Below, piece by piece: positions 1 to 64,000 of a stretch of 64,000 nt of DNA (position 1 is the stretch's first letter; the number at the start of each line of letters is the position of its first letter). Location of the stretch: the NCBI GenBank assembly GCA_017871115.1, contig JAFCIZ010000002.1, forward strand, positions 1,571,501-1,635,500, in the 5' to 3' direction. The position numbers and the translations under genes were made by a program. The stretch is from Cunninghamella blakesleeana (lineage: Eukaryota; Mucoromycota; Mucoromycetes; Mucorales; Cunninghamellaceae). The notes beneath the pieces were generated by a model. The model worked only from the letters and a program-made list of their open reading frames with translations. It searched no databases and was not told the origin of the DNA.

Positions 1-615
1 CGACCCATCAATAATCAACAACAACAACAAACTTTACCATCTTCTCCTTCACCCCCTCCTCCTTCATTTCAAACACGTTCATCTACTCAATTGATGAATC
101 CTAATAATAATAATAATAATAATAATAATGATCCTAATTCATGTCAACATTGTCATTCATGTCAACAACATCAATCATTATCTATATCCAAACAATCCAA
201 TCCCCATCTTCAACATCAACATACAATTGTCACTGTGGATAGAGAAAATGACAATGAAATATGTCTATCTCATAATGATATCCCGCTAAATATTAAAAAA
301 CCATCTTTATCTAATGACGAAAAAAGATCAAGTTGTCAAGAGTCTGTTATTAGTCATCACCAACATAATGTACCTATCGATAATAATAATAATAATAATA
401 ATAACAATTACCACCTTGATATGAACTCTCAAAACAACAACAGTAATCATAATAATGGTAGTATTGGTAGAAATCCAAATTGGCAACTTTCTTTAGACTT
501 TTCAAATAATAATAATGGTCAGTCTACTGTGAAACGTGATACTTCAAATGATTCTATGTGGTTACATCAAATTCCAAAAGGTGGAAATGATTCTCACTCT
601 TCTTCTTCTTCTTAA
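1..615 (+). CDS. 3' end of an Asn/Gln-rich protein of unknown function (5' truncated by window edge)
   Basis: The reading frame is open from base 1 to the TAA at 613-615, giving 204 residues of a C-terminal part. There is no start inside the window, because the frame continues off the left edge; the first in-frame ATG (94-96) is internal. The protein is low in complexity: poly-Gln, Pro/Ser and several poly-Asn runs coded by AAT repeats, a Cys/His-rich stretch near CQHCHSCQQH, and a Ser-rich tail. I recognise no domain. Such Asn-rich tails are common in regulators (transcription factors, kinases) of AT-rich genomes, but that does not assign a function. No intron is evident in the visible part. 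The Cys/His cluster is too short and irregular to call a zinc finger. Confidence 0.7.
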   Translation, partial: RPINNQQQQQTLPSSPSPPPPSFQTRSSTQLMNPNNNNNNNNNDPNSCQHCHSCQQHQSLSISKQSNPHLQHQHTIVTVDRENDNEICLSHNDIPLNIKKPSLSNDEKRSSCQESVISHHQHNVPIDNNNNNNNNNYHLDMNSQNNNSNHNNGSIGRNPNWQLSLDFSNNNNGQSTVKRDTSNDSMWLHQIPKGGNDSHSSSSS

Positions 616-2032
616 AAATCAACTGTTATTTATTAATTTAATTTAATTTATTAATTTTTTTTTTTTTTTTCAACCTTATTATACCTTTTTATAATTTTCT
701 TTTTTTTTTCAAGTATTCTTTTTTTTTTTTGTTAAAGTATATTAATATTCTAATTTCCCTGGTTCTTCTCTTCCTTTTTCTCCTCCTTCTTTTATTTTAT
801 TTATTATTATTGCTATTATAATATATATGCCTATTTTTATATTATAATTTTGAATTTATTTTTATTCTTGGTTGGAAAAAAAAATAAATCTTAACCTAAT
901 ATTTTAATAAATAACCTCATTTTTGTGTAAATAATGCAAAAAGACCTCGGTCTGTTTTATTTAATGTCAAGTATTTTAAGGGCAATATCATTTTTTGATT
1001 ATTATTATTATTATTTATTTTTCTCACCCTTTCCTTTTTCTTTTTCTTTTTTTATTCACATTGTTAAAAAACGCATTAAAAAAATAAAATATAAATAATT
1101 ATTCTTTTTTATTTTAAGAGTAAATAGAGATAATAAAAATATTACATTGGAAATTCATTATGCCTCGTAAAGTCATCTTCCTCAATGTAAAAGTAAGAAC
1201 ACTACTTTGATTAAATAAAAAAAAGGAGTTACCTTAAGCATATATAAAAAGAGCACTATCTTAATTAAGTATAGACTAGCACATTGAATGAATAAATAAA
1301 AAAGACTAAAACTATGAATAAGAAAAAAAATCAACATCTTGAATAAAAACAAATCCCCCTCTCCTGAAATACTTGTAAAAAAAAAATTCATCTTCTTAAA
1401 CAAAAAAGAAACTAACACCTAGAATAAAAAAAAATAATACCATGAAAAGAAATTATAAAGAGCCACTACTGGTTATTAGAAAAGATGATCGCAAGTTAGA
1501 AACCATAAAAGTGAACTTTTAGTGCTTGAGACAAATTAACCAGAAATAATAATTAAATGTAATTCATTAATTCAGGCAGAATATTTTGAGAAATTGGCTT
1601 CATTATACAACAAATATATATATATATATATATATAACAAAAATAACATTTTTAGCATAAATAAGAATGAAACTTCTACTTACCAAGAATTAAATAACAC
1701 CGCCAGGTAGAATATAATAGATAACTATTAGACTAAATTGATTTAGTTTATTAATTCGAAAATATATATATTAGATTATTACACTACGATATGTGCACAT
1801 ACTCATACATACATATACATATACAAATAAATTTAATCAACATTTACCTTAAAAGAGATAGCATTCAGTATAAAAAATATATAAAAAAAATACTAAAATG
1901 GATATTTTAATAAAATTTAAACAGCGTCGAGTACTTTTTTTTTTTTTTGGGAGTGCCCATAGTTATTTCTATATATAATTTTAACTTCTCCCTTTTTTTT
2001 TTTTTTAACACACTTTTTACTTTTTATTCACA
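616..2032. other. AT-rich intergenic region between the Asn-rich gene and RPL10A
   Basis: No gene is supported here. It holds the 3' region of the first gene, a degenerate 27-bp-type repeat (about 1189-1450), a short (TA)n tract near 1616-1636 and the RPL10A promoter with pyrimidine tracts just before the ATG. Confidence 0.6.
1189..1450. repeat. Degenerate minisatellite, period about 25-28 bp
   Basis: Around ten imperfect units run through this stretch, each roughly CACCTTGAATAAA followed by an A-run. Read on the minus strand, the repeat gives a 9-residue periodic peptide (LIKVVFLL-like), which explains the apparent minus-strand ORF here. The units have diverged by substitutions and small indels, so it looks old. 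Confidence 0.5.
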
Positions 2033-2867
2033 ATGAGGTAAACGAAATCATCAATATCATTAAAAATTAATCGATCATGCATCCATCTAAAAAATAAAAA
2101 TAAAAGTATAGATGATCCATCCATTTTTATTATTATTATGTTTATTATTTTACAATCCATCCAAAGAACGATATATATAAATACTCAACTAAATTTTATT
2201 TTTTTATGTTGGTTAAAACAGTAAAGTAAGCGCTAGCACCGTCCGTTCCGCCCTTCAAGAAATCCGAAAAGGATCCGAAGAAAAAAAAAGAAATTTCGTT
2301 GAAACCATTGAACTCCAAATTGGTTTAAAAAATTATGATCCTCAACGTGATAAGCGTTTCTCTGGTAGCATCAAATTACCCAATATTGCTCGTCCCAACA
2401 TGACAGTATGTATTTTAGGGGATGCTTTCCATTGTGATCAAGCTAAGGCTGCTGGGTTTGAATTCCAATCTGTTGATGATTTGAAAAAATTAAACAAGAA
2501 CAAGAAATTGATCAAGAAATTGGCTAAAAAATATGATGCTTTCTTGGCCTCTGAAGCTTTGATCAAGCAAATCCCTCGTCTTTTAGGTCCTGGGCTTCAT
2601 AAAGTTGGTAAATTCCCTACTCCTATTTCTCACTCTGATTCCATTACTGATAAATCAAATGAAATCCGTGCTACTATTAAATTCCAATTGAAAAAGGTTC
2701 TTTGTTTGGCTGTAGCTGTTGGTAATTTGAATTTATCTGAAGATGAATTAATTGCCAATATCATGTTGTCTATCAACTTTTTGGTTTCTTTATTGAAAAA
2801 GAATTGGCAAAACGTCAAATCTTTATACTTAAAGTCCACTATGGGTAAACCTCAACGTTTATTCTAA
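2033..2867 (+). CDS. RPL10A: 60S ribosomal protein L10a (uL1)
   Basis: Large-subunit ribosomal protein uL1, part of the mobile L1 stalk. Exons are 2033-2037 and 2222-2867, giving 216 residues; the family is normally about 217. The first exon is only ATG AG; the donor GTAAAC follows and the acceptor ACAG precedes T, so Ser2 is split by the intron. After splicing the N-terminus reads MSKVSAST, as in other eukaryotes. Diagnostic blocks include [36 protein letters not shown], the [11 protein letters not shown] stretch and the C-terminal [10 protein letters not shown]. Starting at the internal ATG (2400) would drop about 60 conserved residues, so the spliced start is preferred. Codon choice is clearly more biased than in neighbouring genes, as expected for a highly expressed gene. 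Confidence 0.97.
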
Positions 2868-3949
2868 AATATATATTTATTAATATTATATATATTTAAA
2901 AAAAAATTGTTTCTATGTATATATGACGGTGTATTACCAAGGTTTTGGACTTAGGTGCCTTAATCATTGGGAGCGTAGTTACTTTTTTTTTATTATTTTT
3001 ATAATAAATTCTCTCTTTTCAACTATATATTCATTTTTTGGGTTTTAAATAATTATTTATTCTCTTATGCAAAAATTGTCTATTTCTTTTTTTTTTTTTT
3101 AAAAAAAAAAGAATGCATATACTTGTGGATGCGTGTGGGGCATATATATGGCGAAATAGTACTAATATTATAGTGTTGAATATTCTAAAAATTTCGAGAG
3201 TATAAATGCATTTATTTTTATTTTTAAATTTAAAAAAATAAAGTAAACAAACTAGTAACGAAATACTAACATGGATTTAGTTTAAAATAATAAATATAAA
3301 ATAAAATATAATACATCAAACTATTCTTTTTTTAAAAAAATAAAAAATAAAGAAAAAATAGAAAGAATACTTTTTTTATTAATGAAACTAGAACTCTTTT
3401 GTTATAAATGTGAATATATTTATCTGCACAATCAAATTCAATGTTCATCTGTCCTTGCCATTTCAAGCTCTTCCAAGACTGCTTGACAAAACAGTTATAG
3501 AAAACTAACTTGGTCATTTCTCATTTTTAGCTAAATCACATCCCTCACTCTCAAATAACCCATTAGAAAGAGCTTTCCTAAAAATATCGTCTGTAAATCC
3601 CATATCATTCTATCCTGATATAATCTTAGCTTGACCATGAATATTACTATCTGATTGTCCATCTACATTATCAACTCATGCATTTGAGAAACACAAAGAA
3701 TCTGAATAAACACTAATCAGGGAAAATGCTAAAATAATACCTATAACTTTAAGTTATATAATCATTTGAGATCCTGATTCAAAGCTTTTTAATTAGAAAA
3801 TATAAAAAAATAAAAAATAAAGTGTTAAAGAAAAAAAGATAGGGTATAAAAAAAATGGCGCGGTTTAAATTTTTTCTGGTAGCATTTTTTTTATAAATCT
3901 TGAAGTTGGGTATTAGCTAGACTCCTTCTCTTAATTTTTTATTAAAAAA
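2868..3949. other. Intergenic region between RPL10A and RPS18
   Basis: Holds the RPL10A 3' region, a T14-A10 junction at about 3087-3110, a possible coding relic on the minus strand (3390-3790) and the RPS18 promoter with GGCGCGGTTTAAA near 3857. Confidence 0.5.
3390..3790 (-). pseudogene. Possible decayed coding sequence, unknown family
   Basis: This stretch is noticeably less AT-rich than its surroundings and reads as protein-like on the minus strand, but in broken frames. One frame gives VDGQSDSNIHGQAKIISG, then an in-frame stop, then NDMGFTDDIFRKALSNGLF. Another (3332-3517) gives KQSWKSLKWQGQMNIEFD. Stops and frame changes interrupt it, and I see no splice sites that would remove them. 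It may be a relic of a transposable element or gene; I cannot name the family. Low confidence. Confidence 0.3.
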
Positions 3950-4722
3950 ATGGTAATGCTATATAACTGTTTAAACTTTCTTTTTATTTAAAATATATAA
4001 GTATATATAAATTTACATGGAAATAGATTAATTTACGGATCAATATAAATGGATATTTAAGGATGGATGGATGGATGAATGAATGAATGGATTGATTAAT
4101 AAATGGATTTTTATTAGTGGAAAAATAATGGATTGAAATATTAATGAATACAAGTGGAAATAATAATACAATATAAAAGGAATAAACTAAAACTCACCAT
4201 ATACCTATATCTCTATCTCTATCTCTATATTCATAAAAAAAAAATATTGTATATATATAGTCGCTCGTTGTTCCCGAACGGAATCAGTTCCAGCACATTA
4301 TCCGTCTTCTCAACACTAACGTTGATGGTAAGGATAAGATTACTATTGCTTTAACCTCCGTCAAAGGTGTTGGTCGTCGTTTTGCCAATATTGCTTGTAA
4401 AAAGGCTGATGTAGATGTCAACAAACGTGCTGGTGAATTATCCAACGAAGAATTAGAACGTATTGTCACCATTTTACAAAACCCTGCTCAATACAAGATC
4501 CCTAACTGGTTCCTTAACAGACAAAAGGATATTGTTGATGGTAAATACTCTCAAGTTATTTCTAACGTTTTGGATACCAAGATGCGTGAAGATTTAGAAC
4601 GTATGAAGAAGATCCGTGTTCATCGTGGTTTACGTCACTACTGGGGTCTCCGTGTTCGTGGTCAACACACTAAGACTACTGGTCGTCGTGGTAGAACCGT
4701 TGGTGTCTCCAAGAAGAAATAA
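3950..4722 (+). CDS. RPS18: 40S ribosomal protein S18 (uS13)
   Basis: Small-subunit head protein uS13. Exons are 3950-3952 (just the ATG, followed by GTAATG) and 4261-4722 after TATATAG, giving 154 residues (human 152). The spliced start reads [14 protein letters not shown], matching the family; no other start gives this N-terminus. The signature continues as [15 protein letters not shown], then [50 protein letters not shown] and the basic tail [15 protein letters not shown]. The 308-nt intron contains a GGAT/GAAT tetranucleotide repeat. The start codon is separated from all other coding sequence by an intron, as RPL10A nearly does. Confidence 0.97.
4061..4106. repeat. Tetranucleotide repeat (GGAT/GAAT) in the RPS18 intron
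   Basis: GGAT repeated about four times, then GAAT repeats and a diverged tail, inside the only RPS18 intron. Probably replication slippage; no function is implied. Confidence 0.7.
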
Positions 4723-5143
4723 GCTAGGTAACATACATATATATATATACTGAAGGAATAAAAGTAAAACAAAAGAATTCACATATGATGGGTAGTTTAT
4801 TATAAACTAATTATTTTATTTTTTATTTATTTATATATATATTTATATGATTATGATTATATCTTTTATTTTTCTATATTTATTTATCCAGTAACATTAA
4901 ATAAATCACGCTATTTGTTAACTTCAAAAGTATTTAAATATATTATTTATTTTATCAACTGTTGAATGATCATAATTTTTTTAAAAAAAAGCCATTTTAT
5001 ATGTTGATTACTATTTTTTTTTTACAAACCTTTATACTGTCATTTTTTAATTTTTATAAACTTTCCAATGACAGTTGAGTAAAATTAAAGTAAAAAATAA
5101 TTGATTATATATATAAACGCATTATTATTATTATCTTATTTAT
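4723..5143. other. Convergent intergenic region, RPS18 / NUP155
   Basis: Only AT-rich 3' sequence. I looked on the minus strand for the missing C-terminal half of NUP155 and found no open, protein-like exon. Confidence 0.6.
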
Positions 5144-8100
5144 TTATTGGGTTACTTTAAAAAATGAATTTGAACTTAATATATCATATATTTCTAAATG
5201 AGGGTATTCCCCTTTATACACAGAATATTCCTTGATTAATAAATGAGATAATTCCTTGGAGATTACTCTTCCATCTGTTGTTGTTAGTAATTCTTTATAT
5301 GTCATGCTCTTAATTTTATCGCGTGCTTGAATTGGGAATCTATATACAAAAATAAAAAATAAAGAACAAATCAGATCAGGTTGAGTCAGATTACATGCAT
5401 AAACCACAATTCCATTAATAATTATAATTATAAAACAATATTTACTTATTCATAATATTAACAATATCAGAATCGAGAAGATAAATATAAAAGGAAATAG
5501 CATCAATTAACAATTTGATAAATTCACATAATTCTTGAGTAGAAAGTTCTTCTGTAGTAAGAGGGTCCCTTTGCATGATGAATTTCCTACAATGAAATAA
5601 AATAATATAATTCAATATATTATAATGACCAAAGGAATAAAAAAAAAGATTCTATTTATTTTATTTTATCAACTTACATATCCAAATGACCTTGTAATTT
5701 ACGTAATACTTGTTGAATTTCTAACACTTTTTTACGACTGACGGTACTATCATATTTTGTTTGAGAATGTTCACTAATGCTGTATATAAATATAAAGAAT
5801 ACATAAAAATAATAATACATAAAGTCAATATAATTATATACTATACATACTATTATACGATACAATGTAATATAATTTAGTCTGCATTACATTTCTTTCA
5901 TGATAGGTTTTGTCCAAATAGGATGAATTAAACGATAAATAAAAAGTGCTAGGCCGTCATGTCGACTTGAGATATTATTTCCATTAAGTGATCTATAGAG
6001 TGTTGAAGGTTGCGATCCATATTTATTTAATAATTCAGTGGCACCCTTTGACACATCTGCTACTGGTGAGAAAGTAGTAATAGCTAATAAAATAAAATAA
6101 TAAATAAATAACCATGTTTTTTTCTTTTTGAATTTTCTTTAATAATTGGTATTATTATTATCATTACCATCGATTGCTTTAGTTACAGTTGATTGAACAG
6201 AAGTAATAATACCATAACATAAAGAAGTGGATTGAATGGTGCCAAAATTATCAAAGAATGCTTCAAAATCAGATGCACGATGGCGAATATCGGGTCCAGT
6301 ATTTATCAAAATACTTCTTAACATATCAATAGGGCGCATTTTTGTAAGTACAGTTAATCCTGTCGTTGTTAAAGCCAAAAATTGCTGACTAGGTGTAGAT
6401 AAGGTGGATTTAAGTTCATTTAATTCAAATGGTACGTCTGATATTTCAGTAATATTAATAATATTCCCAGATAAAGTAAAATTATTTGTTAATTCAATAA
6501 ATCCAGATCGTTGACCCTATGTATATAAAATATAAAATGAAATGAAATAATAAGTAATGGCTGCTAAAATGGGGCAAATATGTTTAAAAAATAATAATAA
6601 TAAACATATAAATATAAAACTATGCCTTACATGTTTAGCCATATGTCCAATATCAGGTGAGGCACTTAATAATCTTTCTGATCCATTTACTTGACTAACT
6701 AATAATAATACTCCATGGTTATAAAAACTTTTAGATATGGAAGGTAAAGTGGTAGGTAAACTAACTGTATTGAATGCTGCATTTGGATTTGGAACAGATT
6801 GAATAGGTAATCGAGGAGGTAATCTTACGTGATAAAGTTCTAACCCCTTTGATGATACATCTTTATTATGATTATTATTGCTATTATCTTTGCTGTGTGT
6901 TAAATATAATCGTACACCAGTTGATGTAACTGCTACTAATTGATAGTGCTTACATTCTAATGGTGAAGTAGGTTTTATTGAGATAATTTTGAAATTGTCG
7001 CTATTTAATAATTCTGAATTAGGACACATAAGTCTTGCTACGCTGCCAGTATTAATATCATTTGGTATGATGTTGTATTCGTCACCATTTTTTCCAAGGT
7101 AGATTGCCTAAGAAGAAAAGAGAGAGAGGGAGAGGGAGAAAATTTATTAATATACATTACTGTATATACATATATGATATTATTATTTCATTTCATTTTA
7201 TTTATTATTATTATTACCTGGATAACTGATTTATCGGATAACCTATATAAAAATTGACCATCTTCACTTGCAGCAATGTCAACACAAATATCTATAGAAG
7301 ATTGATATATATACATATATATATATATATATAATTAGAATCACATAAAATAATTGTCAAATAAAAATAATACAAAATAAAAACATTTACCAGTATTGTA
7401 AAATGACCAAGAAGATAATAATGTTTTATGTAATGTTTTATAGCAACGGCTACTGAACCAACCTTCGGACCCCTATAATAGGTAACAATTTTAAATATTC
7501 ATATTAAATAATATATTTTTAAAATTACATGGTCATTTAACCCTTAATTACTATAATTTATTTATTTTAATCATTACCCTATATTCCAATTCATAGACAT
7601 TTCCATCATTTCCCAACATAAATACACGTCCATTAATGGTACCAACAATAGTATTCATACGAATACCACTAGCAGAGGTCATAATACCGGTTGTATAAAA
7701 AACTAATTTATCATTAAACCCATCCACATTTTTATAATTTATAGCAATGACATTTATTTCTTGTACACTGGCTACAATAAGTACATGAGTCACAGTATTA
7801 TTGAAAACATCAGCCTTAGGTTTGACAACAGCTACACCTACAATTTCATGGGCATCTTCATATACATCAAATACTTGTCTATTAAAAAAATAAAAATAAA
7901 ATAAAAAAATTTCATATCAAACATAACTTTTAGTATTAATCACAAAAAAAAAATAACATATATGTATATACCGATACCATTCATTTATTTACCTATTATT
8001 ATAATTCCATAAATAAAGTTGATTTTTCACTACAAAATATGCACGATTAATTTCAGGAAAGATACCAGCTGAATCATTTATATTGCCTAAATAAAAAATA

Positions 8101-8494
8101 AAATACAACATATTCATGATATATTAATATAGAGCAATATCTTATATATAGACTATGTACGTATGTATATTTACGCTTTTGAAAAGTTTCCAACAACTGA
8201 ACTGGCATAGGAATGGTAGCTCTGGCAAGAATAGGTTGTACAGAACTTTCAAGTGTTTCTTTATAAGTTGACGAATAGGATTCTATAAAATAATAAAAAG
8301 TAATAAAAATAAAAATAATAAGTTGCTGTACTAATGATATTAAAAGCTATTTGTTTAGTTTAATTTTATATTTTACCAGAAAACGATTCTCCAATATCTG
8401 GGAAATGATGATCCAATATTCCAACTTCTTCTAAAGTATTGGAAGCTTTTTGAATACTCTGAATGGGTGATTCGGGTGGACGATGATTGATCAT
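5144..8494 (-). CDS. Nup155/Nup170-type nucleoporin, C-terminally truncated
   Basis: Scaffold nucleoporin of the inner ring. Twelve exons: 8377-8494, 8175-8282, 7993-8086, 7578-7878, 7391-7472, 7218-7291, 6631-7107, 6168-6516, 5891-6083, 5678-5779, 5446-5586, 5144-5339. They join in frame to 744 residues. The N-terminal beta-propeller is clear: TGIMTSASGIRMNTIVGTIN, GNDGNVYELEYR, GSEGWFSSRCYKT, ADVFNNTVTHVLIVASV. It is followed by the start of the alpha-solenoid (DMLRSILINTGPDIRHRASD, SSRHDGLALFIYRLIHPIW). Family members are about 1400 residues, but this one stops at TAA 5144-5146 within the solenoid, and only about 420 bp separate it from RPS18. Either this gene lost the C-terminal half or that half is encoded elsewhere. 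The family call is firm; the truncation is what the sequence shows. Confidence 0.9.
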
Positions 8495-8870
8495 ATTTTT
8501 TTTTTCTTTGTTTGTTTTTGTTATGTTATTTAAAATTATATATACGAATAATAATAGATATATAGAAAAATATTAAGTATGATAAAAATGAGTATTCTTT
8601 TTAATGTATATTTAAATGATATCAAATGATATATTTATATATATGTCTAATGCAAAATAAAATAAGTAAAGATAATGTAATACTAGAAGGGAGAGAAAAT
8701 ATCGTAAGAAAAGCAAAAAAAAAAATTTCAACGCGAATTTTTTTAAACTTCAGTTTTAAAATTTCAGTCACTTTATTGGGCGGCACAATTTTTAATCTCC
8801 AGCTTTTTTCTCGTTTCGTATTTCTTCTCTTTTCCTATTTTTTAAAAAAAATATAAATACACACTATTAG
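8495..8870. promoter_or_regulatory. Divergent promoter region, NUP155 / VPS16
   Basis: 376 bp between two divergent start codons. It contains AACGCGAATTTTTTTAAAC (from about 8730), an ACGCGAA motif resembling E2F/MBF-type sites, and GGGCGGCACAATTTTTAA near 8779. Related GC-containing islets followed by T/A tracts occur upstream of kinesin-13 and importin-9. Confidence 0.45.
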
Positions 8871-10802
8871 ATGACACCCAATCCTACAGCAGACTGGATT
8901 CAATTCAATGTAAATATATTATATTATTAAATATATATTTATTTCATATACTAACTTATTAATACAATATGTTTTTATTTATTTTTAAATAACTCTATAG
9001 GATCGCTTTTATCGGTATGCGAAATAGTATAAGATACATTTATCTATTTTATAATATACTACTTTATATTAGTTATATTAATATATATATATATATATAT
9101 TATACTTTTAAAATAATAATAATATTAATATTAATAGAAAGCAAGAAGTATATTCATTATCATGGAATCAATCTGATTTATCCAAGTTTATGATTGCTGT
9201 AGCACCCTATGGTGGACCTATTGGTAATATAAAAAAATATAGATAGATTAGACAACTATGCAAAATACATTCATAAAGCCGAGATTTACGTGATTAACGA
9301 CGAATAATATTTTTATTAATATTATAGCTATGATAAGGGATGACAAAAAAGTGCTACTTTTACAGAAACAGCAACCCATTAAACCAACTATTTATGTGTA
9401 CACAGCTTCGGGAAAACTTATAGATCAAATCCAGGTACAAAATAATTTTATACCGACAGTTTTTTAAAAGAGAATAGCACTATCATGATTTAATTATTTA
9501 TAAATTACTGAAACTTTATTTATTTTTTATTTCTATTTTTATTTTGAAATTATAATTATCATATAGTGGGATAAAGGACGAATCGTAGCCTTAGGATGGA
9601 CAGAGAGTGAGCAATTGATTGTTGTGACAGAAGATGGCACTGTTCATTTATATCCTTTGCATGGTGATCACGTTCAATTTACTCTTGGTAGAGTAAGTGA
9701 ATATACTAACCTTATATAAATACAAGTATGATTGTGTATCTTTTTTAGTGTACTGAAACGATATATATACATATATTTACAGGAAGCAAGTGATTATGGT
9801 ATTATTGGCTGTCAAATATGGGGTGGTGGATTAGTTGCAATGACCGGAAATTATCAACTTATATCAGTAACCAACTTTTACGAACCTCAACCGAAACAAA
9901 TGGCAGAAACTGGATTAATTGAATTACCTCATAGCTGGGCTGTTATTCCTCCTCAATATACCCTAAGTCGTCATGTAGAAGTGTTAATTGCAACTGGTAC
10001 AACAATTCTAGTCGTTGATAGTAAAGAAACTCAAGATCAAGTAATAATTATAATAACAATTTAAACTTTTTTCCTCAAAATATAAATTACTACTATCACA
10101 CTGTACTTATATTTTTTTTATTTTTATTCTTAATATTTATTTACTTATTTTTGTAGTTACTACAACAAGGTCCTTTTACTAAAATGGCAGTTTCACCAAA
10201 TGGAAAATATCTGGCTCTATTTACAGCTGAAGGGAAACTATGGGTAGTTTCTACTGATTTTGAAAAGAATCTTTCTGAATATGCTACTAAATCTAAAATA
10301 CCTCCTCAACAACTTGTTTGGTAAAAGAAAAAATTTAAAAAAAAGGAATGCAAGAAAATTAAATAATAAATAAATAATTATAAATTAACTATATCTTTAT
10401 CCCATTACTTAAATTTGCTTCGTTTTCATTTTTTTTATTTTAGGTGTGGTACTGATTCTGTTGTAATGTATTGGGATAAAATTGTGCTTATGATTGGACC
10501 TTTTGGTGATTGGATCAAATTTTCTTATGATGAGCCTATATTTTTATCCTCTGAAATTGATGGTATAAGAATAACAAGTAATGACAAGTGTGAATTATTA
10601 CAGAAAGTTCCAAGTAAGTATTATTATTTATTCTACATTTATCGTCAGGAACAGAAATGGCTTATATATATACATTCATGAGTATTCATTTTTATTTTAC
10701 TATATTATATTAACTATACATTTAGCATCTACTGAAGAAATTTTTAAGATTGGATCGACTTCACCTGCTGCTATGTTATATGATGCCCTTGATCACTATG
10801 AA

Positions 10803-10849
<47 letters not shown>

Positions 10850-13210
10850 TAAATAGATTAATATACAATTAACCCATATTAAATATGTATATTTTATATT
10901 ACATTATTAGAAACGTAGCCCTAAGGCTGATGAAAATATTCGTACTATTCGTCCTGAGCTTTCTGATGCAGTAGATTGTTGTATAGAAGCTGCTGGTTTT
11001 GAATTCCAACACTATTATCAACGTTCACTTTTAAAGGTAATAACATTTGACTATTATTTTTATCGACACAATTATGATGACTTACTTTTCAATTCATTTA
11101 TTTTATTTTATTTTATTTATAGGCTGCTTCATTCGGTAAATGCTTTTTAGATGGTTATAATGCTGATAACTTTGTAGACATGGCTCAATCTTTACGTGTA
11201 TTGAATGCTGTTCGATATTATGATATTGGTATACCATTAACTTATACTCAGTAAGTTTGATTCAAGAGAAATATATATATACAGGAATATTAATTTACCT
11301 ATTCAGTTATTAACTTCATTTCTTTTTTTTATTCACCAACCAAAAAAAAAAAAAAAATAGGTATAAACGTATAACACCTGAAAACTTAATTGATCGACTA
11401 GTTCAACGACATCAACATTTATTAGCTATAAGAATTGCAGAATATTTAAATATACGAACTGACAAAATATTAATTCATTGGGCATGTGCAAAGGTAAGGC
11501 ATTTAAAGAATAAATACTATTTTATTTAAAAAAAGACGATATATTATTATTATTATTATTATTATATATTACTTACAGCAGCTTTACATTTATATAGATA
11601 AAAAGCTCCCCGGATGATGATGATGCTACTTGTAGAGCAATTGTAGAAAAACTTTCAAAAAATCCTGGCTTATCATTCGCTGAAATTGCTAATACTGCGC
11701 ATAACACTGGTCAAACACGCCTTGCAACTAAAGTAACATTATGATATATGCATTACTTATTTATTTATTTAAAAAATAACATATATATATATATATATAT
11801 ATAAGAGTCTAACTTGATATAAACCCTTTTATAGTTACTTGACTATGAACCACGTGCTGCTGAACAAGTACCTTTACTCATATCCATGCAAGAAGATGAA
11901 ACTGCTTTAATTAAAGCTATTGAAAGTGGGGACACAGACTTGGGTAATAATAATAATATGTATTTATGCATGTATAAAAAAACGTATTATTTATCTATAT
12001 ACTATTTTTTAATTGATATTTAAATAGTGTATTTGGTAATATTTCATTTGAAGAGAAAACTCCCTCTTGGAGAATTCTTCCGTATGATAAACAATAAGCC
12101 ATTAGCGTGTAGTTTATTAGAAGTATATTGTAAAGAACAAGATCAAGAATTACTTAAAGACTTTTATTACCAAGATGATCGAAGAATAGAAAGTGCAAAC
12201 ATGATTTTTTCAGAAGCATTCACTCATAGTGTAATACTTTTAAAACATATATATAACCAATTATTTTTAATTATTTGTTGGTTAAATTAATTTTTATTAT
12301 TTTTATTATTTATGATTGCGATGATTAGGATATTACTGAACGTATTAGTAAACTAAAAGTTGCTGGAAAAATATATCAAGATGATAAAGAATGTGCGTTT
12401 GAATCTAAAGTAGTCGATGATTCCATTAAACTTCTTCAATTACAAACACAATTGGAAAAAGATACCCATCAATCTTTCATTGGATTATCAGTTAGCGAAA
12501 CTATATATAAATGCACTATAATTGGGCAACACTCAAAAGCTTCCAAAGTTAGGGCTGATTTTAAAGTAGGAGATAAAAGGTAAATATATGTATAAGTAGA
12601 TAGATAGATAGATGGATTGTATTCATATGTTTATATTTACATTTATAATTATATATTTCTTTCTTTTAATTATAGATTTTGGTGGGTTAAATTAAGAGCA
12701 CTTGTTGAAGTTCGCGATTGGGATCAATTGGATAAATTAGCAAAAAGCAAGAAATCACCTATTGGTTATGAGGTAAGCTTTATATTTTAATTTTCTTTTC
12801 ATACTGGATTACAGCAATGATAAAATACTTATATTATAATATATTATAATTTTATTATTACTATAATTGTTATTACTAGCCTTTTGTAGAGGAGTGTATC
12901 AAAGCTAAACAATATCAAGAAGCATCAAAATATATACTCAAATGTGATCCAAATAGTCGACCAATGTTATTTGTTAAAATAGGTGCCTTTAAAGAAGCTG
13001 GAGAACAAGCGTTTTTAAATAAAGATATGGAAGGTTTAAGGTAAACGGTTAATATTAAAAGTTAAAATAATAAAATTTATAAAGTGTGTCTCTTTTTATT
13101 GATACCATCATTATTATTATTACTACTATAGACAAGTACGTGCTAAATGTACAAACCATATTGTTGCTCAAGAATTAGATTCTCTATTGGCTCAACTTCA
13201 TGCAAAATAA
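8871..13210 (+). CDS. VPS16: Vps16, core subunit of HOPS/CORVET tethering complexes
   Basis: Class C Vps protein for endosome-vacuole fusion. Nineteen exons: 8871-8909, 9001-9014, 9138-9223, 9328-9434, 9567-9692, 9783-10040, 10157-10320, 10444-10613, 10726-10802, 10911-11036, 11123-11250, 11361-11493, 11598-11732, 11835-11943, 12028-12230, 12329-12579, 12676-12772, 12880-13040, 13132-13210. They join in frame to 820 residues (human 839). N-terminal Vps16_N propeller: [55 protein letters not shown]-terminal helical Vps16_C: QIAEYL-like [73 protein letters not shown]. Exon 2 is only 14 nt. All junctions are GT-AG, and introns are 66-129 nt of nearly pure A/T. Confidence 0.96.
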
Positions 13211-14057
13211 TATATTTATATCATCGATTGATGAACTTACTAAATAAAAATCCCATTAATAATAGTTTATTTATAATATGATATGATATATTTTCTACTA
13301 CCCGTAAAATAAAAATAACTATCGATATTAATAGTATAATTTAACTTTCGTAGAGCGAAACAAAAATATACAAAAATTAATAATTTAGAAAAGTATATTA
13401 GTATTTACATAAGCGTTATACAAATACAATTTTATTCTGCTTTTTTATGCTGTTCATTATTAAAAATTATCAATTATTCTGCTCATTATTCACTTTATGA
13501 AATAAAACGTCCTTTAAATATAATCATCATGTAAATATTCAAGGCATTACAATATCTATTACTATTTATTCTTCTCATTTATATAAATTAAAAAAATAAA
13601 TAAAACAATAAGAATTATATTATAGCAATTAAATATTGTGGTAACAAAAATAAAAGTAACTAAAATCTTATTTTCTAGAAAAAATATTTACTTTTTCTTT
13701 TTCCTATGCTTTATAACTTTTCTCCATTACAAGCTTAGATTTATTTTTATTATTGCTGTGCGGTGGATCTGTTTGGATCAATTTAAACACCAATATTAAA
13801 CCTTAATTGGTTAAAATAATCGTTCACAGTTATTACACTTTCTATAATATTTTTTCACACATTTCAAGTCATTTTTATTAACAAATTTTATATTATTTTT
13901 ATTAGTTTTTCTCACTTTTAATGTTTTATTTGATATTAAATATTTTATTTTTATTTTTATTTTTTAGTATAAATACTCGACCTTTTTCTTTTCTTTTTGA
14001 AAAACTTCAGCTAATTCCTATTATAAAAATAAAGTACTTATATTATATCAAAAAAAT
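13211..14057. other. AT-rich non-coding region entering the repeat island
   Basis: No coding sequence seen. It contains a TATA-like AGTATAAATACTCGACC element near 13968 followed by a CT-rich tract, which looks like the beginning of the first unit of the repeat island. Confidence 0.45.
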
Positions 14058-14330
14058 CTATTGACTCATCTTTTTAACTAAAGATTATATTTATCTTATA
14101 TTAACATTGTTGATTGTTATCCAATATTATTTTATATTATATTATTATAATAATCGTTAATCTTTATACAATACTATATATTATTTTATTTTTACTTTGT
14201 CTATATAATTGTTGACCTTTATCCAATTATATAATTTATTTTATTTTATTAATATAAACTAAGTTGTATCTACTTATAAAACAAGATACTGGTGCTCACT
14301 GACAACTAAACTAAATTATAAAACTGGCAA
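14058..14330. repeat. Long direct repeat, upstream block, copy 1
   Basis: Highly similar to 16148-16450. It contains sub-repeats of the form TTGTTGACCTTTATCCAAT spaced roughly 65 bp apart and ends in the conserved box TATAAAACAAGATACTGG (about 14261-14301). Confidence 0.7.
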
Positions 14331-14465
14331 ACGATCCCATTTTATTGGTTTTTTTTAAATCAATCAATCAATCAAAAATAAATTATTTGGATTAAAATTA
14401 TACTTTGGAATAAATTATTTTTTGAAAATAATAAGCTTTATTATATAATAATCATTTTTAATATT

Positions 14466-15134
14466 GTTAGCAATAACGCTCTCTGATTTTTCTTTCCTTT
14501 TTTTGGTATGGTGTTGTGTTACTGGTGCAAAAACACCAAGGTGACAAAAACACCAAGGTGCTTTTGTTCCTTACCCGATCCTTAAAAATTTAGATTTTTT
14601 TTTTAAATATAAATAGAACCAATTTTTCTCTCTTTCTTTCTTTTTAAATTGTCAAATTTTTATAATAAATTATTATCTATTAAATAATTATTGAACTTGT
14701 CCACTTTATAAATCATATTTTATAATTTTAACTTATTTTACTTATAACTTATTCAAATTACTGAATTTATCTATTTTTTATAACAAACTATATTATTTTA
14801 TTTTACATTTTTATATTTATTTACTTAAATATTTTTCAACAACTCAAATTTAAATTACTTTTTAAATTTTCTTATTATATTTATTTTACATTGCGGTTAC
14901 TGAAATCTCTCTTTAATCCTGTAATTATATTACACCTTTTAAAATTTTTATATTTTTTATTTCTTTATTTTTACTTTATTTTATTTTATTTTATTTTTTC
15001 CTTTATATTAAGTCGTTCTACTTATAAAACAGGAACTGGTGCTCACTGGAATTATATTATACATATCAAATATTACTTATATTACTCATTCCTCATTTCA
15101 AAAAAATAAATCTTAAACAAAAACCCACACAACA
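14466..15134. repeat. Long direct repeat, main block, copy 1 (669 bp)
   Basis: Nearly identical, base for base over long stretches, to 16561-17324, starting GTTAGCAATAACGCTCTCTG and ending ACCCACACAACA. The main difference is the copy number of an internal 16-bp repeat (2 here, 8 in copy 2). It contains ATATAAATAGAACC with a CT-rich tract after it, and the conserved GGAACTGGTGCTCACTGG box at about 15010-15049. No ORF is convincing. Confidence 0.8.
14524..14556. repeat. 16-bp repeat, two copies
   Basis: Two units of GGTGCAAAAACACCAA (the second has one inserted base). The unit has GGTG and CACC arms and could fold as a small hairpin. It is the unexpanded version of the array at 16618-16747. 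Confidence 0.75.
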
Positions 15135-15220
15135 ATATATATTAATGCAATGTCGCGCAGGATAATGATCCTACCGGTGTTTAAAAAGTTTTTTAAATTT
15201 TTGTTTTAATTGGTCAAGCT

Positions 15221-15304
15221 CACATCCACAACCGCACATCCACAGACGCACATCCACAGACGCACATCCACAGATGTACATCCACAACCGCACATCCTTG
15301 ACCG
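15221..15304. repeat. 14-bp tandem repeat, six copies
   Basis: Six units of CACATCCACAGACG with variants (ACCG, GATG, TTGACCG endings). It is strikingly GC-richer than its surroundings. It sits about 125 bp upstream of a TATAAATAGG element, in the same relative place as the 16-bp repeat in the other units. Confidence 0.85.
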
Positions 15305-15733
15305 TATGACTTCTTTCTCTCTCTCTAAAATAAATTTTGTTTTAATATAAATAGGAAAGAATATTTTTCTTTCTCTTTTGTTTTTTTTACTTTGTCAAAT
15401 TTTTAAATAATATTTTTATATAATAAATATTTTATTTGTCCAAACCAATTTTTATTTTATTTTAACTTTATACTAATTTCTTAATTGAAATCATATTTAT
15501 TACTATAATAGATATATTTTTATTTCTTAAGTGAAATCTCTATTTTTTATTTATATATAACATATATAAACTTTTTATATTTTATTTTAAATTTTATTAA
15601 TACTTTATTTGATTATTACTCTTTTTATATAATAATCTACTCTGACTTTTAAGTTCATTTGCATATATTTTTGAATTTTTTTAAATATTTTATTTTATTT
15701 TATCTTTTTATTTTTTTACTTTTATATTATATT

Positions 15734-15773
15734 AAGTCGTTCTAATTATAAAACAAGAACTGGTGCTCACTGG
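15734..15773 (+). repeat. Conserved 40-bp box, third of five copies
   Basis: AAGTCGTTCTAATTATAAAA followed by the ACAAGAACTGG and TGCTCACTGG halves. The other copies are at about 14261-14301, 15010-15049, 16387-16427 and 17200-17239. The core is conserved while the AT-rich DNA around this copy has diverged, which suggests functional constraint or a shared element terminus. The strand is arbitrary. Confidence 0.75.
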
Positions 15774-15842
15774 TGTTATGGTATGGCTGAACTTACCATA
15801 CCTAAATAATCCTCGAAATAATTTTTAAATACATATATATTC

Positions 15843-15878
<36 letters not shown>

Positions 15879-16147
15879 CTGCATATATAAATATATGCAG
15901 GTATAAATATATTAACCTTATATTTTATTTATATTTTATCTTATTTATATATCTTATATTATATATTTTATCTAACTTATATTTACTCCCTTATTTATAT
16001 TGACCTTTATATATACTTAAGAGTCTGTGTTTAAATTCAGATTTTTTTTTATATATAAAGAAGCGAAATTTTTATTTTATTTTTGAAAAATCAGTTAATA
16101 CGAAGTTAATATTCAGTTAATTTGAAATAAAGATTTTTATATATTAA

Positions 16148-16450
16148 ATTCTCTTAACTCATCTTTTTAGCTAAAGATTATTTTTATTTTATATTAATAT
16201 TGTTGATTACTATCCAATATTACTTTATATTATTTTATTATAATAATCGTTGATCTTTATCCGATATTATATTTATTTTATTTTATTTTTACTTTGTCTA
16301 TATAATTGTTGATCTTTATCCAATTATATAATTTATTTTATTCTATTTTATTATTTTAATTTTATTTTAAATTATCAATCTAAACTAAGTTGTATCTACT
16401 TATAAAACAAGATACTGGTGCTCACTGACAACTAAACTAAACTAGAAAAC
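16148..16450. repeat. Long direct repeat, upstream block, copy 2
   Basis: Second copy of the 14058-14330 block, ending in the same TATAAAACAAGATACTGG box (about 16387-16427) and the same trailing CTGACAACTAAACTAAA. It has small AT indels relative to copy 1. Confidence 0.7.
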
Positions 16451-16560
16451 TATCTACTTTCCAAAACTATAAAAGGAAATTCTATTTTTCAAACAACCAA
16501 AAATTTACACAACACTGGAATTATCTTATTTATAATTAATATAAATACAAACTCTCTTAT

Positions 16561-17324
16561 GTTAGCAATAACGCTCTCTGATTTTTCTTTCCTTTTTTGG
16601 ATTGGCTTTGTGCTACTGGTGCAAAAACACCAAGGTGCAAAAACACCAAGGTGCAAAAACACCAAGGTGCAAAAACACCAAGGTGCAAAAACACCAAGGT
16701 GCAAAAACACCAAAGGTGCAAAAACACCAAAGGTACAAAAACACCAAGGTGCTTTTGTTCCTTACCCGATCCTTATAAATTTTAATTTTTTTTTTAAATA
16801 TAAATAGAACCAATTTTTCTCTCTTTCTTTCTTTTAAATTGTCAAATTTTTATAATAAATTATTATCTATTAAATAATTATTGAACTTGTCCACTTTATA
16901 AATCATATTTTATAATTTTAACTTATTTTACTTATAACTCATTCAAGTTACTGAATTTATCTATTTTTTATAACAACCCATATTATTTTATTTTACATTT
17001 TTATATTTATTTACTTAAATATTTTTCAACCACTCAAATTTAAATTACTTTTTTTAAATTTTCTTATTATATTTATTTTATATTGCGGTTACTGAAATCT
17101 CTCTTTAATCCTGCAATTATATTACACCTTTTAAAATTTTTATTTTTTTATTTCTTTATTTTTACTTTATTTTATTTTATTTTTTTATTCCTTTATATTA
17201 AGTCGTTCTACTTATAAAACAGGAACTGGTGCTCACTGGAATTATATTATACATATCAAATATTACTTATAATACTCATTCCTCATTTCAACAAAATAAA
17301 TCTTAAACAAAAACCCACACAACA
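16561..17324. repeat. Long direct repeat, main block, copy 2 (764 bp)
   Basis: Second copy of 14466-15134, offset by about 2.1 kb. The extra length is mostly expansion of the internal 16-bp repeat from two to eight units. The ATATAAATAGAACC element and the 40-bp box (about 17200-17239) are kept. High identity over DNA with no obvious coding role implies a recent duplication. Confidence 0.8.
16618..16747. repeat. 16-bp minisatellite GGTGCAAAAACACCAA, eight copies
   Basis: Eight units, two of them with one extra A and one with a G-to-A change. Open frames through it on both strands (LVQKHQGAKTP-like and mirror) come only from the repeat. It is not a CRISPR array: there are no spacers. Confidence 0.9.
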
Positions 17325-17638
17325 CTTATTTTATTTTAACAAAAATAACTCTTACCAAAAACACACACAACAGCAAGAGGCGACATCCTTTACGCATAAA
17401 AATAACATTTCATTTATGAACAATAAAAAAATAATTTAATTTAAAATATTTCTTATTATCTACTTTCCAAAACTATAAAAGGAAATTCTACTTTTTAAAC
17501 AACTAAATAAATCCACAACAACAACTAAAATAATTCCACAACACAACTAATAAAATTCATAACATTATTTATTTTAACAAAAACACAATCATTTTGATCA
17601 CATGACTATAATTAAAACGAAATATAAAAAAATAAGCT

Positions 17639-17710
17639 GGGCTTCTCCGGGAATCGAACCCGGGACCTCTCGCACCCTAAGCGAGAATTATACCACTAAA
17701 CCAAGAAGCC
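17639..17710 (-). tRNA. tRNA-Pro (anticodon AGG)
   Basis: 72-nt cloverleaf on the minus strand from 17710 to 17639. The acceptor stem GGCTTCT pairs with AGAAGCC, with discriminator C. The anticodon stem is CTCGC/GCGAG with loop TTAGGGT (AGG, proline). The T-arm is CCGGG-TTCGAAT-CCCGG. There is no intron and CCA is not encoded. Box A- and B-type internal promoter sequences are intact (B box GGTTCGAATCC). It sits at the right-hand end of the repeat island. Confidence 0.97.
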
Positions 17711-18307
17711 ATCTTATTGGTTAGGTGACCAATTAGTATTATTTGATATACAAAGAATTAAATAAATTCTTTTTTTACATTTTTAAGAAAGATTCTCACT
17801 TTTTGGGATTTACACTTATTTATTTATTTTATTCTGTATTATAAAATGTGAAAATTATTTATATAAAGTACTAAAAATGGATAAGAAAACTCGATTGGTT
17901 ATTTTATTTTCCCTTATATATATAAAGGTGGTATTGTTTTATTCTTTTTTAAGTTAATTCACAGAAGTCCCTGATCATTGTATAAAAATAACCTATATAT
18001 TGAGGGTGATTGTATTTTTGAATTGTTGAAGTTTCAAGTCTATCAACTATTTAATTTGGATATGAACCTTTGATTAATTTTTTGGATAAAAAAATAAACT
18101 TTTTTTTATAAGTTAATAATTATTTATTTAAAAAACAATAATATAAATGTATAGAATATTTTTTTTTGTGCAAAAATAAATATTCCCTTTTATATAAAAA
18201 AATTCGGAGTACCAAAGTGTAATTTTTATAAAATTTCATTTTTTTAACAAATTGTTTTTCTTTTTCAGTACTCTTTTTTAAACATATACATATATATTAT
18301 TCATTAA
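17711..18307. other. Intergenic region, tRNA-Pro to MED6
   Basis: AT-rich, with tRNA 5' flank and MED6 promoter. I see no ORF or clear motif beyond T-rich tracts. Confidence 0.5.
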
Positions 18308-18905
18308 ATGCAGCGATCGGCAGCTACAGAAGATTTGACAAGCGTAGAATGGCGTGATACCAATTGGATAGATGTATATAGCAATATAATCTATATATAT
18401 TTATATATATATATATTTATTTACACTAAGTATTATGTATATTTACATATTTATATTTTTATTATTTTAGCGAGTTGGAGGTTTTCAAAATCAACAAATG
18501 GTACTTGAATATTTTGCTCAATCACCTTTCTGGGATCGTCAAAGTAATAATCAAATATTATCTATGCAAACACAATATAACGATTTACAACAATCATACG
18601 AAGCAACAGTTGAAGCCTTACGGTAAAAATAAATATATAACGATATGTTAACAAAAAGTAAGCTTTATCTAACATGCATTCAACTTTTTATTTTCATCAA
18701 TATACAGGAAAATGACAGGTATAGAGTTTGCTGTTATTCATGATCATCCACCTGTATGGGTAATTCAAAAAAGATACAGGAGAGGTCCTGATCCTGATGA
18801 TGGTAAAAAAATAAAATAAGAAAAAGTAACAAAGGGAACAAAAGAAGAGAGAGAAACTAGTTTCTATACGTATTATTTATTAACTTTATCATTTCTCTTT
18901 TTTGT

Positions 18906-18980
<75 letters not shown>

Positions 18981-19764
18981 GTCAACCCTATCGCAACGTA
19001 TTATATCATGGGGGCAAATGTATATCAATCACCTACTATTTATTCTGTTATAGCAAATCGTCTGGTAAATTAAAACAAATACTTTCTTTTATTATTGTTA
19101 TTATTATTATTATTGTTATATTTTTATTATATTAATATTTTTTAGCCTTTGTATCCTTCGTCTTCACCTTTTCATTTTAAACGTATTAGTTGACAAGTTT
19201 ATTCCATGTAAATAGTGCTTTTAAAGAAACACAAGCTGTAACTGATTTTAACCCTTCCAGAGGGCATCGTTGGAAAACAGCAAAGGAAAAATCTGATAAA
19301 AGTAAGGCTTTATATATAATTTATAGGAAAAAATTCACAAATTTTTTAATTTTATAATGATCAATCTTTTTCCTTTTTTGTTTTATTTAGGCCAACCAAA
19401 TGTATTACGTGCACAAGAAAATCAAACTTTCAGAATGTGTATGAATCGTGCTATTGATACTTCAGCAATACGCGTTGAACAAGCTAAACATGATGTGGAG
19501 TACTCTGATACTTCAAATATATCTCCTTTACTTGGGAAGTCTCAGTCATCAGATAGTTTATCTTCGGTAAAAAAAGAAATATGCTATTTATCTTTGTATA
19601 ATTATTAGCGCGTATTACTATTTATTAACTTATATATATTTTAGTTATCACAACAAGACACTAGTAATAAACGACCTAGAAAAAAGAATGTGGATGAAAC
19701 AAATGGATCGAATACTGCTAAAAGAAAAAAGAAACCAACACCATCAAATGTAAAACAAATATAA
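18308..19764 (+). CDS. MED6: Mediator subunit Med6
   Basis: Head-module subunit of Mediator, needed for RNA polymerase II activation. Exons: 18308-18373, 18471-18622, 18708-18802, 18982-19064, 19190-19301, 19391-19566, 19645-19764, joining in frame to 267 residues. Family hallmarks: VEWRDTNWID, VLEYFAQSPFWDRQSNNQ, TGIEFAVIHDHPPVWVIQKR, NPIATYYIMGANVYQSPTIY, then NRLLTSLFHVNSAFKE and FNPSRGHRW. The acceptor of exon 5 is fixed by LLTSLFHV; an earlier AG (about 19145) would give a stop. Intron 3 carries an (AAT)n/(TA)n microsatellite. The tail is Lys/Arg-rich (KRPRKKN, KRKKKP). The stop is at 19762-19764; an alternative last intron (GTAAAAC donor at 19750, acceptor ACAG at 19818) would splice into a transposon end and is considered less likely. 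Confidence 0.95.
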
Positions 19765-19815
19765 ATAAACTCATCATCATTAACCTTATGCATAAACCTA
19801 TCATTTTGTTTTATA

Positions 19816-20608
19816 CAGGATTTTGACTTTGCTTTTGCGTATTTAAATTTTTTAATTTGCGCATCCAATAAAGTTTTTCCTTCAGTTTTGCGTATTTTAA
19901 TTTTAGTTTGTATATTTTTTTTTATGTTGCATTTCATTCGAATATTATTCAAATAAATATGCTTATATTTATGGCGTATGTGTTGTTTTGCTTATGTGAA
20001 TATATAGATATAGAAAAAAAATATCACTAGTATTTTCTGGAGCAGATCAGGAATTATCATATTTTTTTAGCATAAATAACTTTTTCAGTACTATTATTCA
20101 CAAGGATATCAACAACAATGATGAAAGATGTTTTGAAATTGAAAATATATCTACCGCCGTTAGCACAGATACCAGCCATGACGATATGGATGGCAACCCT
20201 TGGATTTTTTGGAGAACAGAAATGACATAACTATTCATGGCCTATCGAGCAACTGCCCGGAATATTATACTCAAGCACAAGTCGCTTTCCATTGAATCAT
20301 ATGCTCATGAGATGACTTCTTTGGCTCACGTATTGAATTTATGCAAGAGCCAACACAGTACAGTTGTCGATAAAGTTTTTCGTTAGATTTATTAAATAAA
20401 TTGGTAGCAGCACTGATTTTGAAATACATCAACATTAACTTTGGCTTTCCAAATCATTTTTTTTTAATCGCCAAATTAATTACAGATCTCGCTTCACCAA
20501 TTGATAATACTGTAGGTTTTATGTGAGTAAAAAAAATAATTCATAAAATGAAAAATCTTATGTGCAAATTAAAAAACTAAATTACACAAAAGCAAAGTCA
20601 AAGTCCCG
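19816..20608. mobile_element. Decayed DNA transposon with terminal inverted repeats, TA-flanked
   Basis: The left end CAGGATTTTGACTTTGCTTT and the reverse complement of the right end CGGGACTTTGACTTTGCTTT agree at 24 of the first 28 positions, and the similarity continues inward. Both ends are flanked by TA, the target duplication of Tc1/mariner-type elements. The 793-bp interior has fragments of protein-like sequence (for example MAYRATARNIILKHKSLSIE, LAHVLNLCKSQHSTVVDKVF) broken by stops. No intact transposase or catalytic triad is visible, so it is a relic or a non-autonomous element. Superfamily assignment rests on the TA and the TIR only. Confidence 0.6.
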
Positions 20609-21107
20609 TATGTATATATTTGATATAAGATCGTACAACTATTAAGGTAGTTACAATAGTAATACATTATAGTAAAAAAAAAATAGGGACATGTATACTA
20701 AGTGCATAAACGACATATCTATTTACAATCACGTAAATTTTATTTAATGATAGCTAAAATAAATAGGCATATAGATGAATTAAAAAAATAAATTATGTTT
20801 AATGCTCTCTCTCTCTCTTTTTATTTGTTATTGTATGTATTTAGGCATCAATAGTTATTATAAAAAAATTCAAGTTTATTTTATATATATATTATTCTAT
20901 TTTCAAATTCTATTAATATATGCAACATAAAAGCTCACCCATAAGATGCTACGATTAATTAGTATATTATCGTTTTTAATTAATTTAATAATATAAAAAA
21001 ACTACTTACATTTCCTTTTTTTGCTTTGTTTTTTTGTTTAACTAGTAATATAAAGTATTTTTTTTCATCTTGATACATGTATGTATAAATATATTTATTT
21101 ATCTATA
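20609..21107. other. Intergenic 3' region of PHO88
   Basis: AT-rich sequence with no ORF; it includes a CT-dinucleotide tract near 20808. Confidence 0.5.
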
Positions 21108-21936
21108 TTAGTTATTTTTCGATTTTTCAACTTTTTTGATAGATCCACGGTCTACTCTAGGTTGCTGGTTTTCAGGAAGGGCAGTACCAAAGGGAGACGT
21201 TAAACGGAAAGGTCGTTTTAAATCACCGTGATTCGTGTTTCTCCCCCATAAATGAATCTGTGCTTGTTTGGAAGTTAAAAATATTTTAAAAGACATAATA
21301 GGTTGAATAATTAATGGCAGAAGGAAATGAAATTGTAAATGAATAAATACGACCATTGCAATACTTGTAAAGCATTGCTTGATAGACTGTTTCGTATCTA
21401 ATACATCATATTCTAAAATAAACATTATTATTATTATTGCTTTTCTTCTTATACATTCTTTTGTTTATTCTATATCATTGCCATTTTATTCATTATCGCC
21501 TTTGTTGTTATTTTATCATTATTTTTACCCGTAAAAGTAGTGTTGATTAATTGATCAGCTGTTTTTGTTCCATTCCAACTTGTTCGACCAGGTTCTACGT
21601 ATTTAAGAGAAGTTTGATCTAAATATAATAATAACATGAAAACATACAAATTATTTAATTATTTATTAATTTTTTTTATGTATTTCCATGTACACACTTT
21701 TTTTTTTAAAAAAAATTGTCAAACCATCTTATTATTTTACCATTCTTTTTCCTGATAATATAAATTAACAGATAGTGCAGGCCAAGATTGATAGCTTGAA
21801 AGATTAAATACCCTTGTCGTATATAAGAAAGGGCTGAGGGATCATCTGAAGATATGTCTTTTGTTAAATATTTTATAATAAAAATAGAAATAGCATTAAA
21901 TAAAGGGTGATTGATAACAGTTAGTAAATCCGTCAT
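21108..21936 (-). CDS. PHO88: Pho88/Snd3-family ER membrane protein
   Basis: ER membrane protein of the Pho88 family, implicated in phosphate-transporter maturation and SRP-independent ER targeting (SND pathway). Exons: 21741-21936, 21529-21618, 21108-21412, giving 196 residues (yeast 188). Conserved blocks: HPLFNAISIFIIKYL, YIRQGYLIFQAINLGLHYLL, SLKYVEPGR, EYDVLDTKQSIKQCFTSIAM, HLQFHFLLPLIIQPIMSFK, IHLWGRNTNHGDLKRPFRL. One hydrophobic N-terminal segment and a second in the middle match the family topology. Converges with MED6 across the transposon relic; divergent from the permease. Confidence 0.95.
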
Positions 21937-22562
21937 TTTTTAGAAAAAAGGGAAGAGAAAAGAGAAAGGGAAAATTTGAAAAATTTAAACAATTAAAAAA
22001 AATGGCGGTACTTAAATATTTTTCATCGTAATCACTTTTTTATTTTTGCATTAAATGTATTTAACAAATAAATAAATATATAATATTCATAAACATACAT
22101 CAATATAAAGTGTTCATTTTTATAATGCGATTTAACTAAATAATAGTAATAATAATAGTAGTACTAATTCTATTATTAATATTACTACAAGCAATAATAA
22201 AGAAGACAATAAATCAAATAATCAGCAAACAAGCAAGTAATCAAAAAAAAAAAAAAAAAAAAAAAACATTACCACAATTATTGCGATAGTATACTATTTT
22301 AATTCTGTGATTTTAAATCACACTATTATAGAACTGTCACTCTTCCATAAAAACTCGTGGAAAAAAAAAATATCCTGCGAAAAAAAATAAAATAAAGCGG
22401 CGCTTTAGATTTGATCTCTATTTTATTTCCTTTTTTAAGTAGAGTGAAAAATTTTTTTTTCTTTTTCTTTTTCTTTCTCTTTTCCCTCTTAATATATAAA
22501 TACATTTTTTCTGTAATTTTATTATATTTTACTTTATTTGATTATTATTTTTTTTAAAAGAA
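21937..22562. promoter_or_regulatory. Divergent promoter region, PHO88 / permease
   Basis: 626 bp between divergent starts. GGCGGTACTTAAATATTT lies about 65 bp from the PHO88 ATG, and GCGGCGCTTTAGATTTG about 165 bp from the permease ATG, again a GC islet followed by a TTTAAA/TTTAGA-type sequence. A 24-base A-run occurs near 22243-22266. Confidence 0.4.
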
Positions 22563-25303
22563 ATGAATGATAAAAGGAAAGAGAATCCTTTTGATGATAT
22601 GAGATCAAGAGGTTCAGGAGGAAAAAATCAAAATACCGATGTCAAAATGAAGCGTTTTGATAAAGTGGAAATAGCAGAAGACGTGACAACCCTTGGATCA
22701 ACTTCGAATATAAGTAGAAATAATTCAATTGTAGTTGACGAGCCTCCAAAATTACAACGTGCTCTCAAAGCTCGTCATGTAAGTATTGTTACTTATTGTT
22801 TTTATATATATCTTATTTTATTTATTAATATATAAACATCTTTTTTAATACGGTTCTAGTTGACAATGATTTCCCTTGGAGGTACAATTGGTACTGGGTA
22901 AGTTTTTATTTTTATTTAATTTTTTCATTTTTTCATTTTTTACCATATATATATGTATATATATCCAATTTATCTTTTAATTTTATTTTGTTATTACACA
23001 CAATTTAGTTTGTTCTTAGCATCTGGTGCTTCAATTAGTCAAGCAGGTAATAAAAATAATTGGCATCATCATAAAAGAAATTCATTTATTAATTTATTTT
23101 TATTAATAATAAAAAAGGTCCAGGAGGTGCTTTAATAGCCTACGCGTTGACAGGTATAATGGTGTTTTTTACAATGGAATGTTTGGGTGAAATGGCGGCT
23201 TATTTACCCATATCAGGAAGTTTTAATAATTATGCTGGACGTTTTATTGACCCTGCTGTTGGTTTTGCTTTGGGTTGGAATTATTTTTACAATTGGAGTA
23301 TTACTTTAGCTGTTGAGTTGGTAAAATAATTATATAGTGCAATGTTTTATCGGAAAAATGTCAAAAAAATAATAATCTTGGCTTGATGTAATACAAATCT
23401 TAAACCTTATCTTTATTTTTTATTTGCGTTTTTCTTTTTTAGACCGCTGGCTCTATGGTAATGCAATTTTGGGCTCCATATGTACCTTCGTAAGTATTTT
23501 TATTTTATTTTTTATTTTCCATATGCTCTTTTTTATATCCTTTTTATTTTATTTTAACCTTTTTTGTATCCTTTTTTTTTTTTTTTAAAGCTATGTTTGG
23601 TCTATCGTTTTTCTTTTACTTGTCATGTCGCTAAATGTATTTTCTGTAAAAGGTTATGGTGAAGCTGAGTAAGTTTTTATTAAATATTGTTTGTTATACA
23701 TATATAAATATATCCGATTAATTTTTTGAATTAATATTTATATATAAAATAGATATTGGTTTGCATTAATCAAAGTGCTTGTAGTTATTGTTTTTATTAT
23801 ACTTGGTATTTTGGTTGACACTGCTGTATTAGGTGGTGTTTATTATGGTATAGAAACTTTTAAATATGGTGGTGTACAATCTGCTGGCATTTTATCTACT
23901 TTTTTGACAGCAAGCTTTTCATTCCAAGGTACTGAATTGATTGGAATAGCAGCTGCAGAATGTGAAAATCCAAGAAAAAATGTTCCTAGAGCTATAAAAC
24001 AAGTAATTATAAACAAAATTAAATTAAATTGAAAATATAGGATGAAAAAAAACAGTAATACTTACATTATTATTATCATTATTATTTTTATTAATACGTG
24101 TATATTTCCAATCATCATTTAGGTTTTCTGGCGTATTCTTTTATTTTATATTTTATCTATATTTATTATTGGTTTGATTATTCCATACGATGATCCAAAT
24201 TTATTAAGAAGTAATGTTTCTGATATTACCGTCTCTCCTTTTACACTTGTTTTTCAAAAGGCGGGAATGGGAGCAGCAGCACGTGAGTAATATACTTGGT
24301 TTATATATAATAGTTGATGATCATATAACTTATATTGAAGTTTTAATATTTTAATAGATTTCATGAATGCGGTTATTTTAACAACGGTATTATCGGCTGG
24401 TAGTTCAGGATTATATGCTTCTAGTCGTACGTTATATGACCTTGCAATTGAACGTAAAGCACCAAAGCTATTTACAAGAGTCACCCGATATGGCGTACCT
24501 ATCTATTGTGTATTATTGACTTCTGCTATTGGTATGTTGGCCTTTTTAACTTCTTTGTTTGGTAATGGTGTTGGTAAGTATTTAGTTTTAAAAATAAAAG
24601 TACTAATGAAAATAAAAATAAATAATATAATTAAAATTATTAAATTTGCATGTAATTTTTTTTATTTTAAAATTATAATATGTATTATATTATTTTAGTA
24701 TATTCATGGTTACTTTCAGTCAGTGGTGTATCGGGATTAATAGCTTGGTTAGGGATTGCAGCTAGTCATTATCGTTTTAGAAAAGCATTTGTAGCACAAG
24801 GTTATAATATCAATGATTTACCATTCAAAGCTCGATTATTCCCATTTGGTACCATATTTGCTTTCGTTGTTTGTCTTTTTATCACTATTGGTCAAGGCTA
24901 TAGCACTTGGTTTGCATCTCCAGTAGTAGCTGCTGATATTGTGGCTAGTTATATCGGTATCCCTGTTGTTTTAGCGTTTTATATTGGTTATAAGGTAGTT
25001 AAACGTTCAACAGTTATTCCTTTACTTGAAATCGATTTAGATTCTGGTCGTGAAGAAATAATCAGGTAATTACATATATAAATGTTATATACAGTAAATA
25101 TTAGTGATTAATGATTTTTATTAATTTTATCTTATTTTGTTGTTTATTATCATCATTATCTTTGTGTATATATTAGGCATACCATGGAAATGGATGAGAA
25201 GAAGCGAATTGATCCATTAGAAGGTGTAACCATACTTAAGCCATCAACTTGGAAAAGAATTCCTAGTAACTTGGCCGCTTGGAGAGATGCTGCACACAAT
25301 TAA
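22563..25303 (+). CDS. Amino acid permease of the YAT/APC family
   Basis: Plasma-membrane amino acid/proton symporter. Eleven exons: 22563-22778, 22860-22897, 23009-23046, 23118-23320, 23443-23489, 23591-23668, 23753-24002, 24123-24282, 24358-24573, 24699-25065, 25177-25303, joining to 579 residues. After a hydrophilic N-tail comes the family signature LKARHLTMISLGGTIGTGLF, then SGASISQAGPGGALIAYALT, MECLGEMAAYLPISGSF, PAVGFALGWNYFYNW, SFQGTELIGIAAAECENPRK, SSGLYASSRTLYDLA and VSGLIAWLGIAASHYRFRKA. About twelve hydrophobic segments are present, as expected. The substrate cannot be told from sequence; it is similar in form to Can1/Lyp1/Gap1-type carriers. Two exons are just 38 nt. The ATG at 22563 opens the frame directly upstream of the conserved region. 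Confidence 0.93.
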
Positions 25304-25564
25304 TTTTTTTATTTTTTATTTTATTTTTTGACTTTTTGTATAGATTTATAACCCAAAAATATACTATTTACTCTTTCCTTTCAGTAGAATTCTTTTTTTC
25401 TTTTCTTTCTTTTTCTTTTTCTTTTTTCTTTTTTTTTTTTTTCGCATTGGCATTATATATGAATTATTCCATTTCCATTTCCATTTTCTTTTTTTATTTT
25501 CCCTTACTTTATATAATATATCATTGAATATTTAATGTAATAATAAAAATAAACGATAAATCAT

Positions 25565-28500
25565 TTATTTATTTAATAACACATCTTCACCATTCCATAC
25601 TTTAACATAGCAAACTTCCACTGGGATTCCCATAGTTGTTAATGCATCTAGCCATATTTTTTGCGTTTCTGATAATATATCCCCAGGTCCTTTTACTGGA
25701 AAAATAGAGAGAAAAAGGGAAGTAGGAAAGAAAAAACATTAATTATTAATTTAATTAACTTTATTTATTTAACTTTTTTTATTACCTTCAACAAACAAGC
25801 ATTTCTTTTCCTTATAATTCCAACAACTATATCGAGGTATCAAAACCAACAATATCAAAAATTAAAAAAGAAACCTATAATGTGATACTATCCATAATAA
25901 TAATAAAGATATATATATATATATATATATATATCTGATGCAATAAAATTACCATAAATCCGGCATTCCACCTAATGAGACATTTTATTATTTTAATATT
26001 CAATATCAAACTATTTTTCATTATTTTTGCTTTAGTATTAACTTTACCTAAACGATATCCATATTCTTCTGCTAATAGTCTACATAATGATGATAAAGGT
26101 TCAGGACCTATACACTAGATATAAAAATATATAAAAAGAAACCACCAGAAATTATAAAAATATTAAAATTAATTTGAAAAAAAAGTCGTCATCATTATTA
26201 TTATATCATACGTCTTTACATATGAGTGCACTTACTTCTGCAATTTCTAATAAATCTTCTAATTTATAATTCCAATTAATACCAGCACACATTGTTTGTA
26301 AAGGACTGTGTTGTTCATATACTCTTCTAATAATATCGAGGTAATCTGAACCCTTTTTTCCAATTTCATTAATTCGTTCATTGATTATTCCAATACGTCC
26401 AACATAAAATGCATCCGTTCCAAGATCTAAAGGAGCCGTTTGAAAAGGAGTTTCAAATACACCAGGAAGAGGAGAAAATATAACATCCCAGAATAACAAC
26501 ATAAACTAAAAAAAACAAAAAATAAGAAAAAAATAATATATTATATATAATTTCTAATATTTGTTAATGATAATGTAAAATTATTTATTTTTAGTTTACC
26601 AACATTGTTACTACTCCATTTTCAGTATGAAGGCTACATAAAAAAAGAAAAAAAGAAATATAGATTAATTTATTAATATCCCATTTCCTTTTCCATATTC
26701 ATTTTTATTATTATTATTATTACTATTATTGTTAATTAGCCTTATTAATAATTACCCTTGGTATCCTATTTTATTATAGTATTGTATAGATACTTCTTCC
26801 ACAGAGACTTCTGCACCATCATCGCCACGCCATGATGATTTTTTTCCAGTAATACTATCCGATATTCTTTCGCCTGTTATAATAGTAATTGGTAATAAAA
26901 TAAAAATAAGAGTCTATAATTAATTATTATACTATATAATAGTATATATGTACTTGAATATATATAACGTACCATGAATTATTTTTTCAGACGGTTTTTT
27001 TAAGGTCATATAAGAAAAGTCATGTTGTTCTCTTTTTGGTATACATAAATCACGTTCCAGACGTTGAATTCTTTTTTGCAAATTATTTATATAAACTATA
27101 ATCAAAATAATGATAATCATAATTGTTATAAAAGGGATAGTATGATATTTAAAATTCAATATATAAAGTCTGTAGAGATTTTTTTTTTTCAATTTTTAGA
27201 CAGTGATGGTAATAATGATTTATTTTCATACTTTGATGTACTCTTGGATCTTGAATACCTTTAATACAAGTTTGTAAGGCCATTTTTTTCCTTTTTCTCT
27301 CTGGAATGTCCTTCAAATAGTTTGCTTGCACAAGTGCTAATCGGTCATACCATTTTCCACGTTTACCCATTCTATATATTTGTTGATCTATTAGTTTTTG
27401 TAATATAACTGCTTCTAATGAATATTCTTGTAATTTTGCCAAAGCCTTTGTCCCATGTTCTATCATGTGGGTATAAATCCAACCTATATACATATTCATA
27501 TAAATATTAGTATTATACCTTTTTTTTTAAAAAAAAAGAAAATATAACTATATCAATTATACCTGCTTCAAATCGTCTCATAAAATAAGGTCGATCCATA
27601 TCCATACTTATCGACCTTTTTTGCAATAAATCTTCCCAGTGGCCAACAATGTTTTCGCACATGATCCAGCAATCCATCCAAAGCTGTTTATCATTATCGT
27701 CATTACTAATACTATTTTCATTTTTCATTTTATTTTTGCGATTTTTTATTCTTCTTTCAATTATAATATTTTCCATTTTCATTTCAAAATCATGCTGCAA
27801 ATAAAATGCTGCTACATATTGATCCAAATCTTCAATAGATAGCCAAATGTTTACTGTGCGACTGTATATATAATCAGGATAGTGCCGTTTACTAATTTTT
27901 GAAAGGATAGCTGCTCGCATTGAATTTGTTTCTGTAGGATCACGCAGGCGATAGTAAACAATATTAAGTCGTTGAAATAATGCATAATAATTTTTATCCA
28001 TAATAATGCACGGACCTTAAATAAATAAAAAAATATATTTAGTAAGGTGATTTTAATATTACAGAGATTTATAATTATATTATAATCGCTACTAAAATTT
28101 ACCAAGAATTTGCTTTATTTTTTGAATATAAGGATCATTTTGTTTACTACTTGATATTACTGAACGCAGTTCCTTAGATTGCTGATAAGATTTTGTTAAA
28201 GCTATTATGTAATCTGATTTCTAAATAAATAATATAAAGGATAAGGGATGTTTAATGTATATATGTGTATGTAGGTGTGTATAGTTTACTTACATTTTTA
28301 CCCGATTCAGGTTCGCAATGATATATTTGGGCAATATCTTTAATTTCATCCAAGTTAATCAAAGTCATCATATTGTCCCATGTCAATACCATACTATCAT
28401 GATTATTATTATTGTTAATACTATTATTATTGTTAACTTCATCGTCATTTTCACCATCATCAATCTCTTTTTCTATATAAAGTAATCCATGATGTTTCAA

Positions 28501-29277
28501 TTCTTTAGATGCTTGAGAAATATCACGAATAGTTGTAGAATAATCCAATTTTTCCAATCGTATCCATTGTAATTTCCTCATCCAAAGTCTAACAATAAGA
28601 TGCTGTGATTCCAAGCTTAGTTGTTTGAAGGTATCGAAACGGTTCAAGTCTTCTTTTGTAAATAAAAATGATTCCCCATCTAAAACTGTATCGATCATAT
28701 GGTGAAATTGTTCTGTATACATTGAGCTATCAAAAAATGGTGTTGTTGTGGTTGCTGTATTGTTATCTATCTTCATTCCTATATTTTTTTCCCTCCTATT
28801 ATTATTATCATTATTTTGGGATTTTAAAGAATTTTGCGAATCTAGACTGGTTGATTCGGTTGAATTCATACCCATTGTAGAAACTAAATTATTAATATCA
28901 ACATTATCGATAGAAGTGGTAGCATTTATAGTTGTAGCAACAGATTCTCTTTTTACAGTAGTTTTTAATAAGTTGTTTTCAGATATAGAAGATTCAATAT
29001 CTTTATTATTAGTTAAATGATCCAATGTTGAAGTAGAAGAAAAAGGAGTAGCAGTTGGGTTTTCTCTGATAATTTTGGATTCATCACGTGTCGCGTTTTT
29101 TGATTCCTCTTTATGTATTTGATCATTTTGTTGCGATTGTAGATGTTGTGATTGATTTATTTTAAAAAATAAGTCCAATTTCTGTTGTCCTATATTTATT
29201 TTTTGTTTCTTTTTTGACTGTGGGAATGAATTAGTTGTTGTTGTATTAGATCTTTTATTCGTTTTTGCATTTTTCAT
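25565..29277 (-). CDS. FAN1: Fanconi-associated nuclease Fan1 (interstrand crosslink repair)
   Basis: Structure-specific 5' flap endo/exonuclease. Twelve exons: 28294-29277, 28103-28220, 27563-28015, 27232-27483, 26973-27095, 26756-26873, 26600-26633, 26236-26505, 26048-26114, 25953-25971, 25786-25826, 25565-25695, joining to 869 residues. A lysine-rich N-terminus is followed by a consensus PIP box QQKLDLFF (residues 31-38). Conserved body: LNRFDTFKQLSLESQHLIVR, GPCIIMDKNYYALFQRL, RRFEAGWIYTHMIEHG, RMGKRGKWYDRLALV, LLFWDVIFSPLPGVF, APLDLGTDAF. The C-terminal VRR-NUC site is complete: GGMPDL (D811) then VEVKG (E826, K828), the same 15- and 2-residue spacing as human D960/E975/K977. No UBZ finger is visible, though the human protein has one. 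A 19-nt exon codes GGMPDL. Confidence 0.95.
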
Positions 29278-29825
29278 TTTTTTAGTTTTTTAAAAAAAAG
29301 CGAAGAAGAAAAATTTTAATTGTGCTCTTAAAATGAAAAATTTAAACCCAGCTCTTTTTTTATCTGTACTAGCTTTTTTTCTCTAGTATAAAATCTTTTA
29401 TAAAATAAAAAAACCTGATATATAGTTCTATTTGAAAACATGAAATAAAAATAATTATATATATATATATATCTAGATAAAAAAAATAATGAAGAAAATA
29501 TGTTTTTTATAATAATAATAAATATTTTAATATTTAAATCATTATATTATTTTTACTGGTATTGTTGATAGCTACTTAAGCAGCCGATTCTTTAGGACAG
29601 AATAGATAAAATATTTTAATATCTTTCTGTGCCATTTCTTTCTTTTTTTCTTTTTTTTAAAAAAAGGTAAGGAATAGTAATCCTATTCTATATTATTTGT
29701 TATGCTATTTTATTTTTATTTTATTTTCACAATAAATTAAAAATATAAATATAATAAAGAAATAATACTTCACATAGTAACCATTATAAAACTAAAAGTT
29801 AATTTTTTTTTCTTTTATTTAGAAG
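29278..29825. other. FAN1 upstream region and kinesin-13 3' region
   Basis: Tandem genes, same strand. AATTTAAACCCAG at 29339-29351, about 60 bp upstream of the FAN1 ATG, is repeated upstream of MCM6. The rest is AT-rich with a (TA)n tract near 29456. Confidence 0.45.
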
Positions 29826-33644
<3,819 letters not shown>

Positions 33645-33752
33645 ATTCAAGTACTTGGTATTAAAATAAATTATAAAGAGTGAATATATGTCAGCTTTTT
33701 TAATTTATAGTGAGAAAAAAAAAAAATGAAAGAAAGGCGAAAACAATAAAAA

Positions 33753-33761
33753 TTTCGCGTC
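33753..33761. promoter_or_regulatory. E2F/MBF-like site upstream of kinesin-13
   Basis: TTTCGCGTC (reverse complement GACGCGAAA), about 110 bp upstream of the kinesin-13 ATG. It matches the general E2F/MBF core of cell-cycle genes. Inferred from sequence only. Confidence 0.35.
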
Positions 33762-33927
33762 TGTAAAATTTATTGAAAAAAACGTTAAATTTAAATACAG
33801 TCGCAGCTTTGATTTATAAAAAATTTATTTATAATTTATAAATAAATGATAATAAATAGATTTAAGTTTATTAATATAGTAAGATATTTATATTGTTTGT
33901 ATATGTGATTATATTAGTTAATTATAT

Positions 33928-36900
33928 TTAGTTTTGATTATTAGAAGCAACTTCTAAAGTATATTTTTCATCATCGTTTAATTGTTGATATATTTCCAAA
34001 AAGTGATTAATATTATGAGTATTGCAGTTTCGGAAAAAGTCAACCAAGTATGTCTATTATGCATTAAAAAATAATAATACATTGATCAATTGATTAGCCA
34101 ACCTATAAAATTTTCAGTTCTAATTTTGTTTCTTTTTTTTCTATTATTACCTTCATATCAGTTTGATAAATAGGATCATTCTTCAAATCAGGATTATTTT
34201 CTTCATCATCATCTTCTTCGTTTAAGTTAGCTAATACATCTAATATCAATATAAATAAATAAGTGCATAAAAAAAAAAGCAATGTTTAGTTATTGAGTTA
34301 TTGTCAATTAGTATATTATTTATTTACCTGATAAAAAGTTATAATCTTGACGAGAAGAGAAGCCAGATTCATCAACAGTATCTTCCCAATCTCCATCCTA
34401 ATGTTTATTAAATAAATAAATAAGTACGAAAATGAAAGTATATATTAATATACCAATATACAAACTTATACTTTTATAAATAAAACTTACTTCATCACCA
34501 ATAGATTCATTATCTTCTTGAGGAGCAGGATCGTTAGGTAAAGCATTTCCAAGATCTGCAATTAATAGCTTGATAATTTTAACAGGTAATGGGATAGCTG
34601 TATATTGATCAGGATCTATTATGTAAATTATAATAAATAGAAATGAATAAGTATATATATATATATATGTATTAAAAGTGGTATTAGTAAAAATAAAACG
34701 TATAAAATACTTACTTCGTTTTGCTCTTGATCTTGTAACAATTCCGGCATTAGGATTAACGATGATATCACCTTTAACTGTCATATTTTGTAAATTTGGA
34801 TCATTAATAAGGAAAATCTTTGATAAAGCAACAGCACTAAAATATAATAATTAATAAAAAAATACAGGAAGTTAGTTGTGAGATAATAGCAATAATAATC
34901 AAACATTTTTATATACTTATTTTTTTAAATAATTACCTGACTTTAAGTGAATAATAACCAGAGAAACTTTCATAATTTTCGACCCAATGATTCATCAATA
35001 TTTGCAAACCACTTTTACCATTAATATTAGTAGATGAAAGGAATCCTAAGACAGTTTCTTGTTGTGAATTGAATAAATGAGCAAATACCATAACAAGAGA
35101 CTATAGTATGTTGTGTTGAGTAAAAAGTATTAATTTAAATAAGTTATATTGTATATTTATTATTATTATTATTATTATTACTTGAATGAATGGTTGGTAG
35201 TTGGTGGCTTCTAATTTCACCAAAACGGCGTTTAATAAATTAGGTAATACAGGAGCGATGCTATTTCCAACCTAAGATTTTAGCAAAAAAAAGAAGTTAG
35301 TTTTTTTCTTTAAAAAGATGAATAAATATAATGAAATGATAAAATAAACTGGTAGCATTTTTACCTTTTGAATCATAGTAACAATAAGATCGCCAACAAA
35401 GAACGCTTCAGAATCACCAACAGATGGTTCCAAGAGTTTTGCAACAAAGTGAATAGCATAATCTAAACCAGATTTTCCAGCTTGGTCATGCCTATATAAT
35501 AAAAAAAATCACGATTGTGATTAGTTAATTAGTTTATCCATAGTTTTTTTTATAAATATATTAATCAAATCATTTTTAGTCGAATTTTACCAGTTAACAA
35601 TGTGATCACTATCTTTCATAATAAAGTGTTTTAAACATTCTTGAGCGCTCTAAGATTATAAAATAAAAATAGTAGTCGAATTAAGTATATGTATTAATAA
35701 ATATTATATATTGATATTAATTATTAGTATGAGTATTTATATATTTACTTGTAAAACATCATTATCATGAACATTCCAAGCAACTTGCATTAATAATGGA
35801 TACATTTGTTCGGTAAATTCATTTGCTAATGGGGCAGGGCCATAATGAATCATGGCAGTTAAAAGATCAATAGCAGACTATAGAAAAAAAAAATATAAGA
35901 TAATAATCCATTTATTAGTTATATTTTTTCACCTCTCTCTCTCTCTCTTTTTTTTTTTTTTGACAACTTACAGCATATACAATAGGTTCGGCATCAGGGT
36001 TATTAAGAACTTGACTAATAAATGGAAGAGAACGATTACAAAGTGAAGGGAAATACAAAGGATTTTTGGCGAATTCTTCAAATACATCCAATACGTAACT
36101 TGTAATAATAGAGTCGGAGGGGAATTTTTTCCAGATATCCAAAACAGTAGGTGTTAAAATATGTTCATATTGAGCAGTAACTTCATTGTTGATCTAAAAT
36201 ATTGATATAAACATAACATTATAATACATGTATATATTTAGTAATATAATTACTTAACTATTATATATGTATTTATTGTAATAGTGTTTTTATTATAGCT
36301 TTCTTTATTATTATTTATATAATTTACCCTCACGGCAGAACCTAAAGTATCCAAAAGTAACATCAATGATTCTTCAGTTGCTAAAGGAAGTAATTGACAT
36401 GTACCTTCCAAGATGTTAGTTTGATAATGGTTAACGTATTGAGCATCCAAGTGTTTACAGTAACTAAAAAATAAAAAAGAGTATAATAAATGGTAATATA
36501 TAATATTAGTATTATAAATCACAGCATTTGGTATAAATCATTTTTTTTATTATATACTTACTTGTTTAATGCATTAAGAGCTGAAATCTTAACGGGAATG
36601 CCGCTATCAGGAGATTGAAGAGCATTGACAGCAACAGCTACATATTGATTTGACATTTCTGCTGGCAAAATTTTTGCGAATTCTGAAGCAAAAACGAAAG
36701 CACGTCCTTGTAAAAATGGATATTCTATAATAAAATAATAATAATACAAATGTAATTATATTTATGAGATCAAACCATCATAAATTGTATATATGTATAA
36801 TTAGTATTTTATTATTTACCGGCAAGTTTCATATCTTCCAATACAGCATGATCAAATAAACTCTTCAAATCAAATTGAACAGTCTTTGAATCATCTTCCA

Positions 36901-39031
36901 ATGCTTCTGTTAAATCTTCAGATAATCTGCCAATAGCTAATAAACATGCTTCTTGAATTTTCCACCTGGGAATTCAAAATAAATAAGTAAAAGAAATAGA
37001 TAATGATTAAATTAATATTCATATTTTGATAGAAAATTTAACCATAATGGAGTTTTTTTTTTTTTTTTACCATTCTCCATTTCCAGCAGCGCGGGCTTCA
37101 TTGGATTCACTAATATGACGTTGAACAGCTTTACTTAAAGCATTAAAGAATGGGGCAGGGTATGTATCTTGTAATCCCTATTAAAAAATTAAAAAGAATA
37201 ATAATAAAGTAAAGTTAAATGAATATTCCTCCTTATATATATATCTAAAAAATTCTTACCATAAGAACATCTATAGCAGCAACACGAGCATTAAAAGAAA
37301 AGGTACTTTCTTCTTCATCAGCAACAAATTGATTGGCATCATTTGACCAGGTTTCAGCTTGTTCTTGAGTAATTTGCATATAAATAATAGAGACATATAA
37401 GAGTTGTTCAAAGAATTCAGTAGGACCATTATCATTACCAATGAAGAGAGGACGAACTGATTTTTTATTACATGCAGCAGCTACAAAGTCAAAAAGAGAA
37501 TAAAGTAAACTTTGGAAACCAATTTCATTACCATCTGAATCTAAAAAGGTTTCAGCTACATCACCAGAATCTATGACAAATTCTTGTACATAACGATTAC
37601 GTAAATTATAAAGATCGTGCCAAATAGGTTCAAAAAGCTGAGGAAGAGCTGGAAGAATGTATTTAGAGAATTCAGAGCTAAGAATACAAATAGACTATAC
37701 AAATATTATAACCGTTAAAAAAAAGGATTCATATATATCTATATAATCCTTATGATTCTCTCTTTTATATATTTATTTCAAATGATTTTTTTTATCATAC
37801 CTTAACAACATCCATCTTTAAACCATATTCTTCATTAGCTTTTTCTTCATTATCTTGAACATGATGGCTGAGAATTGTATTAAAGGCTTGTAACCATTGT
37901 TGAATAATAGGTTCTATGAATTGAACAGCAAGAGTAGGATTTTCTTCGCGAAGAGTAGCCAACATTTCAACGCAGCTACTAAAAATATTGACAGCACGAC
38001 CACGTGTACGGAATGAATAAACCTACAAGTATAATATTAGAAGATGGAATAAAATAAAAATGAATAAAAAAAATAATCAATTACTATTTTATTTATTTAT
38101 TTATTTATTTTTCTATTATATTTTTTATTTCTTACACTATCAGAGGTTAAAATAGTAAATAATTCGGGTATTAAAACAGGACCTACTTGGGGTAGCTGTT
38201 GGATACTAATATCTTTTTTCACCATTTCAAGTAATACACGCATAGCACCATGGACGCTATCAGCGTTATTGGATTTTAAATAAGAGAATAAAATATCTAA
38301 TAAATTTGGCCAATCTTCTGGAAAATCATCATTAGCAATCTTAGAAACAACGTAGGCACTCACTACACGGATTTTTGATTCAGGGTCGGCTAAACCATTG
38401 ACAATAATTTCTCGAACGAGTTTTTTATTCTATTATTTAATCAATATATATATAATGAAAGAAAATATAAATATATGTGTACACTTTTTTATAATTATAT
38501 ATTCAATAAAAATTATCCTATTATATATATATGTATATAACTTACTTCAACAGGTGGTTCAGGACCAATAAATTTGTCATCATGTTTTGGAGACCAATGA
38601 GTTGTTACATATGTTTTTAAAGTTAATGCTGCCAAGTATTGATTTGAAAAAAAAAAAAAAAAAAAAAAAAGGTTAAGGAAAATATATGTATCATAAATTC
38701 TTATTGGTTAGTATTATTTCAATATTATATATATATATAATAAAAAGGATATTTGACGATGAGGAATAGCTATTTCTTGAGAAACAGTTAAACGAGCCAA
38801 ACTAACAGGGAATTCTAAACATGATATATATATATATATATACATATTTGATCAAAAAAAAAAATAAGGAACAGTTAGAAAAAAGAAAAAATGACAAAGA
38901 AAAAAGGTTGACATATAATGAATATTACCAGGAGTACTAGCTAATTCTTTTAAACGAGCTTCAGCTTCAGAACGAATAGTATAGTCACTATCAGCTACTC
39001 TTAAGAGTGTCTCATATACAACTTGATCCAT
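33928..39031 (-). CDS. Importin-9 (Kap114-type karyopherin beta), with a U12-type AT-AC intron
   Basis: Nuclear import receptor (histones, ribosomal proteins, TBP in known homologues). Twenty-one exons: 38929-39031, 38753-38814, 38546-38635, 38136-38429, 37801-38022, 37260-37694, 37071-37177, 36820-36965, 36562-36724, 36328-36463, 35972-36193, 35749-35877, 35591-35649, 35365-35491, 35182-35271, 34937-35100, 34715-34836, 34491-34615, 34328-34397, 34151-34239, 33928-34053, joining to 1026 residues (human 1041). Conserved: RQLAALTLKTYVTTHW, VHGAMRVLLEMVKKD, QITQEQAETWSNDANQFVAD, EWWKIQEACLLAIGRL, VMVFAHLFNSQQETVLGFL, an acidic segment EEDDDEENNPDLKNDPIYQ near the C-terminus. Intron 2 (38636-38752) starts ATATCCTTT and ends AC; the other introns are GT-AG. 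Confidence 0.96.
38636..38752 (-). other. U12-type (minor spliceosome) AT-AC intron in importin-9
   Basis: On the minus strand the 117-nt intron begins ATATCCTTTTT (the U12 5' site consensus is RTATCCTTT), contains TTCCTTAAC (an exact match to the U12 branch-point consensus), and ends AATAC. Using these ends restores PHRQLAALTLKTYV, the expected importin-9 sequence. Between branch point and 3' end is a 24-T run, so the spacing (about 37 nt) is longer than usual. Confidence 0.85.
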
Positions 39032-39150
39032 TGTTAAAATTTATTTAGAGTTTAGATCAGTATAAAAAAAAACGAAGAAGAGGAGCGAAAAAAAAAACAC
39101 GTTTCAAAATTATTTATATAATATTTTTAAAATTCCGCCCAAAAATTTTT

Positions 39151-39160
39151 TAACGCGCAT
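39151..39160. promoter_or_regulatory. GC islet upstream of importin-9
   Basis: TAACGCGCAT, about 120 bp upstream of the ATG, with TTCCGCCC about 17 bp away on the gene side. It is similar in composition to the ACGCGAA islets in the NUP155/VPS16 and kinesin-13 promoters. Inferred only. Confidence 0.3.
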
Positions 39161-39267
39161 TGGAGATTGATTTAAATAGGTAAAAAAAACTTTTGATTTA
39201 TTAAATAAAAATTATAAAAACAAGAACACTTTGTAAAATAACATAAAATAAACTAGAATAAGAACAG

Positions 39268-40296
39268 TTACTGAATAAAACCTCTCTTTTTGGCAAATAC
39301 TTTAGTTTCACGTTCAATATCACGGAAGAAGTCATCAGCATTTTTCTTTGGATGCCAGCCAAGCTGCTTTCCTTTGTCAGCCTTGACATGGCTACTACCA
39401 CCTATAACGGGAAGATAAGCCAAGACTTTATAAGCATCCACAAATTCATCATTGGTAGTAATGACTTTAGGTGTAGGAGAGGGAATAACGCCCAATTGAT
39501 GTAAATTTTTTCCAATAGCTTCAAAGGCATCACGCCATAAATAGGAGCCGGATTCAGCAAAGAAGTAGCCATTTTTACCAAGTGAATCCTTTTCTGATAA
39601 TTCATGCTTAATCAATTTATCAAGGATCAAAAGATATAAATCAGCCAATTCATCAATATGAACGAAACTCCAAGTATTTAAAGCATCCCCGATTTGTACG
39701 GAAGCCTTATTTTCAATAGCAACAGAGATGCAGTAAGGAATTTGTTGAGAATGAATATTAGTAGAAGTAGTAACGGTAGGTTCACCAAAAATGGTAGTAG
39801 GTGCAATAAGGACAAGATCAAAATGAGCAGAATGATTAATTAAATAATCATCGACATGACGATGAGGATTGGTGACTGGGATATTGTTTAACGCATCATT
39901 ATCTAAATCACTATAAACTGTTTCATTTGAATCATTACCAAATGGTTTTGATAGATTCAATACAAATCCTGATCCAGATGTTTGAATTAAAATCCCACGT
40001 TTTCCGGTTTCATTGTATTTTCTTTCTAGCCCTTTTACCACAGCCTGAGCTTCGTCCAAGGAATCACAGTTGGCTGAAGTAATAGTAATATCATGTTTAA
40101 AGACTTGTTCTTCAATAATTTGACTATCTTGAAGGGAGCCAATAACAGTATTAATGCCTTGTTTTCTTAAAGGAATAGCTTTTTCTTCTGAGCGAACTAA
40201 AGCAGTAATAGTGAATTTTTTATCTTCTAATAATCTGCCAACAACAGCTCCACCAATGTAGCCAGTAGCCCCAGATATATAAATTGAATAAGTCAT
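39268..40296 (-). CDS. NAD(P)-binding extended SDR / epimerase-like protein
   Basis: Single exon, 342 residues, cytosolic (no signal or membrane segment). The N-terminal Rossmann fold has ISGATGYIGGAVVGRLL (a GxxGxxG nucleotide-binding motif) at residues 8-24, then ITALVRSEEKAIPL and INTVIGSLQD. Later segments include TSGSGFVLNLSK, DLVLIAPTTIFGEP and WSFVHIDELADLYLLIL, typical of atypical/extended SDRs (NmrA or epimerase-dehydratase-like). The usual YxxxK catalytic pair is not obvious, so enzymatic activity is uncertain. It is intronless, unlike nearly all its neighbours. The substrate is unknown. Confidence 0.85.
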   Translation of the reverse strand: MTYSIYISGATGYIGGAVVGRLLEDKKFTITALVRSEEKAIPLRKQGINTVIGSLQDSQIIEEQVFKHDITITSANCDSLDEAQAVVKGLERKYNETGKRGILIQTSGSGFVLNLSKPFGNDSNETVYSDLDNDALNNIPVTNPHRHVDDYLINHSAHFDLVLIAPTTIFGEPTVTTSTNIHSQQIPYCISVAIENKASVQIGDALNTWSFVHIDELADLYLLILDKLIKHELSEKDSLGKNGYFFAESGSYLWRDAFEAIGKNLHQLGVIPSPTPKVITTNDEFVDAYKVLAYLPVIGGSSHVKADKGKQLGWHPKKNADDFFRDIERETKVFAKKRGFIQ

Positions 40297-40871
40297 ATTT
40301 TTTTATATAGTTGAAATAAGAGTAATAGTATAAATTGTTAATAAAGAGTATTAAAAAATTGAAGAGAAAAAGAAAGGAAGGAGAAAGTTTTTTTTTTCCC
40401 TTTTTTATAACATTCTTAATGCTTACCAATTTTTTCGTTAGAGGAGTTTAAAATTCTTATCTTTTGATTTCAAATCAAAATATTATTAATTCAAACAACA
40501 GTCAGTCCAAGATCGGTGTTACTATACTATAGCATATTAAAATCATCATTTATATTGAATTGGATCATAAAAAAAAAAAAATGAAATGAATAAAATTACG
40601 GTATATATGAAATAAATAAAATAAAATAAAATTACGATATAAATAAAATAATTGGATTTTTATAAAGTTAAAAGTGAAATGAAAGAAAAAGAGAGGATAT
40701 TTTTTTTATTTATTCATAAATCCGCTATTCCCAGAATAGGAAAAAAAATAAATTCTCACATTCATTTTTTTTAACCACTTTTTTCTTTTTTTTTACTCTT
40801 CTTTTTTTTTTTTTTTAGACATATACATATTATATCATATTTATATATAAATATATCATTTTCTCTTCACT
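40297..40871. other. Divergent region between SDR gene and glutamine amidotransferase gene
   Basis: AT-rich, with T-runs directly upstream of the amidotransferase start. Nothing else stands out. Confidence 0.5.
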
Positions 40872-41880
40872 ATGGTAAACCTTCATTTAGCCTTATTAGT
40901 ATGTGATACTCCCAAACCTTTTATAGTAGAAAAATATGGCGATTATCCTCGTATGTTTCAAAAAGTATTCAATACAGCAGTAGCCGAAGAAAAAGATGTT
41001 CAGGTTACTTGGGAATTTTTCGATGTAGTTCATAAACAAGAATATCCAAAGGATATTAATTTGTTTGATGGTATTGTTATTACTGGTTCAGCAGCTTCCG
41101 CTTATAACGACGATCCTTGGATTCTTAAACTCGTTTCTTTTCTTCAAGAACAATTTAATCATCCTAAAAAAGTGAAAATAGTTGGTGTTTGTTTTGGGCA
41201 CCAAATTATTGCTAGAGCAGCTGGTGGAAAGTGTGAAAAAAATATCAATGGATGGGAGGTATGTTTTTATATATATATATATATATATATGAGGGATTAT
41301 TCTTATTTTTATTTGTTTATTTTATAGTTTGGGTATACTGAAATTGATTTGACACCTCTTGGAAAACAATTTTTCAAAACAGACAAGTCTATTTTGGTAA
41401 GTATTTTATATTTTATGAAAAATGAGTGGATATTATTGATGCTCATGAGTCATTTTTTTTTTAAGAAAAAAAAGTAAATATGGATTATATAATATATAAC
41501 CTAATGGTTGGATTTAAACCTTATATTTATTTAATTCTTCTTTTTATATAATAATGTAGAGGTTGAATCAAGTTCATCAAGATCATGTATCAGAATTACC
41601 AGCCGGATACCGAGTATTAGCCTCTACAGCTCATACACCTATTCATTCCTTTTTATCAGCTGATGGTCAATGTATAACGATTCAAGGGCACCCAGAATAT
41701 AATCGGGATACGGTTAGAATGTTTTTACAATTTCGTAGGGATGCAGGGATTATTTCTCGTGAATTTGCTGAAAAGGCGCTTGCTAAATTAGATAGTGTTG
41801 GGCCAGAAATGGAAGATGTTTGGTTAGTTTGTTATTTTTTGGATTTTTTACAAGGAAAACTTGCATTAAATGAATCTTAA
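40872..41880 (+). CDS. Class I glutamine amidotransferase-like protein
   Basis: Exons 40872-41258, 41328-41396, 41560-41880, giving 258 residues: a stand-alone GATase1 domain. The nucleophile elbow GVCFGHQI carries the catalytic Cys, and the His/Glu of the triad lie in QGHPEYNRDTVRM. Also present: FDGIVITGSAASAYNDDPWI, and NQVHQDHVSELPAG before the triad. The order matches the small GMP-synthase-like amidotransferases found widely in fungi (related to yeast YLR126C); the acceptor substrate is not known. All introns are GT-AG, the first with a (TA)n tract. Confidence 0.9.
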
Positions 41881-42165
41881 AAATTGACGCTTAAAAGGAA
41901 AAGGGAACTTTTTTTTTTTTAATAATCTATTCATGATTTGTAGTTTTAAGATATTTTATTTTATAAATAATCATTAGAAAGTTTTAAAGATATATTGTTT
42001 AAAAAAATAATACGTAGTAATAAAAATTTTTAAAGCAAAAAAAGAAGGGCGGAAGTTTAAAATAGATTTACATGATGACAATTTTTTTTTTCCACTCTAG
42101 TTTTTCTTCCTTTCTTTATTTTTCATTATTTATTATATATATACATATATATACCACTATTCGTC

Positions 42166-42734
42166 ATGAGTAATAACGAAACCTTTTTAGCATTTCAAAA
42201 ATATGAATTTGATAAAGATGAAAAGTTTAAAGTATATTTAAAAAGTTTTATGTATCATTTAAAAACAACAGCAATATCTCTTTTTTTTATTTATCTATTA
42301 TTATTTCTTCTTTGTTTTTTCTTCTTTCCATTATTTAGGCAGGGTTATCTAATATTTTAAAAAACCAAGAAGGTAGTAAAGAAGATGTATTAGAAAAAGC
42401 AAAATGGTTTTATTATACAAAGTAAAAAAAATAAAAAAAAAAAAAAGACGTGCTGGCTCAAGTAGAATTTTAAGTTAATTATATATATTCCTTTTTTAAT
42501 AGATTTGTAGAAGCGTTTGATTTTAATGACTATCAAGTATGGAAAAAGAAAGAAGAAGGAGAAGAAATAAAAGATGATAAAAAAGACCAAGAAAAAAAGG
42601 AAGAAAGTATATATACAACAACGGTTGATGGAGAAAAAATCACTGTACCGCCTAAATTTAGTTTTCAAGAAATAGTTGAAATGATTGAAACAGGAAAGGA
42701 AATACCAGGTATATATAAAATAATAATAATAATG

Positions 42735-42775
<41 letters not shown>

Positions 42776-42941
42776 GAAAAGAAATGATTGGATAAGTCAA
42801 GGTACTAAAAAAATTATAATTATTATTATCGGAATTAATATCATAATAGGTATTCGACAAATTCCAAATCAATTAAACGAAGGTACTCCAAGTCAAGCCA
42901 AATTAACTGCACGACCTAAACCATGGGAAAAAGATCAATGA
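42166..42941 (+). CDS. PEX39-like small peroxisome-biogenesis protein (KPWE motif)
   Basis: Exons 42166-42231, 42339-42421, 42503-42708, 42850-42941, giving 148 residues. The N-terminal half (FQKYEFDKDEKFKAGLSNIL, AKWFYYTKFVEAFDFNDYQVW) is helical. It is followed by a Lys/Glu-rich linker and the block FSFQEIVEMIETGKEIPGIR, QIPNQL, ending with RPKPWEKDQ. The FxEIxxMIxxGKxIPGIRxIP block and a C-terminal KPWE are what I remember of the yeast Yjr012c / human C6orf226 family, recently named PEX39 and linked to PTS2 (Pex7) import; Pex13 carries a similar motif. This assignment is from memory of the family and is not searched. The first intron begins GTATAT; all four exons join in frame to TGA. Confidence 0.7.
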
Positions 42942-43028
42942 ATTATATAGATATGTTTTTTGTTTTTTTCAAAAAAACAAAAAAAAACAAAAACAAAACA
43001 TATATAATATATTAAATAAATATCTCAA

Positions 43029-43270
43029 ATGAATCGTGATTTAGAATATTTATCTTTGGTTATGAAAAAAATAAAAAAAAATAAAATTACTCGGGGTTGC
43101 ATAATATTTTTATTAAAGGGTTTATTTTTTTTTTTTTTATAATAATAATAATAATAAAAAAGTTTATTAAGTAATTGGATGAATTAAACTCTTGTTTTAA
43201 AATAGATACAAACTTGAATATTTTTATATCGGCTATTGATGTTCGTATTCATAATCTTATTCGTAATATA

Positions 43271-43309
<39 letters not shown>

Positions 43310-43408
43310 CATTTTTATTTATTTATTTTCATTATAGGAAAAAAAAAAAATAGACAGCTATTTTATGACTTGATAGACGTTTATATTCAAAATGATGATC
43401 TTTTTTAA
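43029..43408 (+). CDS. Possible three-exon microprotein (64 aa), unknown
   Basis: Candidate exons 43029-43095, 43206-43262 and 43338-43408 join in frame (ATG to TAA). The product contains RDTNLNIFISAIDVRIHNLI and KKKNRQLFYDLIDVYIQNDD, a charged helical-looking sequence. Exons 2 and 3 have good signals (TTTTAAAATAG acceptor, GTAATA donor, CATTATAG acceptor). The first donor is weak (GTTGCA), so the first exon is the least certain part. I do not recognise a family. It could also be a decayed gene end. Confidence 0.35.
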
Positions 43409-43979
43409 TAATAATAATAATATAATAATAATAATAATAATAATATGTATAAATATAGAATTTAAAACAGAAAAAAGAGCTTAAATAGATTGAAGTTGGG
43501 TTTTAAAATATCGGATATTGCTTAATGACCAAAAAATATGCAAGGAAAAGGAGTGATCTTGGATAAATTCGCCAAATATGAATAAATAAAGGGGGTTATG
43601 TTCTTAAACTTAACTTTTGTTTAGAAAGGGAAGGGAGAAGAAGGAATAAATATATATTACCTTGTATGGAGAAATTATTTCTAATATGGCAATGTAAAAG
43701 TGGATAAAATAAACCATATGCATGTTAGTATTATTATTTTTATTTTTATTTTAGATATTTAGCTAATAACCCCCCCCCCCCTTTCTCCTATCATCCATTT
43801 TTATTCCCTCTTTTCTTACATACAAATTTGGGTTAATCGGATAAAAAAAATTATATATATTTCATTTCTTAATTTTTTTTATATTTTCTTCTTTCTTTCC
43901 TTTTATTTTTTTAAACAATAAAATATATATATGTACATATATATATAACTATATAGCTCCATCTTTATAATAAAAAAAA
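43409..43979. other. Intergenic region upstream of the MYB-like gene
   Basis: AAT-rich repeats (43407-43442), then mixed sequence with a 12-base C-run at about 43770-43781 followed by CTTTCTCC, unusual in this AT-rich DNA. Confidence 0.5.
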
Positions 43980-44450
43980 ATGATGATTGAAAAAAATGTA
44001 AATAGAATGTCAATTGAACATATATTATGTTCTCCATTATACGGCTTACCGAGCCCAACCTCATCTTATCATAGTAGTGAAGATGAAGACGAAGAATATT
44101 ATGAAGAAGAAACCAATGACAACAATAAACAGCAGTCCTATCAATCTATATTGCATTATCATCATCATGACCAACAACAACACAAAAGAAAATCTTTTTC
44201 ATCATCTCCAACAACACCTATCCAAAGAATTCCTTGGACTCCAAGTGAAGACAAATTATTAAAACAGGGTTACGAACAGGGTTTATCTTGGGCAATGATT
44301 GCCTCTACTTATTTGCCTCATCGATCTCGTGGTTGTTGTTGGGGTCGCTTCAAGACTTTAAAAAATAAAAAATTATTAACAGTACGACGTAAAATAAGAG
44401 CAAAAGAAAGACCTTGGAAATCTTTTAATCCATGTAATATTCAACATTAA
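43980..44450 (+). CDS. Single-repeat MYB/SANT-like DNA-binding protein
   Basis: Single exon, 156 residues (ATG at 43980 or 43983). The N-terminal half is acidic and His/Gln-rich (SSEDEDEEYYEEE, HYHHHDQQQH). The C-terminal half is one MYB-like repeat: RIPWTPSEDKLLKQGYEQGL, SWAMIASTYLPHRS, GCCWGRFKTLKNKKL, with the spaced Trp and the LPHRS/CxxR recognition-helix pattern of MYB repeats, then a basic tail (RRKIRAKERPWKSF). Probably a nuclear regulator; the target is unknown. Small single-repeat MYB proteins like this are plausible in fungi, but I cannot name an orthologue. Confidence 0.8.
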   Translation: MMIEKNVNRMSIEHILCSPLYGLPSPTSSYHSSEDEDEEYYEEETNDNNKQQSYQSILHYHHHDQQQHKRKSFSSSPTTPIQRIPWTPSEDKLLKQGYEQGLSWAMIASTYLPHRSRGCCWGRFKTLKNKKLLTVRRKIRAKERPWKSFNPCNIQH

Positions 44451-44930
44451 AAGTTAGTTTAATACCTTTTATATATACATATATCTTTATATTTTATCCA
44501 TTATATGTTTTTTTTTTATATATATATTTATTCTTTTTCAACACCTTTTTTTATTTATGTTTTCATTTCATTTCATTTATATATGTACATAGAAAAAAAA
44601 AAAAAAAAAAAAACTATTATTATTATTATTATTATTATCATTATCATTTTTATATATATATATACATTATGCCCCTTTATGATTTTTTTTTTTCTATGCC
44701 CACTCACTCTATTTTTATATTATGATCTGTAAGTTTATTTTTCTAATGATAAAAATATGACCTGAATCCCTTAAAGAAATAAAATTTTAATTTTTAAAAT
44801 CCGTCATCTTTTTTTTTTTTTTTAAAAAAAATTCTTCAATTTTTTATTTTTCTTTTACTCGCTCTTTCTCTCCTTTTTTCCTTATTCTTTTTTTTTTTTT
44901 TTTTTTTAAAATATCATTGTTTAAATACTG
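44451..44930. other. Intergenic region, MYB-like to TFB5
   Basis: Poly-A and (ATT)n tracts (about 44594-44640) and a T16-A8 junction near 44811-44830. No coding signal. Confidence 0.5.
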
Positions 44931-45170
44931 ATGGTAAAGGCAGTCAAAGGAGTACTTTTAGAGTGTGATAGTACTGTTAAACAAATTGTATTAAATCTCA
45001 ATAAACGTGGCAACTTTGTAATTGAAGATCTTGACGAGACTCATTTATTTATTGAAGCTTCTTGGGTAGATCAATTAAAACAACAACTTGATCAAATCTT
45101 GGACGAAAACGCTTATACTATAACTAACGACGAAAAGGAAAATAAGAAGAACGCTAACAACAATAATTAA
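44931..45170 (+). CDS. TFB5: TFIIH subunit Tfb5 (TTDA/GTF2H5)
   Basis: Smallest core TFIIH subunit; it stabilises TFIIH for nucleotide-excision repair and transcription. Single exon, 79 residues (human 71). It matches the family along its length: MVKAVKGVLLECDSTVKQIV, then FVIEDLDETHLFIEASWVDQ, LKQQLDQILDENAY. The last 15 residues are an Asn/Lys-rich extension (KENKKNANNNN). A T-rich tract of over 20 bases directly precedes the start. It precedes RRN7 on the same strand by about 300 bp; no functional pairing is implied. Confidence 0.95.
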   Translation: MVKAVKGVLLECDSTVKQIVLNLNKRGNFVIEDLDETHLFIEASWVDQLKQQLDQILDENAYTITNDEKENKKNANNNN

Positions 45171-45476
45171 CTAAAAACAAAAGGCAATTTCTTTTTTTTT
45201 TTTTTTTTTTTTTTTTGCATACAAATACATACATATTATATACTATACATATTATACATACATAATCACTCTCTCTCTCTCTCTTTCTCTCTCTCACAAA
45301 CATACATACATACACTTTTACATAGTTTTTCTTTTTCTTTTCTTTTTATCATATAAATATATAGATATATATTCGTTTCTTTTTACCTTTTATTATTATC
45401 ATTATTGTTATACACACATATATACATCTTTTTTATAATCAATCATTGATTTTTCAGATAAACCAGTCGAGTCAAT
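45171..45476. other. Intergenic region, TFB5 to RRN7
   Basis: T-run, CT-dinucleotide repeats (about 45269-45295) and ACAT repeats; a pyrimidine-rich promoter with no ORF. A TTTTCAG sits just before the RRN7 ATG and could be a 5'UTR splice acceptor. Confidence 0.45.
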
Positions 45477-46023
45477 ATGCCAACTTTTAAAAGACACCCT
45501 TGCCCAATTTGTCATACAACAAAATATAAACCTACAAGTGAAAGTCATTTTGTTTGTAAAAATGGTCATCAAATGGCAGTAAGTCCCATTTTATATTTTA
45601 TTTTATTTAATAATATATATATACATATTTAAAGAGGTAGTGGATAGAATTATCCTTAATTAATAATACAACATGTATATGTATATATAGGGTTATGTTA
45701 GAGAAGAAGCTGATATGGAAGCATTTCTTGGTGTTCGAGGTCTTAAAAGAAAAACGAAAAACATTGAAGAAGAGAAGAAATGTAAATAAATCAACAGTTT
45801 AAAATAATGATGACGATATATTTATATATATAAATTATTGAATGCTTTATTTTTATCTTTTTATATTATATATAGATATACGTGGATCTGAATTAGAGGA
45901 TGTTTTAAAACGTATCTTTCAATATGGTTTACAAGTAATGGCACGTACTTTTGTTATTGAATTCGGTTTTCCTCCTGATTTCGAGGTAAAATAGATTAAA
46001 TAATGAAATAAGAATATTAATAG

Positions 46024-46063
<40 letters not shown>

Positions 46064-46089
46064 ATTGCATCTCTCACTGTTTTACTTAT

Positions 46090-46120
<31 letters not shown>

Positions 46121-47706
46121 TATGTTTTACGTGAATTATGGTTATTGTATACAACAAGTAGTAATGTGCTGCTTCTTAATGCTTATGATCTTACTGTCTC
46201 TCAACCAAAAAAAGAAATATATCTCAATATAGATAATGATGTCAACAATTTACTTTACGAAACTGATTCTGATACGGAAGATGATAGTGATAGTGACTCT
46301 TCTGATAATGATGAGCACGTTGAGCAACTAGCTGATACCAATGATCCTGCAATAACAATGAATGGAGAAATGGATCGGGATGAAGATGATTTAGATACAG
46401 CTATTTCTTGGCCTCGACTTCGATTTAAACATCTTTTAGTCTTTTGTTATTTAGCTTGTATGCAACTTGGTTGGCCGGTTATGCTAAGCGATATTCATCG
46501 TTGGTGTGCTACTTTACGTTTACCTTACCTTTCTATTCTTGAACAAATCCCAGATGGTGCTATCGATTTATTGGATTTAAGATATTTGGTTCCTACTTTA
46601 TCGCTTCCTAAATTACATACTCTTCGAAGCGATACAAGACATTTTGGTAGAGCATTTGAAGAACAATGTGGATTGGTTTTTCCCAAAGTGAATGTGCCTT
46701 TAATCATTTATCGATATTGTACTCAAATGTTTTTACCTGGTAAATAAATATAGTTATAAATAGATTCAATACTAAAAATAAATAAATAATTAAACTAAAT
46801 TTCTTTTTTTTTAAATAGTGGAAATGTATTTTTGTGCTAGAACCATGTATGAAATATTTCCTTATGGCAAACAATATGAGTTTATGCGATACAATTTTAA
46901 TTATCATTACATTGATCTACATATCATGACAATTATTTTAGCATTAGTAAAAATGTGCTATGGATTGGATGATCAACAATAGTAAGTTAAATAATAATAA
47001 AAATGGGTATTTAAAGATATTAATTTTTATTTTTATAATGCTATAGCGAACTAAAATATGAAAACCCAGAAATACCCTTGCCATTGCCAAAACACATGTG
47101 GTTAAAATATATTCGAGCAAATATTAAAAGATGGAATGAATTATGCGCTAAAAAATATATAGATTCACCTGATTTAGAATTGGCTTTAATGACAAATTAT
47201 CTTGAATATGGTATTGGAAGTGTCAAATCAACAAATTCTAAAAAGCAATGGAGTAAGTTATATATAAATAAATAATCAGATATGTGGATGTTTCAAAAAA
47301 AAAATATTAATGTATACATATGTTTATTATTATAGAAAACGTAGTAAGAGGGTATATTTCAAAAATTCAAAGGGATGTTGGGAATACAAATAAAAGTGAA
47401 ACTTCATGGATGGGTGATCTTTTCGGTGATATTTCTCAACTATCTGATACATTATTGAACATGGACGTTAATTCTGATAATAATATTCATCACGATGATA
47501 ATACTATACGGATTATTGGTGAAAAATATTTAAGATATTCAAGAAAATATAAATCAAAGTTAAAAGTTTATCCCGAAGAGTATGAAATGGTATTATCTTT
47601 GGCTTCACGAATTACTGGTTGTAAAGTTAGACGATTACACACTTATTTAGTAGAATATGATTCTTGTTTAGAAGGTTACTATAATAAAACTCTAATAAGC
47701 TGCTGA
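45477..47706 (+). CDS. RRN7: RNA polymerase I initiation factor Rrn7 (TAF1B/TFIIB-like)
   Basis: Core factor subunit that recruits Pol I to rDNA promoters. Seven exons: 45477-45578, 45691-45781, 45876-45985, 46121-46739, 46819-46981, 47047-47252, 47336-47706, joining to 553 residues (yeast 514). An N-terminal zinc ribbon has C9-x2-C12 then C27-x3-H31 (CPICHTTKYKPT, FVCKNGHQMAGYV), followed by DMEAFLGVRGLKRKT, which resembles the Rrn7/TAF1B B-reader/linker. A cyclin-like region follows: FQYGLQVMARTFVIEFGFPP, WPRLRFKHLLVFCYLACMQL, MLSDIHRWCATLRLPYLSIL. An acidic Asp/Ser insert (DSDTEDDSDSDSSDND) lies between. Exon 3 of the protein-coding frame continues only after the 7-mer (TA)n introns are removed; all are GT-AG. 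Confidence 0.9.
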
Positions 47707-47919
47707 TTCTTTTTTTTTTTTTTTGCATATATTTTAATGACGACTCTTTACTTTTTTGGTTTACGGAAGTTTAATTTTTTTTAGCCAATAAAAAGCGATT
47801 TTTATAAGCTTATTTTTTATTATTCATTCTAAAAAGATATAAAATAATTTTAAAATTCAGTTTTTTTTCTCGCTTTCTTTTCTTTTTTACTATTTTATTA
47901 TTAAAAAAATATTATAACC

Positions 47920-48996
47920 ATGGCCTCTAAAACTTTCTTTGACTTTACTGTTAAAAATATTAAAAACCAAGACTGGAATCTTAATGAACTTAAGGGAAAG
48001 GTATTGTATAGTTATTTATTTTTTATACCTATTTTTTTAAAAAATAAAATAAAATAAAATTTGATAAATAGTCAACACGTCTTTATATTCATACTATTTT
48101 TTCTTTTTTCTTTTTTTGATAATAATAAAAAGGTTGTCCTTGTTGTTAACGTTGCTTCCAAGTGTGGTTTTACAAAACAATATGCCGGTTTAGAAGAGCT
48201 TTATCAAAAATATAAGGATCGTGATTTTGTCATTGTTGGTGCTCCTTGTAATCAATTTGCTGGTCAAGGTAAAAAATAAAATTCATATCACTATCTCTAT
48301 TCTTATCATTTATATATTAACTTTTTATTTATTTTATATATCTTATAGAACCCGGTAACGAAGATGAAATTCAAAACTTTTGTTCTTTGAACTTTGGCGT
48401 TTCTTTCCCCTTAACAGCTAAACTGTAAGAACTATATAGATAGATGGATAGATAGAGATATGAGTTTTTTTTTAATAATTAATAATAGCAATAATAAGAG
48501 TATGGGTATAGGATATTTATTAATAAGACTTTTTTACCTCTTTGTGTTACACTTTTTTCTTTATAATAGTGATGTCAATGGTGATAATGAAGCTCCTATC
48601 TACAAGTTCTTGAAAGAATCTCGTCCTGGTATTTTAGGGTAAATATATTTCGTTTAGAAGGAAAAAGAATAAAAAGAAGGCGATTAATAAAGAAATATAC
48701 TTATAAAGCGACGATGATTAATATGATGACATCTTTTATTATTATTATTATTATTATTATTACATGGATTATAGATTAAAACGTATCAAATGGAACTTTG
48801 AAGTAAGTATTACATATAAAAGGAATATTTATAAATATATAAATAAATAGGGTGGTTAATATAGGATACTTACTTTTTTTTATTATTTAAATAAAAATAG
48901 AAATTCTTAATTGACCGTGAAGGTAATGTTGTTAACCGATATGCTTCCACCACTGAACCTAAATCCATTAGCCCCGATATTGAAAAACTTTTATAA
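47920..48996 (+). CDS. Glutathione peroxidase (thioredoxin-dependent, Cys type)
   Basis: Peroxide-reducing enzyme of the fungal Gpx3/Hyr1 type. Exons 47920-48000, 48133-48268, 48349-48424, 48570-48638, 48775-48802, 48901-48996, giving 161 residues (yeast 163). The peroxidatic Cys lies in [12 protein letters not shown] (residue 38). The Gln of the catalytic set is in [15 protein letters not shown], and Trp and Asn in [14 protein letters not shown]. The likely resolving Cys is in [13 protein letters not shown] Cys instead of selenocysteine codon (TGT) is used, and there is no SECIS to look for. One exon is only 28 nt. The usual GFPCNQF motif reads GAPCNQF here. Confidence 0.95.
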
Positions 48997-49713
48997 ATTT
49001 TTATATGCCTTTTGTTTTTCTCTTTAATGTGAACAATATATTATCATTTTTGTTATTACTACTATTATTATTTTATTATCATTAAAAATATTAAATAAAT
49101 AAATAAATAAAATAAAAAAACTTATGATGTGTATATCTCATACTCAATTACTAAAAAAGAAATAAATTCTATAAATATACTTTATTATTATTAAAAAATC
49201 ATGGTTATTTTTTTGCATGATTTGTTTGAAAAAAAAAAAAAAAAAAAAAAAAATCGGAGAAGTTTTCCCTTGATATCCTTTATCTGCATTCTATCCCATT
49301 CTGTTTTACATTATATATAAACTATTTGATTCGGATTGTGATCTTTTTTTTTTATACGATTTATAATTTTATAAAAATAAATAATAAAATACAATATAAT
49401 AAATAAAATAATAATAGTGATAATATATATATATATATTTTATGTATACTTATAAATAAATGTATAAAGCTAAACACAAGAATATAAACTAAAATAAAAA
49501 AAAGGATATTTGTGTACAGAAATGTTTTAAAAAAATAAAATATAATAAAATAAAAATAAGAATAGTAAAATAATAATAAAAATAATAAAAATAATAATAT
49601 TCAAAAGATAAACGCGATATTTTCAAATGAAAAAATAAAATTGGGAAAACAAATATATATATATATAAAGTAATAATAAATAATTAACAAACAAAAATAG
49701 GAAACATAGACTT
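48997..49713. other. Convergent intergenic region, GPX / SSD1
   Basis: Very AT-rich (long A-run near 49229-49252 and (TA)n). No ORF or structured RNA seen. Confidence 0.5.
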
Positions 49714-52700
49714 CTAAGCATATGGGTTAGCAGCTAAAACACGAACTAATGGAGGTGTACGAACCATTTCAATAGTTAATATGACTCGAACCTTATCCAA
49801 AGCTTGAATAGTCTGTGATGATTGTTCAGCACTAAAGGATGTACTGGTGGATAAACGAGCTTGAATAATGGATTGGCGTTTAGAAGATTTTGTTGCTTCA
49901 GGAGTAGGTCCATTGGTAGTTGAAACAGTAGGAGAGGGAGTTACTGAAGATTTATTATTGGTATCAGATAAATCATTGTTGTTACTACCATTTTGATCAC
50001 CGTTTTGTGTGTCTTTATTTTCATTATCGTTAGAAGAACGATCATCATACAATTCTTTAAATAACCATTCATCGTCCATATCTTCATATTCATCATCAGA
50101 TAAACTCCATTGATGTTGTTTACCAGTAAATGTGTCTACACCTTTCTTCCAAAACATGGTAAGTGTACGACGAGAAGAATCCAATTCATGGCGCCAGACA
50201 GGTAAATTGGCCATATGAATTCGTCTTTCTAAATTAAGTTCTGGTATCATTACATCAAAGTAATCATCAAATACAGCAATAACAATAGCATCACGATAAA
50301 CAACTCTAATATCTGTATCGCCATTTTCTGGGGTTACACCGCGATCGTTAAGATGAAGAGCCATGAATAAAAGAGCACTTTGTTCTCTAGCCATAATAGC
50401 TGCCTCTTTTTTAACATTGCAATGTTGCCCTAATTTTTGTACAGTATCGCGATCCAAGTAAAAGTGACGATCTATATATATATAATAAATAATTAAGGAA
50501 GTAAGTAATTAGGGTCCTATTCTTTATTTTTTTTTAAAAATAAATAAATTTATATTATCATTAACTTACCACCAGTTAAAGCAGATTCCAATTGACGATG
50601 AACAATAATATCAGCAAATCGACGACTAGGAGCAGTGAAATGAGTGAATAAGGGGAAATTCAAAGAATAATGAGAGAATTTAAGAATGTCCAAAACACCA
50701 CTACAGAAGTATTTAGGAGGTTGCATAATTTTAAGAACTAATACAGAGACCAGTTTTCGTATTTTTTCATTTTCAATAGCATTGATAGATCGTTCTAAAG
50801 CATTAGCATCCGATACATCCAAAGGAATACCCAAGTAACGTGTAACGTATTGTTGTAATTCAATAACTTTTCTATCCATAGGTCGAGCTTGTCTTCTTAA
50901 TAATGCTAATTCAGGTAAATGGCTGGATATCTTTTGAGCAACACTTTGATTAGCTAATAATAAAAGATCTTTGACGATGATGGAAGCTTTTGGTTTACGG
51001 GCAATATACATATCTGATGGAACGTTATGTTTATTATCAATTTCATGATCAAAACTAAACCCAAGTTCTTCACGTTTTAGGGACATACCACCTCCAGGTG
51101 CAAATCGGCGTTTATTAAGTTCATTTGTGATTTTGTATAATGTATGAATGTCTTCTTCAACTCCTTTAGAAACTTCTTCATCAGAAATACCTTGTAAGTG
51201 CTCTCCATCCAATACTTTTTGAGCATCATTATAAGTTAGAGTAGCAGAAGATCTAATTTTTAAATAAAATAAAATAATAGTGAGATATAAGTTAATAATT
51301 TAATAAACCATAACCTATATGTATATATATTATTATGAACTTACTTGATAATAGTTTTTCCAAACCATGTATCTAAAATCTTTCCTTCAGAATCAAGTTT
51401 CCAAACGACTGAGAATGCAAATCTTACTTCATTAGCAACCAAGTTGGTTACTTTGTTAGTTAATTCTGTTGGTAACATAGGAACGGCTTTATGGATCAAA
51501 TCAACACGAACACCTCTAGCACGAGCTTCTTTATCCAAAGGTGAGTTTGCTTTAATAAAGTACGTTACATCACTAATATGCACACCAACTTCATATGTAT
51601 CATCACCAAGTTTTTGAACAGATAAAGCATCATCAAGTACTAAAAGGATAAAAATAAAAAAATATCGAATGAGTTTCTCTATTATTTTTTATTTCTTTTT
51701 TTTTTAAAAAAAAAAAAGTATATTTACCATCAGAGCCTTCAGGATCAATAGTAAAGACTCGAATTTTTGTAAAATCACGTCGTCGATCATCAGCAACAGG
51801 AGTAAAATCATATGGAATGGATGGCAAACATTTATTAACCTGATCAGAAAATTCGGAATGGGTTACGTTATTATCGGCCAAAATTGCCATGGTTTGAACA
51901 TCCAAATCAACAATAGGACCTAATTCTTTTTCAAGAGTACCAAATGGATGAAGGGAAGTGATTGGCCATCTTTTAATAGAACTCTATAAATATTATATAT
52001 ATATATATTTAGTTATTTTTTTAAAAAAGGTAATTTTTTTAAAAATACTGTATTTAAAGTCTTTTTTTTTTCTTTTTTTAAAAATTAATTAATTAATTAT
52101 TAACTTACAACAAATAATTTGTTTGCATAAGATTCACTTTGTTCAACAAAATTAGTAGGGGCTTGTTCAATTGGAATAGCAATTAAAGGAACACGTTTAT
52201 CTACAGCTTTAAACCAAACAATACGTGGAGCATCAGATTTATTATCTTGATGTTGCTGATTATTATTTTCTTGAGCACGTTTATTATTAGGACGGCGTAA
52301 AGTCAAAGTACCAGAAAAGACTTGGTTTTGAGCCCGTTCCAAGATAGCTACTACAACGCCACAATATTTAGGTTTCACGATATCAACATCTTCATCCCCT
52401 CCAAAAATAATTTCATTTTCATCTTCTTCATCAGGTTGACGAGCACGAACTTGACCACCATTACGTACGATTTTAGCTTCCTCTTTTTCTTTCTTTTCAC
52501 GTAACACTCGTTCTACATCTACTAAACGGACAGCCACTACATCACCTTCTAAAGCACGGTTACGATCACGAGATCCACATACATAGATGTCACTATCTAA
52601 TTCTTCACAAGCAACATAGGCATCACTACGATTACGTTTATTTACTCTTAATGTACCACGAACTAATTGACGAGATCTGAATAAAGGTGTTAAAGCGGAG

Positions 52701-53965
52701 AATGGTAAATGAGCAATAAAAAGTTGTCTACGTTGGTGAGGATTTGCATCATCTCTTGAAAAATTAACTCTTGTTGGTGTAAAAGGAACTAAATTAAAGG
52801 ATGGGACAGATAAAGAGGAAGAAGAAAGAGATGCACTTGGACCAACACCACCTATACCACCTGAGGATAAAATAGATGCTGTTAAAGAGTTAGTATTGCC
52901 TCCTCCGGTAGAATGGCGACTTGAAGGAGGAGCGCTTGAGCGCCAACCAGCTGCATTATCATTGGCATATAAAGATGAATAAGAAGCTGATCTACGATGT
53001 TGTTTTTTAGCCTCATCCAAATTAAGAGGTTTATTAAATTGAATACGTCTACCACTGCCACTATTATTAATATTCCTATTTCCTCCATCTTCTACATTTT
53101 CATTTAAAGTTGGTAATTGTTGTAAAGACATTCTTTTTGATGTTGAAGCAGTAGGTACAATAAGGTTGCTGTTGTTGTTGATATTATCATTACCAGTACT
53201 AAAAGGACGATGACCATACTGTCTATGACTACTAGTTTCCAAAGTACTTGTAGAACTGGAAGGAGCATGTTTATAGGTACCCATTAATTTTGCTTCAGCT
53301 TCAGCTAACGCTGCTTGACGAGACACTTCATCATCATTATCTTCATCTATAGTTGAGGGCTGATCATTATAACCATATGATTGGTATGATTGATGTTTAG
53401 ATGACATCATACCAGAAGATACTCTACGATTGACACTTTTACGTTTATTATCATCAGGTGTTTTCATTGTTTTTAAAGTATTAATCATATCTTGTAAAGA
53501 ATCAACTGTCATGGAACCACTACGTCTTTTATCATTATTATTATTAATTTCTTCAGGTAAAGTTTGTAAAGGAAATTGATTATAACTTCTTCTTGCACCT
53601 ATTGATTGCACTGAACCAACATTATCAGCTGTTACAGATGATCTTGATCTAGGTCTTCTTTGTGCAGGTAAAGATTGTCTATCATTAAGCCCTTGGAAAG
53701 AACGTCTTTTATCGCCGCCTGGTACTAAAAGAACCTAGTTTCATAATAAAAATAATACATACAAATAAAAAAATAATAATGAAAAAAAGAATATCAATAT
53801 TAATAATCGCAGTAATATATATATATATATATATAAAGAAATTATATATGTTTATGAAGGTAAATAAAAATAAACTTAAATAGTGTAATGTGGAGAAGTT
53901 TAAAGCTTATATCATTTCGAGATGGAAAAATAGGAAAAAAAAAAAAAAGTATATAATATTTCTAA

Positions 53966-54007
<42 letters not shown>

Positions 54008-54080
54008 TTACCTTGTCAGCAGGATCAAAAAGACCTCTAGTAGTTTCAGGTTTTGTTTGTTGATTTCCGTGATCCTCCAT
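49714..54080 (-). CDS. SSD1: Ssd1-type RNA-binding protein (RNB-fold pseudonuclease)
   Basis: Cytoplasmic mRNA-binding regulator of cell-wall protein translation. Six exons: 54012-54080, 52109-53734, 51728-51983, 51345-51639, 50570-51252, 49714-50471, joining to 1228 residues (yeast 1250). A long disordered Ser/Asn N-terminus contains RRRP/RSRS-type basic patches. Cold-shock domains follow (RRQLFIAHLPFSALTPLFRS, YVCGSRDRNRALEGDVVAVR, KPKYCGVVVAILERAQNQVF), then the RNB fold (DPEGSDVLDDALSV, GVHISDVTYFIKANSPLDKE, FTHFTAPSRRFADIIVHRQL) and a C-terminal S1-like region ending LVRVLAANPYA. At the active-site motif one of the aspartates of the usual DPxxxxDxDD pattern is Val (DPEGSDVLDD), which fits the known loss of nuclease activity in Ssd1. 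Confidence 0.95.
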
Positions 54081-54574
54081 TATTATTTATAATAAAAGAA
54101 TAAAATAAGAATAAATAATAAAAAAATGAATGGATATAAAAAAAAGGAATGGAAGGAAGGCAAAAAGGAAGATAAAGAAGAAAAAAAAGCGAGTGGGAAT
54201 AAAGTTTTCTTTTATTTCAGGTTGAGTTTGAATATTTTTAAAAAAAGCTGTGCAACCAAAACTTTTACGCTTGAAGGATAAAACAAGACATAATAAAAAT
54301 AAAAATATTTTTAGTAACTAGATATTATATTATTATATCCAGGTATAGTTATTTATTATATGTATTTATATATATATCAATAAATTATACTATTAATATA
54401 TATCTATGTAATAATATATTTTTTATATGAAAAAAATAGAGTGTTAGAGATTTAAACCCAGATCGAGTCACTCTAAATTTTTTTTGGTGTTTTAATTTTT
54501 CGTGTTTAAGATTTTTTTTCCCCTCTTTGTCTTTCATTTTATTTTTTTTTTCGTCTTACTTTAATAAAACATAT
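54081..54574. promoter_or_regulatory. Divergent promoter region, SSD1 / MCM6
   Basis: Contains ATTTAAACCCAG at about 54450-54461, identical over twelve bases to the motif upstream of FAN1, with GATCGAGTCACTC just after it and about 115 bp from the MCM6 ATG. The remainder is AT-rich. Confidence 0.5.
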
Positions 54575-58888
<4,314 letters not shown>

Positions 58889-59443
58889 ATAGAAAAGAAT
58901 TTGATACATTATTCTTAACAACACCATCAACAACAACTACAATAACATTTCTTTTTTTTTTTTCTTGCATGTATATATATATAATTTATAAGAATAATCC
59001 CCCATTTATTAACTAATATATTCTTTGTCATTCCTTATAATGTACAAAAAAATAAAAAAAGGCTAAAAAAAAACTGTCATTCATTATAGCTTCTAAAATA
59101 AAATTAATAACAAAAACATTCTTCAAAATATAGTAAATTAAGCGTGTTTTAAGCGTGATTGTATACTTAAACTAGAATATATTCGGTAGTTATCAAATGT
59201 TGTTCCGATAATCTATAATCATTAAAGTTAATAAAATTAAAATGCCAAAGAAAAAAATTTTTTTTTTATTTTCTTATTAAAATGAAACTATAAAGGATAC
59301 ATAAAGAAATATAGAATAGTTGTTATTGTTGTGGATAGTATTAATATAGATATACCTTAAAAAAAAAAACTTATCTATTAAAAGATCTTTTCAATCCTAT
59401 AAACAATAGGTATTTCTTTTTTTAAATAAATTGCTCAACATTC

Positions 59444-59479
<36 letters not shown>

Positions 59480-59846
59480 TTTTTGTTTTTGTTTTTTTGT
59501 GTGTGTGTATGTGTCAAGCAATAAAAGAAAAATATTTCTATTCGTGGAACCTTTCTTTAAAAGGCATACCCGATCTTACGCTGTACTACTTTAAAATTGT
59601 TACCTTAACCTTTAAAAGAATTAAACTTTTCTTTTTTTTGCTTTATTAGAATAGATTGAGATATAAGAGATGATTGAGCGGAACCCGTTTCTATTTTTTT
59701 TTTTATTATTATTAGTATTATATAATAATAGTAACATTGATATTCCTTTAATCGTTTTTTTTTTAAAGTGAGTCATTTATTATTAAGATGATTAATTTGT
59801 TTATTAATAAAAATAAAATATATAAAGAATAAGAGGATAAAGTATA

Positions 59847-59879
<33 letters not shown>

Positions 59880-60178
59880 GGATAAGATATATAGGATAAG
59901 ATAATAAAATATAAAGATAAATTATAAAGAAGGGATAAGATATAAGAGTTATTTATAAAGAGATAATTATATAAAAAGAGGTAGATAAATAAATAAATAA
60001 ATAAAATAATGAATATAAATATATATAAAATGAAAAAGGAAATATATATGTAAAAAAAAGTATAGGTTACAAGATTTATCTATAAACAAAAGGAAGGGGA
60101 TGATGGTTTTTTACAAAAAGAAATGATGATGAAAAAAGAATGATGTATATGAATTTCCAGAATTATGATGATTATTAT
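58889..60178. other. Convergent intergenic region, MCM6 / Ser-rich gene
   Basis: 1.3 kb without a supported gene. It includes a long T-run with TTTTTG repeats and (GT)n (about 59444-59515), (AAT)n near 59851-59878 and AT-rich 3' sequence. The small open frame at 59431 is low-complexity. Confidence 0.5.
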
Positions 60179-60910
60179 TTAAGCAGCAGCCATGACCACA
60201 CCATTGGGAGCAGGAGGATTTAAAGTATATTGACTAAACCAAACAGGGGATTTAGTAGATACTCTTGAAGGAGAAGTAGGGATATGGGTTGTTGTTGTTG
60301 TTGTTGTTGTCGTTTTAGTTGATGAAGATGGAGATAAACACATTTTAGCTGAAGAATTCTTTTTCTTTTTAAATAAATGAAAAAGGCGTGATAAAAAGGA
60401 AGAGTCGGATTTTTCTTTTGAAGTTATTTCATCACGAAGGCTTGAAGATGTCTTATTATTGTGAAGATGTTTAGGACGAATATATTTTGGTGGGGCACTA
60501 GCAGCTCTTCTAGGTAAGTGAGCTAATGATTCGGTTGTCGTTGAATTTGCTGTTCTTTGTGAATATAAACTAAGGCTATACATGGATCCATTTTTTCTTT
60601 TATTACTATTATAACCATGCTGACTACGTTCTACAGTTGGTAAAAATAAGCTGTCATTATGATATGGAAAAGGAGATAAACGAGGTGATTCGACGACAAC
60701 ATCTTTAGATGTGGACCGTGATCGTTGTGAAGGTTGATATCTTTCATTATCGTACTTATTATTAGGTGAAGTGACATTACAACTAGATGTTAAACAATAA
60801 CGTGAAATCATTTCATTATAGAACTGTGGCGAATCTTTATTTATTTTTGACAGATTTTCTTCTGTCAATGGTGAAAGTGAAAGTTTTGAATTATTTGAAC
60901 GATATTGCAT
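60179..60910 (-). CDS. Ser/Asn/Thr-rich protein of unknown function
   Basis: Single exon, 243 residues. Low-complexity and basic overall: many SPR/SR/RRAASAPPK motifs that look like phosphorylation or 14-3-3 sites (QPSQRSRSTSKD, LPRRAASAPPKYIRPK), a Lys-rich stretch after an amphipathic segment (SSFLSRLFHLFKKKKNSS), a Thr run, then a conserved-looking end SPVWFSQYTLNPPAPNG. No named domain. It could be a regulatory or adaptor protein; I cannot assign it. It starts at ATG 60908-60910 with a T-rich promoter just upstream. Confidence 0.7.
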   Translation of the reverse strand: MQYRSNNSKLSLSPLTEENLSKINKDSPQFYNEMISRYCLTSSCNVTSPNNKYDNERYQPSQRSRSTSKDVVVESPRLSPFPYHNDSLFLPTVERSQHGYNSNKRKNGSMYSLSLYSQRTANSTTTESLAHLPRRAASAPPKYIRPKHLHNNKTSSSLRDEITSKEKSDSSFLSRLFHLFKKKKNSSAKMCLSPSSSTKTTTTTTTTTHIPTSPSRVSTKSPVWFSQYTLNPPAPNGVVMAAA

Positions 60911-61864
60911 TTTGTATTTAATTTTTCTTTTTTTTTTTTTTTTTTTATTGAGTATATATGTATGTATATATATTTATATATATATTTATATATTTATTTT
61001 GTAGGTGTAAGGAGTAATTATATAAATATGTCAATGTCTATGTCAAATAGATTTAATATTGAGTAAAAAAAAAAAAGTTAGAAAAGAGAAAGAAAGAAAG
61101 AAAAAAAAAGGGCTCTAAAAAATAATATTTAAATAAGAAATCGGCATTTAAAAAGTGATGGGGCACCGTTCTCTCGTTATTTATTTATTTTTTTCTCTCC
61201 AAAATCCTTGTGGCGCTTTGACCATTTTAGTTTGACACGAGATTTTAGTAAAGAATAGGATATGTTTTTTTATCCAATAAAAGTCCACTCTTCGGATCGG
61301 TATCGTCCTTAAAAAAATTGTTTTCCTTGTCATATCAAAAAGGATAATAGTATACTGTTGTCAACCTAATATATATATATATATATAATATAAGAATATT
61401 TTTTATATATTTTTATATCGTCATATATTATCTTTGATCAAACTTTTTTATTCACGTAATGTTGCTAGAGTACTTTAGGTCCAAAAATATTATTATCAAG
61501 AAAAATAATCTATTCTCTTCTTTTATTTTAAAAAAAGAAATGAACCCAGTACCTTAAAAGTTACACATAAGATTGTCTCAGAATGTTAGACAATAAAAAA
61601 AAAGAAAAAATTCTTTTTCCTATCAAAATTGTATACAGTAACCGAATCAAACCTGGGGAGTATATGGGAGAGAGAGAGCCTTTTTTTTTACAAGTTACCC
61701 GATTTCGATGATTAGAACACCGCTTTAAAAATGGGAAATCTAGATTGGCTAATAATAATAATATATCTATGAAATAAGGATACTATATTGTTTTATATTC
61801 ATAATTACTATTTCATTTTAATATTAGACTAATAATAGATAACCATAGCAACAAATTATTCATA

Positions 61865-61896
<32 letters not shown>

Positions 61897-62607
61897 ATAG
61901 TATAATAATAAAAGAGATGGCATTTTTAGAGATTGGTGAAAAAAATTAAGGCTCAGCTTTTCATAACTATTGTGTTTTTTTCTTAAAAAAATAATTTCCT
62001 TTTTTCTTTTTTTTTTCTTTTTTTTTATCATATGGGTTTATAATTATTTTTAATATAATATTTAAAGTTTAAAATATTATATACAACAATATGAGATATA
62101 TAGACAATCTTTCCGCGTCAATAGATAAGTTAATATATATATATATATATATATATGTATATTTATTCTTTTATTTTTTTTATTTTATATACAACACGTT
62201 TTTATTTTATTATTATTATTATTTTGATATGTTACATTTTACTATTATTAAATAATATATTTATATTAGTAGTACTTGTGATTAAACTAATTGATACAGC
62301 GACTTTACATAAAGTATTAATACAGTTGAAGGAATCATAAAATGTTACTATCTTTCAAAAAAGGTACCGCTATTTCCATTTAATAGATAATAGTAATAAA
62401 AAAAAAGCGTTTTTTTATTTATCATATGAAAAATAAAATAAAATAAAGGACCCCATTTGACATGACTGATTGCTACCTATTTTAACTCTATTTGTATTTT
62501 TTTTTTATTCACAGCTGACAATAAAAAAAAATCATGTAAATAATAGTATGAAAAATCGTGGAGAATCAGAATCATTGGTTGAGAGTTTACACAATGTGAT
62601 ATACAGG

Positions 62608-62638
<31 letters not shown>

Positions 62639-62799
62639 TAATATAAATATTTTTTTAAAATAGTAAAGACAGATTATTATCTTCATAGATCATAATTTGG
62701 ATGTTTCTTTTGTTGTTATAACGGTAAATCAAAGAGTTTTATGAATAATAAAAGAGAATAAATAAACAAACATTGAAACTTTATTTTTAAAATGAATTG

Positions 62800-62848
<49 letters not shown>

Positions 62849-64000
62849 ATATATCTATTGGTTATTTTTTTTTTTATAAAATGAGATCAAACTATCATCT
62901 AATCAATATTTATAAAATATATTATAAAGTCCCCGTCATCATATAGGAACAAATTATAAAGAAGGAAACAAAATATTACAAAATAGAATAGTTTAGATCA
63001 AAAACCAGAGATAGGCAATATTACAGTTTAAAAAGTGAATGACAATATCAATATGTAATCGAAAAATGATGACTCGAAAATAAATCTTTAGAGGATATTA
63101 GGCCATTTATGAATCTTTTATTAACGATAGTAATCGAAGATCATACTTTTTAGTATAAAAGAAAAAGAAAAAGAAAAATCGTTTTATATAATCATATGAA
63201 AAATAAAAATAAGCTCTTATCTTGAAAAAAGTAAATAAAATATAACGTGGCAATACTTTATTTAGATTTAAGTTGATCTAAATAAATTCATATTCTATAC
63301 TATTGATAATAAAAATTATTAAAAAAGGATTCACTATTAAAAAATAAACGAGAATTTATATTATAATTTTATTAAGATTATACATAATACAACTGAAAAA
63401 TAGTAATGTTTAAAAATAAAGTAAAATAATAATGATATTATATATATATATATATATATAACAGGTATTCATAATGAAATAATGAACTTATTATTATTGC
63501 TAGGAAAACTATTGTCATGAATATTGTGTAAAACCTTTTTATCAAGATCAACCAATGAATAGCTTACTTATGGTAAATAAGGTTTCTTGTGGGTTTGACA
63601 TGATTATGAAAATCTGGCTGATACAAAAATAAACAAATTGCTAAATAATAAAGAAAATTAAAAAATACAATGAGTACTTAGTTTTCCTCAATCTATTTGT
63701 CCCTTTTTTTCAATGTACACATTACTATTATTATTTTGAACGACATTTATTATTTATGCTAGTACTAATAATCACAGAAATTCTTTTATTAACCATTAAA
63801 AAAAAATTATTACGACAAGGAAAATAATATAAAATAAGTCATATTAATAATATAAACAAAGCAATGAAAATATTTGAAAAGTATAAATAGTAAAAATAAT
63901 AAAGCGGAGAATAAGAATTTTAATTTTAAACAATGTGATCCAAGTATTAAAATAGTTTATATGAAAGAGGCGGCCTGTTCTTTTTAAATTAATTACCATA
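60911..64000. other. Non-coding AT-rich region to the window end
   Basis: About 3.1 kb with no gene I can support. It contains the promoter of the Ser-rich gene, (TA)n and (ATT)n repeats (for example 62806-62846) and a few short protein-like open stretches on the + strand between 62090 and 62700 (see findings). A gene starting beyond the right edge may use its end as promoter. Confidence 0.4.

Follow-up and report, generated by a model that had tools for sequence, protein, structure and literature searches.

A predicted U12-type AT-AC intron in importin-9 of Cunninghamella and the distant branch points of most AT-AC introns found in the genome

Introduction

The importin-9 (IPO9) gene studied here has a candidate intron that begins with AT, ends with AC and places its putative branch point far from the 3' splice site (3'ss). 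Is this a genuine U12-type intron, and does the long branch-to-3'ss spacer belong to this gene alone or to the AT-AC introns of the genome at large? Cunninghamella is a member of the Mucorales, as are Rhizopus and Phycomyces.

According to the passages cited here, the 5' splice site (5'ss) and the branch site are the defining features of U12-type introns, which have no distinct polypyrimidine tract (PMC3584512) and an optimum branch-to-3'ss distance of 11-13 nt (PMC3584512, PMC6717393). Among fungi, Dikarya are described as having no minor introns, and Rhizophagus irregularis as having 205 together with all four snRNAs (PMC10639083). Minor introns are already known in Mucorales, with about 4 reported for Rhizopus oryzae and about 20 for Phycomyces blakesleeanus (PMC10639083, PMC2846911). 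In the open-access literature, outside which earlier work may exist, we found no work joining IPO9 with the minor spliceosome, none on Cunninghamella U12 introns and none on Mucoromycota minor introns and the minor spliceosome together; among the open-access matches listed, no title or abstract start dealt with the spacer length of fungal minor introns.

Results

Predicted U12-type signals in intron 2 of importin-9

The window, that is, the whole 64-kb stretch of DNA analyzed (25.9% G+C), spans G000:C2:1571501-1635500 in a genome of 31.9 Mb and 12 contigs. It contains the following features.

33928..39031, minus strand: importin-9 (IPO9/Kap114 family) gene; hand-made model with 21 exons and 1026 aa; PDB human importin-9, E 2.9e-184
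38636..38752, minus strand: U12-type AT-AC intron 2 of the importin-9 gene, predicted from sequence signals and homology across the junction; 117 nt, phase 0
38744..38752, minus strand: 5'ss ATATCCTTT, exact motif match
38672..38680, minus strand: branch-point sequence TTCCTTAAC, exact motif match
38647..38670, minus strand: T24 run within the branch-to-3'ss spacer, read from the sequence
38636..38637, minus strand: 3' terminal AC of the intron (AATAC), read from the sequence

With slashes at the intron ends, the minus strand from 38752 to 38636 reads CAA/ATATCCTTTTTA...TTTTCCTTAACC(T24)CAAATCAATAC/TTG. The donor agrees with the extended U12-type 5'ss RTATCCTTT, the branch site matches the U12-type TTCCTTRAY exactly (9/9), and protein homology would have the exons joined across the AT and the AC. 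All three features named in the original prediction (donor, exact branch motif and AC end) are thus present, and its estimate of about 37 nt between branch point and 3' end, with a T24 run, proved exact: the second A of TTCCTTAAC lies 37 nt from the intron end, and 24 of these nucleotides form one T run. The intron departs in this distance from the short-spacer trait of U12 introns (optimum 11-13 nt), and with its T24 run and a spacer that is 83% pyrimidine it also departs from the trait of having no polypyrimidine tract.

The combination of donor and branch site is beyond chance, because the pattern ATATCCTT-N51-81-TTCCTTAAC occurs twice in all 32 Mb of the genome and its reversed-pattern control not once. 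The second match falls in a protein kinase gene, where the AT-AC join is in frame. With the looser pattern [AG]TAT[CT]CTT, 20-100 nt, [CT]CTTAAC, the IPO9 site is the sole match in the window.

A genome-wide set of AT-AC introns

Two relaxed patterns, ATATCCTTTT-N25-55-CTTAAC (11 genome matches, reversed-pattern control 1) and ATATCCTTTT-N56-86-CTTAAC (18 matches, control 1), together gave 29 loci against 2 for the reversed controls. The five loci from two stricter patterns (2 matches, control 0; 3 matches, control 1) all fall within the 29. The resulting set is limited to the fixed donor and branch core used in the search patterns, which left the branch-to-3'ss distance unconstrained. For each locus the AC dinucleotides 7-71 nt past the branch A were listed and the reading frame was checked, and 19 of the 29 loci were retained for a convincing in-frame AT-AC join. 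Dropped by judgement, for lack of a convincing join, were L013, L021, L024, L025, L026, L027, L030, L035, L038 and L040; several of these do show a short in-frame join. At L024 an AT-AC intron was rejected, the matched letters reading through as coding sequence.

A Pfam or PDB match spans the junction in 11 of the 19 retained introns. These homology-supported AT-AC introns lie in genes for importin-9, a protein kinase, FancD2, Ion_trans, PEP5/VPS11, Gaa1, CLP1, a CBF/NF-Y histone fold, Brr6, prefoldin and RabGAP-TBC. The matches are near-colinear with the profiles (FancD2, 1-70 on 474-543; prefoldin, 6-41 on 38-73); Ion_trans scores 23.2 bits, just below the Pfam cut-off of 25, and RabGAP-TBC 25.3, just above its cut-off of 25.2. 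No Pfam match, or weak ones below the cut-off, were obtained for L014, L020, L032, L033, L034, L037, L039 and L041. At L039 a weak zf-TFIIIC match crosses the junction (17.9 bits, cut-off 23), and the join to an alternative AG end has no Pfam match. Where two ACs came into question we fixed one: the Gaa1 intron (L028) scores 113 bits at a distance of 14 nt and 104.6 at 38, and 14, the value less favourable to a long-spacer reading, was used; L033 allows 18 or 21 nt, and 21 was used.

L032 and L043 are similar genes in which an AT-AC intron precedes RDAMLDS at the corresponding position; L043 scored as RabGAP-TBC, and L032 had no Pfam match. Their spacers measure 21 and 50 nt, and spacer length therefore drifts between copies. 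L014 may hold a second minor intron in the same gene, on the minus strand at about 2080-1980 (ATATTCTTTTT ... TTCTTAAC ... AACAC). A genome-wide search for GT-AG minor introns with the single pattern GTATCCTT-N30-60-TCCTTAAC gave 0 matches (control 0), so the AT-AC subtype may dominate the minor introns of this genome.

Spacer length and composition

In the 11 supported introns, the branch A and the 3'ss lie 11, 14, 24, 30, 35, 37, 37, 40, 43, 47 and 50 nt apart, with a median of 37 nt. All 19 retained introns cover 11-50 nt (median 35), and 16 of them exceed 20 nt. The distant branch point, at first considered unusual, is accordingly common to most AT-AC introns found in the genome and not peculiar to IPO9. 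In the introns above 20 nt, the best branch-like 9-mer located 8-20 nt from the end matches at no more than 6 of 9 positions or is missing altogether, against 7-9 for the distal site.

The spacers are richer in pyrimidines than the donor-to-branch part, both in the 11 supported introns (0.72 vs 0.55, Wilcoxon p 0.019) and in all 19 (0.69 vs 0.56, p 0.011). We found no depletion of AC inside the spacers (4 observed vs 4.3 expected), and a simple scan for the first AC is therefore unsupported by composition; inner AG was observed 0 times vs 3.1 expected. YAC ends 18 of the 19 spacers, and the exception, L033, has an in-frame TAC 3 nt upstream; taken alone, these YAC ends are weak evidence, because T and C together make up 72% of the spacer sequence. 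No folding able to shorten the spacers was found, with energies of 0 to -1.6 kcal/mol.

The IPO9 spacer could owe its length to an assembly or sequencing artefact or to a recent homopolymer expansion, an explanation that concerns this spacer only and is compatible with a U12-type intron. Homopolymers are error-prone, and removing the T24 run from the 37 nt would leave 13 nt, the usual distance. Among the 15 other retained introns with spacers of at least 20 nt, 14 have a longest T run of 4-10 nt and the CLP1 intron has one of 16 nt; the NF-YB intron combines a T run of 7 with a distance of 47 nt, and the TBC intron one of 6 with 50 nt. Expansion could therefore account for IPO9 alone and not for the set, and even for IPO9 we consider it improbable.

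In their ATATCCTT donor, TCCTTAAC branch site and AC end, the introns found here are like the U12-type AT-AC introns described for animals and plants (PMC2831892, PMC3584512). They are unlike them, as these sources present them (11-13 nt, no tract), in the median of 37 nt and the pyrimidine-rich spacer of the 11 supported introns. The U2-type introns of the genome differ from the AT-AC set by their GT-AG ends and degenerate branch site. Their 3' ends, sampled from the IPO9 gene, look much the same: the last 36 nt of the U2 introns (n=19) are 0.65 pyrimidine, compared with 0.69 in the AT-AC introns (n=19; Mann-Whitney p 0.21), and a rough guess at their branch sites, which is weak since the site is degenerate, puts the median distance at 37 nt. 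Judged by sequence, most minor introns in this sample have 3' ends like those of major introns, and this predicted architecture departs from the described U12 form.

The scan ranges of earlier surveys bear on how such introns are counted. The 2010 survey sought branch sites at -40 to -5 only (PMC2846911), a range that would miss the 43-50 nt cases of this genome. Ranges given elsewhere reach up to -40 (PMC6717393) or run from -55 to -5 (PMC7367187). Spacer length does not come up in the passages of PMC10639083 and PMC2846911 that discuss the Rhizopus and Phycomyces minor introns. The consensus features of Rhizophagus irregularis are presented as close to those of animals and plants (PMC10639083), unlike the long spacers found here.

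Predicted minor-spliceosome components

The genome contains a predicted U11 snRNA gene:

G000:C2:1639526-1639710, minus strand: predicted U11 snRNA gene; Rfam 70 bits, cut-off 39

Its predicted 5' end (AAAAAAGGGCGCG) could form 8 contiguous pairs with the donor TCCTTTTT, GU allowed. A predicted U6atac gene scores 54.5 Rfam bits, above the cut-off of 33. The U12 candidate, at 38.2 bits, lies under its cut-off of 53 (E 6.4e-5); UGCCU and GAGUAAGGA are intact in it, and its branch-pairing segment reads AAUGAGUAAGGA. No U4atac was obtained by Rfam among the 48 scored of 1325 first-look candidates. A search with the complement of the U6atac stem as its pattern gave 2 matches vs 7 in the reversed control, and both were discarded, one being the U6atac gene itself and the other (L012) coding-like. 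The search for the U11-48K finger (zf-U11-48K) returned zero candidates at any stage and is hence a weak negative. That for the U11/U12-65K RRM gave 8 matches, and the two inspected (L016, L018) appear U1A/U2B''-like. In the search for ZCRB1 homologues, those with a visible species name among the 120 of 1069 matches listed are vertebrates. The proposed check for minor-spliceosome RNAs and proteins was borne out for U11 and U6atac, both above the cut-off, and gave a candidate below the cut-off for U12; U4atac was not found by these searches, and the protein searches were uninformative.

The predicted U11 gene shares a contig with importin-9, at a distance of about 29 kb, and lies about 4 kb past the end of the window. 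In the window itself the only Rfam match at gathering score is a tRNA gene at 17639-17710 (minus strand).

In the splicing pathway that we propose for the IPO9 intron, U11 would pair with ATATCCTTTTT of the donor and U12 with TTCCTTAAC at the branch site, and U6atac would then take the place of U11 at the donor. The 3'ss would be the AC (YAC) beyond the long unstructured T-rich spacer, giving HRQ/LAAL. We infer from the sequences both that U12-dependent splicing of these introns really occurs and which bases of U11 and U12 would pair with the intron in vivo; the binding of any factor to the T-rich spacer is likewise presumed.

Alternatively, the AT-AC intron might now be removed by the major (U2) spliceosome through its T-rich tract and a U2-like branch, the U12 motifs being relics. 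Its major-like 3' end, with the T24 tract and the 37-nt spacer, would suit such a route, and PMC6717393 and PMC3033335 mention AT-AC introns that the major spliceosome processes. The exact ATATCCTTT donor speaks against relic motifs, as does the retention of predicted U11 and U6atac in the genome. Six of the nine branch positions were fixed by the search, but the three free ones fit as well: 16 of the 19 retained candidates agree with TTCCTTAAC in at least 8 of the 9 positions. Such exactness is not expected of relics, and we regard removal by the major spliceosome as very unlikely.

The importin-9 gene model and the choice of splice ends

The hand-made model closes in frame throughout at 1026 aa (39031-33928), as the original prediction had it, and its 19 other introns are GT-AG. 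The AT-AC join restores the residues RQLA, where human importin-9 aligns ungapped (RQLASVILKQYVETHW) and yeast Kap114 reads RQFALLSLRK. The closest deposited protein, from Cunninghamella echinulata (P0001), reads PHRQLAALTLK and is exact across the AT-AC junction; its gene model presumably rests on transcript data. Against this protein our model shows 4 mismatches and, near intron 18 (window 34490-34398), a single gap of 13 residues, which indicates that the genome belongs to C. echinulata or a very near relative. The 13 residues are missing around the junction in the C. echinulata protein, which possibly reflects another splice choice.

The original prediction had also pointed out a GT-AG alternative that deletes RQLA, and it does exist: an ordinary U2-type intron of 129 nt (GTCAAATA ... 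TTGGCAG), overlapping the AT-AC signals by chance, would be in frame with 1022 aa, and models deposited for Absidia, Apophysomyces, Helicostylum and Rhizopus microsporus show a comparable loss of residues at this place. We nevertheless give this explanation the least credence of all, since its join deletes RQLA from a conserved helix and lowers the Pfam IBN_N score from the 51.3 bits of the AT-AC join to 27.6, since RQLA or RQ is kept in the human and yeast proteins and RQLA in that of C. echinulata, and since it leaves the exact U12-type donor and branch motifs unexplained.

The U12-type reading, by comparison, restores the conserved segment, finds minor-spliceosome RNAs predicted in the genome and agrees with the C. 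echinulata protein across the junction. By sequence and homology, the IPO9 intron is of the U12 type. We are highly confident that it is a genuine U12-type AT-AC intron within an eleven-member homology-supported set whose 3' ends are mostly major-like.

The junction in deposited Mucoromycotina models

The proteins P0001-P0029 were taken as Mucoromycotina IPO9 models (P0025 and P0026 are metagenome proteins), and a junction was counted as disturbed when a model spanning it had an indel of at least 2 residues nearby. Junction 2, the AT-AC junction, carries such indels in 8 of 21 spanning models (8 of 29 lack a span), junction 1 in 3 of 19 (10 of 29) and junction 3 in 3 of 21 (8 of 29). N-terminal truncation is therefore not specific to junction 2, the three junctions being unspanned alike. 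Four of the 8 junction-2 indels (P0012, P0016, P0017, P0020) are shared with junction 1 or 3; the 4 specific to junction 2 (P0002, P0003, P0010, P0013) all occur in named Mucorales models. At junctions 4-17, 19 and 20, indels affect 0 or 1 of 27-29 models, and at junction 18, where the protein is acidic and variable, they affect 6 of 29. RQLAA is read undisturbed in 12 of the 29 models, which fits an intron that is correctly annotated or absent.

In the Cokeromyces model (P0015), IIILNPLFFFVY is followed by LAALTLK, an apparent read-through of the intron end. Its protein letters would correspond to translation through ...ATCCTTAAC plus 21 nt, with a branch-to-3'ss distance of about 22 nt. The disturbance at junction 2 is suggestive, short of proof, of an intron overlooked by GT-AG gene finders in several genera.

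Possible changes in 3' splice site recognition

In humans, the 3'ss is described as recognized by U2AF1 in U2-type introns and by ZRSR2 in U12-type introns. The same source reports 101 predicted human U12-type sites that overlap U2AF1 binding sites, most of them also bound by ZRSR2, and a PFDN5 3'ss to which donors of either type, U2 or U12, are joined (PMC10853781). We tentatively raise the possibility that the minor spliceosome of this lineage locates the 3' end in an altered way: in most of its introns the spacer would be a polypyrimidine stretch, major-like and 20-50 nt long, and the AC site might be set by a U2AF-like tract-binding factor or by a relaxed ZRSR2 homologue, in contrast to human minor introns, which are ZRSR2-bound and without a tract. 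If so, the genome would provide a natural contrast between those parts of 3'ss recognition that are fixed in the U12 system and those that are exchangeable with the U2 system. If the minor introns of Mucorales commonly have branch points at 30-50 nt, branch scans over a narrower range would count too few of them, and gene models may be disrupted at such introns by GT-AG gene finders, something that part of the IPO9 models suggest.

As a separate observation, an AG directly follows the terminal AC in 8 of the 19 retained candidates (L009, L014, L020, L031, L032, L033, L037 and L043); it lies 2 nt downstream and would place the join in another frame.
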